This document shows positions 1 through 64,000 of a DNA stretch of 64,000 nucleotides, one piece after another. The stretch comes from Rhizobium sp. Q54 (GTDB lineage: Bacteria; Pseudomonadota; Alphaproteobacteria; SMXS01). The position numbers and the translations under genes were made by a program. Numbering within the stretch: position 1 is the first letter of the stretch; every line of letters starts with the position of its first letter. The DNA lies in the NCBI GenBank assembly GCA_945907245.1, contig CAMDTB010000006.1:1-64000 (forward strand). The letters run 5' to 3'. Below the pieces are notes generated by a model. The model was given only the letters and a program-made list of their open reading frames with translations. It was not told the DNA's origin and ran no database searches.

Positions 1-1
1 G

Positions 2-2443
<2,442 letters not shown>

Positions 2444-2444
2444 C

Positions 2445-3863
2445 ATGGGAAAGCCGACCGGATTCAAGGAATTCGACCGTATCGACCGCAAATACGCGCC
2501 GGTCGAGGAACGGGTGAAGCACTACAACGACTTCGTGATCCCGCTGCCGGCCGAGGAGCTGAACAAGCAGGCCGCGCGCTGCATGGATTGCGGCATCCCG
2601 TTCTGTCACAACGGCTGTCCGGTCAACAACATCATCCCGGACTTCAACGACCTGGTGTACCGCAACGAGTGGAAGGAAGCGTTCGTCACGCTGGATTCCA
2701 CCAACAACTTCCCCGAGTTCACCGGCCGCATCTGTCCGGCGCCGTGCGAGGCGTCGTGCACGCTGAACATCGACGACAAGCCGGTCACCATCAAGACCAT
2801 CGAATGCGCGATCATCGACCGGGCCTTCCAGGAAGGCTGGGTGCAGCCGCGCCCGGCGCCCTACCGCACCGGCAAGAAGGTGGCGGTCGTCGGCTCCGGC
2901 CCGGCCGGCATGGCGGCCGCCCAGCAGCTGGCTCGCGTCGGCCATGACGTGACGCTCTACGAGAAGGCCCGCAAGATCGGCGGCCTGCTCCGTTACGGCA
3001 TTCCCGACTTCAAGATGGAAAAGCACATCATCGACCGCCGCGCGGCGCAGATGGAAGCCGAGGGCGTGAAATTCGAGACCGGCGTGCATGTCGGCGTCGA
3101 CATCAATGCCGGCGAGCTGATGAAGAAGTTCGACGCGGTGCTGCTGACCGGCGGCGCCGAGAAGGCCCGCGACCTGCCGGTGCCCGGCCGCGAGCTGGAC
3201 GGCATCGAGTTCGCCATGGACTTCCTGCCGCAGCAGAACCGCCGCGTCGGCGGCGAGCCGGTCGGCAACGTCAAGGAGATCCTGGCCGGCGGCAAGAACG
3301 TCGTGGTGATCGGCGGCGGCGACACCGGTTCCGACTGCATCGGCACCAGCTTTCGCCAGGGCGCCCTGTCGGTGACCCAGATCGAGATCATGCCCGCCCC
3401 GCCCGAGCGCGAGAACAAGCCGCTGGTGTGGCCGAACTGGCCGATGAAGATGCGCACCTCGTCGTCGCAGGCCGAGGGCGCCGCCCGCGATTTCGCCGTG
3501 AACACGGTGAGCTTCGAGGGCGAGAACGGCCGCGTGACCGCGCTCAACTGCATCCGGGTCGACGAGAGGTTCCAGCCGATCCCGGGCACCGAGTTCCAGA
3601 TCCCCGCCGACCTGGTGCTGCTCGCCATGGGCTTCGTCAGCCCGGTGCACGAGGGCATGCTGCAGCAGCTGGGCGTGACGCTCGACCCGCGCGGCAATGT
3701 CGGCGCCGACACGGTCCGCTACCAGTCGTCGGTCGAGAAAGTGTTCGCCGCCGGCGACATGCGCCGCGGCCAGTCGCTGGTGGTCTGGGCGATCCGCGAA
3801 GGCCGCCAGGCCGCCCGCGCGGTCGACCTGTGGCTGATGGGCTCGACCGAGCTGCCGCGCTGA
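2445..3863 (+). CDS. gltD: Glutamate synthase small subunit
   Basis: This is the 472-residue NADPH-oxidising beta subunit of glutamate synthase. It delivers electrons through FAD and Fe-S clusters to GltB. The N-terminal cluster-binding domain shows C46, C49, C54 and C58 ([13 protein letters not shown]) and a second group CPAPCEASC near residue 100. The FAD Rossmann motif ([16 protein letters not shown]) is near 150, an NADPH motif ([12 protein letters not shown]) near 290, and a C-terminal FAD motif ([12 protein letters not shown]) near 430. Start is the ATG directly after the gltB stop, with GGGAGG 8 nt upstream. The gene is co-transcribed with gltB and has the usual family length. Confidence 0.97.
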
Positions 3864-3869
3864 TCCGCC

Positions 3870-4145
3870 ATGGATGACGGCCAGCGCGCCGGGCTGGTGC
3901 GCGCCAATTTGGTAATGGTCGGCCGCGAGATGCTCGCGGACGGCGCGGAACCCGAAGAGGTCCTGTCGATCATCCGTGCCGCCGCGAGCGACTTCAGTGA
4001 CTCCCGCGATCTTGTCGCCCTGGTCTTCGGCATCGGGGCGGAAGCCGCCCACGAGATGATCGCCGACAGCGCCACCTGGGAAGACCGCCGCGAGCGCATG
4101 CTGGATAACGACCGCATCCTGGACGACTTCCGAAGCGGCGACTGA
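3870..4145 (+). CDS. Small hypothetical protein downstream of gltD
   Basis: A 91-residue acidic, probably helical cytoplasmic protein that I do not recognise. It has no signal peptide, membrane segment or cysteines. The ATG lies 6 nt after the gltD stop, so it is probably translated from the glt transcript. The charged composition (many D, E and R) and codon use match the neighbouring genes, which supports real coding. A function in glutamate synthase is not implied by the sequence, only by position. Confidence 0.6.
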
Positions 4146-4413
4146 GCCGCGCACATCCGCACCGCCGCGGAGGAGTAAAACCCAGGCTGGGCCGGTCAGG
4201 TCCACCACCGGTGACTCTGCGAGCAACGCGAAGCAGCCCAGCCGAGCCGTTGATGGCTGTCTGGCGGCTTGGCTGGATTGCGTCGCTGCGCTCGCAAAAT
4301 CACGGACAGGGTGTGCGCAAAAGCGATGCGCATCCATCGCGCAGGAACACGCCGCGGAACAAGTCCGGGGTGACAACGAGGGGGACTGTGCGCGTCCTGA
4401 ATCACCCGGTACA
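4146..4413. repeat. Intergenic repeat-derived DNA, including a solo palindrome arm
   Basis: This gene-free stretch holds degenerate repeat DNA. Positions 4353-4376 match, with few changes, the right arm of the palindromic element at 56734-56870 (core GGAACAAGTCCGGGG). Positions about 4215-4305 contain a loose inverted pair, TGCGAGCAACGCGAAGCAGC and GTCGCTGCGCTCGCA, of the type seen between genes in many alphaproteobacteria. I see no convincing ORF or promoter. Confidence 0.5.
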
Positions 4414-4435
4414 CTCTCCCCGTACAAGGGGAGAG
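4414..4435 (+). promoter_or_regulatory. Hairpin enclosing the ribosome-binding site of the next gene
   Basis: A perfect 8-bp stem, CTCTCCCC / GGGGAGAG, with a 6-nt loop. The 3' arm is itself the purine-rich Shine-Dalgarno sequence, 5 nt before the ATG at 4441. In RNA the stem would occlude the ribosome-binding site. A role in translational control is inferred; the pairing is directly visible. Confidence 0.55.
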
Positions 4436-4440
4436 ACCAC

Positions 4441-4965
4441 ATGACCGAGAAGCCTTTCAACTACGACTATGTCGGCGGCTACACCCTCGACGAACAGGCC
4501 GAGGCCGAGCTGATCGCGGCGCAGAACGAGTGCACCTTCATGTGGTCGACCAAGGAAGGCTGGCCCGTCGGCGTGATCATGTCCTACATCTTCGAGCAGG
4601 GCTGTTTCTGGCTGTCGGTGTCCTCGCTCCGCGTGCGGGTGCAGGCCGTCGAGCGCGACCCGCGCGTGTCCATCGCCATCACCAGCAAGGGCACCAGCAC
4701 CCTCGCCAGCCGGGCGCTGACCTACAAGGGCACCTGCGAGGTGTTCAAGGACCAGGCCACCATCGACTGGTTCCTGCCGCTGCTCGCCAAGCGCCTGCGC
4801 GGCGGCGACGAGGAGGCCCAGAAGCTGTTCGTGAAGCTGAACGACACGCCCAACCGCCGCGTGCTGAAGGTAACCCCGGTCAAGCGCATCGGCTATGACG
4901 GCCAGAAGATGCGCAAGGCGACGGAAGAGGCCGTGGCGGCGGGCCGGGAGATCGGGCCGGGTTGA
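4441..4965 (+). CDS. Pyridoxamine 5'-phosphate oxidase-fold (flavin-binding split barrel) protein
   Basis: A 174-residue protein of the PNPOx-like/flavin reductase-like split-barrel superfamily. These are small cytoplasmic proteins that bind FMN, F420 or haem and often act as reductases of unknown substrate. The conserved pattern is visible: an N-terminal FMWSTKEGWPVGVIMSY strand pair, then VERDPRVSIAITSKG and ALTYKGTCEVFKD. It lacks the substrate-specific C-terminus of true PdxH, so pyridoxamine oxidation should not be assumed. Its ribosome-binding site lies in a hairpin (4414-4435). It converges on the reductase gene that ends at 4973. Confidence 0.8.
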   Translation: MTEKPFNYDYVGGYTLDEQAEAELIAAQNECTFMWSTKEGWPVGVIMSYIFEQGCFWLSVSSLRVRVQAVERDPRVSIAITSKGTSTLASRALTYKGTCEVFKDQATIDWFLPLLAKRLRGGDEEAQKLFVKLNDTPNRRVLKVTPVKRIGYDGQKMRKATEEAVAAGREIGPG

Positions 4966-4972
4966 ACGGCGG

Positions 4973-5992
4973 CTAAACCCTCACCATCACCTTCCCCATG
5001 TTCGAGCCGTCGAACAGGCGGTGATAGGCTGTCAGCGTGTTCTCCAGGCCATCGACGAGCTCCACCTTGTAGGTGAACTTGCCGGCCCGGTGCCAGTCCA
5101 TCAGCTGCTTCTCGATCTCGCCGCACTGGCTGAAGAAGTCGGGCGAGAAGAAGCCCTGCACCGTGGCGCGTTTCATCAGCAGCTGGTCGAAATTGGTCGG
5201 GCCCGGGCGCTTCTGCGTGTCGGCGTACTGCGACACCAGGCCGCAGATGGCGATGCGGGCATACATGGCCATGTGGCCCATGATGGTGTCCAGCACCTCG
5301 CCGCCCACATTGTCGAAATAGACGTCGACGCCGCCCGGGCACAGCACGTTCAGCTCGTGCGACAGGTTCTGCTGGCGGTAGTTGATGGCGTGGTCGAAGC
5401 CCAGCTCCTCGGTCAGCCAGCGGCACTTGTCCTCGCGGCTGGTGAGGCCGATGACCCGGCAGCCCAGATTGCGCGCCACCTGCCCGGCCAGTGATCCGGT
5501 GGCGCCGGCCGCCGCCGAGACCACGACGGTCTCGCCCTTCTTGGCCTTGCCCACGTCGACGACGCCGGCATAGGCGGTCCAGCCATTGGGGCCGCCCATG
5601 GCCAGGTAGGCCGGCAGATCGATGTCGTCCTCCACCGGCAGCTTCTGGAACAGGCCGGACTGCTCGCTGGCCACCGAATAGTCGGCCCAGTGGCCGAAGG
5701 TGCGCAGCCGGTCGCCGGCGGCGAAGTCCCTGTGCCTCGACTCCACCACCTCGCCGATCATCATGCCGGCCATGGGCGTGCCGACGGGAACGGGCGGCTG
5801 ATAGCCGTCGGTGCGCGGCCCCATCCACATGCGCGTGCCGGCGTCCATCGACAGGTAGAGCGCCTTCACCAGCACCTGGCCGTCGGCCGGCGCGGGAATG
5901 TTGCCGTGAAGGTGGAACTCGAGCGCGCTCTCGAAATCGTCGCCCTCGGGGCGGCGCGCCAGCACCCAGTTGCGGTTGGTGTTGCCGTTCAT
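4973..5992 (-). CDS. NADP-dependent oxidoreductase, zinc-less MDR family (curA / leukotriene B4 dehydrogenase type)
   Basis: A 339-residue medium-chain reductase. It has an N-terminal GroES-like fold (SMDAGTRMWMG) and a nucleotide-binding motif, VVVSAAAGATGSLAGQVA, near residue 160, typical of the family that reduces the double bond of alpha,beta-unsaturated ketones and aldehydes with NADPH. There are no structural zinc cysteines. The DNVGG, FGLVSQY-like and NMGKVMVRV segments are characteristic. Start is the ATG encoding MNGNTNRNW; the open frame continues further upstream only through repeat DNA. It is divergent from the dipeptidase gene. The substrate is unknown; detoxification of reactive carbonyls is a family-based guess. 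Confidence 0.88.
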   Translation of the reverse strand: MNGNTNRNWVLARRPEGDDFESALEFHLHGNIPAPADGQVLVKALYLSMDAGTRMWMGPRTDGYQPPVPVGTPMAGMMIGEVVESRHRDFAAGDRLRTFGHWADYSVASEQSGLFQKLPVEDDIDLPAYLAMGGPNGWTAYAGVVDVGKAKKGETVVVSAAAGATGSLAGQVARNLGCRVIGLTSREDKCRWLTEELGFDHAINYRQQNLSHELNVLCPGGVDVYFDNVGGEVLDTIMGHMAMYARIAICGLVSQYADTQKRPGPTNFDQLLMKRATVQGFFSPDFFSQCGEIEKQLMDWHRAGKFTYKVELVDGLENTLTAYHRLFDGSNMGKVMVRV

Positions 5993-6086
5993 GGCTGTCC
6001 CCGTTGTTTTGCCGCAGCCTAGCACGTTGCGCGGAAGCGGGCGCGGCGATAGAGTCGGAGCGATGAGGCACGCCCGTACACCCTTT

Positions 6087-6226
6087 ATTGTCATCCCCGC
6101 CTTGAGCGGGGACCCATCGCTGTGCAGAGACACCCCGAGTGGTGTATTGCAAAAGCCTTCCCGCATAACACGGACAGGACGGCTTCGACGTCGACATGGG
6201 TCCCCGCTCAAGGCGGGGATGACAAT
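6087..6226. repeat. 140-bp palindromic intergenic repeat with perfect 30-bp arms
   Basis: Left arm 6087-6116 and right arm 6197-6226 are perfect reverse complements over 30 nt. Each arm has its own inner inverted pair (CCCCGC...GCGGGG). The spacer is 80 nt. The outer ends are ATTGTCAT / ATGACAAT. No transposase is present, so this resembles a MITE-like or REP-like element. It lies at the 5' end of the M19 dipeptidase gene and supplies the last bases up to that gene's likely ATG. A related element lies at 56734-56870. Confidence 0.85.
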
Positions 6227-7433
6227 GGTGGGGGTGGTGCTGGCGTTGCTGGCCACTCCCGCGCTCGCCGACGAGGCCGCCGACATCCATGCCCGTGTGC
6301 TGACGCTGGACACCCACATCGACATCCCGGCCGACTACGCCACGCCAAAGCACGATCCCGGCGTTCGCGGCGACATGCAGGTCGATCTGCCGAAGCTGGC
6401 CGAGGGCAAGCTGGATGCCGGGTTCTTCATCGTCTATGTGGGCCAGGGGCCGGAGACGCCCGAGGGCTATGCGGACGCGTACAGGCAGGCGATCGGGAAG
6501 TTCGACGCCATCCACCGGCAGGCCGGGCAGTATCCCGGCAAGGTCGAGATGGCCTGGTCGCCCGCCGATGTCGAGCGCATCGTGGCCTCCGGCAAGATCG
6601 CGTCCTGCATCGGCGTCGAGAACCTGTATCCCGCCGGCCCGGACACCTCGAAGATCGAGGAGTTCTACCGGCGCGGCGCGCGCTACATGTCGCTGACCCA
6701 TTCGGGCGACAACCATCTGGCCGACAGCGCCAATCTGCTGGGCCAGCTTGACCAGCCGTCGCAGGAGACCCATCGCGGCCTGACGGAGATGGGCTTCGCC
6801 GCCATCGCCGAGATGAACCGGCTGGGCGTGATGATCGACGTCTCGCACAGCTCGGAAGCGACGACCTTGCAGGCGATCGAGGCATCGACGGCGCCGGTGA
6901 TCGCGTCCCATTCGGCGCTGCGCGGCGTCTACGACATCCCGCGCAACCTCAGCGACGAGGCGCTGAAGGCGCTGGCGGCCAGGGGCGGCGTGGTGCAGGT
7001 GGTGGCGTTCGACAGCTATCTGCGGCCGCCCGCGCCGGAAAAAGTCGCCGCCACGAAGGCGCTGCGCGAGGAACTGGGGCTGACCTCGGCCGCCGCCTGG
7101 AAGGCGATCACCGACGAACAGCGCAAGACCTACATGGCCCGGCTGAAGCAGCTGCACGCCCGATATGGCCGCGCCACCGTCAGCGACCTCGCCGACCACA
7201 TCGACCATGCGGTGACGCTGGTCGGGATCGACCATGTAGGCATCGCTTCGGACTTCGGCGGCGGCGGCGGCATCGGCGGCTGGGAGGACGCGTCCGAAAC
7301 CGGCAATGTCACCGCCGAGTTGGTCAGGCGCGGCTATGGGGAGGCGGATATCGCCAAGCTGTGGAGCGGCAACCTGCTGCGCGTGTGGCGGGCGGTGGAG
7401 TCGGCCGCGGGGCTGCAGGTGGCGGCCCCATAG
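6225..7433 (+). CDS. Secreted membrane dipeptidase (peptidase M19, renal dipeptidase family)
   Basis: A 402-residue metallopeptidase predicted to cleave dipeptides outside the cytoplasm. Zinc-site motifs are in order: HxD (DTHIDIPADY), bridging Glu (GVENLYPAG), LTHSGDNH, MIDVSHSS, ASHSALRGVYDIPRNLSD and a C-terminal SDFGGG. The N-terminus from the ATG at 6225 reads MVGVVLALLATPALA, a short signal peptide. The same frame stays open through the repeat to an ATG at 6063, so the gene may originally have begun there with a basic n-region. I chose 6225 because GGGGA within the repeat arm stands 5 nt before it. The start is the uncertain part; the family is not. Confidence 0.87.
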   Translation: MVGVVLALLATPALADEAADIHARVLTLDTHIDIPADYATPKHDPGVRGDMQVDLPKLAEGKLDAGFFIVYVGQGPETPEGYADAYRQAIGKFDAIHRQAGQYPGKVEMAWSPADVERIVASGKIASCIGVENLYPAGPDTSKIEEFYRRGARYMSLTHSGDNHLADSANLLGQLDQPSQETHRGLTEMGFAAIAEMNRLGVMIDVSHSSEATTLQAIEASTAPVIASHSALRGVYDIPRNLSDEALKALAARGGVVQVVAFDSYLRPPAPEKVAATKALREELGLTSAAAWKAITDEQRKTYMARLKQLHARYGRATVSDLADHIDHAVTLVGIDHVGIASDFGGGGGIGGWEDASETGNVTAELVRRGYGEADIAKLWSGNLLRVWRAVESAAGLQVAAP

Positions 7434-7446
7434 GCATGTACGGCGT

Positions 7447-8613
7447 TCAGTTCGGCTTGGGCGCGGGCTGGCCGTCGGGGCGGTGGTTGTCGTTGTCGGG
7501 ATCGTCGTCGCCGGCGAAGTTCGCCGCGCCTTTCTCGACATAGAGCGACTGGCTCGGAAACGCGAAGCCCGCGCCTTCCTCCTCGACGATGTCCTTGATC
7601 TGCAGCGCGAGATTCTCCTTGGCGAGACGCCAGACGTCGATGCTGGGCGTGGTCCTCAGGCACTGCACGATGATGTCGATGCTGGACGCGTTGAGCGCAT
7701 CGACGCGGACGACGGCGTAACCGTCCGGCGCCTTGAGGAACAGATCGTCGCCCATGATGAAGTCCTCGATCCGCTGCCGGATGGCTCGGATCTGCGCCGC
7801 CGTGGTGCGGTATTCGAGCCCGATGGTCCAGTCGATCCGCCGCTGGGTGAACCGGCTGAGATTGGCGACGGCACCGTCGGCCAGGCGGGAATTGGGCAGG
7901 TAGACCGGCGCCTTGTCGATCCGCCGCAGGAAGGTCGAGCGGAAACCGATGTGCTCGACGGTGCCCTCGACGCCGTCAACGGAAACGAATTCTCCCTTGG
8001 AGAAGCGCTTCTCGGTAAGGATCGCCATGCCGGCGATCAGGTTCTTGAACAGGTCCTGCGCGCCCAGCGCCACGGCGACGCCGAACAGGCCAAGCCCGGC
8101 GAGCAGCGGCCCGACCTTGATGCCCCACATCTCCAGCACGATGGCGATGCCGATGAAGGCGATGACGAGGCGCACGGCCTTCACCACCCATTCGATGGTG
8201 TCGCTGCCCAATACGGCCTGCAGCGGCTGCGCGACCCGGCTCATCGGCTCGATGGCGCGGTAGATCGCCCAGAAGATGGCGAAGGCGACCAGCGAGCGGA
8301 TGATCAGCTCGAGCGTCACCCAGTATTTCGGCGACGGGTCGAGGAAGCGGAACGCCAGGTAGAGCCCGAGAATGACCGGCACCAGCCGCAACGGCGGCGC
8401 GATGGCGTCCAGCACCACGTCGTCGAAGCGGTTTTCGGTGCGTGCGGTCGCCTTTTTCAGGTTGGCGACGACGATGCGCGAGAACAGCCGCCGCACGAAC
8501 ACCGCCAGCACGACGATGGCGATGGCGAGCAGGATGTCGCCCACGGTGCTGCCGAGCAGCCCGTGGTTCCACACGTCCACCGTCAACGTCCAGAAGTCTT
8601 CTACCCGGTCCAT
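7447..8613 (-). CDS. Mechanosensitive ion channel, MscS family
   Basis: A 388-residue inner-membrane protein. Four to five hydrophobic segments occupy the first half (for example DILLAIAIVVLAVF, LVPVILGLYLAFRFL, VIAFIGIAIVLEMWG). They are followed by the glycine/alanine-rich pore helix LLAGLGLFGVAVALGAQDLF and the beta domain (FSKGEFVSVDGVEGTVEHIG, APVYLPNS). Family members open under membrane tension to release solutes on osmotic downshock. Start is the ATG encoding MDRVEDFWTL; extra upstream codons run into the divergent promoter of the sigma factor gene. It ends 13 nt from the convergent dipeptidase. Confidence 0.92.
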   Translation of the reverse strand: MDRVEDFWTLTVDVWNHGLLGSTVGDILLAIAIVVLAVFVRRLFSRIVVANLKKATARTENRFDDVVLDAIAPPLRLVPVILGLYLAFRFLDPSPKYWVTLELIIRSLVAFAIFWAIYRAIEPMSRVAQPLQAVLGSDTIEWVVKAVRLVIAFIGIAIVLEMWGIKVGPLLAGLGLFGVAVALGAQDLFKNLIAGMAILTEKRFSKGEFVSVDGVEGTVEHIGFRSTFLRRIDKAPVYLPNSRLADGAVANLSRFTQRRIDWTIGLEYRTTAAQIRAIRQRIEDFIMGDDLFLKAPDGYAVVRVDALNASSIDIIVQCLRTTPSIDVWRLAKENLALQIKDIVEEEGAGFAFPSQSLYVEKGAANFAGDDDPDNDNHRPDGQPAPKPN

Positions 8614-8678
8614 GCCCCAGCCTTCATTGCCAATCGGTCGACAGGACATAACGCCCGCGAGATAGAAAAGATGCGTTC

Positions 8679-8708
8679 TGATCCGCCGGGCCGCCATGCA
8701 CGTATGAC
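8679..8708 (+). promoter_or_regulatory. RpoE (ECF11-type) promoter of the sigma/anti-sigma operon
   Basis: TGATCC at 8679-8684, an 18-nt spacer, then TATGAC at 8703-8708, located 21 nt before the sigma factor ATG. Rhodobacter sphaeroides RpoE recognises TGATCC-N18-TAAGA, so the -35 element is exact and the -10 nearly so. This implies that the operon activates its own transcription. The match is seen in the sequence; function is inferred. Confidence 0.75.
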
Positions 8709-8728
8709 ACGGACATGACGAGGTAAAG

Positions 8729-9379
8729 ATGACACAGCACGCCGCGACCATTACCATCGACCCGGCGCCCGCACCCTGGCGGCGCACGGGAAGTAAAAGA
8801 CGCATGAAGCAACGGGCCGTCACGTCTCCGGAACAGGCCAGACGTCTCGAAGCACTGGTGGGCCTGATCGCGTGTCACCGCGACCGGAACGCCTTCATCG
8901 AGCTGTTCCAGCATTTCGCGCCGCGCCTGAAAGCCTTCATGATGCGCGGCGGCGCCGACCCCGAGACCGCCGAGGAAATCGCCCAGGAAGCCATGATTAC
9001 CGTCTGGAACAAGGCCGAGCAGTTCGATCCGTCGCGCGCGGCGCTGTCGACCTGGATATTCACCATCGCCCGCAACAAGCGCATCGACATGCTGCGCCGG
9101 CAGGTGCGGCCCGAGATCGACGCGCTCGACCTGCCCGGGGGCGACGACGTGCCGCCGCCGGACGCGCGACTGGAACTGACGCAGGCGTCGGCCGACCTGC
9201 GCGGTTCCATCGCCCTCCTGCCGCCCGAGCAACGCCAGGTCCTGCAGCTCGCATTCTTCGAGGACAAGTCCCACGGCGTCATCTCGGTGGAGTTGGGCCT
9301 GCCGCTGGGCACGGTCAAGTCCCGCATCCGGCTGGCGCTGGCCCGGCTGCGCGGCATGGTCGAGGGGCACCAGCCATGA
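8729..9379 (+). CDS. rpoE: ECF RNA polymerase sigma factor, RpoE/ECF11 type
   Basis: A 216-residue extracytoplasmic-function sigma factor. Region 2 (PETAEEIAQEAMITVWNKA, then STWIFTIARNKRIDMLRR) binds core polymerase and the -10 element. Region 4 (LPPEQRQVLQLAFFEDKSH through GTVKSRIRLALARLR) binds the -35 element. Assignment to the RpoE/ECF11 group rests on the adjacent chrR-type gene, the exact TGATCC promoter upstream and the photolyase/cfa target genes nearby. In Rhodobacter this sigma drives the response to singlet oxygen. An internal ATG (MKQRAV, 8804) is an alternative start, since the first 25 residues are not typical. The stop overlaps the next start as ATGA. Confidence 0.92.
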   Translation: MTQHAATITIDPAPAPWRRTGSKRRMKQRAVTSPEQARRLEALVGLIACHRDRNAFIELFQHFAPRLKAFMMRGGADPETAEEIAQEAMITVWNKAEQFDPSRAALSTWIFTIARNKRIDMLRRQVRPEIDALDLPGGDDVPPPDARLELTQASADLRGSIALLPPEQRQVLQLAFFEDKSHGVISVELGLPLGTVKSRIRLALARLRGMVEGHQP

Positions 9380-10023
9380 CCGCCGACCTGGACCTTCTGT
9401 TGCTGGACTATGCGAGCGGCGCGCTGCAGGAAGGCCCCGCGCTGGCCGTCGCCACCAAGCTGGCCCTGGACCCGGCCGCCCGCGCCGACATGCGGCTGCT
9501 GGAGGCGACCGGCGGCGCCCTTTTCGACGGCGTCGAGCCGGAGGCGGTATCGGAAAGCCTGCTTGACGCGACGCTCGATCGGCTTGACGGGGAATCGACG
9601 AGATTCGCGCTGGCGTTGCCGCCCGACGACGAAGCCCGCCGTTTGCTGCCCGCGCCGCTTTGGCGATATGCGCCGCGAGGCCTGGACGGATTGCAGTGGA
9701 AGCAGTGGGGCAAGCATGTCCGCGAGGCCACGCTGCCGCTCGCCGACCGTCGTTACCGGGCGACGTTGCTGCACATCAAGGGTGGCCACGGGGTGATGCG
9801 CCACACCCATCGCGGCACCGAATACACCGTCGTGCTCGCCGGTTCGTTCCATGACGAGGATGGGCGTTACGGCACCGGCGCGATGCAGATCTGCGACGGC
9901 ACGATCCGGCACCGGCCCATCGCCGACGAGGGTCAGGATTGCCTTTGCCTGGGCGTGCTGGACGCGCCGATGCACTTCACCGGTCTGCTGGGCCGGTTCA
10001 TCAACCCCAAGGTCCGGTTCTAG
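9376..10023 (+). CDS. chrR: ChrR-family anti-sigma factor with cupin-like domain, N-terminal zinc ligands lost
   Basis: A 215-residue cytoplasmic anti-sigma factor predicted to hold RpoE inactive until singlet oxygen or a similar signal appears. The C-terminal cupin-like domain keeps the metal set H143-x-H145-x3-E149 and H179, plus the CxC pair C189/C191 (DCLCL). In the N-terminal sigma-binding domain the zinc ligands of Rhodobacter ChrR (H6, H31, C35, C38) are absent: the ATHLSLCDEC segment reads ATKLALDPAA here. Family and pairing with the sigma factor are firm; the consequence of the missing zinc site is unknown. It converges on cfa with a 5-nt gap. Confidence 0.92.
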   Translation: MTADLDLLLLDYASGALQEGPALAVATKLALDPAARADMRLLEATGGALFDGVEPEAVSESLLDATLDRLDGESTRFALALPPDDEARRLLPAPLWRYAPRGLDGLQWKQWGKHVREATLPLADRRYRATLLHIKGGHGVMRHTHRGTEYTVVLAGSFHDEDGRYGTGAMQICDGTIRHRPIADEGQDCLCLGVLDAPMHFTGLLGRFINPKVRF

Positions 10024-10028
10024 GAAAT

Positions 10029-11312
10029 CTACTCCCGCGTCAGCGCGACCTGCATGACGTCGATGGTCTTGGCGCGGAAGCCGCCCTCGCAATAGGCCAG
10101 GTAGTAGCGCCACAGGCGGCGGAAACGGTCGTCCAGGCCGTCGAAGCGGAGCCCCTCGGCGGCGGTTTCGAACCGTTCGCGCCACAGCCGAAGCGTGCGG
10201 GCGTAGTGATCGGCGTAGAACGCCTCGTTCAGCACCTTCAGTCCGGCGCGTCCCACCTCCTCGCGGAACACCTTGAGCGACGGCAGCATGCCGCCGGGGA
10301 AGATGTGGGTCTGGATGAAGTCGGGCCGGCGCCGGTAGGATTCGTAAGCGTCGTCGCGGATGGTGATCACCTGCAGCGCGGCCCGTCCGCCCGGGCGTAC
10401 GGTCTGCGCCACCTTGTCGAAGAATGCCGGCCAGTATTTCTCGCCCACGGCCTCGAACATCTCGATCGACGCCAGATGGTCGAACTTGCCCTGCACATCG
10501 CGGTAGTCGATGAGCTGGACCGACACCTGATTGCCGAGGCCGGCGCGCTGGATGCGCTCGCTGGCATAGCGGTGCTGTTCCTGCGAGATGGTGATCGAGG
10601 TCACATCAACGCCGCGCTCGCGCGCCGCGAACTCGGCGAAGCCGCCCCAGCCGCAGCCGATCTCCAGCACCCGCTCGCCCGGCTTGGGGTCGATCATGTC
10701 GAGCAGCCGCCGATACTTGTGGCGCTGCGCTTCCTCGAGCGTCGTGTCCTCGGTCGGGAACACGCCCGAGGAATAGGTGACGGTGTCGTCGAGCCAGGAG
10801 GTGTAGAACTCGTTGCCCAGATCGTAATGGGCGGCGATGTTGCGCCGGCTGCCCTTGCGCGAGTTGGACCGCACCGAATGGGCCAGCCTCTGCAGCGCCT
10901 GGGACAGCTTGTGCCCCTGGATCTCGCGGCGGGCGCCCAGCCGGTTGCGCGCCGCCAGCTCGATCAGCGCCGCCAGGTCCGTGGTCTCCCAGTGGCCGGC
11001 GATGTAGGAGTCGGCGAAACCCACGCTGCCGGCGCCGAACAGCCGCTTCAGCGCGTCCCAGTCGCGGAAATGCAGGTCCGCCTCCGGGCCCGGCTCGGCG
11101 CCCCGGAAGGTGCGGCGCTCGCCGGAGGGTACCTCGACGGTGAGGATGCCGGCGTCCAGATTGCGGTCGATGAAGCCGAAGAGTTGTGCCTCTCCGGCGC
11201 GGCTGAGCAGGCGCCCGATCCCGCCCAGGGCCATACGCGGCAACCCCAGCCCCTGGGCGGCGATGCGCCCGGCCGGGCTATCTTCCGGCAGCATAAAGTG
11301 GTTCATGGACAT
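10029..11312 (-). CDS. cfa: Cyclopropane-fatty-acyl-phospholipid synthase
   Basis: A 427-residue SAM-dependent enzyme that adds a methylene bridge to unsaturated acyl chains of membrane phospholipids. The N-terminal lipid-binding part is followed by AAHYDLGNEFYTSWLD near 165, the SAM motif VLEIGCGWGGFAEFA near 210, and the conserved SIEMFEAVGEKYW and GGRAALQVITI segments. It is the last gene of a four-gene operon and overlaps the preceding DUF1365 gene by 35 nt. In Rhodobacter, cfa-type genes belong to the RpoE singlet-oxygen regulon and modify membranes under photooxidative stress; the same role is inferred here. ATG at 11294 is an alternative start. Confidence 0.94.
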   Translation of the reverse strand: MSMNHFMLPEDSPAGRIAAQGLGLPRMALGGIGRLLSRAGEAQLFGFIDRNLDAGILTVEVPSGERRTFRGAEPGPEADLHFRDWDALKRLFGAGSVGFADSYIAGHWETTDLAALIELAARNRLGARREIQGHKLSQALQRLAHSVRSNSRKGSRRNIAAHYDLGNEFYTSWLDDTVTYSSGVFPTEDTTLEEAQRHKYRRLLDMIDPKPGERVLEIGCGWGGFAEFAARERGVDVTSITISQEQHRYASERIQRAGLGNQVSVQLIDYRDVQGKFDHLASIEMFEAVGEKYWPAFFDKVAQTVRPGGRAALQVITIRDDAYESYRRRPDFIQTHIFPGGMLPSLKVFREEVGRAGLKVLNEAFYADHYARTLRLWRERFETAAEGLRFDGLDDRFRRLWRYYLAYCEGGFRAKTIDVMQVALTRE

Positions 11313-12075
11313 GCCCCGCCACCTGTTCGCCTGAAACCTCCGTATCGGGCGGCGCCGGATGCCGCAACACCCGCGCCCCCTTGCGCCACAGCTTCAATGC
11401 CTCCCAGTGGATGCCGCCGATGACCTTCAGCGTCATCAAGGGATGCCGGATAAACATTCGCGCCAGTATGCCATCTGTCAACGGCTTGCGCACCCCCGAC
11501 AGGGCGGCGAACAGGATGTTGCCTTCGGGCGCCTCCTCGCGAATGGCGACGGAAAGGGTCTCGCCGGGTTCTGCAAGCCTGAAGTGGTATCGCGCCTCCA
11601 TGCCGATGAACGGCGAGACGTAGAGGTTCTTGTCGCATTCCTGGCGGATGGTGCCGCCCGCGCCGGTCACCGGCAGGAGGTAGGAATGGCGGTCGCGGTA
11701 GGTGTTGGTGACCTCGTACAGGATGGCGCGCAGCGCGCCGCCGGTGTCGCGGACGTAGTAGACGCTGAGCGGGTTGAACACGTAGCCCAGCACCCGCGGA
11801 AAGCACAGCAGCTGGATTCGGCCCACCTGAAAGTCGTGCCCCTTCTCCGCCAGCACCCGCTCGACCCAGGCACGAGGCTTCCCGCCGTCGCCGAAATCCC
11901 GGTCGCGAAAGCTGAACAGGTTGAAACGGTTATGCGAGAACAGGCGGAGCTTCCGGCCCAGTTCGCCGATCTCGTCCAGGTCGAGCAGCAGCGAGAACAC
12001 CCGGTAGGTGAAGCGGTGGCGGAACGGGCGCACCCGGTGGTGCATCACCGTCGATTCATAAAGTGACGAGTGCAT
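11278..12075 (-). CDS. DUF1365 family protein
   Basis: A 265-residue cytoplasmic protein of the DUF1365 family, whose biochemical role is not established. Characteristic segments are the N-terminal YESTVMHHRVRPFRHRF, the central DFQVGRIQLLCFPRVLGYVF, NPLSVYYVRD, and a C-terminal TLKVIGGIHWEALKLW. DUF1365 genes nearly always stand between an amine-oxidase-like FAD gene and cfa, as here, and are thought to help modify membrane fatty acids. It starts 7 nt after the FAD gene and overlaps cfa, indicating translational coupling. Confidence 0.9.
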   Translation of the reverse strand: MHSSLYESTVMHHRVRPFRHRFTYRVFSLLLDLDEIGELGRKLRLFSHNRFNLFSFRDRDFGDGGKPRAWVERVLAEKGHDFQVGRIQLLCFPRVLGYVFNPLSVYYVRDTGGALRAILYEVTNTYRDRHSYLLPVTGAGGTIRQECDKNLYVSPFIGMEARYHFRLAEPGETLSVAIREEAPEGNILFAALSGVRKPLTDGILARMFIRHPLMTLKVIGGIHWEALKLWRKGARVLRHPAPPDTEVSGEQVAGHVHEPLYAAGR

Positions 12076-12082
12076 GGCCGGC

Positions 12083-13432
12083 TCAGGCCACCGCCGCGAC
12101 GGCGGGCCGGTCTGCGAGCCAGGGGAGCTCGGCGCCGAGCGCCAGCGCGACGTTGAGACCGGAGGTGAAGGCGTCCTCGTGGAAGCCGTAGCCGAAATAG
12201 CTGCCGCAGTACCAGATCCGGTCGGCGCCCTGAATCTCCGGCAGCCGCTTCTGGGCGGCGAGCGCCTTGCCGTCGAACGACGGATGATCGTAGGTGAGGC
12301 GGGCGATGACCGCCTCGTCCTTCGGCTCGTGCAGCGGGTTGAGGGTGACGAACAGCGGCACGCGCGGGTCGATGCCCTGCAGCCGGTTCATCCAGTAGGT
12401 GACAGACAGCCGGCCTTCCACGTCCTCGGCTCCGCTCGACAGATAGTTCCAGCTCGACCAGACGTTGCGCCGCCTGGGCATGAGCCTGCTGTCCCGGTGC
12501 AGGATGACGCCGTTCTTCTCGTAGTCGAACACGCCGAGCACCGCACTCTCGGCCGGCGTCGGCTCGGACAGCATGGCATAGGCCTGGTCGGCATGGGCGG
12601 CGATCACCACTTGGTCATAGATCACGCCCTCGTCGGCGTCGGTCTTGACCCGTACGCCCGCTGGCTCGCGCGTCACCTCGCGGACCGCATGGCCGGAGCG
12701 GATGTCGCCCGCGAAGTCATTGAGGATGGCGCGCACATAGGCCTGGCTGCCGCCGGTGACCGTACGCCAGCGCGGCCGGCCGTTCACGGTCAGCAAACCA
12801 TGCTGCTGGTAGAACCGGATGAAGGTGGCCGCCGGGAAATCCTCGATCTTGTGGACCGGCATGGACCAGATCGCCGCCGCCATCGGATACAGGTGGTTGA
12901 AGCGGAAATATTTCGAGTAGCCCTGCCGGTCGAGCAGCTTGCCGAGGGTGATGCTCTCCAGGTCCTCGCGCTCCAGCAGCAGCGGCATCTCCCGGTAGAA
13001 GCGCAGCACGTCCCAGACCATGCGCCAGTACAATGGCCGCGCGACGTTGCGGCGCTGGGCGAACAGGCCGGACATTCCGGTGCCGGAATATTCCAGCTGG
13101 CCGTCGCGGATCGACACGGCGAAGGACATGTCGCTGCCCGACGTGGCGACGCCCAGATGGGCGAACATGGTCACGAGGTTCGGGTAGTTCACCTCGTTGT
13201 AGACGATGAATCCGGTATCCACGGGTACATCGCCCATCGCGGTGGGCGCGGTCATGGTGTGGCTGTGGCCGCCCAGGCGCCGGTCCGCCTCGTAGAGCGT
13301 AACCCGGTGGTGCTTTGACAGCACCCAAGCTGCGCCGAGACCCGCCGCGCCCGACCCGATCACGGCGATGTGCTGCGGTGCCGAGGGCTGCCGGATAGGA
13401 ACGATATTGAGTAGTTGGCCCGTGCTTGTCAT
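12083..13432 (-). CDS. FAD-dependent oxidoreductase, amine-oxidase-like, of the cfa operon
   Basis: A 449-residue flavoprotein with the dinucleotide-binding motif VIGSGAAGLGAAWVLSKHH near residue 25, followed by LYEADRRLGGHSHT, the usual N-terminal signature of the NAD(P)-binding/amine-oxidase-like family. A C-terminal FAD contact (IWYCGSYFGYGFHEDAFTSG) is present. No membrane segment is seen. The gene lies between photolyase and DUF1365 genes. The trio FAD enzyme, DUF1365 and cfa is conserved in bacteria and is RpoE-controlled in Rhodobacter. A role in fatty-acid modification or oxidant defence is inferred from context; the substrate is not known. Confidence 0.9.
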   Translation of the reverse strand: MTSTGQLLNIVPIRQPSAPQHIAVIGSGAAGLGAAWVLSKHHRVTLYEADRRLGGHSHTMTAPTAMGDVPVDTGFIVYNEVNYPNLVTMFAHLGVATSGSDMSFAVSIRDGQLEYSGTGMSGLFAQRRNVARPLYWRMVWDVLRFYREMPLLLEREDLESITLGKLLDRQGYSKYFRFNHLYPMAAAIWSMPVHKIEDFPAATFIRFYQQHGLLTVNGRPRWRTVTGGSQAYVRAILNDFAGDIRSGHAVREVTREPAGVRVKTDADEGVIYDQVVIAAHADQAYAMLSEPTPAESAVLGVFDYEKNGVILHRDSRLMPRRRNVWSSWNYLSSGAEDVEGRLSVTYWMNRLQGIDPRVPLFVTLNPLHEPKDEAVIARLTYDHPSFDGKALAAQKRLPEIQGADRIWYCGSYFGYGFHEDAFTSGLNVALALGAELPWLADRPAVAAVA

Positions 13433-13442
13433 ATGTCTCTAT

Positions 13443-14876
13443 TCATGGAGTAATGTCGTCGTTCATCCGGCCAAACGCGGCCAGGGCCCGCTTGCGCGCC
13501 TCGACGTGGTCAACGATACGATCCGGATAAGACTGCCCAAGCCTCAAACCCATCGTTTCCCGGCGAGCGGGCGTCATTGTCCAAGGCTCCGCCACGTACG
13601 GATCCGGAACGTTGCCCAGCTCCGGTATCCAGCGACGCACGTAACGCCCTTCAGGATCGAACTTTCGCGCCTGCAGCGCCGGGTTGAAAACCCGAAAATA
13701 TGGTGCCGCATCAGTACCACAGCCGGCTACCCATTGCCAGCCGGACGAATTATTGGCGGCGTCGGCATCGACCAGCGTGTCGAGAAACCAGGCGGCGCCG
13801 AGCCGCCAGTCGAGGCGCAGATCCTTGACCAGGAACGAGGCGGCGATCATGCGCACCCGGTTGTGCATCCAGCCGGTGCGCCACAATTGCCGCATGCCCG
13901 CATCGACGATGGGATATCCGGTCTCGCCACGCTGCCAGGCACGCAGGGATTCGTCGTCATGCTCCCACGGGAATGACTCAAACTCGCGCCGGAGCGGCCG
14001 GTGGGTCATTTCCGGAAAATGGTGCAGGAGATGGCACGAGAATTCGCGCCACATCACCTCGCGCAGGAACGCCGCGATGCCGGCGCCGCCCGCGTCGGGA
14101 TGGTGGATGGCCGCGTGCCAGACCTGACGGGCGCTGACCTCGCCGAAATGCAGGTGGGGCGACAGGCGCGAGGTGCCGTCGCCGGCGGGGATGTCGCGGG
14201 CATCGGCATAGCCGGCGGCAGTCCGGTCCAGGAATGCCTCCAGGCGGTGCGCCGCGCCGGCCTCGCCCGGAGTCCAGCTTTCGCGCAGGCCGCCCGCCCA
14301 ATCGGGCGCGGCCGGCAACAGCCCCCAGTCCGCAAGCGTGTCGCTGGCCGGCCAATGGCCGGGGGCGGCAAGCGCGGCAGGAGCGGCGACCGGTGCGTCG
14401 GGCGCGGGCGCGTCCAGACAGGCCCTGTGGAAGGGCGTGAACACGCGGTACGGAGCGCCGGTCTGGGTCAGCACCGTCCCCGGTTCGAACAGATGGTTGC
14501 CCGGAAACAGCTTCAGCCCGACGCCGGACTCGGCGACCAGGCGTTCGACCGCCCGCTGCCTCGGCTCGTGAGAGCGGCTGGCCATGATCCCGCCGGCGCC
14601 GGTCTCGCGGACCAGATCGGGCAGGACACGGGCCGCGTTGCCGCGCCGCAGGATCAGCCGCGATCCCACAGTGGCCAGCGCCGCAGCAAGCCGCTCAAGG
14701 CTATGGTGCAGCCACCAGCAGCTGGCGGCGCCGGGCATGGCGTGGCGGTTGCCCTCGTCGAGCACGAAGACCGGGATGACCGGCCGGCCGCTGCGCGCGG
14801 CCATGGCAAGCGCGGGATGATCCGCGAGACGCAGGTCCGACCGGAACAGGACGATGAGAGGCGAAGACGCGGACAT
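13443..14876 (-). CDS. phrB: Deoxyribodipyrimidine photolyase
   Basis: A 477-residue cryptochrome/photolyase family enzyme that uses blue light and reduced FAD to split cyclobutane pyrimidine dimers. The N-terminal antenna domain begins IVLFRSDLRLADHPAL. The FAD-binding helical domain carries TSRLSPHLHFGEVSARQVW, GYPIVDAGMRQLWRTGWMHN and the signature NSSGWQWVAGCGTDAAPYFR near 385. It is the first gene of the operon that continues with the FAD enzyme, DUF1365 and cfa. Its ATG falls about where transcription from the RpoE-like promoter at 14881-14910 would begin, so the message may be nearly leaderless. Confidence 0.94.
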   Translation of the reverse strand: MSASSPLIVLFRSDLRLADHPALAMAARSGRPVIPVFVLDEGNRHAMPGAASCWWLHHSLERLAAALATVGSRLILRRGNAARVLPDLVRETGAGGIMASRSHEPRQRAVERLVAESGVGLKLFPGNHLFEPGTVLTQTGAPYRVFTPFHRACLDAPAPDAPVAAPAALAAPGHWPASDTLADWGLLPAAPDWAGGLRESWTPGEAGAAHRLEAFLDRTAAGYADARDIPAGDGTSRLSPHLHFGEVSARQVWHAAIHHPDAGGAGIAAFLREVMWREFSCHLLHHFPEMTHRPLRREFESFPWEHDDESLRAWQRGETGYPIVDAGMRQLWRTGWMHNRVRMIAASFLVKDLRLDWRLGAAWFLDTLVDADAANNSSGWQWVAGCGTDAAPYFRVFNPALQARKFDPEGRYVRRWIPELGNVPDPYVAEPWTMTPARRETMGLRLGQSYPDRIVDHVEARKRALAAFGRMNDDITP

Positions 14877-14880
14877 GAAC

Positions 14881-14910
14881 CCTGTACGCCCGCCATGCGG
14901 GCGCGGATCA
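14881..14910 (-). promoter_or_regulatory. RpoE-type promoter upstream of the photolyase operon
   Basis: On the minus strand TGATCC (14910-14905), an 18-nt spacer and TACAGG (14886-14881) stand just before the photolyase ATG. The -35 hexamer and spacing equal those of the sigma operon promoter at 8679-8708; the -10 keeps the initial TA. The expected transcription start is within a few bases of the ATG. Function is inferred from the match and the target gene. Confidence 0.6.
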
Positions 14911-14928
14911 TGGGGACTCGAGGAATCC

Positions 14929-15633
14929 CTAGCTGATGCGGTTGAATTCGATCAGCGAGCCGTCGGCGACGGCGACAAACTGCATCTTCACCAGTTCGCC
15001 GCTCTCGCCGTACCACAGATCCAGGTCGACGGGCTTGCCGGTCTCGGCGATGACGCCGGTGACCTTGTAGCGATGAGCGGTCACGGACGCGCCCACCGCT
15101 TCAACCTGCTCCACGCCCTGGGGCGTGATGTTGACGTCGATGGGCGAGCCATACTGGGTATTGAACCAGCGCGAAGTGGCCATCATCTCCGGCCGCCAGT
15201 AACTGGTCGGCGGCAGGGTATCAGGCAGCACCCGCTGCTGGTCGTTGGCCTTCACCACCAGCTTGTCGTTGCCCGCCACATGGGCATCGACAACCCATTC
15301 CTTGCCGTTCTGCTTGGTGGCGCTTTCGAAGGCCACCATACGGTCTCCCGACCACAGTTCGATCGACTGGTGCTTGTAGCGATAGACGGTGACGAACAGC
15401 ATCTGGACCTTGAGTTCCGCGCTCACCTCGACCTGAAGGCGGTTGTCCTTTTCCTGGAAGCCGATCTTGTGGGTGCCGATCTGCTCGCCCTTGCGGAAGA
15501 CGGCGAACTCGATGCTGCCGTCACGCGGTACACCGGCGCCTGCGGCGGGCGGGTTGAGGCTCGCCGTCGATGGCGCGGCGACGGCCATGGCCGCAGCGAT
15601 CAGAATGGTAGCGATCGGGGCTTTCAAGCGCAT
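14929..15633 (-). CDS. Secreted DUF6134/DUF3108-like protein
   Basis: A 234-residue protein with a clear signal peptide (KAPIATILIAAAMAVAAPSTA) and no further membrane segment, so probably periplasmic. The beta-rich body (EFAVFRKGEQIGTHKIGF, VTVYRYKHQSIELWSGDRMV, DLDLWYGESGELVKMQFVA) resembles DUF6134 and DUF3108 proteins of proteobacteria, whose function is unknown. It lies 52 nt upstream of the photolyase on the same strand, but that gene has its own promoter-like site. The exact family name is a recollection and should be treated as tentative. Confidence 0.75.
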   Translation of the reverse strand: MRLKAPIATILIAAAMAVAAPSTASLNPPAAGAGVPRDGSIEFAVFRKGEQIGTHKIGFQEKDNRLQVEVSAELKVQMLFVTVYRYKHQSIELWSGDRMVAFESATKQNGKEWVVDAHVAGNDKLVVKANDQQRVLPDTLPPTSYWRPEMMATSRWFNTQYGSPIDVNITPQGVEQVEAVGASVTAHRYKVTGVIAETGKPVDLDLWYGESGELVKMQFVAVADGSLIEFNRIS

Positions 15634-15766
15634 CCGGCATTCTCCAGAAGCTTAAACGCTCGCAGTCCTGGACGGTTTCCTTCCCGGCGCCGATGGCGCC
15701 GGTCGAAGATTCCCGCGGTGCCGACCCTAACACGGGTCGCCGCCGCGGCAAAGATGGCAGGTGACC

Positions 15767-16399
15767 CTACCTGGCGCGGACGAGCTCGCCGGTGGTCCAC
15801 TGGACGCTTTCGGTAAGCGCGTCGTGCACCGCCTGGTCGAACGCGGCGATGACCGCGTCGATATTCGGCGACGTCGCCTGGACCTTGGCTTCCACCACTT
15901 TCTGGCCGACGACGGCGACAGGGCCGAGCCCAACCAGGGTGAGGGCAAGGCGCACCCTGACCTGCGGGGTCGTGGCGCCCTGGAAATACTCGGCCTGGAA
16001 GTCACGGATCTGGACCTGAAGCTCGAAACGGGCAGGCGCGACCGCGCCGCCGCGGGCCTGGGTGACCGTCTGGCCCGCGCGTTCGAACGACTCGACCAGC
16101 ACGTTCTGGACCATCACCGACGGCCGTCCGGCCCAGCGTGCGTCGGCAAAGAACTGCAGCTCGTTCGGTGACGACCGCCGGGCGATCAGGGTTGTGTCGA
16201 GGCCGTTCGCCGAGGTGGGATCCTCGACCAGCAGCAGCGATTTCGTGCCCAGCGCGTCGATCGTCTCCGGCGCCGTCAGGTTGTAGAGGCCGGGCGCCGG
16301 GCCGTCGTTGGGCAGCTTGATCAGCCCACCGCAGGCGCCGAGCAGGGCAGTGATCAGGACGATGGCCGCGAGGCGGCCCGTATTGCGGAGCGGCATCAT
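15767..16399 (-). CDS. ABC-type transport auxiliary lipoprotein (PqiC/MlaX-like)
   Basis: A 210-residue outer-membrane or periplasmic lipoprotein. The N-terminal signal ends in a lipobox, LLGACGG, placing the lipidated cysteine near residue 23. The body fits the ABC_trans_aux family (VQNVLVESFERAG, FELQVQIRDFQAEY) that partners MCE proteins in lipid transport between membranes. It is the last gene of the Mla-type operon and overlaps the MCE gene by 4 nt (ATGA). A role as outer-membrane acceptor or stabiliser of the MCE complex is inferred from family and operon. Confidence 0.88.
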   Translation of the reverse strand: MMPLRNTGRLAAIVLITALLGACGGLIKLPNDGPAPGLYNLTAPETIDALGTKSLLLVEDPTSANGLDTTLIARRSSPNELQFFADARWAGRPSVMVQNVLVESFERAGQTVTQARGGAVAPARFELQVQIRDFQAEYFQGATTPQVRVRLALTLVGLGPVAVVGQKVVEAKVQATSPNIDAVIAAFDQAVHDALTESVQWTTGELVRAR

Positions 16400-17334
16400 T
16401 GTTTGGGTGCCTCGATCTGGGGCGTCTTGGGCGGGAAGATGAATTCGGTCGGGCTGTCCTCGAGCTTCTCCAGCACGCGGTTGAGCGAGGCGGCGGCGCG
16501 CTTCGCCTCAGTGGCGAACTGGCCGATTTCCGGCAGCGCCGTCGAAGCGAAGTTCGAGATCGCCGGGCGATTCTCGCTGACCAGGGCGTCCAGGTTCTTG
16601 CTGAGCTGCTCGAAGTTCTTCGCCGTCTGGCGGAAATCGGCCAGCGCGGCGGGCAGGTCGTTGGCGGAGAGATTCTCCAGGTTGCCAGCGAGGCGGTTGA
16701 CCCGTTCCATGGCCTCGCGCGCCTGGATGATCGCCACCTTGATGTCGGCGTTGTTCTCGGCGACGGCGCCGCTGACGCTCTCCAGATTGCCCAGGATCGC
16801 CGACACCTTGCCGATATTTTCGTCGCTTATCAGCTTGGCGGCCTGGTCGAGCGCGCGAATGGCCGAGGCCAGCACCTCGGGCGCGGTCCGGAACACGCCC
16901 TGCAGGCCGGTGATGCGCGACGGAATCACCGGGTATTCCTCGCCCTCCGGTGTCGTCAGCGGCTGTCCAGGCTTGTTGTCCTTGTCCTCGTTGATGAGCT
17001 GCACGAAGGAGACGCCGGTAAAGCCCATCACTTCCAGGGTGGCGACCGTGTCGGTGGTGACCGGCGTATTGGAGAACACCCGGATGGTCACCTTGATGCG
17101 GCTGGTCTTGACCGGATCGACCGAGATGTCGCGCACCTCACCGACCAGCAGGCCGTTGAAGCGCACCTCGCCCGCCTTGGCGAGACCGGTCACCGGGGTG
17201 TCGAAGTAGATGTTGAAGTGATTGTAGTCCTTGTTGAAGTCGGCCTTCGCCGCCCAGAAGAAGAACGCGACCAGGCCGATCGACAGAGCCAGGACGACGG
17301 CACCCATGAGAACGTGATGTGCGCGGGTTTCCAT
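16396..17334 (-). CDS. MlaD-family MCE protein
   Basis: A 312-residue membrane-anchored periplasmic substrate-binding protein of a lipid ABC transporter. One N-terminal transmembrane segment (LMGAVVLALSIGLVAFFFW) is followed by the MCE domain (NIYFDTPVTGLAKAGEVRFNG, GEVRDISVDP, VMGFTGVSFVQL) and a long helical, coiled-coil-like tail. It lies 9 nt after the ATPase gene and overlaps the lipoprotein gene. With the permease and ATPase it forms an Mla-like system that moves phospholipids across the periplasm; direction and exact lipid are not deducible. Confidence 0.93.
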   Translation of the reverse strand: METRAHHVLMGAVVLALSIGLVAFFFWAAKADFNKDYNHFNIYFDTPVTGLAKAGEVRFNGLLVGEVRDISVDPVKTSRIKVTIRVFSNTPVTTDTVATLEVMGFTGVSFVQLINEDKDNKPGQPLTTPEGEEYPVIPSRITGLQGVFRTAPEVLASAIRALDQAAKLISDENIGKVSAILGNLESVSGAVAENNADIKVAIIQAREAMERVNRLAGNLENLSANDLPAALADFRQTAKNFEQLSKNLDALVSENRPAISNFASTALPEIGQFATEAKRAAASLNRVLEKLEDSPTEFIFPPKTPQIEAPKQ

Positions 17335-17343
17335 GTTGTTGGC

Positions 17344-18177
17344 CTATCTTTTTCCGACGCCCGCGGCCCGGGACCGCGGGCCATGAAAATACTCGCGGAT
17401 CCAGGGATGGTCGCTTTCCAGCATGTCGTCGATCGTCCCCACCAGTTTAACACGTTGGTCCGCCAATACCGCAATCCGGTCGCAGACCGTAACGAGCGAA
17501 TCCAGATCGTGCGTGATCATCACCACGGTGAGCCCCAGCGTCTTGCGCAGATGGGCGATGAGATCGTCGAACGCCGCGGCGCCGATCGGGTCAAGGCCGG
17601 CCGTCGGCTCGTCGAGAAACAGGATTTCGGGATCCAGCGCGATGGCGCGGGCGATGCCGGCGCGCTTCTTCATGCCGCCCGACAGTTCGGAGGGCAGCTT
17701 CGGCGCGGCGTCCGGCGGCAGGCCGACCATGGAGAGCTTCATGGAGGCGATCTCGTCCATCAGCTCCTGCTGCATGTTGCGGATATGCTCGCGCATAGGC
17801 ACCTGGACGTTCTGGGCCACGGTGAGCGCGCTGAACAGCGCGCCCTGCTGGAACAGCACGCCCCAACGCTTTTCGATCCGCCGCTGGTCGAAGAACGACA
17901 GGGTAAGGAAGTCCTCGCCGAACGCCCAGACCGAGCCGGCCTGAGCCTTGTTGAGGCCGATCACGGTGCGCATCAGCACCGATTTGCCGGTGCCCGAGCC
18001 GCCGACGATGCCGATCACCTCGCCGCGATAGATGTCGAGGTCCAGGTCCTTGATGATCGGCGGCCCGCCAAATCCGACCTCGAGCCCGCGGATGGCGATG
18101 GCCACATCCTTCAGCGTGGACTGCCGGGCATCCTCGGGCGATTGCTGCGCCAGCCGTTCCAGATCCTCAGCGGCCAT
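17344..18177 (-). CDS. MlaF-type ABC transporter ATP-binding protein
   Basis: A 277-residue ATPase. The Walker A motif is GGSGTGKS near residue 60, the ABC signature LSGGMKKRAGIARAIALDP near 165, and Walker B ILFLDEPTAGLDPIG follows. The downstream MITHDLDSL contains the switch His. The RIEKRWGVLFQQGALFSALTV segment is typical of MlaF/Ttg2A. The ATG overlaps the permease stop as TGATG, giving translational coupling. It powers lipid transport by the MCE complex at the inner membrane. A longer open frame upstream lies inside the permease gene and is not used. Confidence 0.95.
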   Translation of the reverse strand: MAAEDLERLAQQSPEDARQSTLKDVAIAIRGLEVGFGGPPIIKDLDLDIYRGEVIGIVGGSGTGKSVLMRTVIGLNKAQAGSVWAFGEDFLTLSFFDQRRIEKRWGVLFQQGALFSALTVAQNVQVPMREHIRNMQQELMDEIASMKLSMVGLPPDAAPKLPSELSGGMKKRAGIARAIALDPEILFLDEPTAGLDPIGAAAFDDLIAHLRKTLGLTVVMITHDLDSLVTVCDRIAVLADQRVKLVGTIDDMLESDHPWIREYFHGPRSRAAGVGKR

Positions 18178-19325
18178 CAGACACCGATCGTCGTGAAGAA
18201 GATGGAGAAAAACGCGTCGAGCACGATGATCATGAAGATCGATTCCACCACCGATTTGGTGGTGTGGTGGCCGACGCTCTCGGCGCTGCCCTTGCAGGCG
18301 AGTCCCTCGTAGCAGCCGATCAGCGCGATAAGCGCGCCGAAGATCGGCGCCTTGATCAGGCCGACGCCCAGATCCCAGCCCAGGATGACGTCGTGGGTCC
18401 GCTCGAGGAACTGCATGGGCTCGATACCCAGCGACAGCCAGCTGATCAGCGCGCCGCCCAGCAGGCCCATGATATCGGCATAGAAAGTCAGCAGCGGCAT
18501 CATGACAACGAGGGCGACGAAGCGCGGCACCACCAGCGTGTCCATCGGCGAGATGGCCAGCGTGTCCATCGCGTCGATTTCCTCGTTCATCTTCATCGAG
18601 CCGATCTCGGCGGTGAACGCGCTGCCGGAACGGCCGGCGATGATGATCGCCGACAAAAGGATGCCGAACTCGCGCAGCACCGCCGTCACCACCAGGTTGA
18701 CCGTGAATATCTCGGCGCCGAACAATCTGAGCTGGTAGGCGCCCTGATGGGCGATGACGATGCCGATCAGGAACGAGATCAGCCCGACGATCGGCATCGC
18801 GTTCAGGCCGATCAGTTCCATCTGCTTGACCGTGGCGGTCAGCCGGAAGCGGCGCGGATACTTCCAGTAGCGCCACAGCGTCTCCATCAGCAGGCCGACG
18901 AACGCAAGCGATGCCGTCGCCTGGCCGCCGACCCGCATGACCGTGGAGCCGATATCCTCGAGCATGCGGACGACGACGTTGGGCTCGGGCTCCTCGATCA
19001 GGCATAGCGCGTCGTTGGCCGTCGCCTGGTCGATCAGCGACATCTGCTCTGCCGTGCCGCCCTTGTATTCCACGTCGTGCCCGGCCGCGCGCAGGTCGCG
19101 CACGGTGCGGTAGAGCAGCCAGGCGCCGGCGGTGTCGAGCCGCTCGAGCCGGTCGAGCTCCACGATGATCGGTTCGTCCTTGCGGAAGGAGAGTGTCTTC
19201 AGGCTTTCGAACAACGGCGGCGAATTGGTGACGATCCACGCACCACCAGCCTGAAGCGTGACACCGCCGTCAGTCCGATCCTGCGAAATCCACGGCTCGT
19301 TGCCGATGGCCGCGCGCTGCCCCAT
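18177..19325 (-). CDS. MlaE-type ABC permease with N-terminal STAS domain
   Basis: A 382-residue inner-membrane permease. Residues about 20-105 form a STAS-like domain (PIIVELDRLERLDTAGAWLLY), as in MlaB fused to the permease, so no separate mlaB is needed. The rest is the MlaE/YrbE domain with hydrophobic helices and the conserved FGAEIFTVNLVVTAVLREFG, GRSGSAFTAEIGSMKMNEEIDA and MPLLTFYADIMGLLGG motifs. It is the first gene of the operon permease, ATPase, MCE protein, lipoprotein, and is divergent from the DUF924 gene. Confidence 0.94.
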   Translation of the reverse strand: MGQRAAIGNEPWISQDRTDGGVTLQAGGAWIVTNSPPLFESLKTLSFRKDEPIIVELDRLERLDTAGAWLLYRTVRDLRAAGHDVEYKGGTAEQMSLIDQATANDALCLIEEPEPNVVVRMLEDIGSTVMRVGGQATASLAFVGLLMETLWRYWKYPRRFRLTATVKQMELIGLNAMPIVGLISFLIGIVIAHQGAYQLRLFGAEIFTVNLVVTAVLREFGILLSAIIIAGRSGSAFTAEIGSMKMNEEIDAMDTLAISPMDTLVVPRFVALVVMMPLLTFYADIMGLLGGALISWLSLGIEPMQFLERTHDVILGWDLGVGLIKAPIFGALIALIGCYEGLACKGSAESVGHHTTKSVVESIFMIIVLDAFFSIFFTTIGV

Positions 19326-19360
19326 ATACCCTCCCGACCGTAGACCGCAGTATCAACGAC

Positions 19361-19378
19361 TTGCCAGACATTTGGCAA
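19361..19378. promoter_or_regulatory. Inverted repeat in a divergent promoter region
   Basis: TTGCCA and TGGCAA flank a 6-nt centre between the divergent MlaE-type permease and DUF924 genes. Weaker outer symmetry (CAACGAC / GTTGTCG) extends it. It could be an operator; no cognate regulator lies next to it. Confidence 0.3.
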
Positions 19379-19427
19379 TGTTGTCGGTAGGCCGGTCGCG
19401 CGGCCCAGCCCAGCGAGGTGATGCCCC

Positions 19428-20015
19428 GTGACGAACATAAACGACGTTCTCGACTTCTGGTTCGCCCCGGATAGCCGTCCGGATCATCGGGACCCCGGCG
19501 GACGCGACCTCGAACGGTGGTTCGCGCCCGATCCCGCGTTCGACGACGCCATCAGAAAGCACTTCGCCGATGCCCTGGAAAGGGCCGTCCGCGGCGAGCT
19601 TGACGGCTGGGCCGAGACGGCCGAGGGCGCGCTGGCGCTGACCGTGCTGCTCGACCAGTTCCCGCGCAACATGTTCCGCGGCCAGGCCCGGGCCTTCGCC
19701 GCCGACGGGAAGGCGCTCGCGGTGGCGCGACAGGCGCTGGCGCGCGGCTTCGACCAGGCGGTGCCGGCGATGTGGCGCAAGTTCTTCTACCTGCCGTTCG
19801 AGCACGCCGAGGATGGCGAGGCGCAGGCCCGGTGCGTGGCGCTGTTCCGGGGCTCGGATGACCCGCGTGGACTGCGTTACGCCGAGATGCACAAGGAGAT
19901 CATCGACCGTTTCGGCCGTTTTCCCCACCGCAACGCCATCCTTGGCCGGGCGAGCACCCCCGAAGAGCAAGCCTGGCTGGCGGCGGGCGGGGAGACTTTC
20001 GGCACAAAGGCGTGA
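19428..20015 (+). CDS. DUF924 family protein
   Basis: A 195-residue helical protein of the DUF924 family (TPR-like fold), function unknown. Signature segments are the N-terminal VLDFWFAPDSR, RWFAPDPAFDDAIRKHF, LTVLLDQFPRNMFRG, WRKFFYLPFEHAED and a C-terminal RFPHRNAILGR. Start is GTG, chosen because it gives the conserved N-terminus and has GAGGTGA 6 nt upstream; an in-frame ATG nearby is absent. It has no signal peptide and so is cytoplasmic. Confidence 0.9.
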   Translation: MTNINDVLDFWFAPDSRPDHRDPGGRDLERWFAPDPAFDDAIRKHFADALERAVRGELDGWAETAEGALALTVLLDQFPRNMFRGQARAFAADGKALAVARQALARGFDQAVPAMWRKFFYLPFEHAEDGEAQARCVALFRGSDDPRGLRYAEMHKEIIDRFGRFPHRNAILGRASTPEEQAWLAAGGETFGTKA

Positions 20016-20045
20016 ACGGCCTCGCCCGCTTTCGGCCGAAACCGC

Positions 20046-20074
20046 TTGGCCGACGGCAGGCCCGGCGATATAAA
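20046..20074 (+). promoter_or_regulatory. Sigma-70-type promoter of the small His-rich membrane protein
   Basis: TTGGCC at 20046-20051 and TATAAA at 20069-20074 are separated by 17 nt, 28 nt before the ATG at 20103. Such an AT-rich -10 stands out in this GC-rich region. GGAG (20091-20094) provides the ribosome-binding site. Confidence 0.5.
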
Positions 20075-20102
20075 CTTCGAAAAGACGTCAGGAGTCCCAA
20101 CG

Positions 20103-20276
20103 ATGCACAATCCGGATCAGCTGCCGCTGCTCATCGCGTTCATGCTGTTCACCTTCCTGGTGATGGGCGGCATGTCCTTCGTGTTCGCCAAGTGGATGAA
20201 GCGCCACAAGGAGATGTCGGAGCATTGGACGACCGAAGGCGGCGCGTCCCACGGCCACGACCACCATCACCACTAG
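20103..20276 (+). CDS. Small single-span membrane protein with His-rich tail
   Basis: A 57-residue protein. Residues about 7-30 form one hydrophobic helix (LPLLIAFMLFTFLVMGGMSFVF), then a basic stretch (KWMKRHKE) and a C-terminus ending HGHDHHHH. The tail suggests metal binding, although this is inference. It has its own likely promoter and a GGAG ribosome-binding site, which supports real expression. I do not recognise a family. The longer in-frame upstream ATG at 20046 overlaps the promoter and is rejected. Confidence 0.65.
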   Translation: MHNPDQLPLLIAFMLFTFLVMGGMSFVFAKWMKRHKEMSEHWTTEGGASHGHDHHHH

Positions 20277-20284
20277 GTCATCGC

Positions 20285-21058
20285 CTAGGCGAACCTCGGG
20301 TCCTGCTCCGTATGGATCCATGACCGCATGGCGCCGACCAGCGCCAGGCAGGTGAGTTGTTCCGTCGCATAGGCGCCGGTATCGATGCCGATTCGACTCG
20401 GCCGGTCCGAGGACGGGAATTCCTCGGGCTTGAACGCCACGGAATGGCCGTGGACCACGACCTTGCCGTGATCCTTGGTCGACCGCAGGAATTCATCCCT
20501 GATCCACATCAGATCTTCCGGATCCTGCCGGCGCAGCGGCACGCCAGGCTTCACGCCGGCATGCACGAACACGTAGTCGCCCTCGGTGTGCTGCATTGCC
20601 AGCCCGCCCAGGAAAGCCATATGGGCAGGCGGAAGCACGTCGGCCAGCGCGTCGCGCAATGCCTTGGCGCGGTCCACGTCCCAGGCATCGACGGGTACGC
20701 CGTAGCTTTCCATGGTCGCCTGGCCGCCGTTCTGAAACCAGACGCCGCCATCGGCCGGCTGGGTCAGGAAGCGCAGCATCAGATCTTCGTGATTGCCCAT
20801 CAGGTAGACGGTCTCGAACCCGGCGGGCGGGGCCAGCAGGCGGTCGATGACACCCTTGCTGTCCACACCCCGATCCACATAGTCGCCGAGCGTGACCAGC
20901 ACCTTGCGGAAGCCGTCGTAGCGGGCGGCGTGGATCAGGATCTTCCCGAGCACGAGGTCCAGCAGGTCGGCCCGGCCATGGATGTCGCCGATGGCATAGA
21001 CGCAGGTCCGCTCCGGAACCTGGCAGAACTTGCGCCGCTTGCCGAACAGCCCGAACAC
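20285..21058 (-). CDS. Metallophosphoesterase, serine/threonine protein phosphatase 1-like
   Basis: A 257-residue calcineurin-like phosphoesterase. The dimetal motifs are all present: YAIGDIHGRADLL near residue 22, LVTLGDYVDRG, YLMGNHEDL, FVHAGVKPG and VVHGHSVAF. Proteins of this PrpA/ApaH-like group dephosphorylate phosphoproteins or dinucleoside polyphosphates; the substrate cannot be told. The only start giving a normal N-terminus is GTG at 21058 (reading VFGLFGKRRKF), 8 nt after the ankyrin gene stop, so the two are probably co-transcribed. Confidence 0.87.
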   Translation of the reverse strand: MFGLFGKRRKFCQVPERTCVYAIGDIHGRADLLDLVLGKILIHAARYDGFRKVLVTLGDYVDRGVDSKGVIDRLLAPPAGFETVYLMGNHEDLMLRFLTQPADGGVWFQNGGQATMESYGVPVDAWDVDRAKALRDALADVLPPAHMAFLGGLAMQHTEGDYVFVHAGVKPGVPLRRQDPEDLMWIRDEFLRSTKDHGKVVVHGHSVAFKPEEFPSSDRPSRIGIDTGAYATEQLTCLALVGAMRSWIHTEQDPRFA

Positions 21059-21066
21059 GGCGGCGC

Positions 21067-21732
21067 CTATTTCGTGGGCGGCGCCGATACGGGCGCCGGC
21101 GCCTCGGACTCGGCGGGCGGCGCGTCGACGACCGGCGTCGCCGGGACGGCGGGCGCGGCGGGTGCCGGCGGCGGTGCTTCCAGGATCTTGACGATGCGCT
21201 GGTTGCCGATGCGGCGCGCGTGATCGAGCGGCGTCATGCCGGTATAATCCGCCAGGTCGACCTCGGCGCCGACGCTGACGAGCAGCGCGACGATGTCCTC
21301 GGCCTTGGCGCGCACGGCCTTGATCAGCGCCGTCTCGCCCTGCTTGTCGGGCGCGTCGATATCGGCCTTGTAGTAGACCAGCAGCTGGGCGCTGGTGAGT
21401 TCGTTCTGGGTGGCGGCGCGCATCAGCGCGGTCTCGCCAGTCGAACGGTTCGACAGGTCCGGGTTCGCCTTGTACTCCAGCAGCGTCTTGACCAGGCTGG
21501 CGTCGCCCAGTTCGACCGCGACCATCAACGCCGGCGTGCTGTCGAACTCGCGGCCGTTCGGATTGCCGCCATTGACCAGGTAGGGAAGAATCTTGCTGTA
21601 GTCGCTCTTGCGGATGTTGCGGATGAACTCGGCATCCGGCGTCATCTGCGCCAATGCGGCGCCGGCCGACACGCATAGCACGGCGACCGTCACGATCAAC
21701 CTGCCGCCGATGCGCCCCCAGTAACCCGTCAT
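21067..21732 (-). CDS. Secreted ankyrin-repeat protein
   Basis: A 221-residue protein with a signal peptide (RLIVTVAVLCVSAGAALAQ) and about four ankyrin repeats between residues 45 and 190 (TPALMVAVELGDASLVKTLL, GETALMRAATQNE, GETALIKAVRAKAEDIVALL, GMTPLDHARRIGN). A proline/alanine-rich tail follows. Periplasmic location and a protein-binding role are inferred. Two in-frame ATGs exist; I chose 21732 because AAGGA stands 8 nt upstream of it, whereas it abuts the ATG at 21741. It precedes the phosphatase gene with an 8-nt gap. Confidence 0.88.
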   Translation of the reverse strand: MTGYWGRIGGRLIVTVAVLCVSAGAALAQMTPDAEFIRNIRKSDYSKILPYLVNGGNPNGREFDSTPALMVAVELGDASLVKTLLEYKANPDLSNRSTGETALMRAATQNELTSAQLLVYYKADIDAPDKQGETALIKAVRAKAEDIVALLVSVGAEVDLADYTGMTPLDHARRIGNQRIVKILEAPPPAPAAPAVPATPVVDAPPAESEAPAPVSAPPTK

Positions 21733-21834
21733 GCCCGTCATCCTTCCGTGTTGGCCCGCCAACCTATATATAGGGCGCAGGCCACGACCTGTGCCGACCC
21801 TAAACCAACCCGACCCGCTTTGGAACCCGGCCGC

Positions 21835-22437
21835 ATGCGACTGCTGATCCCCATGGCCCTCTCCCTGCTGCTCCTGGGCGGAGCCGTCCCGCTGTCCGGC
21901 TGCGGCGACAACGACTGCGCGCGCAAGGGCGACGCCGGCGTACCCATCGGCGGCGCGTTCGAGCTGACCGACCAGGCCGGCAAGGCGGTCACCGACGAGA
22001 CGCTGAAGGGCAAGTACCGCATCGTCTATTTCGGCTTCACCTACTGTCCCGACATCTGCCCCACCGAACTGCAGAACATCAGCGGCGCGCTCGACGCGCT
22101 GGGGCCGGACGCGGCCAAATTCACGCCGGTGTTCATCACCATCGATCCAGAACGCGACACGGCGGACGTCATGGGCAAGTATCTCACCAGCTTCCACCCG
22201 TCCTTCATCGGCCTGACCGGCACCGCCGAGCAGGTGGCCAGGGCGGCCGGCGCCTACCGGGTCTTCTATTCCAAGGAGGTGCCGCCCGACGCGCCGGACG
22301 CCTACACCATGAACCATTCCGGCTACGTCTACCTGATGGACTGCCAGGGCCGGTATATCCGCCACTTCGATGCGGGCACCTCGGGCGCCGACATCGCCGA
22401 GGCGCTGAAGGACCTGCTGGACCCGGGCCGGAAATGA
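21835..22437 (+). CDS. SCO1/SenC family copper chaperone lipoprotein
   Basis: A 200-residue thioredoxin-fold protein. The N-terminal signal ends in a lipobox-like LSGC (Cys23). The copper ligands are C71 and C75 in CPDIC and H161 in [14 protein letters not shown] proteins deliver copper to, or reduce, the CuA site of cytochrome c oxidase in the periplasm. The final codons overlap the YcgN gene start by 4 nt (ATGA). An upstream in-frame start would remove the signal peptide and is rejected. Confidence 0.93.
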
Positions 22438-22874
22438 GCGGGATGCCGCCGTTCTGGAAGACCGTGCCGATGGCGGAGATGAGCCGCGAGCAGTGGGAAT
22501 CCCTGTGCGACGGCTGCGCCCGCTGCTGCCTTCACAAGCTGGAGGACGAGGACACCGGCGAGATCGCCCAGACCAATGTCTGCTGCCGCCTGCTCGACAT
22601 GGAAGCCTGCAGCTGCACGAAATACGCCGAGCGCAAGCGCCTGGTGCCCGACTGCCAGATCCTGACGCCCGAAAACGTCTCCATGCTCACCTGGATGCCG
22701 AGGAGCTGCGCCTACCGGCGGCTCGCCGAAGGCAAGGACCTGGAGTGGTGGCACCCGCTGGTGTCGGGCGATCCCGACAGCGTGCACAAGGCCGGCATCT
22801 CGGTGCGGGGCAAAGCGGTCTCCGAGCGCGACGCCGACGACCTGTTCATGCATCTGGTCGACTGGGAGCTGTAG
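22434..22874 (+). CDS. YcgN family cysteine cluster protein (UPF0260)
   Basis: A 146-residue cytoplasmic protein of the YcgN/UPF0260 family. Nine cysteines are visible in the typical order: [11 protein letters not shown] near residue 25, [14 protein letters not shown] near 50, DCQIL near 75 and [10 protein letters not shown] near 93, followed by [10 protein letters not shown]. The CxxCxxCC group resembles proteins of the zinc/iron-chelating YkgJ-type domain, and metal binding is likely. Function is not established. It is translationally coupled to the SCO gene. Confidence 0.92.
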
Positions 22875-22980
22875 GGCGCCGCGCCGCGCCGCACAATCTG
22901 TGCTTTTGCCCCGTTCAATGAGCAAGTGCCATTGGCGTTAACGGGGAAAGGCTGGAGACCAACGGTCTCGTCACTCTTCC

Positions 22981-23241
22981 TTACGGCAACATCGCCTCCC
23001 CACAGACTGGACATTTTTCCGGCACTTTCAGATCGTACCCTTGGACGTAGGGAGCAATTCGGTTGTCATAAATGGGCGTCTTACAGTTTCGGCACTTAAT
23101 AGTGAAAAACGGGATGAATATGAAGGGACGGGGAATTAGTGCAAAAAGTGTTCGAAAAGCAATATATTCTGCAAACATAATGACTACGAGAAAAGCACCT
23201 AATCTCACCGACACACGCGCAACCTTGAGCGAGGGAATCAT
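22981..23241 (-). CDS. Hypothetical membrane-anchored zinc-ribbon protein
   Basis: An 86-residue protein that I do not recognise. Residues about 12-45 are hydrophobic (LGAFLVVIMFAEYIAF, LFALIPRPFIFIPFFTI), then CRNC and CPVC pairs form a likely zinc ribbon at the C-terminus. Base composition is clearly more AT-rich than in the flanking genes. The ATG overlaps the preceding small ORF stop as TAATG, suggesting coupled translation. It is the last of three overlapping small ORFs following the deacetylase gene. Confidence 0.55.
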   Translation of the reverse strand: MIPSLKVARVSVRLGAFLVVIMFAEYIAFRTLFALIPRPFIFIPFFTIKCRNCKTPIYDNRIAPYVQGYDLKVPEKCPVCGEAMLP

Positions 23242-23453
23242 TATTTGCCGCTCGGTAGAATTTGAAATGAGCCACCCCGGAGAGTCACATTAGCGCTAAT
23301 ACTCGTCCCACCTCTCGCGCACCCTGCTCCGCTGACTCCATTGAAACGAGGATTGACGCCGGAATTATCAATGAGTGTGCCAGTGACGCCCGCCCGGTAC
23401 GCCCTAAAATCCCCACTCAAGTTCCCACCGATAACCGCGAACATCAGGGACAT
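23241..23453 (-). CDS. Hypothetical small glycine/serine-rich ORF
   Basis: A 70-residue ORF of unknown function, rich in Gly, Ser and Thr, with no cysteine pair or membrane helix. It overlaps the preceding small ORF by 10 nt and the following one by 1 nt (TAATG). Only the tight packing on one strand argues for real coding; composition is AT-richer than the surroundings. It could also be a remnant of a larger gene. Confidence 0.35.
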   Translation of the reverse strand: MSLMFAVIGGNLSGDFRAYRAGVTGTLIDNSGVNPRFNGVSGAGCARGGTSISANVTLRGGSFQILPSGK

Positions 23454-23677
23454 TGATAGCCGCCACCTACAAGTCTATAGGTCCCCGCCGTCATACTTCC
23501 TCCCATTGATGGCAACGAGCAATACTCATCCTTAGCCCGATCGATTATCGTCTTAACGAACGTAAACTTTGCTGATTTCTGCGGCGTCTTATATTGGTCA
23601 TCCACAGAGGCCACGCAGGATTCCGGTGACCGTGCAGTTAATTGGCGATCGCCGCGAAATCGATGATAGTGGCGCAT
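23444..23677 (-). CDS. Hypothetical small ORF downstream of the deacetylase gene
   Basis: A 77-residue ORF of unknown function with a basic N-terminus and two cysteines (ESCVASVDD, DEYCSLP) plus a C-terminal GGGYQCP. The ATG lies 12 nt after the deacetylase stop, and AGAGG overlapping that stop could serve as its ribosome-binding site. It overlaps the next small ORF. No family is recognised. Confidence 0.38.
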   Translation of the reverse strand: MRHYHRFRGDRQLTARSPESCVASVDDQYKTPQKSAKFTFVKTIIDRAKDEYCSLPSMGGSMTAGTYRLVGGGYQCP

Positions 23678-23689
23678 TGTCCCGAACCT

Positions 23690-24682
23690 CTAGTCAAACT
23701 CGTCGCGGACCTGAAACGGCGTCGAGAACCGGCCGCCGACCTCTTCCTTGAAAAACTCGAAATAGGCACGGCACGTCCCGAGCAATTTTGTCAGATCGTC
23801 TTTGGTTTTTACATACGGCGTGCAACCCGGCCGCAGCGACGGACTGTGGAAGCTGAAGGTCAGCACCCGCGTGCCGTCGGCCAGCAGCTTGCGTGTCAGC
23901 CGCTTCAGGTCGGCCAGCGAATGGCCCTCCGGCGACAGCCGGATGCGCTCGAGCAATCCCAGCCTCGAGAACGCGGCCTTCAACCGCGCCCGCTCCAGCG
24001 GCGGCGACGCGACCAGGCCGTGCAGCGGATTGCCGACCGGCGCCAGCATGCCGCAATACCCGGCCGTCGACGGCAGCTCCAGCAGCCGGCCGCCCGGCCC
24101 GAAGCGGAACGGGTCGGCCGAATAGCGCGTGTGGTCGGGACCGCCGTCGCGGCGGCCGTCGAAGCTGGGGCAGATGCTGAGGTCGATCTCGAAGCCCAGG
24201 TCGTCGATGATGCCCGGCGTGGACGGGCCGATGCCGTAGCGCCCCGCCTTGTGGATCACCGGCCGCACGCCGAAGCTGTCGGTGACGCGGGCCGTGAGCG
24301 CCGCAAGCTTGGCGCGCTCCAGCGCGGGCGGCAGGTTGCCCTGGTAGGAATTGCGGCGGCTGAGCGGCTCGTCGAAGGGCGGCGTCACCCAGCCATGGAG
24401 CTGGGCGGCGAGGACCGCCCTGCCGCCGGCGATCCAGCCGCGCAGCGCCGCCGCCCGGTCAGGATGGTCGGCCACCGGATAGTCGACGGCATAGACCGGC
24501 ACGATGCCGAATTGCTCGAACAGATCCTGCGCCCGGCCCAGATCGTCAAGCGCGTCTACCGAATGGCCCACCCGGCCGAACGGGCCGGCCCAGTCGAACT
24601 CCTCCTCGGTGTCGATGACGACCATCAGCGCGGGCGCCGCCGAGGCCGGCAGGCTGAGTGCGCGTCGATCGAATTCGGTCAT
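23690..24682 (-). CDS. Polysaccharide deacetylase-like (WalW-type) protein
   Basis: A 330-residue protein with a NodB-like barrel signature: MVVIDTEEEFDW at the start of the domain, PVYAVDYPVADHPDRAAAL, AAQLHGWVTPPF, and a late VLTFSFHSPSL. It resembles the WalW and glycan-related deacetylase-like proteins found in polysaccharide loci, but it has no signal peptide. A deacetylase activity is a family inference; the catalytic Asp (ID) and His (QLHGW, FSFHS) are present. An upstream GTG (24715) is possible; the ATG at 24682 fits the domain border better. It precedes three small ORFs on the same strand. Confidence 0.82.
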   Translation of the reverse strand: MTEFDRRALSLPASAAPALMVVIDTEEEFDWAGPFGRVGHSVDALDDLGRAQDLFEQFGIVPVYAVDYPVADHPDRAAALRGWIAGGRAVLAAQLHGWVTPPFDEPLSRRNSYQGNLPPALERAKLAALTARVTDSFGVRPVIHKAGRYGIGPSTPGIIDDLGFEIDLSICPSFDGRRDGGPDHTRYSADPFRFGPGGRLLELPSTAGYCGMLAPVGNPLHGLVASPPLERARLKAAFSRLGLLERIRLSPEGHSLADLKRLTRKLLADGTRVLTFSFHSPSLRPGCTPYVKTKDDLTKLLGTCRAYFEFFKEEVGGRFSTPFQVRDEFD

Positions 24683-24747
24683 CGGCTCGTCCGGAAGCCA
24701 CGGGGACTTCCGCACTGTCGGTTATCGGCGGGAGGCGCGCAACAGGC

Positions 24748-26586
24748 TCAGTCGGCCTCGCCGGTCTTCACCTTGTCGGCGCGCACCATCAGGTCGCGCC
24801 AGATCCTGGCCGGCATGCCGCCGCCGGCCACATGGTTCATCGGCGAGTTGTCGTCGTTGCCGAGCCAGACGCCAGCGACGTATTTCTCGGTGTAGCCGAC
24901 AAACCAGGCGTTGCGCCATTCCTGGCTGGTGCCGGTCTTGCCGGCGGCGACGTGGTTGGGCAGACGGGCGCCCGTGCCGGTGCCATAGGACACCACGGCG
25001 CGCATCAGCTCGTCGAGCTGGTCGACCTGCTGCGGCGCGACGACACGCTCGCGGGACTCCTTGCGCCTGAACACCTTGTCGCCATCTGCGTCGCGCACCT
25101 CGAGAATGGCGTAGGGACGTGCCTCGTAGCCGCCATTGGCGATGGCGGCATAGGCGCCGGTCAGCTCGATCAGCCGAACCTCGGTGACGCCGAGCGAGAC
25201 GCTGGGCAGGGTGCTGAGCGGGGTGGTGATTCCGAGCCGGCGTGCCGCCTCGACCACCGTCGACTGGTCGGCGGCGTTGGCCAGCTTCACCGCCACCGTA
25301 TTGATGGAATCGGCGAAGGCGGTGCGCAGCGTGACCGGCCCGCGGAACTCCTCGTTGTAGTTCTGCGGCTGCCAGCCGTCGAGGATGACGGGGGAATCGC
25401 GCATCACCGAATTCGGATCGTAGCCGGCCTCGAAGCCGGCCAGGTAGACGAACAGCTTGAACGCCGAGCCCGGCTGGCGCAGCGCCCGCACCGCGCGGTT
25501 GAACTCGCTCTGCTGGTAGTCGCGGCCGCCGACCATGGCGCGCACCTCGCCCGCCGGAGTCATCACCACGATGGCGCCTTGGCCGACCTTGCCGTCGGCG
25601 CCGCCCTTTTCCAGCGCCGCCGTCAGCGCCTGCTGCGCCGAGAACTGCAGCCCGGGCTCGAAGGTGGTGCGGACCGTCAGGTCGCTGGTCGGCTCGCCCA
25701 CATATTGCGGCAGCTCGGTCATGATCCAGTCGGTGAAGTAACGGGCGCTGTCGCCGGCCGAGCGCGATGCGATCTCGGGCATGGCGATGCCGCGGCGCTG
25801 GGCTTCGGTCAGGAAATCGGCGTCGACCATGGCATCGAGCACCTGCCTCGTACGCGACTCCGCGGCCTTCGGGTCGGTGAGCGGCGAGTATCTGGAGGGC
25901 GCCTTGAGCAGGCCGGCGAGCATGGCCGCCTCGGGCAGGGTCACGTCCTGCACCTCCTTGGCGAAATAGCGCCGCGAGGCGGCCTCGACACCATAGGCGC
26001 CGGCGCCGAAATACACCCGGTTGAGATACTGCTCGAGAATCTGCTCCTTACTGAGCCGGCGCTCGAGCGCGTAGGCGAGCATGGCTTCCTGGATCTTGCG
26101 CTTGGCGGTCTTGTCCGGGGTCAGGAACATGTTCTTGGCGAGCTGCTGGGTCAGCGTCGAGCCGCCCTGCTTGACGTCGCCGCTGCGCAGGTTGACCACC
26201 ACCGCGCGCACCACGCCCCAGAAGTCCACGCCTTCGTGGGTGTAGAAGCGCCGGTCCTCGATGGCGAGCACCGCCTTCACCAGGTTGACCGGGATGCGCT
26301 TGTACGGCACCCACTCGCCGCCAACGCCGCCATAGGCCGCGATCTGTGCGCCATGCCGGTCGAGGATGGTCACGGCCGGCGGCCGCTTCTGCGCCAGGGT
26401 CTTGTCCACGTCGGGCAGATCGATGACCCACCATACGGCGATCAGCAGCAGGACGCCGGCGACCCCCGCGGCGCATGCCAGCACCCAGGCCAGCAGCGTG
26501 CGTTGCCAGCTGCCGCCCTTGCGGGGCGTGCCTGGCTTCTTCGGCGGGGTCTTGCGCGGTGGGTCGGGATTCTTTGTGTTTGCCAT
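24748..26586 (-). CDS. Penicillin-binding protein 1A family, bifunctional peptidoglycan synthase
   Basis: A 612-residue class A PBP. A short basic, proline-rich cytoplasmic tail is followed by one membrane span (LLAWVLACAAGVAGVLLLIAVWW). The glycosyltransferase domain shows AIEDRRFYTHEGVD, GGSTLTQQLAKNMFL and VYFGAGAYGVEAASRRYF. The transpeptidase domain shows the serine motif GSAFK, SIN and KTGTS. It polymerises and crosslinks peptidoglycan in the periplasm. At about 610 residues it is shorter than E. coli PBP1A, lacking the OB insert, as in many PBP1C/2D-like proteins. It stands alone, 65 nt from the deacetylase gene. Confidence 0.94.
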   Translation of the reverse strand: MANTKNPDPPRKTPPKKPGTPRKGGSWQRTLLAWVLACAAGVAGVLLLIAVWWVIDLPDVDKTLAQKRPPAVTILDRHGAQIAAYGGVGGEWVPYKRIPVNLVKAVLAIEDRRFYTHEGVDFWGVVRAVVVNLRSGDVKQGGSTLTQQLAKNMFLTPDKTAKRKIQEAMLAYALERRLSKEQILEQYLNRVYFGAGAYGVEAASRRYFAKEVQDVTLPEAAMLAGLLKAPSRYSPLTDPKAAESRTRQVLDAMVDADFLTEAQRRGIAMPEIASRSAGDSARYFTDWIMTELPQYVGEPTSDLTVRTTFEPGLQFSAQQALTAALEKGGADGKVGQGAIVVMTPAGEVRAMVGGRDYQQSEFNRAVRALRQPGSAFKLFVYLAGFEAGYDPNSVMRDSPVILDGWQPQNYNEEFRGPVTLRTAFADSINTVAVKLANAADQSTVVEAARRLGITTPLSTLPSVSLGVTEVRLIELTGAYAAIANGGYEARPYAILEVRDADGDKVFRRKESRERVVAPQQVDQLDELMRAVVSYGTGTGARLPNHVAAGKTGTSQEWRNAWFVGYTEKYVAGVWLGNDDNSPMNHVAGGGMPARIWRDLMVRADKVKTGEAD

Positions 26587-26807
26587 GGATCAGCGGGTTG
26601 CCCGGCGCGGATGCCGGCGCAGCTTATGCAAGGGAATGGTGACGGAAAAAGGGCGGCTGGGTGCGGACCTGCATATCGCCTGGTGTGTCGTCCTTAGGGA
26701 GCCTTCTTGTGGCGCACCAGTGGATATAGCATGTCACCGTCACGGTGAAAGCCGAACAGCGCCCACGCGCGGAAATTGTTGCCGCCACGTAACTTGAGCG
26801 GCCGCGC

Positions 26808-27122
26808 TCAATCGTATTTTTCGGCGCGCACCACGTCCACCGCGCTGCTCAGCAGCACCAGACCGTGGCTCTCCAGGATGGGCGTCAGGCGGTCGATGAG
26901 CGATCCGGCCCTGGCCTCCGACATCACCGCCAGGAAAAGCACCTTCTGCTGGGCTCCGGACACCATGTCATCCGACCAGGCGCCGCTGTCGCCGTGACCA
27001 CCCAGCGTCGGCAGCAGGGTGTATCCCTTGACGCCCACGTCTCGCACGACCTCCAGGATTGGTCGCACGAGCGGCTGGTCGACCAGTATCTCGATGCGTC
27101 GGCGTTGGACCGTGGGTGTCAT
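26808..27122 (-). CDS. PII-like signalling protein (SbtB-like) paired with a bicarbonate transporter
   Basis: A 104-residue ferredoxin-like-fold protein of the PII superfamily (RRIEILVDQPLVRPILEVV, GVKGYTLLPTLGGHGDSG, QQKVLFLAVMSEA). It overlaps the SbtA-like permease gene by 4 nt. In cyanobacteria SbtB binds adenyl nucleotides and c-di-AMP or cAMP and blocks the SbtA sodium/bicarbonate symporter. The T-loop region is short (GGHGDSGAWSDD) and no C-terminal CGPxGC redox motif is present. A regulatory role over the upstream permease is inferred from operon and family. Confidence 0.83.
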   Translation of the reverse strand: MTPTVQRRRIEILVDQPLVRPILEVVRDVGVKGYTLLPTLGGHGDSGAWSDDMVSGAQQKVLFLAVMSEARAGSLIDRLTPILESHGLVLLSSAVDVVRAEKYD

Positions 27123-28072
27123 TGGCCAGCCATCCTTTGCGCGAGCATGGTGTAGAGCGGAATTCCGAACAGGACGTTGAACGGGAAGGTCACTGCGAGA
27201 GACATGCCGAGATAGAGGCCGGGATCGGCCTGCGGCAGCGCCATGCGCATGACCGCGGGCACGGCGATGTAGGACGCGCTGCCTGCCAGGATAGCCAAGG
27301 CGGCGGAAGAGCCGATGTCCAGCCCGATCAGCGTCCCCGCAGCGGCGCCCAACGTGCCGTTGACCACCGGCAGAACCACCGCCAGCAGCGCGACCCGGGG
27401 CGTCAGCGCTCTGGCCTCACGCAAACGGCGCGCCGCGAGCAGCCCCATGTCGAGCAGAAACAGGCACAGCGCGCCGCGGAAAGCCGTTTCGAACACCGGT
27501 GCGATCGGGGCGAACCCGTCCTTGCCGGCCACCAGGCCGATCACGAAGCTGCCGACCAGCAGGACGACCGAGCCGTTGAGGACGGTCTCGTGCAGCAGGC
27601 TCCCGTGCCGCTGCGCCGGCACCCCAGCCGCGCGGCGGGCCAGCAACAGGCCGGCGACGATGGCGGGAGTCTCCATCAGCGCGAGAACGGCGACCATATG
27701 GCCTGCCGGCTCCAGACCGCGCGCCGTCAGCATCTCCACCCCCGTGACGAAGGTGACGACGCTTACCGAGCCGTAATGGGCGGCGACGGCGGCCGCGTTG
27801 ATCCCGTCAAGCCGGCCGAGGCGCCGAAGCGCGTAGAAGGCCGGCACGGGGAGAAGGAAGCTGAGCACCACGCCCGCAAGCGCCGCGCTCAGCATCTCGG
27901 TGGAGTATCCCGCCTCCGCGACCTGGACACCGCCTTTCAGACCGATCGCGGTCATGAGGTAGAGCGACAGGCCCTTGGCCACGGATTCGGGAATGGCCAG
28001 ATCGGACCGCGCCGCGGCAGCAAGCGCGCCCAGGAGGAAGAACAGAATTACCGGTGACGCGAGCGCTTCCAT
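27119..28072 (-). CDS. Sodium-dependent bicarbonate transport family permease (SbtA-like)
   Basis: A 317-residue inner-membrane protein of the DUF897/SbtA family with about ten hydrophobic helices. Typical segments are VAKGLSLYLMTAIGLKGG, AAHYGSVSVVTFVTGVEML, LLDMGLLAARRL, GSASYIAVPAVMRMALP and SLAVTFPFNVLFGIPLY. Cyanobacterial SbtA takes up bicarbonate with sodium; the substrate in heterotrophs is not settled and could differ. It is followed by the PII-like gene with an ATGA overlap. No carboxysome or Rubisco gene lies in the window. Confidence 0.9.
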   Translation of the reverse strand: MEALASPVILFFLLGALAAAARSDLAIPESVAKGLSLYLMTAIGLKGGVQVAEAGYSTEMLSAALAGVVLSFLLPVPAFYALRRLGRLDGINAAAVAAHYGSVSVVTFVTGVEMLTARGLEPAGHMVAVLALMETPAIVAGLLLARRAAGVPAQRHGSLLHETVLNGSVVLLVGSFVIGLVAGKDGFAPIAPVFETAFRGALCLFLLDMGLLAARRLREARALTPRVALLAVVLPVVNGTLGAAAGTLIGLDIGSSAALAILAGSASYIAVPAVMRMALPQADPGLYLGMSLAVTFPFNVLFGIPLYTMLAQRMAGQ

Positions 28073-28289
28073 GCAATCAACGGCCGGCGCCGGTCACGAC
28101 GAGCCATCCCGCGACGTGCCGCGCCACTGCCCCAAGCCTCATGTTGCTCTTCTCCAGTCCGGTTCCGACATCGCGCCCGCGTGGGATCGCCAGAGGGACC
28201 CGGCCCACGTTCGCGATCTGGTGAGCGGGCGACCGAAGTCAAGATCCCGCCATGCAACCAAAGCGTAGTGCGATCACATTTTTTGAGCG

Positions 28290-31911
<3,622 letters not shown>

Positions 31912-31933
31912 TCTTTTCCCGGATGCGACCGCG

Positions 31934-33049
31934 TCAGACGCGCATCGGCATCAGCACATAGAGCGCGGTCTCGTCGCCGCCGTCCTGCACCAGCGTGGGC
32001 GCGGCCGCGTCGGCGAACGACACCCGCACCGTATCGCCTTCCACCTGCCCCATGATGTCGAGGACGTAGCGCGCGTTGAAACCGATCTCCATGGCCTCCG
32101 ACGAATAGCCGGCGGCCAGTTCCTCGGTGGCCGACCCGCTGTCCGGGCTGTTGACCGCGAGCGTCACCTTGTCGGTGTCGATGATCAGCTTCACCGCCCG
32201 CGACTTCTCGCTGGAGATGGTCGAGACGCGGTCGATGGCCTCGGCGAACAGACGGGCGTCCACCTCGAGCAGCCGCTCGTTGTTGGCCGGGATCACCCGG
32301 ACATAATCCGGGAAGGTGCCGTCGATCAGCTTGGAGGTGAGCACCGCGTCGGCGAAGTCGAAGCGGATCTTGCTGTCGGACAGGCTGACCTGCACCGTGC
32401 CTTCGGCCTCGTCGAGCAGCTTGCGCACTTCCTGCACGGTCTTGCGCGGCACGATCACGCCGGGCATGCCTGCCGCGCCCATGGGCATCGGCAGGCGGAC
32501 GCGGGCCAGGCGGTGGCCGTCGGTGGCGACGCCGACCAGCATCGGCTCCTTGCCGTCGGCGACGTGCAGGTAGATGCCGTTGAGGTAGAACCGGGTTTCC
32601 TCGGTGCTGATGGCGAAGCGGGTCTTGTCGATGAGCTTCTTGAGGTCGCCGACCGGCAGGCTGAAGCGGTGCGGCAGCGCATCCTCGGCCATCACCGGGA
32701 AATCCTCGCGCGGCAGGCAGGCGAGCACGAAGCGTGAGCGGCCGGCGCTGAGCGTCAGGCGCTGTTCGCCGCCCCGGTATTCCAGCTCCACCTGGGAGCC
32801 TTCCGGCAGCTTGCGGACGATGTCGTAGAGCGTATGGGCCGGCGTGGTGATCGCGCCGGGCGCGGTGACGTCGGCGGCGACGGATTCCACCACCGCCAGA
32901 TCCAGATCGGTGGCCGTCAGGTTGAGCCTACCCTCCGCGGCCTCCAGCAGCATGTTGGACAGGATCGGGATCGTCGTGCGGCGTTCGACGACACTTTGCA
33001 CGTGGCCTAGCGACCGCAGGAGTGCCGCGCGTTCAATGGTGAGTTTCAT
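31934..33049 (-). CDS. dnaN: DNA polymerase III beta subunit (sliding clamp)
   Basis: A 371-residue clamp that tethers polymerase III to DNA. The N-terminal MKLTIERAALLRSLGHVQSVVERRTTIPILSNMLLE pattern (split here by domain borders) and the C-terminal DETALYVLMPMRV are typical, and three clamp repeats fill the length. It is separated from dnaA by a terminator and a 170-nt structured leader, so it probably has its own promoter. It is followed by recF and gyrB. Confidence 0.97.
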   Translation of the reverse strand: MKLTIERAALLRSLGHVQSVVERRTTIPILSNMLLEAAEGRLNLTATDLDLAVVESVAADVTAPGAITTPAHTLYDIVRKLPEGSQVELEYRGGEQRLTLSAGRSRFVLACLPREDFPVMAEDALPHRFSLPVGDLKKLIDKTRFAISTEETRFYLNGIYLHVADGKEPMLVGVATDGHRLARVRLPMPMGAAGMPGVIVPRKTVQEVRKLLDEAEGTVQVSLSDSKIRFDFADAVLTSKLIDGTFPDYVRVIPANNERLLEVDARLFAEAIDRVSTISSEKSRAVKLIIDTDKVTLAVNSPDSGSATEELAAGYSSEAMEIGFNARYVLDIMGQVEGDTVRVSFADAAAPTLVQDGGDETALYVLMPMRV

Positions 33050-33094
33050 GGGCTCTTAGCTATGGTTGAACCTACGGTACGGAGGCTTCTAAGC

Positions 33095-33170
33095 CGCTGT
33101 CTTTCTTATGCTTTTCGGGGCGGCCACATGGCCGCAGCCCGGACCCGGAAATCGCCCCCCGAAGACAGCG
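33095..33170 (-). promoter_or_regulatory. Structured leader upstream of dnaN
   Basis: CGCTGTCTT (33095-33103) pairs with AAGACAGCG (33162-33170). Inside, CGGGGCG (33116-33122) can pair with the C-rich 33153-33161, and GGCCACATGGCC is an inner palindrome. Together they would form a long nested stem in the dnaN leader RNA or DNA. No DnaA box is evident. Confidence 0.4.
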
Positions 33171-33215
33171 CTCAACCGGACCGAGACTTTAGCAGAGGAA
33201 GGCCGCAATGACACG

Positions 33216-33238
33216 AAAAATGGGGCGCTTGGCCCCAT
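33216..33238 (-). terminator. Rho-independent terminator of dnaA
   Basis: On the minus strand, ATGGGGC and GCCCCAT flank a 5-nt loop and are followed by a run of T. It stands 30 nt after the dnaA stop and separates dnaA from dnaN transcription. Confidence 0.8.
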
Positions 33239-33269
33239 CCCACGCAGTCCGTAAACTAGGCCGTAAGGT

Positions 33270-34721
33270 TCAGGTTTCCAGGGTCCGCCGCAGGTTCTCG
33301 ATGTCCTGGTCGAGGCTGCTGTCGGTCTCCCGGAGCTCCTCGATGCGGCGCACCGCGTGCATCACCGTGGTGTGGTCGCGGCCGCCGAACTTGCGGCCGA
33401 TCTCGGGGAGGCTGCGCGAGGTAAGCTGCTTGGCCAGATACATCGCCACCTGGCGCGGCCGGGCGACGGCGCGGGCGCGGCGGGCGGACAACAGGTCGGA
33501 CAGGCGGACGTTGAAATACTCCGCCACATGGCGCTGAATCTCTGCGATCGACACCCGCCGGTCGTTGGAGCGGATCAGGTCCTGCAGCACCTCCTGGGTC
33601 ATCTCCAGGGTGACGGGACGGCCCACCAGGTCCGAATAGGCGGTCACCCGGTTGAGCGCGCCTTCGAGTTCGCGCACGTTCGAGACGATCTTGCGCGCCA
33701 GGAACTCGGTGACCTCGTTGGGCATGTCGTCACGGCCCATGGCCTCGAGCTTGGACTGCAGGATGCCGACCCGGAGCTCGTAGTCGGTCGGATGCACGTC
33801 GGCGACGAGACCCCAGCCGAGGCGCGACTTGATGCGGTCCTCGATGCCCTCCAGGTCAGACGGCGAGCGGTCGCCAGAGATGATCACCTGGCGGTGCTGG
33901 TCGATGACGGCGTTGAAGGTGTGGAAGAACTCTTCCTGGGTGCTGTCCTTGTTGGCGATGAACTGGACGTCGTCGATCATCAGCACGTCGACCGAGCGGA
34001 ACTGCTCCTTGAACGCCATGGTGTCCTTGTAACGGAGCGCCCGGATGAACTGGTACATAAACTTTTCCGCCGACATGTAGAGCACCTTGCGCTCGGGGTC
34101 GCGGGCGCGGATTTCGGCGGCGATGGCGTGCATCAGGTGGGTCTTGCCAAGGCCGACGCCGCCATAGAGGAACAGCGGGTTGAACTGGACCTTGGCGCTG
34201 CTGGCGACCCGCCGAGCCGCGGCATGGGCCAGTTCGTTGGACTTGCCGACCACGAAGCTGTCGAAGGTGAATCGCGGATCGAGCGGCGCGCTGTAGGTAT
34301 CGGCCGCGGCGCCCTCCGGGTCCTCGCCCTGCCCGTCGGCGCGGGCCGGACGGCCGTTCGGCCGCGCCGCGGGCGGCGGCGCCACGGCGGCCGGACCGGG
34401 CGTGGTCGGCGCCTGGACGCTGACCACCAGTTCCACATCGATGGCCGCGCCGGTTTCCTGGCGCCAGTAGTCGATGATGCGGCCGAGATAATGGGTCTTC
34501 ACCCAGTCGCACATGAAACGGGTCGGCACCGTGATCAGGACCTTGGAGCCCTCGGCCCGCAGCACGCCGAGCGGCTTCAGCCAGCTGTCGAAGGTGGCGT
34601 CGCCGAACTCCGTGCGCAGTTTGGCGCGAATCCGCTGCCACGCATCCTGCAAGGGTGTCATCATGGACGGGTTGACCGCATCTTTCTGTATCCCCCCGAG
34701 TCGGTGGGTTTCACTGGCCAC
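33270..34721 (-). CDS. dnaA: Chromosomal replication initiator protein DnaA
   Basis: A 483-residue AAA+ protein that opens the replication origin. Domain I ([21 protein letters not shown]) is followed by a proline/glycine-rich linker at about 110-145. Walker A is [13 protein letters not shown] near 195 and Walker B is [11 protein letters not shown]. The C-terminal DNA-binding domain ends with [19 protein letters not shown]. The GTG at 34721 has GAGG 6 nt upstream and is preferred; ATG at 34664 is the alternative. The gene follows a rhodanese gene with an 11-nt gap and ends at a clear terminator. Confidence 0.97.
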
Positions 34722-34732
34722 TGTCGGCCTCG

Positions 34733-35152
34733 TCAGTTCTGGGTCCAGGGGAGGCCGCGGACCTTCCAGCCATTGATCCGGCCTCGATGCCGGTCAGCGT
34801 CGGGATCACCCTCGAATCCCTCGGAAATGTTGTAGCACCGGGTGTAGCCCTTCTGGGTCATCAACCGGGCCGCCGCCGCCGAGCGCGCGCCCGAGCGGCA
34901 CAGAAACAGAACGGGCGTGTCATGTCCTGGCTTCAGCGACTCGACCTCGTCGGCGAATCGGTCGTTCCGCGTGCCTTCCGGGAACGACTGCCACTCGATG
35001 AAGACCGGCTTTTTACTCAGCGGGGACAGGTCGGCGACACCCACATAGGCCCACTCCGCACGGGTGCGAACGTCCACCAGAAGGGCGGAAGGCTCGGATT
35101 CCAGCAGATTCCAGGCATCCTGCGGAGACAAATCGCCCGCGTAATCAGACAT
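34733..35152 (-). CDS. Rhodanese-like domain protein upstream of dnaA
   Basis: A 139-residue single-domain rhodanese. The conserved N-terminal DAWNLLESEPSALLVDVRTRAEW and the active loop FLCRSGARSAAAARLM with catalytic Cys near residue 84 are visible. Such proteins transfer sulfane sulfur in the cytoplasm; the acceptor is unknown. It is placed directly before dnaA on the same strand, so dnaA may be read from the rhodanese promoter. This insertion between the rpsT region and dnaA is the only unusual part of the core. Confidence 0.92.
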   Translation of the reverse strand: MSDYAGDLSPQDAWNLLESEPSALLVDVRTRAEWAYVGVADLSPLSKKPVFIEWQSFPEGTRNDRFADEVESLKPGHDTPVLFLCRSGARSAAAARLMTQKGYTRCYNISEGFEGDPDADRHRGRINGWKVRGLPWTQN

Positions 35153-35489
35153 TCCCGATCAATCCTCCCGCTTTGATTCGCGACAACACGACGAATCCCA
35201 CAAGTAGCGTCAGGTCATCGTCATGTATTCGTAAGAAGAAGTAAAGACGATCTCCGCAAAGGCTACAAGCATAGCCTTTCTGTTACACATTTATTACTTG
35301 CAGAGATCCGCCCACCTTCGAATCTGGGACAGAGAGTAGCAAATCACACGACATTGGCAACAGCCGCCGTGGAAAACTCTCCGATTTGTGACGGCTCTAT
35401 GTAGGTTGTGTTAAGCCGCCTACCAGATATGGGTCTGGCAGGTTGAGGCCTGTCGGCAGGGAGGGGAAATGGATCCCGGGCGTCGCTGC
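35153..35489. other. Long intergenic region between rpsT and the rhodanese-dnaA unit, possible origin/regulatory region
   Basis: No gene is visible. The stretch 35161-35420 is distinctly AT-richer than its surroundings, with TGTTACACA (35281-35289) and CGTGGAAAA (35368-35376), each one mismatch from the DnaA box TTWTNCACA or its complement. The region also must hold the promoter for the rhodanese-dnaA transcript. Two imperfect boxes are weak evidence, so an origin here is only a hypothesis; autoregulation of dnaA would give similar signals. Confidence 0.35.
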
Positions 35490-35511
35490 GCCGGACCCGA
35501 GTCGGTCCGGC
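35490..35511 (-). terminator. Hairpin after rpsT
   Basis: GCCGGACC (35490-35497) and GGTCCGGC (35504-35511) flank a 6-nt loop, 14 nt after the rpsT stop. There is no T-run, so it may stabilise the message end or be a weak terminator. Confidence 0.45.
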
Positions 35512-35524
35512 GTCGAGTCGGGGA

Positions 35525-35791
35525 TCAGGCCTTCAGCGAACGGACGCGCGCGCTGAGGCGGGAGATCTTCCGCGAAGCGGTATTCTTGGCAAGCACGCCC
35601 TTCGACACACCGCGCATGATCTCCGGTTCGGCGACCTTGAGCGCCGCGGCGGCGGCGGTGGCGTCACCCGATTCCAGGGCCTTCTCGACGCCCTTGATGA
35701 ACGTGCGGATGCGGCCGCGGCGGGCGCGGTTCACGTCGGTGCGACGCTCGGTCTGGCGAATGCGCTTACGCGCCTGCGGCGAATTGGCCAT
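35525..35791 (-). CDS. rpsT: 30S ribosomal protein S20
   Basis: An 88-residue basic protein beginning [21 protein letters not shown] and containing [20 protein letters not shown] at the C-terminal end, as in S20. It binds 16S rRNA in the small subunit. rpsT next to dnaA is a usual alphaproteobacterial arrangement. Confidence 0.97.
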
Positions 35792-35905
35792 GTGTGTTCC
35801 GTCTCAACGCTAAATCACTAACAGGGCGCGGCTTATAAGGCCTGTGCCCCCACCCGTCAACCATTGGATCGCGCCGGGACGGGAGGCCGTCCCGGCGCGC
35901 CGTCC

Positions 35906-36682
35906 CTAGCGATTCTTGAACTGCGCCGGGCGCTTTTCAACGAACGCGCTCATGCCTTCCTTCTGGTCGTCGAAGGCGAAAAGCGCGTGGAAGGTGCGGC
36001 GCTCGAATCGCACGCCTTCCGACAGGGTGGTCTCGTAGGCCCGGTTGATCGCCTCCTTGGCGACGATCACCGACGGGCGCGACATGTCGGCGATGATGGC
36101 AGCGGTCTTCAGCGCCTCGTCGATGAGCTGGTCGTTCGGCACGATCCGGCTGACCAGGCCCGAGCGCTCGGCTTCCTGCGCATCCATCATCCGGCCGGTC
36201 AGGCACATGTCCATGGTCTTCGACTTGCCGACGAAGCGGGTCAGGCGCTGGGTGCCGCCCGAGCCCGGGATGACACCCAGCTTGATCTCGGGCTGGCCGA
36301 ACTTGGCGCTCTCGGCGGCGATGATGAAGTCGCACATCATCGCCAGTTCGCAACCGCCGCCCAGCGCGAAGCCCGCGACCGCCGCGATCACCGGCTTGCG
36401 GGTGCGGGTGACCGTCTCCCAGTTGCTGGTGATGAAGTCCTCGGTGAACACGTCGATGTAGTTCTTGTCCTTCATCTCGGTGATGTCGGCGCCCGCCGCG
36501 AAGGCGCGCTCGCTGCCGGTGATGACGGTGCAGCCGATGTCCGGGTTCTTCTCGATGCCGCTCAGCGCGTCGGTCAGCTCGTCCATGAGCTGGCCGCACA
36601 GGGCGTTCAGCGCCTTGGGCCGGTTGAGGGTGATCAGCGCGACCTTGCCGCGCACCTCGAAATTGATGGTTTCGTACGCCAT
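35906..36682 (-). CDS. Enoyl-CoA hydratase
   Basis: A 258-residue crotonase-fold enzyme that hydrates trans-2-enoyl-CoA in beta-oxidation. The oxyanion-hole segments [12 protein letters not shown] and [17 protein letters not shown], and the catalytic glutamates in CELAM and [17 protein letters not shown], are intact, matching short-chain hydratases of the mitochondrial type. Start is the ATG encoding [10 protein letters not shown] with GGAGG 7 nt upstream; a longer open frame upstream is not needed. It lies between mutM and rpsT as in related genomes. Confidence 0.95.
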
Positions 36683-36765
36683 GGGCTTCCTCCGGGAATT
36701 GCTTGCCGTCACAGGGCAGGCCAGCGTTTTGGCAGAGCTTGACACGGCATGCAAGCGGCCCTGCG

Positions 36766-37608
36766 CTACCGCTGATGCTTGTTGCAGAAGAAGGTGGAGC
36801 GGCCGCTCTGGACGATGCGCGAGATGGTGCCGCTGCAGCCAGGCTGCCCGCAGGGTTCGCCTTCGCGCCCGTAAGCCTGCCAGGAGTGCTGGAAGTAGCC
36901 CAGTTCGCCGTCGACCTGGGCATAGTCGCGCAAGCTGGACCCGCCGGCCTGGATGGCCCTCTCGAGCACATCCCGGATGGCGGGCACCAGCCTCTCCGCG
37001 CGTTGCCCCGACACGGAACAGGCAAGTCGGCGCGGGGATATTCCAGACATATGCAATGCTTCGCAGACGTAGATGTTCCCGAGGCCGGCGACCACGCGCT
37101 GGTCGAGCAGCGCGGCCTTGATCGGCGTCCGCTTGCCGTCGAGCGACTGCGACAGGTAGTCGGGCGTGAAGATATCGCCGAGCGGCTCCGGCCCCAGATG
37201 GGCGAAATAGGGATGGGACGCCAGTTCGTCCTCCCGCGTCAGCGCCATGAAGCCGAACCGGCGCGGGTCGTGGAACACCACGCGGCTGCCGTTGCCGACC
37301 TCGAAGATGACATGGTCATGGGTCGCCAGCGGCGGCGGCTCGGCGGACACCTGCGGCGCCCACAGGTTCATGCGGCCCGACATGCCGAGATGCATGATCA
37401 GCACCTGGCCATCGTCGAGATGTACCACGATATATTTGGCACGGCGGTCGATCCGTTCGATCCGCCGGCCCCGCAGCCGGCCTTCGAAATCGGGCGGCAG
37501 CGGAAAGCGCAGGTCGGGCCTGCGGGCGGTCACCTGGGTCAGCACGCGGCCTTCCATGGCCGTGCGCAGGCCCCGGCAGACCGTTTCAACCTCGGGCAAT
37601 TCGGGCAT
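36766..37608 (-). CDS. mutM: Formamidopyrimidine-DNA glycosylase
   Basis: A 280-residue base-excision enzyme that removes 8-oxoguanine. It starts with PELPEVETV, where Pro2 is the catalytic nucleophile and Glu3 follows. Helix-two-turn-helix residues lie around [18 protein letters not shown]. The C-terminal zinc finger has C253, C258, C275 and, instead of the usual fourth cysteine, H278 (CNKHQR). It is divergent from ubiE across a 56-nt gap. Confidence 0.96.
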
Positions 37609-37664
37609 GGGATGCGCTGTAACGTTTCTGGTAGCCGTCAGGCGGGTGGGGTAAGGTGCGCCGC

Positions 37665-38477
37665 ATGATAGAGGATCACCGCGAAAACACAGCCCCTTCC
37701 GGGGCCGATGACGCCGAAGGCGGCGCAAGCTTCGGCTTTCGCGAGGTGAGTCCCACGGAAAAGACCGCGCTGGTGCGCGGCGTGTTCGATTCCGTGGCGA
37801 CCCGCTACGACGTCATGAACGACGCCATGAGCGGCGGCGTCCATCGCATCTGGAAATCGGCCATGATCGACTGGCTGCGTCCGCGGCCGGGCATGCGCGT
37901 GCTCGACGTGGCGGGCGGCACCGGCGACATCGCCTTCCGCATCCTCGACAAGGCCAACCGCGAGGTACCCGAGTTCGGGACACCGGCCACCGTCACCGTC
38001 TGCGACATCAACGAGGCGATGCTGAATGTCGGCCGCGACCGGGCGGTGAACGCGGGGCGCTTCGACAACCTGGACTGGATGGTGGGTAATGCCGAGGCGC
38101 TGCCCTTCGCCGACGCCGCCTACGACGCCTACACCATCGCCTTCGGCATCCGCAACGTCACCGACATCCCGGCGGCGCTGCGCCAGGCGCGGCGGGTGCT
38201 GAAGCCGGGCGGACGCTTCCTGTGCCTGGAGTTCTCCAACGTGGACATCCCGCTGCTGAAGCAGGGCTACGACTTCTATTCCCTCAATATCGTGCCGCAG
38301 CTTGGCCGGCTGATCGCGGGCGACGCCGAATCCTACCGCTACCTGGTCGAGAGCATCAGGCGCTTCCCGGACCGCGAGACCTTCGCCGGCATGATCGAGG
38401 CGGCGGGCCTGTCTCGCGTCTCGGTTCGTGCCCTGTCGGGCGGCATCGTCGCCCTGCACTCGGCCTGGCGCGTCTGA
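37665..38477 (+). CDS. ubiE: Demethylmenaquinone/2-methoxy-6-polyprenyl-1,4-benzoquinol methylase
   Basis: A 270-residue SAM-dependent C-methyltransferase of ubiquinone synthesis. Visible are [19 protein letters not shown] near residue 45, the SAM motif [15 protein letters not shown], and [25 protein letters not shown] near 165. The C-terminus ends [18 protein letters not shown] prefer the ATG at 37665 with AAGG 8 nt upstream over the GTG at 37656. ubiB follows after 10 nt, so both act in one operon. Confidence 0.96.
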
Positions 38478-38487
38478 TCCAGCGCCC

Positions 38488-40044
38488 ATGTTCGCCGCAG
38501 CCGGCCACTTCCTGAGACTGTTCAAGATCGCCCGCACGCTGGCGCGGCACGACGCCATGTTCCCGCTCGATCTGCTGGCCGTGCCGCCGGCGCTGGCGAC
38601 GGCCCTGAAGCTGCTCACGGTGTTCAACCGGCGGCACGTGAACGCGCCGATCCCGCCCGGCGAGCGGCTGGCGCATGCGCTGGAAGAACTCGGCCCCACC
38701 TTCATCAAGCTGGGCCAGGCGCTGGCGACCCGTCCGGACATCGCCGGCGACGACGTGGCCGAGGCGCTGACCCGCCTGCAGGACCGCTTGCCGCCATTTC
38801 CGGGCGCCGAGGCGCGGGCGATCATCGCCGCCGAGCTGGGCCAGCCGGTCGACGCGCTGTTTTCCGCATTCAACGACAACGCGGTCGCCGCCGCCAGCAT
38901 CGCCCAGGTGCACAAGGCCGTGACCACCGACGGCGTGCAGGTGGCCGTGAAGGTCCTGCGCCCCGGCATGCGCGAGGCGTTCCGCCGCGACCTGTCGACA
39001 TTCTTCTGGTTCGCCCGGCTGATGGAACGTCGCGTCCCGGACACGCGGCGCCTGCGGCCCGTGGAGGTGGCGCAGACCTTCGCCGAGACCGTGGCGCTGG
39101 AGATGGACCTGCGCTACGAGGCCGCCGCCGCGAGCGAGCTGCGCGAGAACATGGAGGGCGAGCCGGGCTTCCGCGTGCCGCGCGTGATGTGGCCGACCAC
39201 GTCCGAGCGGGTGCTGACCACCGAATGGATCGACGGCATTCCGCTGGGCGACCGCGACGCCCTGGCCGCCGCCGGCATCGACATGAACGCGCTGGCCGCC
39301 GTCCTGGTCCGCGTCTTCCTGCTGCAGGTGATGCGCGACGGGTTTTTCCATGCCGACCTGCACCAGGGCAATCTGTTCGTCGATACCGAGGGGAACCTGG
39401 TCGCCGTCGACTTCGGCATCATGGGCCGGCTGGACCGCAAGTCGCGCCGCTATCTCGCCGAGATCCTGCGCGGCTTCCACACCGGCAACTACCGCCGCAT
39501 CGCCGAAGTGCATTTCGAGGCGGGCTACGTGCCGCGCACCAAGAACATCAACAGCTTCGCCCAGGCGCTGCGCGCCATCGGCGAGCCGATCGCCGGACGG
39601 CGGGTGCGGGACATCTCGTTCGGCAGGCTGCTTGCCCAGCTGTTCCAGATTACCGCGACCTTCGAGATGCGCACCCAGCCCCAGCTGCTGCTGCTGCAAA
39701 AGACCATGGTGATGGCCGAAGGGCTGGCCATGTACATGGATCCAGAGATCAACATGTGGGAGGTCTCGCCGCCGGTGGTGCAGGGGTGGCTCGCCGACAA
39801 CATGGGGCCGGACGCCTATATCCGCGAGACCGCCGAGGCCACCCTGTCGCTGCTACGCTACGTGCCGCTGATCGCCGACGAACTGGAGAAACGGGCCGGG
39901 GTGCTGACCGCCGAGGGAATCGTGCTGCATCCGGAAACCGCCCGGCTGATCGGCGAGTCCCAGAGCCGGCACCTGCGAAGCCAGGGCGCGGCGCTGTGGG
40001 TGATTGCCGTTCTGCTGGCCGTGTTGATAATAGCTCTCAACTAA
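38488..40044 (+). CDS. ubiB: UbiB family atypical kinase of ubiquinone biosynthesis
   Basis: A 518-residue ABC1/ADCK-like protein needed for coenzyme Q synthesis. The family KxGQ motif is seen in GPTFIKLGQALATRPD near residue 72. The kinase-like core carries ASIAQVHKAVT, VAVKVLRPGM, TTEWIDGIPL, HADLHQGNLF and VAVDFGIMG. The last residues form a hydrophobic anchor (LWVIAVLLAVLIIALN). It is co-transcribed with ubiE; start ATG at 38488 gives the usual N-terminus. Confidence 0.95.
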   Translation: MFAAAGHFLRLFKIARTLARHDAMFPLDLLAVPPALATALKLLTVFNRRHVNAPIPPGERLAHALEELGPTFIKLGQALATRPDIAGDDVAEALTRLQDRLPPFPGAEARAIIAAELGQPVDALFSAFNDNAVAAASIAQVHKAVTTDGVQVAVKVLRPGMREAFRRDLSTFFWFARLMERRVPDTRRLRPVEVAQTFAETVALEMDLRYEAAAASELRENMEGEPGFRVPRVMWPTTSERVLTTEWIDGIPLGDRDALAAAGIDMNALAAVLVRVFLLQVMRDGFFHADLHQGNLFVDTEGNLVAVDFGIMGRLDRKSRRYLAEILRGFHTGNYRRIAEVHFEAGYVPRTKNINSFAQALRAIGEPIAGRRVRDISFGRLLAQLFQITATFEMRTQPQLLLLQKTMVMAEGLAMYMDPEINMWEVSPPVVQGWLADNMGPDAYIRETAEATLSLLRYVPLIADELEKRAGVLTAEGIVLHPETARLIGESQSRHLRSQGAALWVIAVLLAVLIIALN

Positions 40045-40114
40045 ACTGCTTGTTGTCACGTGGGAATGTGATACCTAGCATAACTACACTTCCGGACCGT
40101 GAATTGGCGCCAAC

Positions 40115-41338
40115 ATGCTGCAAGACAAGCGAGTCCTCCTGATCGTCGGCGGCGGCATCGCCGCCTACAAGGCGCTCGACCTGATCCGCCGCCTGCGCGA
40201 GCGGGGCGCGCGTGTCCGGGCCATCATGACCAAGGCGGGAACCGAGTTCGTCACGCCGCTGTCGGTCGCGAGCCTGACCGGCGAGAAGGCGTACACCGAC
40301 CTGTTCTCGCTGACCGACGAGGCCGAGATGGGCCATATCCGCCTGTCGCGCGAGGCCGACCTGGTACTGGTCGCGCCAGCGACCGCCGACCTGATGGCGA
40401 GCATGGCGCACGGTATCGCCCGCGACCTCGCCACCACGGCGCTGCTCGCCACCGACAAGCCGGTGATGATCGCGCCGTCCATGAACGTCCAGATGTGGCT
40501 GCACCCCGCCACCCAGCGTAATCTGCGCATCCTCGAGGGCGACGGCATCCTGAGGGTCGGCCCGGGCAGCGGCGACCTGGCCTGCGGCGAGGTCGGCGAC
40601 GGCCGCCTGGCGGAGGTGATGGACATCGTCGCCGCCGTCGAGACGTTCTTTTCGGCCCGTTCGAAGCGGAGCGACCAGCCGCTGGCCGGGCGGCGCGCGC
40701 TGGTGACCGCGGGCCCGACCCACGAGGCGATCGATCCGGTGCGCTACATCGCCAACCGCAGCTCGGGCAAGCAGGGCTACGCCATCGCGCAGGCGCTGGC
40801 GGCCCTGGGCGCCGACACCACCTTGGTGTCCGGCCCGACCGTCCTGCCCGATCCGGACCATGTGTTCACCGTGCGCGTCGAATCGGCCCGCGAGATGCTT
40901 GCCGCCTGCGAGGCCGCGCTACCCGCCGACGTGGCGGTATGCGTCGCCGCCGTCGCCGACTGGCGCATGGCCGACGACACCCGCCAGAAGATCAAGAAGA
41001 ATGGCGGCGCGCCGCCGACGCTGGCGCTGGTCGAGAACCCGGACATCCTGGCCGGTCTGTCGGCGCGCGCCAACGACCGGCCCCGCCTGGTCGTCGGGTT
41101 CGCGGCGGAGACCCAGAACGTGGTCGCCTATGCCCAGGCCAAGCGGGCGAAGAAGCATTGCGACTGGATCGTCGCCAACGACGTGTCGCCCGCCACGGGC
41201 ATCATGGGCGGCGACGACAACACAGTCCATCTGGTGACTGCCGATACGGTCGAGGATTGGCCGCCGGCCAGCAAGACCGCGGTCGCCGAGCGGCTTGCGC
41301 GCCGTATTGCCGACCATCTGGGGGAGCCGACCGTCTGA
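40115..41338 (+). CDS. coaBC: Bifunctional phosphopantothenoylcysteine decarboxylase/phosphopantothenate-cysteine ligase
   Basis: A 407-residue coenzyme A biosynthesis enzyme. The flavin-binding CoaC half shows [20 protein letters not shown], the catalytic His in [13 protein letters not shown], and the PSMNVQMW substrate motif. The CoaB half begins [25 protein letters not shown] and contains [10 protein letters not shown] and KIKKN. It overlaps dut by 1 nt (TGATG). Confidence 0.96.
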
Positions 41339-41784
41339 TGCGCGTTTCCGTTTCGATCCGCCGCCTGCCGCACGCGGAAGGCCTTCCGTTGCCGGCGTAC
41401 CAGACCAGCCAGGCCGCCGGCGCCGACCTCACCGCCGCCGTCGCCGAGGATGTCACCCTCGCGCCGGGCGAGCGCAGGCTGGTGCCCACCGGCATTGCCA
41501 TCGGCCTGCCGGATGGCTACGAGGCGCAGGTGCGTCCCCGCTCGGGGCTCGCGCTGAAGCAGGGCGTCACCGTGCTCAACACGCCCGGCACCATCGACGC
41601 CGACTACCGGGGCGAGATCGGCGTGATCCTGGTCAACCTGGGTACCGAGCCGTTCACTATCCGCCGCGGCGACCGCATCGCCCAGATGATCGTCGCGCCC
41701 GTGGCGCAGGCCGAGTTCCTCGAGGACGAGTTGACCGAGACGGCGCGCGGCGCGGGCGGCTTCGGATCGACCGGTAAGGGCTGA
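41338..41784 (+). CDS. dut: dUTP diphosphatase
   Basis: A 148-residue trimeric dUTPase that hydrolyses dUTP to dUMP, keeping uracil out of DNA. The five motifs are present: [43 protein letters not shown] and the C-terminal [10 protein letters not shown]. The ATG overlaps the coaBC stop. Confidence 0.97.
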
Positions 41785-41787
41785 TCC

Positions 41788-42240
41788 GTGCTGAAGCTCT
41801 CGCGAAAAACCCTCTATGCGCTGGAGGCGGTGGTCGACATCGCCTACAACGCCCGCGCCGAGCCGGTGCAGTCCAAGGAGATAACGGCCCGCCAGGGCAT
41901 CCCGCAGCGCTACCTGGAGCAGGTCATGCAGCAGCTGGTGCGCGCGGGCATCCTGAAGGGCGTGCGCGGTCCGCGCGGCGGCTACCTGCTCGCGCGAGAG
42001 CGCCGGCGCGTGTCGGTAGGCGAGATCGTCCGGGTCATCGCCGCCCTGGAGGACGAGGGCGGCACCGGCTACGAATCCGAGTCCGCCATGGGCAAGCGGA
42101 TCATCGCCCCGTTGCTCGACTCCATCCAGCAGGACATGATGGAGCGGCTCGATTCGGTGACTGTCGAGGATCTGTGCAGCGAAGCCGCGGGAACCGGCGT
42201 GCCGCGCGAATCCAAGGATCGTCTCGATTTCACCATCTAG
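41788..42240 (+). CDS. Rrf2 family transcriptional regulator preceding cysK
   Basis: A 150-residue winged-helix regulator. The N-terminal [19 protein letters not shown] and the recognition region [21 protein letters not shown] with [10 protein letters not shown] are typical of Rrf2. The three clustered cysteines that bind Fe-S in IscR are absent; only one cysteine (LCSEA) is seen. Start is GTG 3 nt after dut. Position before cysK resembles B. subtilis CymR, which senses cysteine through CysK; control of the sulfur genes by this protein is inferred. Confidence 0.9.
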
Positions 42241-42299
42241 AGCGCTTTCACCGCCCGGAAGCCGAACCGAGCCTATCCGGAACTTACAAGGAGCGCGAC

Positions 42300-43265
42300 A
42301 TGCCGATCAGCAAGACGGGGACCAAGGGCCGCGGCAAGGTCTACAACTCGATCATCGACACCATCGGCGATACGCCGCTGGTGCGCATCGACCGGCTGGC
42401 CAAGGCCCACGGCGTCAATGCCAACCTGCTGTGCAAGCTGGAGTTCTTCAACCCGATCTCGTCGGTCAAGGACCGCATCGGCGTCGCCATGATCGAGGCC
42501 ATGGAAGAAGCGGGCGTGCTCAAGCAGGGCACCGTCATCGTAGAGCCTACCTCCGGCAACACCGGGATCGCGCTCGCCTTCGTCTGTGCCTCCAAGGGCT
42601 ACCGTCTGATCCTGGTGATGCCCGAGAGCATGTCGATCGAGCGCCGCAAGATGCTACTGCTGCTGGGCGCCGAGTTGGAGCTGACGCCCGCCGCCAAGGG
42701 CATGCGCGGCGCCATCCAGCGGGCCGAGGAGTTGAAGGAGACTTTCGAAAGCGCGGTGATCCCGCAGCAGTTCGACAATCCCGCCAACCCGGCGATCCAC
42801 CGCATCACCACCGCCGAGGAGATCTGGAACGACACCGACGGCGGCGTCGACGCGGTGATCTCGGGCGTCGGCACGGGCGGCACCATCACCGGCGTCGGCG
42901 AGGTGCTGAAGGCGCGCAAGCCATCCGTGCTGATGGTCGCGGTCGAACCCGAGGACAGCCCGGTGCTGTCGGGCGGCCAGCCCGGCCCGCACAAGATCCA
43001 GGGTATCGGCGCCGGCTTCATCCCGTCGATCCTCAACACCGAGGTGATCGACGAGGTGCTGACCATCGGCAACGAGACCGCCTTCGCCTATGCCCGCGAA
43101 CTGGCGGCGACCGAAGGCATCCCGGTTGGCATCTCCTCGGGCGCGGCGATCGCCGCCGCCGTGGAGATCGGCACGCGGCCCGAGATGGCCGGCAAGAACA
43201 TCGTCATCATCATCCCGTCCTTCGCCGAGCGCTACCTGTCGACCCAGCTGTTCGAAGGGCTTTGA
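42300..43265 (+). CDS. cysK: Cysteine synthase (O-acetylserine sulfhydrylase)
   Basis: A 321-residue PLP enzyme that makes cysteine from O-acetylserine and sulfide. The PLP lysine lies in [11 protein letters not shown] near residue 55, the substrate loop is [11 protein letters not shown], the phosphate loop VGTGGTITG near 190, and SSGAAI follows near 280. AAGGAG is 8 nt before the ATG. The final codon region overlaps the next gene as TGATG. It is in an operon with the Rrf2, MoeB-like and DsrE-like genes. Confidence 0.95.
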
Positions 43266-44056
43266 TGGATTTCAGCGACGACCAGATCGAGCGCTATGCC
43301 CGCCACATCATCCTGAAGGAGATCGGCGGCGCCGGGCAGCAGAAGCTGCTGGCGGCGAAGGTTCTGGTGGTTGGCGCGGGCGGCCTGGGCTCGCCGCTGC
43401 TGATGTATCTGGCGGCGGCGGGCGTCGGCACGCTGGGGATCGTCGACGACGACACGGTCAGCCTGTCGAACCTGCAGCGGCAGATCCTGCACCACACGGC
43501 GGACATCGGCAGGCCCAAGACGGCGAGCGCGGCAGAGTCGATTGCCGCGCTCAATCCGGATGTGACGGTGGTGGCGCACGAGGAGCGGCTGACTGCCGCC
43601 AATGCCATCGCGCTGGTCTCGGCGTATGACCTCGTTGCCGACGGCAGCGACAATTTCGAGACGCGGTTCCTGGTCAACGACGCCTGCTACCTGGCCAAGG
43701 TGCCGCTGGTGTCGGCGGCCATCGGCCAGTTCGAGGGCCAGCTGTCCACCTACCGCGCGTTCGATGCCGACAATCCGTGCTACCGCTGCGTCTTTCCGGA
43801 GCGGCCGCCGCCCGGCACCGTGCCGAGCTGTGCCGAGGCGGGCGTGATCGGCGCGCTGGCCGGCGTGATGGGATCGCTGCAGGCCGTCGAGGTGATCAAG
43901 GAGATCACCGGCATCGGCCAGTCCATGGCCGGACGCCTGACCATCTACGACGCCCTCGACGCGCGCTTCCGCACCCTGAAGCTCCGCCGCGATCCCGGCT
44001 GCGCGCTGTGCGGCGAGCATGCCACGATCCACGACCTGGCGGCCCACGCGGCATGA
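43265..44056 (+). CDS. MoeB/ThiF family adenylyltransferase
   Basis: A 263-residue E1-like enzyme that adenylates the C-terminal Gly of a small sulfur-carrier protein such as MoaD or ThiS. It starts with DDQIERYARHIILKEIGG, has the ATP motif VVGAGGLGSPLLMYLA near residue 38, and DGSDNFETRFLVND near 130. Zinc cysteines are CYRC near 168 and CALC near 246. There is no rhodanese domain. Which carrier it serves is not deducible. It is translationally coupled to cysK and to the next gene. Confidence 0.92.
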   Translation: MDFSDDQIERYARHIILKEIGGAGQQKLLAAKVLVVGAGGLGSPLLMYLAAAGVGTLGIVDDDTVSLSNLQRQILHHTADIGRPKTASAAESIAALNPDVTVVAHEERLTAANAIALVSAYDLVADGSDNFETRFLVNDACYLAKVPLVSAAIGQFEGQLSTYRAFDADNPCYRCVFPERPPPGTVPSCAEAGVIGALAGVMGSLQAVEVIKEITGIGQSMAGRLTIYDALDARFRTLKLRRDPGCALCGEHATIHDLAAHAA

Positions 44057-44436
44057 GCGGTATCGACAAGCTCTCGCTCGTCATTCACTCGGGCGACTAT
44101 TCCCGCATGCATTATGCGCTGGTGATGGCGAGCGCCGCCACGGCGATCGGCAAGCCGGTCACCATCCTGTTCGCCGGCGCGTCTGTCCAGGCCTTGGCGA
44201 AGAACTGGCGGCTGCCCGACGAGGACCACCGGGTGAAAGCCCTTCGCGTCGCCGGTTTCGAGGAGCTGCTGACTACCTGCCGCGACCTGGGCGCCCGCCT
44301 GCTGGTCTGCGAGACGGCGTTGGCCTTGTGCGAACTCAAGCCCGCGCAGTTGCGGGCCGACCTGAACCTGGAAGTGGCCGGCGCGGTGAGCTTCCTCAGC
44401 GACGCATCGTCAAGCGGCGATATGGTTTTCGTGTAA
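44053..44436 (+). CDS. DsrE family protein
   Basis: A 127-residue DsrE/F-like protein. The Rossmann-like LSLVIHSGDYSRMHYALVMASAATAIGKPVTI start (broken over two strands) and the later LLVCETALALCELK with a conserved cysteine fit the family of sulfur-relay or peroxiredoxin-like small proteins. It overlaps the MoeB-like gene by 4 nt (ATGA) and ends the sulfur operon. A sulfur-transfer role is inferred from family and context. Confidence 0.85.
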   Translation: MSGIDKLSLVIHSGDYSRMHYALVMASAATAIGKPVTILFAGASVQALAKNWRLPDEDHRVKALRVAGFEELLTTCRDLGARLLVCETALALCELKPAQLRADLNLEVAGAVSFLSDASSSGDMVFV

Positions 44437-44471
44437 GGTCGCCTTACATTTCGTTATCATTGACGTCAATG
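44432..44471 (+). promoter_or_regulatory. Two palindromes in the toxin-antitoxin promoter region
   Basis: TGTAAGG-TCG-CCTTACA (44432-44448), overlapping the preceding stop codon, and the perfect 14-bp CATTGACGTCAATG (44458-44471) lie upstream of the antitoxin ATG at 44489. FitA/VapB proteins bind such palindromes to repress their own operon. The first may instead mark the end of the sulfur operon transcript. Confidence 0.55.
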
Positions 44472-44488
44472 CTAGCGGAGAATCAATC

Positions 44489-44722
44489 ATGGCCACCTTG
44501 ACCGTCCGAAATTTCGACGACGCCCTTGCCAGGCGCCTTTCCGTGCGCGCCGCAAAGAACGGCGTATCGCGGGAGGAGGAGGTACGGCGGATACTGGCGG
44601 CAGTGCTGGGACCGGAAGACGCAGAGATATGGGCCGCCCTCGATGCCGCGCGCGCGAGGACCCGTCCACAGAAGACAGACAGCACGGATCTCGTCAGGCA
44701 AGACCGGGATTCCCGCCGGTGA
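44489..44722 (+). CDS. FitA/VapB-like ribbon-helix-helix antitoxin
   Basis: A 77-residue antitoxin. The N-terminal half is a ribbon-helix-helix DNA-binding domain (ATLTVRNFDDALARRLSVRA, then NGVSREEEVRRIL), as in FitA. The C-terminal charged tail would wrap the toxin. The stop overlaps the toxin GTG. Palindromes upstream suggest autoregulation. Confidence 0.9.
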   Translation: MATLTVRNFDDALARRLSVRAAKNGVSREEEVRRILAAVLGPEDAEIWAALDAARARTRPQKTDSTDLVRQDRDSRR

Positions 44723-45141
44723 CGCAGTTCGTCGTCGATGCCAGCGTGGCCCTCAAATGGGCAATCCAGGAGAATAGGAGCGAGAACGCCAGACAATTGG
44801 CTGGCTCCACCATGTTCGCTCCCGGCCTGATGCTGGCCGAATGCGCGAATGCCCTGTGGCGGAAGTCTCGCGTTGGAGACCTGACACCCGAGGAAGCGTT
44901 GAGCAACCTGTCGCTCATTCGGGCTGTACCAGTGAACTACATATCAGACGAGGCTCTGGCCGAAGCCGCTCTCATCATCGCCCAGTCTTTCGACCATGCG
45001 ATATATGACTGCCTCTATCTGGCTCTATCCCTGCGCCAGAACGCGCCGCTGGTGACGGATGACATGCGGCTGCTCGCGAAGTGGACCGCGGCCTCCGGAA
45101 TTCCGCAACCCCTCGCGCTCGCAGATTTGGCCGACTCTTAA
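44719..45141 (+). CDS. VapC/FitB-like PIN-domain toxin (ribonuclease)
   Basis: A 140-residue PIN-domain RNase. The acidic active-site residues are D7 (FVVDASV), E41 (LAECANAL), D97 (HAIYDCLYLAL) and D114/D115 (LVTDDMRLL). VapC toxins cleave tRNA or rRNA when freed from the antitoxin. Start is GTG overlapping the antitoxin stop. The stop shares the four bases TTAA with the stop of the convergent dehydrogenase gene. Confidence 0.92.
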   Translation: MTQFVVDASVALKWAIQENRSENARQLAGSTMFAPGLMLAECANALWRKSRVGDLTPEEALSNLSLIRAVPVNYISDEALAEAALIIAQSFDHAIYDCLYLALSLRQNAPLVTDDMRLLAKWTAASGIPQPLALADLADS

Positions 45142-46124
45142 AGCAGCCCTTCGAGCACGCGGTCAGGCGGCGCGTGGCCGTCGACGAAGGTCTTGATGTT
45201 GATGATGACCTTCTCGCCCATGTCGATGCGGCCCTCGATGGTGGCCGAGCCCATGTGCGGCAGCAGCACCACATTGTCCATGGCGAGCAGCTTGGGATTC
45301 ACCGCCGGCTCGTGCTCGAACACGTCGAGGCCGGCGCCGGCCAGCTCCTTGTTGCGCAGCATGCGGATCAGGGCGTTCTCGTCGATCACCTCGCCGCGCG
45401 CGGTGTTGACGATATAGGCGTGCGCCCGCAGCAGCGCGAGGCGCCGTGCCGACAGCAGGTGAAAGGTGGCCGGCGTGTGCGGGCAGTTCACCGAGACGAT
45501 GTCCATGCGCGCCAGCATCTGGTCGAGGCTTTCCCAGTAGGTCGCCTCCAGCTCGCGCTCGGTCTCCTCGTGCACCCGGTTGCGATTGTGGTAGTGGATC
45601 TGCATGCCGAACGCCTTGGCGCGGCGGGCGACGGCCGAGCCGATCCGCCCCATGCCGATGATGCCGAGGCGCTTGCCCCAGATGCGGTGGCCCAGCATGC
45701 CGGTCGGCGACCAGCCCTTCCAGTCGCCGTCCCGCAGATGGCGCTCGCCTTCGCACAGGCGGCGCGGCACGGCGAGCATCAGCGCCAGGGTCATGTCGGC
45801 GGTGTCCTCGGTGAGCACACCGGGCGTGTTGGTCACCGTGATGCCCCGCTGGCGGGCGGTGGCCAGGTCGATGTGGTCGACGCCGGTGCCGAAATTGGCA
45901 ATCAGCCGAAGGTCCGGATTGGCCTGCACCAGCACGCCCGCGTCGATCCGGTCGGTGACGGTCGGGACCAGCACGCCTGCCTCCTTGGCGGCGGCGATCA
46001 GGTCGGCCTGGCTGAACGGCTTGTCGTCCAGGTTGAGGCGGACGTCGAACAACTCCATCAGCCGGGTCTCGATCGGATCGGGCAGCTTGCGGGTGACGAT
46101 GACCTTGGTCTTCCTGTACGGCAT
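45138..46124 (-). CDS. D-isomer-specific 2-hydroxyacid dehydrogenase (glyoxylate/hydroxypyruvate reductase-like)
   Basis: A 328-residue NAD(P)-dependent dehydrogenase. The nucleotide motif is GKRLGIIGMGRIGSAVARRA near residue 155. Catalytic residues are Arg in NTARGEVIDENAL, Glu in DVFEHEPAV and His in LLPHMGSAT. It most resembles glyoxylate reductases (GRHPR type). Start ATG at 46124 has GGAGG 8 nt upstream. It stands alone on this strand; substrate uncertain. Confidence 0.93.
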   Translation of the reverse strand: MPYRKTKVIVTRKLPDPIETRLMELFDVRLNLDDKPFSQADLIAAAKEAGVLVPTVTDRIDAGVLVQANPDLRLIANFGTGVDHIDLATARQRGITVTNTPGVLTEDTADMTLALMLAVPRRLCEGERHLRDGDWKGWSPTGMLGHRIWGKRLGIIGMGRIGSAVARRAKAFGMQIHYHNRNRVHEETERELEATYWESLDQMLARMDIVSVNCPHTPATFHLLSARRLALLRAHAYIVNTARGEVIDENALIRMLRNKELAGAGLDVFEHEPAVNPKLLAMDNVVLLPHMGSATIEGRIDMGEKVIINIKTFVDGHAPPDRVLEGLL

Positions 46125-46312
46125 CGAGGCACCCTCCACGGCATGGAAACGGTCGGAAATCGAGGGATTCAGGCCCCTTCCCTCCGGCTGTGTCTAGCAG
46201 ATGTGCCCTCCGGTTTCAAACCTGCAAGGGCGGCGTTGCCCCTGCCTGCTTGACCGAGTCGCGGGGGCGTCATAAACCTGTGGAGGTCCATAGGGATAGG
46301 CAGGCCATCCGC

Positions 46313-46837
46313 GTGAAAATCGTTGCGAGACTCCTGATCGGGCTGTACCTCGTGGCCGCGCTTCCTGCCGCGCCTGCATCGGCGCAGGCCGACGAGGAAG
46401 AAGCCGGCACGGGCGGAGTTACCGGCCTCCCCCTGCCCCGCTTCGTCACCCTGTCGTCCGGCAAGATCAACATGCGCGTCGGCCCAGGCAGCCGCTACCC
46501 CATCGACTGGGTCTATACCCGCCGCGGCATGCCGGTGGAGGTCGTCGCCGAGTACGAGTTGTGGCGGAAGGTACGCGACGTGGACGGCACCGAAGGCTGG
46601 GTGCTCAAGCACATGGTGTCGTCTAAGCGCAGCGCCATCGTCACCGTGGCCGTCGCCACCCTGCGCCGCGAGCCCGACGACACCGCCCCGCCGGTACTCT
46701 ACGCCAAGAAGGGCGTGCAGGGCGTGCTCGACGAATGCCGCAAGGAATGGTGCGAGCTGGACGTGGACGGATCCAAGGGATGGCTGCGCAAGTCGAGCCT
46801 CTGGGGCGCCTACCCCGCCGAGATCTTCAAGGAATAG
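46313..46837 (+). CDS. Secreted protein with two bacterial SH3 domains
   Basis: A 174-residue exported protein. The GTG-initiated signal peptide is KIVARLLIGLYLVAALPAAPASA. Two SH3b domains follow: KINMRVGPGSRYPIDWVY near residue 50-110 and VATLRREPDDTAPPVLYAKKG near 115-165. Such domains bind peptidoglycan or proteins in the periplasm. Only two cysteines occur (DECRKEWCEL), which may form a disulfide. It converges on the TetR gene with a 3-nt gap. Confidence 0.9.
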   Translation: MKIVARLLIGLYLVAALPAAPASAQADEEEAGTGGVTGLPLPRFVTLSSGKINMRVGPGSRYPIDWVYTRRGMPVEVVAEYELWRKVRDVDGTEGWVLKHMVSSKRSAIVTVAVATLRREPDDTAPPVLYAKKGVQGVLDECRKEWCELDVDGSKGWLRKSSLWGAYPAEIFKE

Positions 46838-46840
46838 AGC

Positions 46841-47431
46841 CTAGTCATCCGGCAATACCAGATCCGGCAGCAGCGGCCGGATCACCTCGTGCAGCGCGGC
46901 GCGCTGGACGGCCGGCGGCCAGGCTTCCCGATCGAACGCGGCCTGCACCGCGACGCCGTAGATCGCCGTCATGATCCGCCGCGAGAGGCTGTGCGCATCC
47001 GAAGGCGGGCAGCCCAGGCCGGTGAGCATCTCCCCGATCATCCGAGTCGTCTCGCCGGAATAGTGCCGTTGCACCGCCGCGAGTTCCGGGTCGAACAGCG
47101 CCTCGGCCCAGAAGCACAGCCACAGCACCCAGTCGTCCCAGCTCTCGGCGCTCAGCGGCAGGATCGGATCGATCGACGCGAGCACGGTGCGCTGGTCGGC
47201 GCCAGGGGGCGCCGTGCGTCGGCGCAGCGCCCTGTCGAGGACGAAGCGGTAGGTCTCGATCAGGATCGCCTTGCGGTTGTCGAAATAGTGGCTGATCGCC
47301 GTGGTGCTGCAGCCCATCTCGGCGGCCAGGTTTCGGAAGGTGATGGCCGAGATGCCCCGTTCGGCGACCAGTTTCGCCGCGGCTTTCGCCACGTCCGCGC
47401 GGCGCTGGTCCTGGTCGATGTCTAGCGGCAC
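46841..47431 (-). CDS. TetR family transcriptional regulator
   Basis: A 196-residue repressor. The N-terminal helix-turn-helix is AAAKLVAERGISAITFRNLA through CSTTAISHYFDNRKAIL (residues about 15-60); the rest is the ligand-binding helical domain. The gene is divergent from the MftD-like enzyme, with a perfect 18-bp palindrome between them, so it probably represses that operon and itself. The ligand is unknown. Confidence 0.92.
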   Translation of the reverse strand: MPLDIDQDQRRADVAKAAAKLVAERGISAITFRNLAAEMGCSTTAISHYFDNRKAILIETYRFVLDRALRRRTAPPGADQRTVLASIDPILPLSAESWDDWVLWLCFWAEALFDPELAAVQRHYSGETTRMIGEMLTGLGCPPSDAHSLSRRIMTAIYGVAVQAAFDREAWPPAVQRAALHEVIRPLLPDLVLPDD

Positions 47432-47458
47432 ATTCCCATTCCTTGAACGAAATAAAAT

Positions 47459-47499
47459 GGATGTTGTACAACATCCGTCTCATGATATCGTCGATCATG
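47459..47499. promoter_or_regulatory. Probable TetR operator
   Basis: GGATGTTGTACAACATCC (47459-47476) is a perfect 18-bp palindrome between the TetR gene and its divergent oxidoreductase operon. A second symmetric site, CATGAT and ATCATG with a 7-nt centre (47481-47499), follows. Both are well placed for a dimeric repressor. Confidence 0.75.
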
Positions 47500-47567
47500 C
47501 CGTTTAGCACGTTTCCGCGCGCCGCATAAGCGCGGCGAAGGCGTATGATGGCGGGAACGGGGAAGCG

Positions 47568-48698
47568 ATGAATCTGGACCATGTCGCGAGCATCGGCGAT
47601 CTGCGCGTCCTTGCGCGCCAGCGCATTCCCGCGCCGGTTTTCGACTGGCTCGACGGCGGAGCGTTCGAGAGCGAGACGCTCAAGGCCAACGTGGAGGACT
47701 TCCGCAAACTACGGCTGCGCCAGCGGGTCATGAGGGACATCAGCACCCGCGAACTCTCGACGACGGCGCTGGGCCAGACGCTTGCCATGCCAGTCGTCAT
47801 CTCGCCGACCGGCATGAGCGGCATGGTCCCGGGCGGTGACGAAGGCGAGTTGATGGCGGCACGGGCCGCCAGGGCGGCCGGCGTCCCGTTCACCCTGGGC
47901 ATGATGGCGATCAAGTCCATCGAGGACCTGAAGCGCGAGCAGGACAGTTTCTGGTTCCAGATCTGCATGCTGACGGACCGCGAACTGATGCGCGCGATGG
48001 TGGACCGCGCCCGCGACGCCGGCTGCCCGGTGCTGGTGCTGACCATGACCTGGCCGCTGCTGTCGCAGATGAACCGGTCGGTGCGCGGCCGCCACGCCCG
48101 CCTGCCGCCGCGCTATACGCCCGGCAGCATCATGACCTATGCGCGGCGTCCGCGCTGGGTGCTGAAGACGCTGGGCGCCATGCCGATCCGGTTCGGCAAC
48201 TTCGTGCCGCACATGGCCCAGCCGGAAATCGCCAACATCGTGACCATGCTGGACGCATCCGCCACCTGGAAGGACGTGGAGTGGCTGCGCGGCATCTGGC
48301 CGGGCAAGCTGCTGGTCAAGGGCGTGATGGACCCGGAGGACGCGCAACTTGCCGTCGCCGCGGGCGCCGACGGGATCAGCGTCTCAAACCATGGCGGCAA
48401 CATGCTGGATGCCTCGAGTTCCACCATCGCGGCATTGCCCGACGTGGTCGAGGCGGTCGGCGATCGCGCGGAGGTGCTGCTGGACGGCGGCATTCGCAGC
48501 GGCCAGGACGTGCTCAAGGCCATCGCGCTGGGCGCCAGGGCCTGCCTGATCGGCCGTGCCCATCTTTACGGCCTGGGCGCCGCTGGCGAGGCTGGCGTGT
48601 CCAAGGCGCTCGACATCATCCGCAAGGAGCTGGACATCAGCGCGGGTCTGTCCGGCCTTTCGCGGGTTTCGGACGCCTCGCCGGCGAACCTGTGCTGA
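47568..48698 (+). CDS. FMN-dependent alpha-hydroxy-acid-oxidase-fold enzyme, MftD-like
   Basis: A 376-residue FMN TIM-barrel protein. Catalytic His275 (SVSNHGGN), Lys251 (LVKGVM) and the FMN-phosphate region DGGIRSGQDVLKAIALGARA are kept. The substrate-binding residues of glycolate oxidase are not: Arg257 is Asn278, Tyr129 is Cys133, and the N-terminal Tyr24 is not Tyr. The SNHGGN motif and STTALGQ...ISPTGM pattern match MftD, which oxidatively deaminates a mycofactocin precursor. I therefore call it MftD-like rather than lactate or glycolate oxidase. It is the first gene of the operon repressed by the divergent TetR (inferred). Confidence 0.85.
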   Translation: MNLDHVASIGDLRVLARQRIPAPVFDWLDGGAFESETLKANVEDFRKLRLRQRVMRDISTRELSTTALGQTLAMPVVISPTGMSGMVPGGDEGELMAARAARAAGVPFTLGMMAIKSIEDLKREQDSFWFQICMLTDRELMRAMVDRARDAGCPVLVLTMTWPLLSQMNRSVRGRHARLPPRYTPGSIMTYARRPRWVLKTLGAMPIRFGNFVPHMAQPEIANIVTMLDASATWKDVEWLRGIWPGKLLVKGVMDPEDAQLAVAAGADGISVSNHGGNMLDASSSTIAALPDVVEAVGDRAEVLLDGGIRSGQDVLKAIALGARACLIGRAHLYGLGAAGEAGVSKALDIIRKELDISAGLSGLSRVSDASPANLC

Positions 48699-48717
48699 CA
48701 CAACGGGGAGAACGACG

Positions 48718-50673
48718 ATGAAGATGCTGACGCCGATCAGGTTGGGACCTATCGAACTCCGGAACCGGGTGGTTTCGACCGCCCATGCGGCCTACACCGA
48801 CTTCTGGCAGGCCGGCAACACCGGCGAGCGCTACATGGCCTATCAGGAGCGCCGGTCCGAGGGCGGCACGGGCCTGATCATCCTGACGGCCATGCATGTC
48901 CACCATTCCAGCCAGATAGCAGGCCATTTCGTCTACGAACCCGAGGACATCGCCAGGAAGTACCAGCAGATGAGCACGCGCGTGCACAAGCACGGCGCCA
49001 AGATCATCCAGCAACTGTTCCATTTTGGCGTTCAGGGGAAATCGGACCCGCGCGACGACTGGACGCCGCTATGGGGCTTTTCCGGCACCACGTCGCTGGC
49101 GGGCGAGGTGTCGCACAAGATGACCGACGCCGAGGTCGAGGAGGTGATCGACGCGTTCGCCCGCACGGCGAAGATCGTCGTCGACAACGGCCTCGACGGC
49201 GTCGAGCTCCATGGCACCCACGGCTACCTGATCCAGCAGTCGTTCACGCCGCGCGCCAACCGCCGCGACGACCGCTGGGGCGAGCAGCTGTACTTCTTGA
49301 AGACGCTGGCGCAGCGGGTACGCGACGCCATCGGCCCCGACAAGGCCATGGGCTTCCGCATCTCGGTCGACGATTTCATCAAGCCGGAAGACGGCGGCGT
49401 GGGGATCGACCGTCTGGCCGAGATCGCCAGCGAGGTGGTCGGGACCGGACTGTTCGACTACCTCAACCATTCCGAAGGCTCGGGCGGCGTCGACTATGCC
49501 CGAGCGATCGGCTCTTATCGCCACACTTTCGGCGAGTGGCTGCCGCTGACCCGGAACCTGCGCGACGCGATCGGAGCCAGGGTGCCGGTTGTCGGTGTCG
49601 GCAAGATCCCGACACCGGACCTGGCCGAGCGCGCGCTGCAGGCCGGCGACTGCGATCTCGTCGGCATGACCCGCGCCCAGATCGCCGATCCGGACCTGGT
49701 GAAGAAGCTGTGGCACGGCATCGGCCACCGCATCCGTACCTGCACCGGCTCCAACCAGGGCTGCTACGACCGGGCGCGCTATCCGATCACCTGTTTCCAC
49801 AACCCGGAAGTGGGCGAGGAGAACCGGTTCAGGAAGCTCGACGTGCCGATCGACGGCCCCAAGCGGGTGCTGGTGGTCGGCGGCGGCCCGGCGGGCATCA
49901 AGGCCGCCGAGATCGCGGCGAGGCGCGGCCACGACGTGACCCTGGTCGAGGCCGGCTCGCGGTTGGGCGGCCGGTTGAACCTGGTCGCGCCGATGGGTGA
50001 CGCCGCCAACCTGCTGACCTCGGTGAACTGGATCGAGCAGGAGCTGTCGCTCCTTCCGGTCAGAATTCTGTTGCAGACCCTGGCGGATGAAGCCTTTGTT
50101 CGCGACTTCAGGCCCGATGCGATCATCATGGCGACGGGCGCCGTATCGACCAGCGAGCTGGGCGCCGAAAGCGACGGCTCGATCCCGGTCATATCGTCCG
50201 ATGCCGCCGCGCAGGGCCTGTTCAACGAGGTGAAATTCGACCTGAACGGCACGCGGGCGCTGATGGTCGACGTGCGCGCCAACTATGAGACCGCGCTGGT
50301 CATGGAGTCCCTCGCCAAGCGGGGCAGCAAGGTCACGGTCGCGACGCCGTATCTGCACTTCGGCGTCAATATCGGCGCGTCCCACCAGTACGAATATCTC
50401 CAGAGCCTCCCGACTCTGGGCATCGAGGTGCTGCCCACGACCGTTGTGGCGCGCGTCCAGGATGGCGAGGCGCATCTCCGGCATGCCTTCAGCGGCGCCG
50501 TGTCGCCCCAGGGCTTCGACTTCATCGTCGCCGGGAGCAGCCCCACGCCGCGCGACGAGCTGTGGGAAGTCTTCGCGCGCTATGCGCCGGTCAAGATGGC
50601 TGGCGACGTGGTCGCGCCGCGCTCGGCCCTCGAGGCCTATCGCGAGGGCGACCGCGCCGGCCGCACGGTGTAA
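48718..50673 (+). CDS. FadH/OYE-like FMN- and FAD-dependent oxidoreductase (2,4-dienoyl-CoA reductase family)
   Basis: A 651-residue two-domain flavoenzyme. The N-terminal Old-Yellow-Enzyme barrel (PIRLGPIELRNRVVSTAHAA, GVELHGTHGYLIQQSFTP) binds FMN; the C-terminal half has a dinucleotide motif VLVVGGGPAGIKAAEIAARR near 385. The linker normally carries four Fe-S cysteines: here C342, C349 and C359 are present but the second position is S345 (CTGSNQGC). Family members reduce enones or dienoyl-CoA. GGGGAG lies 9 nt before the ATG. The gene is 19 nt after the MftD-like gene. Mycofactocin loci often contain similar FadH/OYE proteins. Confidence 0.88.
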   Translation: MKMLTPIRLGPIELRNRVVSTAHAAYTDFWQAGNTGERYMAYQERRSEGGTGLIILTAMHVHHSSQIAGHFVYEPEDIARKYQQMSTRVHKHGAKIIQQLFHFGVQGKSDPRDDWTPLWGFSGTTSLAGEVSHKMTDAEVEEVIDAFARTAKIVVDNGLDGVELHGTHGYLIQQSFTPRANRRDDRWGEQLYFLKTLAQRVRDAIGPDKAMGFRISVDDFIKPEDGGVGIDRLAEIASEVVGTGLFDYLNHSEGSGGVDYARAIGSYRHTFGEWLPLTRNLRDAIGARVPVVGVGKIPTPDLAERALQAGDCDLVGMTRAQIADPDLVKKLWHGIGHRIRTCTGSNQGCYDRARYPITCFHNPEVGEENRFRKLDVPIDGPKRVLVVGGGPAGIKAAEIAARRGHDVTLVEAGSRLGGRLNLVAPMGDAANLLTSVNWIEQELSLLPVRILLQTLADEAFVRDFRPDAIIMATGAVSTSELGAESDGSIPVISSDAAAQGLFNEVKFDLNGTRALMVDVRANYETALVMESLAKRGSKVTVATPYLHFGVNIGASHQYEYLQSLPTLGIEVLPTTVVARVQDGEAHLRHAFSGAVSPQGFDFIVAGSSPTPRDELWEVFARYAPVKMAGDVVAPRSALEAYREGDRAGRTV

Positions 50674-50704
50674 TTTCCATCCGCGAACGAGGAACGAGGA
50701 ACAC

Positions 50705-52162
50705 ATGACCACCACACCCGAACTGCTGCGTGCCGACCAGATCGTCGCCTGGGACGACACCGCCGACGTCATCATCATCGGCTATGGCATCGCCGGCGCC
50801 TGCGCCGCGCTGGAGGCGCGCCGGGCCGGCGCCGACGTGCTGGTGATCGAGCGGGCCTCGGGCGGCGGCGGCGCGAGCGCGCTGTCGGCCGGCATCTTCT
50901 ATCTGGGCGGCGGCACCGCCGTGCAGAAGGCGGTCGGCTACGACGACACCGCCGAGGACATGTTCAAGTTCCTGATGGCCAGCACCGGCGCGCCCGACGC
51001 CACCATCGTCCGCCGGTTCTGCAACGACGCGGCCGATCATTTCGACTGGCTGGAAACCCAGGGCGTACCGTTCGAGCGGACCTACTACAAGGAAAAGGCG
51101 GTGATCGCGCCGACCAGCGACTGCCTCGCCTCGACCGGCAACGAGAAGGCCTGGCCGTACTACACGTTCGCCAAGCCGGTGCCGCGTGGCCACAAGGTGG
51201 CCAAAGTGGCCGACGGCGGCGGCGCGCTGGCCATGAACGCGCTGATCGCCCGCTGTACAGAGGAAGGCGTGCGCGTCATCACCGACAGCGAGGTGAAGGC
51301 GCTGGTGCGCGACGACGCCGGCCGGATCATGGGCGTGAGAGTGCGCCAGACCACGGGACCGGTGCATCTGCGCGCCCGCCGCGCGGTGATCCTTGCCGCG
51401 GGCGGATTCGGCATGAACCGCGAGCTGATGCGTCAGTATGTGCCGCAGCTTCCCGAGGCCTCCGAGCCGCTGGGCATCCCGCACAATGACGGCGCGGCGC
51501 TGATGCTGGGCCTGTCGGCGGGCGCCGCGACCCAGGCCATGAGCGGCACCATCGCCACCTCGTCGTTCTATCCGCCCGGTCAGCTGATCAAGGGGATCGT
51601 GGTGAACACGCGCGGCGAGCGCTTCGTGGCCGAGGACAGCTATCACGGCCGGACCGCCGAGCACATCGCCGAACAGCCCGGCGCCACCGCCTACCTGATC
51701 GTCGATTCCGAGGTGTTCGCCTATCCGGAGATCCAGAAGCGGCTGATCGACGGCTGGGACACCATCCCCGACATGGAGGCAGGGCTTAAGCTGCCGCCCG
51801 GCTCGCTGCAAAGGACCATGGCCGACTACAACACAGCCGCCGCGCAGGGCGGCGATCCGCTGTGGAACAAGCATCCTGACTGGGTGAAGCCGCTGGACAA
51901 ACCGCCCTACGCGGCCTTCGACTTGTCCTACACCGCCACCAGCTATCGTTACCTCACCCTTGGCGGCCTGCGCACCACCGCCGAGAGCGAGGTGCTCGAC
52001 GAGGACGGCAAGGTCATCCCGGGTTTCTACGCAGCCGGCGCCTGCGTCTCGAGCATTCCCCAGGACGGCAAGGGATATGCGAGCGGCCTGAGCCTGGGTC
52101 CGGGTTCGTATTACGGGCGGGTTGCCGGAAGGAACGCGGCGAGGGCGACGCTGAACAGCTGA
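50705..52162 (+). CDS. FAD-binding oxidoreductase, fumarate reductase/3-ketosteroid dehydrogenase family
   Basis: A 485-residue flavoprotein with the FAD motif VIIIGYGIAGACAALEAR near residue 23, LVIERASGGGGASALSAG, and an RAVILAAGGFGMN segment. The C-terminus shows YLTLGGLRTTAESEVLDEDG and GFYAAGACVSSIPQDGKGYASG, typical of fumarate reductase-like and KstD-like enzymes. It is shorter than classical KstD, so steroid dehydrogenation is not assumed. It is third in the operon with the MftD-like and OYE-like genes, 31 nt after the latter. A terminator hairpin follows. Confidence 0.87.
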   Translation: MTTTPELLRADQIVAWDDTADVIIIGYGIAGACAALEARRAGADVLVIERASGGGGASALSAGIFYLGGGTAVQKAVGYDDTAEDMFKFLMASTGAPDATIVRRFCNDAADHFDWLETQGVPFERTYYKEKAVIAPTSDCLASTGNEKAWPYYTFAKPVPRGHKVAKVADGGGALAMNALIARCTEEGVRVITDSEVKALVRDDAGRIMGVRVRQTTGPVHLRARRAVILAAGGFGMNRELMRQYVPQLPEASEPLGIPHNDGAALMLGLSAGAATQAMSGTIATSSFYPPGQLIKGIVVNTRGERFVAEDSYHGRTAEHIAEQPGATAYLIVDSEVFAYPEIQKRLIDGWDTIPDMEAGLKLPPGSLQRTMADYNTAAAQGGDPLWNKHPDWVKPLDKPPYAAFDLSYTATSYRYLTLGGLRTTAESEVLDEDGKVIPGFYAAGACVSSIPQDGKGYASGLSLGPGSYYGRVAGRNAARATLNS

Positions 52163-52224
52163 GGGCTGAGCGGGCGCTAGTTGCCAGCTCCCGCCGGAAG
52201 AAAGGTCGATGTGGCACTGCCCGA

Positions 52225-52253
52225 GTCCCCTCTATCACAAGAGGAGAGGGGAC
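52225..52253. terminator. Hairpin between convergent operons
   Basis: GTCCCCTCT (52225-52233) and AGAGGGGAC (52245-52253) are perfect complements with an 11-nt loop, placed between the convergent flavoprotein and DUF3501 genes. It lacks a T-run but could stop transcription from both sides. Confidence 0.55.
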
Positions 52254-52271
52254 CGGACTAGCCTCGGTCCT

Positions 52272-52856
52272 TCACTCGAAATCGCTCGCCAGCGCCTTGC
52301 GCGTCTCCGCCGACAGCATGGCCATGTGCTGGTAGCCCTCGTGGCCGATGCCGAGGATGGCGGGCTGGGACAGGTCGCGGAACGCGGCGATGTCATCGGC
52401 GGTGAACGGAAAGTGCAGGAAGTGCACCGACGATGTCTTGCCCGCCGCGGTGGTACGGTCCACGTCCTCCTCGGCCGTGCCGCGGACGACGTGGCTGCCG
52501 ATGGTGATCGTCACCGTCTGCTCGACGCCGCCAAGCCTGCCGAGCACGCGCCTGCGGCGATTTTCCTCGTCGATCTCGAACATCATGGTGGCGATCAGTT
52601 CGCTGCCCTGCGGGATCAGCGGATTATAGGCCGCCAGTTCGTCAGTGATCTGCTCCTCGCCGCCCTTCTCGATGTAGAGCATCTCGTGGACCTGGGCCCA
52701 CATGGTGTCGTAGCTCTCGAAGTAGAACGTCACATAGGGGCCGATCTCGACCCTGCGGTGCTTCTTCTTCGCCACCAGCTCGGCGCGCTTGTCCTTGCGG
52801 ACCTTGGCATACTCGGCCATCGGAAGGATGTCGGCGCGGGTGATCTGCCTGGTCAT
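52272..52856 (-). CDS. DUF3501 family protein
   Basis: A 194-residue cytoplasmic protein of DUF3501, unknown function. Signature parts are ADILPMAEYAKVRKDKRAEL, VEIGPYVTFYFESYDTMWAQV, and FPFTADDIAAFRDLSQPAILGIGHEGYQH (cut at domain borders). DUF3501 genes regularly follow rubrerythrin and CCG-domain Fe-S genes, as here, which points to oxygen or peroxide defence. GGAGG stands 7 nt before the ATG, and the preceding Fe-S gene ends 11 nt upstream. Confidence 0.9.
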   Translation of the reverse strand: MTRQITRADILPMAEYAKVRKDKRAELVAKKKHRRVEIGPYVTFYFESYDTMWAQVHEMLYIEKGGEEQITDELAAYNPLIPQGSELIATMMFEIDEENRRRRVLGRLGGVEQTVTITIGSHVVRGTAEEDVDRTTAAGKTSSVHFLHFPFTADDIAAFRDLSQPAILGIGHEGYQHMAMLSAETRKALASDFE

Positions 52857-52867
52857 TGATAGCCTCC

Positions 52868-54208
52868 TTACGGCCGGATGCCGTAGGCCAGCGCCATCAG
52901 CTCCATGGGATGCCACGAACGCGCCGGCGCCTTGTCCTTGTCGATCCGTTCCATGCCCTGGACGATGTGATCCGCGGCAAGCGGGCATTCGCTCGATACA
53001 TAGGCCTTGGCCTGCTTGACCGCGTTCTGGGCGACCGGCTTGCCGACCTTCAGCGCCACGTCGAAATTGTCCTTCAGCATGCCCCACGAGCCGCCATGGC
53101 CCGAGCAGCGCTCGATCACGGCCACGTCGGGCTCCGGGATCAGCCGCAGCATCTCGGCGGCCTTCGGCCCCATGTTCTGGGCGCGGGCATGACAGGCCAG
53201 ATGGACGGTGACGCCGCCTTCCAGCGGCTGCAACCCATCGGCGAGCCCGTGCTTGCGGGCGATGTCGACCACGTATTCGGCGGCGTCGAAGGTCGCCTCG
53301 GAAATCTTCTTAACCGTCTCGTCACCGGGCAGGATCAGCGGCCATTCGAATTTCAGCATCAGCGCGCAGGACGGCACCAGCGCCACGATGGCGTAGCCCT
53401 TCTCCACCCAGGGCAGCAGTTCAGAGGTCACCTTGCGGGCGTTCTCGGCGACCCCGGCGATATCGCCCTGCTCGAGCAGCGGCATGCCGCAGCACTTGGG
53501 ATAGACCACCTCGGTCTCGACCCCGTTGCGCGCCAGCACCGCCTGGGTGGCGACGCCAATGTCCGGATTGTTGTAGTTGGCGAAGCAGGTGGCGTAGATC
53601 ACCGCCTTGCGCCCATGCCCCGGCGCGGCGGCATTGACCGCCGGCGGGTTCTTCCTGGCCCGGCGCATGAAGGTGTCGCCCTGGAACTTGGGGACGTAGG
53701 CGTTGCGGTCGATGTCCGCGACCTTTTCCATGATCGGCCGGGTCAGCTTGTTGTCGAGGTCCGTCGCCCAGTTGGCGACCGGCGCGATGGCGCCGAAGAG
53801 CTTGCCGTTGCGGTCCGTCTCGACCAGTTGCTCGTGGACGAAATTCTTATGCCCGGCATGCCGCTCGGCCGCACGGTAGCGCAGCATCAGATGCGGGAAA
53901 TCCAGGTTGAACTCGTGCGGCGGGACGTAGGGACACTTGGTCATGAAGCACAGGTCGCACAGCGTGCAGGCATCGACGACCGGCTTGAAGTCCTCGCTCT
54001 TGACCCCATCCAGCTCCATGGTCGGGGATTCATCGACCAGGTCGAACAGGCGGGGAAAAGAGTCGCACAGATTGAAGCAGCGGCGGCAGCCATGGCAGAT
54101 GTCGAAAATCCGGCGGACTTCCTCATCCAGCTTCGCGGCGTCGTAGAAATCCGGATTGTTCCAATCCAGCGGATGGCGGATCGGCGCGTCGAGACTGCCT
54201 TCAGCCAT
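52868..54208 (-). CDS. Heterodisulfide reductase/GlpC-like iron-sulfur protein
   Basis: A 446-residue Fe-S protein. Two ferredoxin-type motifs lie near the N-terminus: CHGCRRCFNLC near residue 38 and CTLCDLCFMTKCP near 80. The C-terminal part has CCG-type cysteine motifs: YPKCCGMPLLEQGD near 240 and HLACHARAQNMG with RCSGHGGSWGM, a variant of the second CCG. Such modules carry electrons or disulfide chemistry in GlpC, HdrB and related proteins. It lies between rubrerythrin and DUF3501 genes and may reduce rubrerythrin; this is an inference. Confidence 0.9.
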   Translation of the reverse strand: MAEGSLDAPIRHPLDWNNPDFYDAAKLDEEVRRIFDICHGCRRCFNLCDSFPRLFDLVDESPTMELDGVKSEDFKPVVDACTLCDLCFMTKCPYVPPHEFNLDFPHLMLRYRAAERHAGHKNFVHEQLVETDRNGKLFGAIAPVANWATDLDNKLTRPIMEKVADIDRNAYVPKFQGDTFMRRARKNPPAVNAAAPGHGRKAVIYATCFANYNNPDIGVATQAVLARNGVETEVVYPKCCGMPLLEQGDIAGVAENARKVTSELLPWVEKGYAIVALVPSCALMLKFEWPLILPGDETVKKISEATFDAAEYVVDIARKHGLADGLQPLEGGVTVHLACHARAQNMGPKAAEMLRLIPEPDVAVIERCSGHGGSWGMLKDNFDVALKVGKPVAQNAVKQAKAYVSSECPLAADHIVQGMERIDKDKAPARSWHPMELMALAYGIRP

Positions 54209-54249
54209 GGCGCTTCCTCTTTCGGTCGATAGGTTGTGTCGGAAAGGCC

Positions 54250-54282
54250 GGAGTCAGCGCCGACTTGCTCAGTACTGACTCC
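54250..54282 (-). promoter_or_regulatory. Hairpin between rubrerythrin and Fe-S genes
   Basis: GGAGTCAG (54250-54257) and CTGACTCC (54275-54282) form an 8-bp stem with a 17-nt loop in the 104-nt gap. It might reduce read-through or define an RNA processing site between the two genes. Confidence 0.35.
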
Positions 54283-54312
54283 AGCCCGATTCCCGTGCGG
54301 ACGAAGGGCGTA

Positions 54313-54732
54313 TCAGGCGCCCAGGGTGTCCAGGGCCTTCTGGAAACGGCCGGCGTGCGAGCGCTCGGCCTTGGCCAGCGTCTCGAACCAGTCGGCGATC
54401 TCGTCGAAGCCTTCCTCGCGGGCCGTGCGGGCCATGCCAGGATACATGTCGGTATATTCGTGGGTCTCGCCCGCGATGGCGGCCTTCAGATTCAGCGAGG
54501 TCTCGCCGATCGGCTCGCCGGTCGCCGGATCGCCGACGGCCTCGAGGAATTCCAGATGGCCATGGGCGTGGCCGGTCTCGCCTTCGGCGGTCGAGCGGAA
54601 CACGGCGGCGACGTCGTTGTAGCCTTCGACATCGGCCTTCTGCGCGAAATACAGGTAGCGGCGGTTGGCCTGGCTTTCGCCGGCAAAGGCTGCTTTCAGA
54701 TTATCTACGGTCTTGGAACCGGCAAGCGACAT
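54313..54732 (-). CDS. Rubrerythrin (diiron domain only)
   Basis: A 139-residue ferritin-like diiron protein that reduces hydrogen peroxide. Glu ligands and ExxH motifs are seen in [43 protein letters not shown] and AERSHAGRF. The C-terminal rubredoxin domain of classical rubrerythrin is absent, so an external electron donor is needed, possibly the next gene's Fe-S protein. An Irr-box-like site stands upstream (54854-54870), suggesting iron control. Confidence 0.94.
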
Positions 54733-54853
54733 GACATCTCCTGAGCTTGGTTGTTGTACTTCCCCGGCCTCGCTGGACGAGGCCCCTTCCGCTGGCGTAA
54801 CCCTGCCAGTGTTGGCAAGTAGATACTCAGGGAAACAATCGGGTCAAGGCTAA

Positions 54854-54870
54854 ATTAGAATAACTCTAGA
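54854..54870 (-). promoter_or_regulatory. Irr-box (ICE)-like site upstream of rubrerythrin
   Basis: ATTAGAATAACTCTAGA matches the iron control element TTTAGAATTATTCTAAA at 13 of 17 positions and keeps its two-fold symmetry. It lies 122 nt before the rubrerythrin ATG and just after the irr stop codon. Binding by Irr is inferred. Confidence 0.5.
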
Positions 54871-54886
54871 AATGCAAGGCTACCCA

Positions 54887-55303
54887 TCACTGATCGCATA
54901 TGCGGATGACGATATCGACCCGGCTGATCTTGCTGCCGTCGGGAGCCTGGGGCAATTCCGCGACCGTCACCATGTGCGCCGGAATGTCCGTCAACTGGCC
55001 GGACCGCTCGCACAGGAAATGGTGATGGTCGTCGATGTTGGTGTCGAAATAGGTCTTGCCCGAATCTACCATGATCTCGCGCAGCAGGCCCGCGTCGGTA
55101 AACTGGTGCAGCGTGTTATAGACCGTCGCCAGCGAAACGCGCGCGCCGGATTTCTGCGCTTCTTCGTGCAGTGTTTCCGCCGTCACATGGCGATCGCAGC
55201 CCCGTTCGAACAGCAGCTTGGCAAGGGCCAGCCGCTGCCGCGTAGGACGCAAATCCACCTCGCGGAGACGGTTGATCGCTTGGGCAAAGGGTCGTTCGTT
55301 CAT
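54887..55303 (-). CDS. irr: Iron response regulator Irr (Fur family)
   Basis: A 138-residue Fur-superfamily repressor/activator. RPTRQRLALAKLLFERG and SLATVYNTLHQFTDAGLLREI form the winged helix; YFDTNIDDHHHFLCE carries the His-rich metal/haem region typical of Irr, rather than the Fur zinc cysteines. The N-terminal haem motif GCPWHD of Bradyrhizobium Irr is not present. Irr senses haem and controls iron genes in alphaproteobacteria. Start is uncertain: ATGs at 55318, 55315 and 55354 are in frame. An inverted pair AATGCAC/GTGCATT (55323-55346) lies at its 5' end. Confidence 0.88.
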   Translation of the reverse strand: MNERPFAQAINRLREVDLRPTRQRLALAKLLFERGCDRHVTAETLHEEAQKSGARVSLATVYNTLHQFTDAGLLREIMVDSGKTYFDTNIDDHHHFLCERSGQLTDIPAHMVTVAELPQAPDGSKISRVDIVIRICDQ

Positions 55304-55462
55304 AGTGTTTTCCATCATGGAAAATGCACGGGGGCGGGTGTGCATTATGGTCATTAGATTGACTCCAGACTGCAAAAGTCAAGCTGTGGACCGCGCTCGC
55401 GGCACAAACGCCGGCCGACTTCGTTTGCATCGCGTCCTGCGTCCAACGCATGAGGTATGCCG

Positions 55463-55948
55463 ATGATCCATATGCCAATGATGACCGCCTCCAGCCGTCT
55501 AATGGTCGTTGCCGCTGCGGCGACATTTGCGCCGCTCTTCCTGGCCACTGCGGCACCTGCCGGTCCGGCCTGCCACAAATATGGCCCCGCGCCCGTCGCG
55601 CTGACCGGCATGGTGACCTCGCTGCAGGTGTCCGGCCCGCCCGGCTACGGCGCCACGCCGAAGACGGATGCCATCGTCCAGGTACCGATCCTGCAACTGA
55701 GCCCGGCGATCTGCGTCGATGCCGATCCGGCGAATCCGGACAACACGGCCGAGCAGAACGTCAACTCGGTGCAACTGATGTTCCAGCCGGGCGGCCCGCG
55801 GTTCCGTGCCGAACTCACCGGCACCAGCTTCGTCGTCTCCGGCATCCTGGCGCACGGTACCGTTCCCGAGCATATCTCGCCCGTGTTGCTGACGGTCACC
55901 GACATGCAGCAGGTGTTGGCGCCGGGCGAGCCCGCGCCGCCGCAATAG
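55463..55948 (+). CDS. Exported DUF4431 family protein
   Basis: A 161-residue secreted protein. A hydrophobic signal (RLMVVAAAATFAPLFLATAA) precedes the DUF4431 pattern: ACHKYGPAPVALTGMV, QLSPAICVDADP, NVNSVQLMF and the C-terminal SPVLLTVTDM. Two cysteines may form a disulfide. Function is not known. Of several in-frame ATGs I chose 55463 because GAGG lies 7 nt upstream. Confidence 0.82.
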   Translation: MIHMPMMTASSRLMVVAAAATFAPLFLATAAPAGPACHKYGPAPVALTGMVTSLQVSGPPGYGATPKTDAIVQVPILQLSPAICVDADPANPDNTAEQNVNSVQLMFQPGGPRFRAELTGTSFVVSGILAHGTVPEHISPVLLTVTDMQQVLAPGEPAPPQ

Positions 55949-56062
55949 GGCCGGGATGCGTAATCCGGCACCGCCGCCGTGCGTTGCCGAGCCACGGTAG
56001 TCATGGCGCGCGCGGCCAAGCCGGGTTACCACTGTCCCCAGCCATTTTGGGGAGCGACCGCC

Positions 56063-56701
56063 ATGCTGACCGTGCATCATCTGGGCATCTCGCAATCGGA
56101 CCGGATTCTCTGGCTCTGCGAAGAGCTGCAAATTCCCTACGAAATGAAGAAATACGACCGCGACCCGGTCACGAGGCTCGCACCCGCCGAGTACAAGGCC
56201 ATCCATCCGTTCGGCACCGCGCCTGTGATCACCGACGGCGACCTGGTGCTGGGCGAATCCGGCGCGATCATCGAATACATCATCGCCAAATACGGCAACG
56301 GGCGGCTGAAGCTGGCGCCCGATCATCCGAATTATCCGGACTTCCTGTTCTGGTTCCACTTCGCCAACGCCTCGATGATGCCGAGCGGCATGGTCGGCAT
56401 CATCCTGCAGATGATCAGTGCGCCGGAAAGCGACCTGAGCAGGGCGCTGAGTTCGCGCGGCGATAAGGCGTTCGCCATGGTCGAGGACCGGCTGGGCAAG
56501 GCGCGCTATTTCGCCGGCAGCGAATTCACCGCCGCCGACATCATCATGCTGTTCCCGCTGACCACCATGCGCCTGTTCGTGCCGCGCGACATCTCCGGCA
56601 TGCCCAACCTGCTCGCCTACCTGAAGCGCATCGGCGAGCGGCCGGCCTACCGGCGCGCGGCGAAGAAGGGCGACCCGGACCTGCCGCCGAAACTGGATTG
56701 A
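56063..56701 (+). CDS. Glutathione S-transferase family protein
   Basis: A 212-residue cytoplasmic GST. The N-terminal thioredoxin fold reads TVHHLGISQSDRILWLCEEL, then FGTAPVITDGDLVLGESGAIIEYI with the glutathione-binding cis-Pro and ES motifs. The C-terminal helical domain includes YFAGSEFTAADIIMLFPL. The substrate is unknown. GGGGAG stands 9 nt before the ATG. A palindromic repeat follows the stop. Confidence 0.92.
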   Translation: MLTVHHLGISQSDRILWLCEELQIPYEMKKYDRDPVTRLAPAEYKAIHPFGTAPVITDGDLVLGESGAIIEYIIAKYGNGRLKLAPDHPNYPDFLFWFHFANASMMPSGMVGIILQMISAPESDLSRALSSRGDKAFAMVEDRLGKARYFAGSEFTAADIIMLFPLTTMRLFVPRDISGMPNLLAYLKRIGERPAYRRAAKKGDPDLPPKLD

Positions 56702-56733
56702 TACCGGGCGGCACTCTTCAGCCGGCCTCTCCA

Positions 56734-56870
56734 TTGTCACCCCGGACTTGTTCCGGGGTCTGTGTCCATGGAATTAGGAGCATCTCAGAGAGTGCTCCCG
56801 GCAGTTGTCCCAATCCGGCATGATCACATCCCAGCCAGAGACAGACCCCGGAACAAGTCCGGGGAGACAA
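56734..56870. repeat. 137-bp palindromic repeat between convergent genes
   Basis: Arms 56734-56763 and 56841-56870 are reverse complements over 30 nt with one mismatch; each arm has an inner CCCCGG...CCGGGG pair. It has the same design (TTGTCA ends, CCCCG core) as the element at 6087-6226 but a different core sequence. It occupies the gap between GST and nitronate monooxygenase genes and could act as a two-way terminator. Confidence 0.8.
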
Positions 56871-56898
56871 AAGAGGGGAGAATCGGGAGCGGAACGCC

Positions 56899-58296
56899 CT
56901 AGTCGCCGGTGCAGATGCGGTCGACGAGCTGTTTCACCGTAGGGACGAAGCCGTTCGAGTAGAACGGGTCCTGGGCGAAGCGGTAGGCGCTGTGGCCGGC
57001 GAACATCAGGTTGGTTTCCAGGTCGCCGCCATGGGCGATGTCCATCAGCGTCTTCTGGATGCAGAAGCTGCGCGGATCGGCCTTCTTGCCGTTGGAGAAG
57101 TCGCCGTGGTCGGCCCAGTTGGAGAACTTGCAGGCGCTGAGACAGCCCATGCAGTCGGCCTGGTCCTTCTGGATTTCACGCAGCTTGTCGGCGGCGACGA
57201 AGATCAGCGTCTGGTCCGGCGTGCGCATGGTGTGATCGAACCCCAGTGCCTGCCAGGCCGCCGCATGCTCGGCGTCGCCCTGGGTCAGGTAGACGGTGTT
57301 CTTTCGGGCGCCGAGGGAGAACGGCACCTGGTGCTCGCCGACCGGCTCGGCGGTGTAGGCGATCTGGCGCTCGCTGCGGGCGTCGAGCTCGACCAGGAAG
57401 TCGTTGCGGACGGCCGATGAATAGAAGCCGGTGGGCGAGTGGCGATGCAGCTGCACGTCGCCTTCCTCCAGCGTCATCAGCCGCTGCTTCCACTGCTCGG
57501 GAATAGGGCTTTCCCTGGTAAGCAGCGGGCGGGTGCCGAACTGGAAGACGATCGGCCCGACTTCGGGGTTGTCGATCCAGTCCTCGAAGTCACGCAGGTA
57601 CCAGACGCCGCCCGCCATGATGATCGGCGTCTTGTCGAGCCCGAACTCGTTCATGGTCTTGCGCAGCTCGACGATGCGCGGATAGGGCGCCTCGGGCCGC
57701 AGCGGGTCTTCCGAGTTGGACAGGCCGTTATGGCCGCCCGCCAGCCACGGGTCTTCGTAGACCACGCCGCCCAGCATCTCGGCGAACTTGAAATAGGCGC
57801 GCTTCCACAAGGCGCGGAAAGCGCGGCCGGAGGATATGATCGGGTAGTAGCGAACCCCGTAGCGGGCGGAGATCTCGCCCAGCTTGTAGGGCATGCCAGC
57901 GCCGCAGGTGACGCCGTGGACCAGGTCCTTGGCCCGCTCCAGCACGCCGTGCAGGATGCGCTGCGCGCCACCCATTTCCCACAGCACGTTGATGTTGATG
58001 AAACCGTTGCCGGCGGCCCGATCGTAGGCTTCGCGGATCTGGGCGAGGCCGCCCCGAATGCCGAATTCGATCAGTTCCTCGTGGCGGTCCACACGGGTGC
58101 GGCCCGTGTAGATCTGCGGTATCAGCCTGCCGTCGGCGTCGTAGCTGTCGGCGTTGACGCAGGAGACGGTGCCGATACCGCCGGCACCGGCCCATGCGCC
58201 CGCGCTGGCGCCATTGGAAATGGAGATGCCCTTGCCGCCCTCGATGAGCGGCAGGACTTCCTTCCCAGCAATCCTGATGGCGTTGAGCGCCTTCAT
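56899..58296 (-). CDS. Nitronate monooxygenase family flavoprotein with C-terminal cysteine cluster
   Basis: A 465-residue FMN TIM-barrel protein of the nitronate monooxygenase/2-nitropropane dioxygenase family. LIEGGKGISISNGASAGAWAG and GIGTVSC form the N-terminal core; GVTCGAGMPYKLGEI, AGGHNGLSNSED and PIIMAGGVWYL are barrel motifs. Beyond the usual length, the C-terminus has CMGCLSACKFSNW plus a later Cys in SFCIQKTL, a likely Fe-S site. Substrate unknown; oxidation of nitronates is only the family activity. It stands alone, convergent to GST. Confidence 0.88.
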   Translation of the reverse strand: MKALNAIRIAGKEVLPLIEGGKGISISNGASAGAWAGAGGIGTVSCVNADSYDADGRLIPQIYTGRTRVDRHEELIEFGIRGGLAQIREAYDRAAGNGFININVLWEMGGAQRILHGVLERAKDLVHGVTCGAGMPYKLGEISARYGVRYYPIISSGRAFRALWKRAYFKFAEMLGGVVYEDPWLAGGHNGLSNSEDPLRPEAPYPRIVELRKTMNEFGLDKTPIIMAGGVWYLRDFEDWIDNPEVGPIVFQFGTRPLLTRESPIPEQWKQRLMTLEEGDVQLHRHSPTGFYSSAVRNDFLVELDARSERQIAYTAEPVGEHQVPFSLGARKNTVYLTQGDAEHAAAWQALGFDHTMRTPDQTLIFVAADKLREIQKDQADCMGCLSACKFSNWADHGDFSNGKKADPRSFCIQKTLMDIAHGGDLETNLMFAGHSAYRFAQDPFYSNGFVPTVKQLVDRICTGD

Positions 58297-58371
58297 CTGC
58301 GCGAATCCGTACGGTTCAGCCTAGTATACATTCAGGCACATAGGCCAAAACCGTACCGAATCCAAGCTTGA

Positions 58372-60513
58372 TCAGTCGCGCCGCTGCTTCTTGGGCTCGC
58401 GGGTATCGGCGATTTCCTCACCGGTTTCCTGGTTCACCAGGCGCATGGACAGGCGAACCTTGCCGCGATCGTCGACGCCGAGGACCTTCACCTTCACCGG
58501 CTGGCCTTCCTTGACCACGTCGCCGACCTGGGCGACACGGTCCTCGCGCAGTTCGGAGATATGGACGAGACCGTCCTTGTTGCCGATGAAGTTCACGAAG
58601 GCACCGAAATCGACGACCTTGACGACCTTGCCCTCATAGACCATGCCGATTTCCGGCTCGGCGACGATGCCGGTGATCCAGGCGCGGGCCTTCTTGATGG
58701 CTTCCGGATCGCTCGACGCGATCTTGATGGTGCCGTCGTCCTCGATGTCGATCTTGGCGCCGGTCTGCTCGACGATCTCGCGGATCACCTTGCCGCCGGT
58801 ACCGATGACTTCGCGGATCTTATCCTTCGGCACGCTCATGGTCTCAATGCGCGGCGCGTTCGAGCTGAGCTCGTCGCGGGCGTGGTCGAGCGACTTGGCC
58901 ATTTCGGCGAGGATGTGGATGCGGCCGCCCTGCGCCTGCGCCAGCGCGGTCTGCATGATCTCCTTGGTGATGCCGGTCACCTTGATGTCCATCTGCAGCG
59001 AGGTGATGCCGACAGAGGTGCCCGCGACCTTGAAATCCATGTCGCCGAGGTGGTCCTCGTCGCCCAGGATGTCGGACAGAACGGCATAGCTGCCGTCCTT
59101 CTCCAGGATCAGGCCCATGGCGATGCCCGACACCGGCCGGGTGATCGGCACGCCGGCGTCCATCATGGCGAGGGACGAGGAGCAGACGGTGGCCATGGAC
59201 GAGGAGCCGTTGGATTCGGTGATCTCCGACACCACGCGGATGGTGTAGGGGAACTCCTCGGCCGACGGCAGGACCGCCTGCAGGGCGCGCCAGGCCAGCT
59301 TGCCGTGACCCACCTCGCGGCGGCCGGTGAAGCCGGAACGGCCCACTTCGCCGACCGAGAAGGGCGGGAAGTTGTAGTGCAGCATGAAGCGCGAGCGCCA
59401 GTTGCCCTCGAGCGAATCGATGATCTGCTCGTCGTCGCCGGTGCCCAGGGTCACGACGCCCAGCGACTGGGTTTCGCCGCGGGTGAACAGGCACGAGCCG
59501 TGGGTGCGCGGCAGGACCGTCACCTCGGCCAGAATCGGGCGGACGGTGACCAGGTCACGGCCGTCGATGCGCTTGCCGGTCTTGATGATGTTGCCGCGGA
59601 CGATGTCCTTCTCCAGGTCCTTCAGCAGCGTCTTCACCACGCTGGGATCGGCCGGCGGATCCATGTCGGTCAGCGCCGTGACGACCTGATTCTTGGCGTC
59701 GCTGATCGCCTTGGTGCGGGCCTGCTTGTCGGTGTTGGCATAGGCGGCGCGCAGGCCGGCCTCGCCCAGTTCGGCGATGCGCGCCTCGAGAGCGCTGTGG
59801 TCCGGGGCTTCCGGCAGGTTCCAAGGATCCTTGGCGGCGTCTTCCGCCAGGTCGATGATCAGGTCGATCACCGGCTGCATCTGGTCATGGCCGAACACGA
59901 CCGCGCCCAGCATGATCTCTTCGCTCAGCTCGGCGGCCTGCGATTCCACCATCAGCACCGCGGTGCTGGTGCCGGCGACGACCAGGTCGAGCTGCGAGCC
60001 CGGCAGATCGTCGATCGACGGGTTCAGCACGTATTCGCCGTTGATGTAACCGACGCGGGCGCCGGCGATCGGGCCCAGGAACGGGATGCCCGACAGGGTC
60101 AGCGCCGCCGAGGCGCCGATCAGGGCGACGACGTCCGGATCGTTCTCCATGTCATGGCTCAGCACGGTGCACAGCACCTGGGTCTCGTTGCGGAACGCCG
60201 ACGGGAACAGCGGACGGATCGGACGGTCGATGAGGCGCGAGGTCAGCGTCTCCTTCTCGGTCGGACGGCCCTCACGCTTGAAGAAGCCGCCCGGGATCTT
60301 CCCGGCGGCGTAGTATTTCTCGGTGTAGTTGACGGTCAGCGGGAAAAAGTCCAGGCCCGGCTTGGGCGCCTTTTCCGCGACGACGGTGCATAGCACGACG
60401 GTGTCGCCGTAGCTGGCCATGACGGCGCCATGTGCCTGACGGGCGACACGGCCGGTTTCCAGGACCAGCTTGCGGCCGCCCCAGTTGAGTTCCTTACGGG
60501 TGATATTGAACAT
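58372..60513 (-). CDS. pnp: Polyribonucleotide nucleotidyltransferase (PNPase)
   Basis: A 713-residue phosphorolytic 3'-5' exoribonuclease. Two RNase PH domains are seen: the first with [30 protein letters not shown], split by short strands, and the second with [18 protein letters not shown] and [19 protein letters not shown]. The KH domain has [15 protein letters not shown] near 560 and the S1 domain [23 protein letters not shown] near 635. It degrades mRNA, often with RNase E. It follows rpsO after a terminator hairpin. Confidence 0.98.
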
Positions 60514-60628
60514 GTTGAATTCCTTCTTGCGCGGCCAGCCCTATTGCCAGCCGCCCCTTCCTCGACTCTTTCAATTCGAAGGTCGTCTTTGCCGTCCCGG
60601 TAGCGCATTTGCTGTGGGGACGGTCCTC

Positions 60629-60658
60629 AAAAGCGAAAGCGCCGGACGATGCCGGCGC
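60629..60658 (-). terminator. Rho-independent terminator after rpsO
   Basis: GCGCCGG (60652-60658, minus-strand sense) pairs with CCGGCGC (60639-60645) around a 6-nt loop, followed by TTTCGCTTTT on the minus strand. It lies 8 nt after the rpsO stop and before pnp. Confidence 0.8.
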
Positions 60659-60665
60659 CTTCCTG

Positions 60666-60935
60666 TTACTTGCGCAGTCCAAGGCGCTGGATCAGCGAGT
60701 TGTAGCGCGCCTCGTCCACCTTCTTGACATAGGCCAGCAGGCTGCGGCGCTGGTTCACCATCTTGATGAGGCCGCGGCGCGAATGGTTGTCCTTCTTGTG
60801 GGTCTTGAAGTGCTCGGTCAGGTTGTTGATCCGTTCGGTCAGGATCGCGACCTGGACTTCGGGGGAACCGGTGTCGCCCTTGGCGACGGCGAATTCACCA
60901 ATCAGTTCTTCCTTGCGGGAAGCGGCAATCGACAT
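60666..60935 (-). CDS. rpsO: 30S ribosomal protein S15
   Basis: An 89-residue S15 protein. [39 protein letters not shown] and [12 protein letters not shown] are diagnostic. It binds 16S rRNA early in assembly. It follows truB after 12 nt. Confidence 0.98.
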
Positions 60936-60947
60936 CGGATGTCTCCT

Positions 60948-61841
60948 TTAGAGGTTGAAAAGCCGCTTGGGCTTCAGGTTTCCGTCCGTCAGCACGCCGA
61001 TTCCGACGGCCTTACCGGACACCTTGATAACCACCTCTCCATCGAGCCGGCGCGGCACGAATACCGGCTGGCCATGGCGTAAGCGGTCGGCCTCGCTTTC
61101 CATTACGGCGACCGCCGGGATGTCGTCCAGCGGTGTCTCAATGGGCAGTACAAGGCCACAAGGCGGCGCACTATGGTCCAATTCCCCAAGCTTATCCAGT
61201 GAAAATGCTTGGGCCTCGCCGAAGGGTCCGACCCGGGTCCGGCGCAGTGCCGTAACGTGGCCGAGCGTGCCCAGCGCCCTTGCCAGGTCGCGCGCGATCG
61301 AGCGCACATAGGTGCCCTTGCCACAGTCCATCTCGAACTCGGCGCTGTCGGCACCGGCGGCGAGCAGCACGAACCGTTTGACCTCCACCTCGCGCGGCGG
61401 CAGGTCGGGCGGAGCGCCCTCGCGGGCCAGGTCGTAGGCGCGTTCGCCGTCGACCTTGATGGCCGAGAAGGACGGCGGCTTCTGCATGATGACGCCGGTG
61501 AAGGCCGGCAGCGCGGCGTCGATCTGTGCCGCCGTGGGCCGCACCTCGCTCAGGCCGGTTACCGCGCCCTCGGTGTCGTCGGTGTCCCGGCCTTCGCCCC
61601 ATTGCACGGTGAAGCGGTAGGATTTGGAGCCGTCCATGGCGTAGGAGACCAGCTTGGTCGCCTCGCCCAGCGCCAGCGGCAGCACGCCTGTCGCCAACGG
61701 ATCGAGGGTGCCCGCATGGCCGACCTTGGCGGCGTCGAGAAACCGCTTCACCCTGGCGACCGCATGCGCCGAGGTAATGCCCGACGGCTTGTCGAGCACG
61801 ACCCAGCCGCTGATCGGCCGGCCTTTCCTTTTGCGTCCCAT
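60948..61841 (-). CDS. truB: tRNA pseudouridine synthase B
   Basis: A 297-residue enzyme that makes pseudouridine 55 in tRNA. GWVVLDKPSGITSAHAVARVKR and the catalytic Asp in KVGHAGTLDPLATGVLPLALGEAT are at the N-terminus. CGKGTYVRSIARDLARALG is near 185. A C-terminal PUA-like part follows. It lies in the infB-rbfA-truB-rpsO operon. Confidence 0.96.
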   Translation of the reverse strand: MGRKRKGRPISGWVVLDKPSGITSAHAVARVKRFLDAAKVGHAGTLDPLATGVLPLALGEATKLVSYAMDGSKSYRFTVQWGEGRDTDDTEGAVTGLSEVRPTAAQIDAALPAFTGVIMQKPPSFSAIKVDGERAYDLAREGAPPDLPPREVEVKRFVLLAAGADSAEFEMDCGKGTYVRSIARDLARALGTLGHVTALRRTRVGPFGEAQAFSLDKLGELDHSAPPCGLVLPIETPLDDIPAVAVMESEADRLRHGQPVFVPRRLDGEVVIKVSGKAVGIGVLTDGNLKPKRLFNL

Positions 61842-61847
61842 CGAGAC

Positions 61848-62249
61848 CTATTCTTCGTCGGGGTCATGCCCGAGGTCGCGCGCGACCTTGGGCTGGCGCA
61901 GCAGCGCGTCGATCTTGGCCGCCTGCTCGAATGTGCGGTCGACCTCGAAGCGCAGTTGCGGCACGTAACGCATGTCGACCATGTGCCCGACCTGCCCGCG
62001 CAGGAACCGGGCGGAACGGTTGAGGCCTCCCACGACCTTCTCCACGTCCTGGCCGCCCAAGGTCATGATGTAGCCCGTCGCGTTCTTCAGGTCCGGACCG
62101 ACGTCGACCTCGGTGACGGTGATCGAGATGCCCTGCACCGCCGGATCGCGCACGTCGCCGCGCATCAGCACCTCGGCCAGCGCGTGACGCAGCACCTCAC
62201 CCACGCGGGATTGGCGCTGGGTCCGCGGACCGCCACGGGATTTGCTCAT
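61848..62249 (-). CDS. rbfA: 30S ribosome-binding factor A
   Basis: A 133-residue KH-like protein that aids 30S maturation. TQRQSRVGEVLRHALAEVLMRGD at the N-terminus, SITVTEVDVGPDLKNATGYI, and the C-terminal RYVPQLRFEVDRTFEQAAKIDALL fit RbfA. It is between infB (21 nt upstream) and truB (6 nt downstream). Confidence 0.96.
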   Translation of the reverse strand: MSKSRGGPRTQRQSRVGEVLRHALAEVLMRGDVRDPAVQGISITVTEVDVGPDLKNATGYIMTLGGQDVEKVVGGLNRSARFLRGQVGHMVDMRYVPQLRFEVDRTFEQAAKIDALLRQPKVARDLGHDPDEE

Positions 62250-62270
62250 GACCTGCCTGCCTTCGCCCGC

Positions 62271-64000
62271 CTAAAGGGTACGGGCGCGTTCCTCGACCGT
62301 GAACATCTCGATCCGGTCGCCGGCCTTCACGTCGTTGAAGTTGTCGATGGTGATGCCGCACTCGGTACCGGCAGACACTTCCTTGACCTCGTCGCGGAAA
62401 CGGCGGAGCGAGCTGACCCGGCCGTCATGCACCACGACGTCGTCGCGCAGCACACGGGCACGCACATCGGACCGGGCCGCGCCGTCGAGGACGATACAAC
62501 CCGCTGCCTTGCCCTTGCCGGCGTTGAACACTTCCTTGACCTGGGCGACGCCGACGATGGTCTCGCGGATCTCGGGCGCAAGCATGCCCGACAGCGCGGA
62601 CTTGATGTCGTCGACCAGGTCGTAGATCACCGAGTAGTAGCGGATCTCGACGCCGTTCTGTTCGGCCATGGTGCGGGCCTTGCCCTGGGCGCGGACGTTG
62701 AACGCCAGGATCGGCGCCTTCGACGCCTCGGCCAGCGCCACGTCGGATTCGGACACGCCGCCAACCCCGCTGAGCAGTATCTTCACCGCCACCTCGTCGG
62801 TGTTCATGGCCTGCAGCGAGCTGGCGACCGCTTCCGCGGAACCATGCACGTCGGCCTTGATGACCACGGGCAGCTCCTGCACCTCCTTGGTCTTCAGCTT
62901 CTCCATCATGGACTCGAGCGACGCGCGCTCCGCCGGGCCGGCCAGCCTTTCCTTGAGCTGGCGCTGGCGGTAGGCGGAAATCTCGCGGGCACGGGCCTCG
63001 CTCTCGACCACCAGGAAGTCGTCGCCCGCCATGGGCGCGCTGGTGGCGCCGAGCACGGCGACCGGCTGCGAGGGGCCGGCTTCCTTCACATTGTTGCCCT
63101 TGTCGTCGATCAGCGCCCGGACGCGCCCCGATTCGGCGCCCATCACGAAGATGTCGCCGATGCGCAGCGTGCCGCGGGTGACGAGGACGGTGGCGACGGC
63201 GCCGCGGCCCTTGTCGAGCATGGATTCGATGACTACGCCTTCGGCCGCGCGTGTCGGATTGGCGGCGAGCTCGAGCACTTCGGCCTGGAGAATGATGGCT
63301 TCCTCCAGCTTGTCCAGGTTGGTGCGCTCCTTGGCCGACACTTCGATGTCGAGGGTGTCGCCGCCGAGGCTTTCGACCACGATCTCGTACTGCAGCAGCG
63401 CCTGGCGGATCTTGTCCGGGTTGGCGTCGTACTTGTCGATCTTGTTGATCGCCACGATGATCGGAACGTTCGCCGCGCGGGCATGCTGGATGGCCTCGAC
63501 CGTCTGCGGCATGATGCCGTCGTCGGCCGCCACCACCAGCACCACGATATCGGTCACCTGCGCGCCGCGGGCGCGCATGGCGGTGAACGCCGAGTGGCCG
63601 GGCGTGTCGAGGAAGGTGATCTTCTCACCGCTCGGCATGGTGACCTGGTAGGCGCCGATATGCTGGGTGATGCCGCCCGCCTCGCCGGACACGACGTCCG
63701 TGGCGCGCAGCGCATCGAGCAGCGACGTCTTGCCGTGGTCGACGTGGCCCATGACGGTCACGACCGGCGGACGCAGCCGCAGATCGTCGGGGCTGTCGGC
63801 CGCGCCGGTCAGGCCGGCTTCGACGTCGGCTTCCGCCACGCGCTTCATCTTGTGGCCCATCTCGGCGACGATGATCTCGGCGGTATCCGCGTCGATGGTG
63901 TCGTTGACGCTGACCAGCACGCCGATCTTCATCAGCTCGCGCACCACGTCGTTGGCGCGCTCGGTCATGCGGTTGGCCAACTCGGCCACGGTGATGTTCT
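62271..64000 (-). CDS. infB: Translation initiation factor IF-2, 3' part (5' end outside window)
   Basis: The reading frame stays open to the window edge, so the N-terminal region of IF-2 is missing; about 576 residues are present. The IF2_N-like segment [21 protein letters not shown] leads to the GTPase domain: [34 protein letters not shown] and [11 protein letters not shown]. Domains II-IV follow to the C-terminal [20 protein letters not shown]. It places initiator tRNA on the ribosome. Typical first-visible gene of the rbfA-truB-rpsO unit. Confidence 0.97.

What the first reader, a model, noticed from the sequence alone, without database searches (positions are those of the whole stretch)
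9376..10023. ChrR-type anti-sigma factor without its N-terminal zinc site
In Rhodobacter sphaeroides ChrR, zinc held by H6, H31, C35 and C38 is needed for the sigma-binding domain. Here the aligned segment has Lys28, Asp32 and Ala35, and no His near the start. The cupin-like domain keeps H143/H145/E149/H179 and the CxC pair C189/C191. The protein would therefore have to bind RpoE without structural zinc while still sensing through the cupin metal. The alignment is from memory of the ChrR sequence; the missing residues are seen directly.
Basis: partly seen in the sequence, partly recalled or inferred. Interest (0 to 1): 0.62.

Follow-up and report, generated by a model that had tools for sequence, protein, structure and literature searches.

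The report
Singlet-oxygen anti-sigma factor without structural zinc
This bacterial brake protein (ChrR), which normally needs a zinc ion to hold down the master switch of the light-damage response, has lost that zinc site but kept everything else, and the same loss has happened many times in related bacteria, which makes it a natural test of which half of ChrR senses the damage.

Summary
Window 9376-10023 (+) encodes a 215-aa ChrR-family anti-sigma factor. Its sigma-binding domain (ASD) lacks all four R. sphaeroides zinc ligands (H6, H31, C35, C38 read A3, K28, D32, A35), and residues 1-89 contain no Cys or His. The cupin metal site is intact.

It is not a private oddity. All seven genus members and a second genus of the family share it. 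In an even class survey, 33 of 141 alphaproteobacterial ChrRs (18 of 64 families) lack HxxxCxxC, while the cupin HHEHC set is kept in 145 of 145. A tree needs 16 changes of state, at least 9 on well-supported branches. The ASD is under purifying selection and is predicted to fold as in 2Q1Z/2Z2S.

The window clade still carries the canonical singlet-oxygen module: overlapping sigma gene, R. sphaeroides-type RpoE promoters upstream of sigma and photolyase, and the FAD-oxidoreductase/DUF1365/CFA operon.

Most likely it is a working ChrR whose ASD is held together by packing and helix capping (D32 at the N-cap of helix 3) instead of zinc, with sensing left to the cupin domain. Zinc-free ASDs are already known (RseA, RskA). 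What is new is a recurrent, testable zinc-free variant of ChrR itself.

The parts
9376..10023 (+). chrR homologue, 215 aa: ChrR-family anti-sigma factor without ASD zinc ligands
   Evidence: TIGR02451 183 bits vs cut-off 124.5; PDB 2Z2S/2Q1Z; AF2 model pLDDT 89.5, Z 21.6 to 2Q1Z
9376..9588 (+). anti-sigma domain (residues 1-71): helices 5-13, 19-31, 33-51, 60-71; no His/Cys; A3/K28/D32/A35 at ligand positions; D32 at the N-cap of helix 3
   Evidence: alignment and residue counts, AF2 secondary structure, dN/dS 0.13-0.55
9652..10020 (+). cupin-like domain with intact metal set H143/H145/E149/H179 and C189/C191
   Evidence: Pfam Cupin_7; HHEHC invariant in 145/145 homologues
8729..9379 (+). cognate ECF sigma factor gene (ECF11/RpoE-like); stop overlaps the chrR start (ATGA)
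   Evidence: Pfam Sigma70_r2 and r4; overlap -4 in most clade members
8679..8704 (+). RpoE-type promoter TGATCC-N15-ACGTA upstream of sigma-chrR (autoregulation)
   Evidence: R. sphaeroides RpoE promoter TGATCC(N15)GCGTA (PMC5036791); motif of this type upstream of sigma in all eight family genomes examined (one has TGATCT)
14885..14910 (-). RpoE-type promoter TGATCC-N15-GCGTA (exact match to the R. sphaeroides motif) in front of the photolyase operon
   Evidence: site of this type before photolyase in seven further family genomes
13443..14876 (-). DNA photolyase, first gene of the facing operon
   Evidence: Pfam FAD_binding_7 and DNA_photolyase
12083..13432 (-). FAD-dependent oxidoreductase; candidate RSP_1091-type gene
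   Evidence: Pfam Amino_oxidase/NAD_binding_8; RSP_1091 described as FAD/NAD-binding, next to rpoE-chrR (PMC3818230)
11278..12075 (-). DUF1365 protein; candidate RSP_1090-type gene
   Evidence: Pfam DUF1365; match to RSP_1090 by operon order and recall, not by direct sequence comparison
10029..11312 (-). cyclopropane-fatty-acid-synthase-like methyltransferase, last gene of the operon
   Evidence: Pfam CMAS

Best explanation
This is a functional ChrR anti-sigma factor of the ECF11 / singlet-oxygen type whose sigma-binding domain folds and holds its sigma factor without structural zinc. Shown here: all ASD ligands lost as a set, cupin metal site kept, ASD conserved, predicted to fold as in the solved complex, and the sigma gene, RpoE promoters and regulon genes in place. 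Inferred: the helical bundle is stabilised by hydrophobic packing and by an N-capping residue (D32, in place of Cys35, at the start of helix 3) that replaces the zinc knuckle; the ASD sequesters sigma; and stress is sensed through the cupin metal site (H143/H145/E149/H179), probably with help from the neighbouring FAD-oxidoreductase/DUF1365 pair, which frees sigma to transcribe its own operon and the photolyase operon.
For: ChrR family membership and fold: (Z 21.6 to 2Q1Z over 178 residues, ASD included). ASD model confidence is close to that of a zinc-type orthologue modelled as a control (ten-residue blocks 95/98/96/92 against 98/98/98/97). No His/Cys in residues 1-89. Purifying selection on the ASD within the genus: dN/dS 0.13-0.55, similar to the cupin domain at 0.03-0.51. 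The cupin set HHEHC is kept in 145/145 while the ASD motif is missing in 33/141. 16 changes of zinc state by parsimony, at least 9 forced by starred branches; H6 goes together with the Cys pair in every informative independent pair (7 of 7, p 0.016), as expected for loss of one metal site. Position 35 becomes S/T/D/N in 17 of 25 lineages (p 1e-6 at 22% background, 5e-5 at the 2/7 expected from one-base changes of Cys), and in both models it is the single non-helical residue before helix 3. Promoters and operon conserved in the family. RsiW binds SigW without zinc (PMC5358783); RseA reaches the same ASD fold by protein contacts alone (PMC6852236).
Against: No experiment here shows sigma binding. 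In R. [quoted passage not shown] The 25 lineages were grouped partly by hand from the tree and include rows that could not be placed on it, so they are not all proven independent. Eight lineages (R, K or L at position 35) do not fit capping. No compensating change elsewhere in ASD or sigma was detectable (656 tests, nothing beyond H5/H6; low power). The complex with sigma was not modelled.
Confidence: 0.72

Rival explanations
1. The ASD still binds a metal, using Asp/Glu or backbone ligands or a site shared with the sigma factor.
For: D32 keeps an oxygen ligand at the Cys35 position, and 37 of 89 zinc-less homologues have Asp there; many other lineages also keep H31.
Against: In the window clade H31 is K, Q or M, H6 is gone and C38 is Ala, leaving one candidate oxygen ligand. 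Loss of H6 together with the Cys pair points to abandonment of the site, not ligand swapping.
Confidence: 0.06
2. The ASD is degenerate: this ChrR no longer inhibits sigma, which is constitutive or controlled otherwise, and the cupin domain has another job.
For: All four ligands essential in R. sphaeroides are gone, and 24 of 45 zinc-less rows in the tree set lack the upstream RpoE promoter, so some zinc-less lineages may be rewired.
Against: Purifying selection on the ASD, ASD residues such as L10, Y12, A13 and G15-L17 invariant in a 54-sequence alignment, the predicted fold, and the overlapping sigma gene with conserved autoregulatory promoter in the whole family.
Confidence: 0.12
3. Sensing differs from R. 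sphaeroides: without the reactive Zn-thiolate ASD the protein responds to another signal (for example organic hydroperoxide, or only to proteolysis triggered by the FAD/DUF1365 pair) and not to singlet oxygen directly. This can be true together with a working zinc-free ASD.
For: Chabert et al. 2019 (PMC6432622) propose the ASD zinc-thiolate as the singlet-oxygen target, and singlet oxygen and peroxide use separable routes in R. sphaeroides (PMC3818230).
Against: The cupin residues needed for the response (E147 and H177 in R. sphaeroides; PMC6852236) are kept, as are neighbouring genes of the kind needed for singlet-oxygen-triggered ChrR turnover and the photolyase.
Confidence: 0.25

Closest known systems
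Rhodobacter sphaeroides ChrR with SigE/RpoE (ECF11; PDB 2Q1Z, 2Z2S)
   Same: Same two-domain protein (about 40% identity over the aligned part), same cupin metal residues, sigma gene directly upstream, same promoter motif, FAD-oxidoreductase and CFA-type genes nearby.
   Different: No ASD zinc ligands (H6/H31/C35/C38 are A/K/D/A).
RseA (E. coli) and RskA (M. tuberculosis) zinc-free class I anti-sigma domains
   Same: Helical anti-sigma domain that works without zinc.
   Different: Not ChrR-type: RseA is membrane-bound and released by proteolysis; no cupin sensor; very distant in sequence.
RsiW (B. subtilis)
   Same: Sigma binding does not depend on zinc.
   Different: Keeps a zinc motif that can be emptied; membrane-bound.
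Mixed zinc / non-zinc class I ASD groups (AS27, AS19-1; AS33-1/33-2) in the 2020 coevolution survey (PMC7406223)
   Same: Same phenomenon: zinc motif present or absent within one group.
   Different: The passages retrieved do not discuss a mixed zinc state for AS11 (ChrR) or the retention of the cupin site.

Membership tests
ChrR family (TIGR02451) | Whole-protein profile match over the curated cut-off | tested here: met
   183.2 bits vs 124.5
ChrR family (TIGR02451) | ASD plus cupin-like domain fold as in 2Q1Z/2Z2S | tested here: met
   AF2 model, Z 21.6 / 20.8, 178-179 residues aligned across both domains
ChrR family (TIGR02451) | Cupin metal ligands His-x-His, Glu, His | tested here: met
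   H143/H145/E149/H179
ChrR family (TIGR02451) | Encoded directly downstream of an ECF sigma gene with RpoE-type promoter | tested here: met
   ATGA overlap, TGATCC-N15-ACGTA at 8679
ChrR family (TIGR02451) | Inhibits its sigma factor | not testable with these tools
   needs biochemistry or a reporter strain
ZAS (zinc-binding anti-sigma) subfamily | H/C-X(23-26)-H-X3-C-X2-C zinc motif in the ASD | tested here: not met
   A3, K28, D32, A35; no His or Cys in residues 1-89
ECF11 sigma / singlet-oxygen regulon | Promoter TGATCC(N15)GCGTA upstream of sigma and regulon genes | tested here: met
   8679-8704 (ACGTA variant) and 14885-14910 (exact); conserved in family
ECF11 sigma / singlet-oxygen regulon | RSP_1091/RSP_1090-type genes nearby | tested here: inconclusive
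   FAD-oxidoreductase and DUF1365 genes found; identity with RSP_1091/1090 rests on recall and operon order, no direct sequence comparison
ECF11 sigma / singlet-oxygen regulon | Induction by singlet oxygen | not testable with these tools
   needs an experiment

The most novel reading that the evidence does not exclude
In ChrR the ASD zinc is a dispensable structural strut, repeatedly replaced in evolution by helix capping and packing, and singlet-oxygen sensing resides entirely in the cupin domain; the window's family, with a zinc-free ASD inside an otherwise canonical regulon, is the natural proof.
Probability: 0.45. Interest if true: 0.65.

Novelty: new variant of a known kind. Interest (0 to 1): 0.48.

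Why it matters
Whether the ASD zinc site or the cupin domain of ChrR detects singlet oxygen is openly debated (PMC6432622, PMC6852236). A zinc-free ChrR with an intact cupin site, canonical promoters and photolyase operon separates the two by nature: if it still responds to singlet oxygen, the Zn-thiolate cannot be the obligatory sensor. The contrast across the class (cupin site 145/145 kept, ASD zinc motif missing in 33/141) already leans that way.

Tried and rejected
Missed start codon carrying the N-terminal His: rejected, no in-frame start within 120 nt upstream, and H31/C35/C38 are missing anyway. Alternative His/Cys ligands: none in residues 1-89. Second, zinc-bearing ChrR in the genome: none found; no zf-HC2 (PF13490) match in the genome either. 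Compensating changes in ASD or sigma: 656 column/class tests on independent pairs gave only H6 and H5. Zinc loss linked to loss of the RpoE promoter: raw counts suggested it (promoter in 91/128 zinc-type against 24/85 zinc-less) but independent pairs give no support (median p 1), so dropped. First alignment was too divergent for a collection scan; a narrower one worked, but its 80 loci are biased towards window-like sequences, so the frequency estimate uses only the class survey. One pattern search with the wrong spacer found nothing and was redone. The organism could not be named: nearest named loci are metagenome-assembled genomes with conflicting labels.

Full report
What is there. The ORF at 9376-10023 (+) encodes 215 residues and belongs to the ChrR family by curated profile (TIGR02451, 183 bits, cut-off 124.5) and by sequence match to the solved ChrR structures 2Z2S and 2Q1Z. 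In the alignment the R. sphaeroides zinc ligands H6, H31, C35 and C38 fall on A3, K28, D32 and A35, while the cupin ligands H141, H143, E147, H177 and the pair C187/C189 fall on H143, H145, E149, H179 and C189/C191. The reference sequence used for numbering equals the PDB chain from residue 9 on. Residues 1-89 contain no His or Cys at all.

Not an error and not alone. The genome holds one ChrR. All seven genomes of the genus, and a genome of a second genus in the same family, show the same state at 53-94% identity; the third genus of the family is represented by a ChrR cut off at a contig start and by one genome without a match. An evenly drawn class survey of 385 genomes gave 141 ChrR proteins over the cut-off that I could read; 33 lack HxxxCxxC, in 18 of 64 families, while the first five cupin positions (H, H, E, H, C) are kept in 145 of 145. 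On a tree built from the cupin domain and the sigma factor only, so without the trait's own columns, zinc state changes at least 16 times by parsimony, at least 9 of them forced by well-supported branches; the window clade of seven rows is fully supported and wholly zinc-less. Zinc-type rows have H6 in 127 of 127 readable cases, zinc-less rows in 6 of 84; in independent pairs H6 and the Cys pair always go together (7 of 7 informative, p 0.016). This is the signature of giving up one metal site as a unit. The tree cannot by itself tell loss from gain, although the wide spread of the motif in ZAS proteins makes loss the natural reading.

Is it functional. dN/dS in the ASD among genus members is 0.13-0.55, comparable to the cupin domain (0.03-0.51), while the linker ranges from 0.28 to 1.92. 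AlphaFold2 with 54 related sequences gives mean pLDDT 89.5 and confident ASD helices 5-13, 19-31, 33-51 and 60-71. The model aligns to 2Q1Z across both domains (Z 21.6, 2.6 A, 178 residues). A zinc-type orthologue modelled with the same sequences has the same helices. In both models the residue equivalent to Cys35 is the single break between helices 2 and 3. In zinc-less homologues that residue is Asp, Asn or Ser in 67 of 89 sequences, and in 17 of 25 lineages it is a helix N-cap former (p 1e-6 against a 22% background, 5e-5 against the 2/7 expected from one-base changes of a Cys codon). I infer that capping of helix 3, with hydrophobic packing, takes over from the zinc knuckle. The 25 lineages were grouped partly by hand, so the p-values are indicative.

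The pathway around it. The sigma gene overlaps chrR by ATGA. Upstream of it lies TGATCC-N15-ACGTA (8679-8704), and in front of the photolyase operon lies TGATCC-N15-GCGTA (14885-14910, minus strand), an exact match to the published R. sphaeroides RpoE promoter TGATCC(N15)GCGTA (PMC5036791). A site of this type precedes sigma in all eight family genomes examined and photolyase in seven besides the window. The operon encodes photolyase, an FAD-dependent oxidoreductase, a DUF1365 protein and a CFA-type methyltransferase. In R. sphaeroides RSP_1091 (FAD/NAD-binding) and RSP_1090 are needed for singlet-oxygen-triggered ChrR turnover (PMC3818230); the window's FAD and DUF1365 genes are the likely counterparts, though I did not compare sequences directly. 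Many other zinc-less lineages, such as Reyranella, lack both the promoter motif and these neighbours near chrR, though independent pairs show no link between zinc state and promoter; the window family keeps all of them, which makes it the cleaner case.

What was known. Zinc-free anti-sigma domains of this fold exist (RseA, RskA), RsiW binds without zinc, and zinc and non-zinc ASDs are mixed across the anti-sigma tree (PMC7406223, PMC5358783, PMC6852236). ChrR itself is described as zinc-dependent, with zinc binding required for inhibition (PMC6852236), and its ASD zinc site has been proposed as the singlet-oxygen target (PMC6432622). I found no description of zinc-less ChrR in the held library, which lacks most subscription papers.

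Verdict. A real, conserved, recurrent zinc-free variant of ChrR; a member of the ChrR family but not of the ZAS subfamily. The mechanism (capping, cupin-only sensing) is inferred and directly testable.

Noticed in passing
window 6078-6235: A 40-nt inverted repeat (90% complementary, 78 nt between arms; TTGTCATCCCCGCCTTGAGCGGGGACCCAT) lies between two genes and is translated into spurious ORF extensions on both strands; looks like a palindromic intergenic repeat element.
   Followed up: partly
L039, L061, L083 and relatives: Many zinc-less ChrRs of Reyranella and SAR116-like genomes also replace the second cupin Cys (C189 in R. sphaeroides) by Ala or Val and lack the RpoE promoter motif and the FAD/DUF1365/CFA neighbours; they may be rewired ChrR systems.
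   Followed up: partly
L019, L189, L206 (family f19); L208, L209, L227: Zinc-less ChrR homologues for which no similar sigma gene was found next to them in the fetched 1.5 kb.
   Followed up: no
L215, L225: ChrR homologues with Cys at the H31 position and Lys/Val at the two Cys positions, a state that is neither zinc-type nor the common zinc-less type.
   Followed up: no
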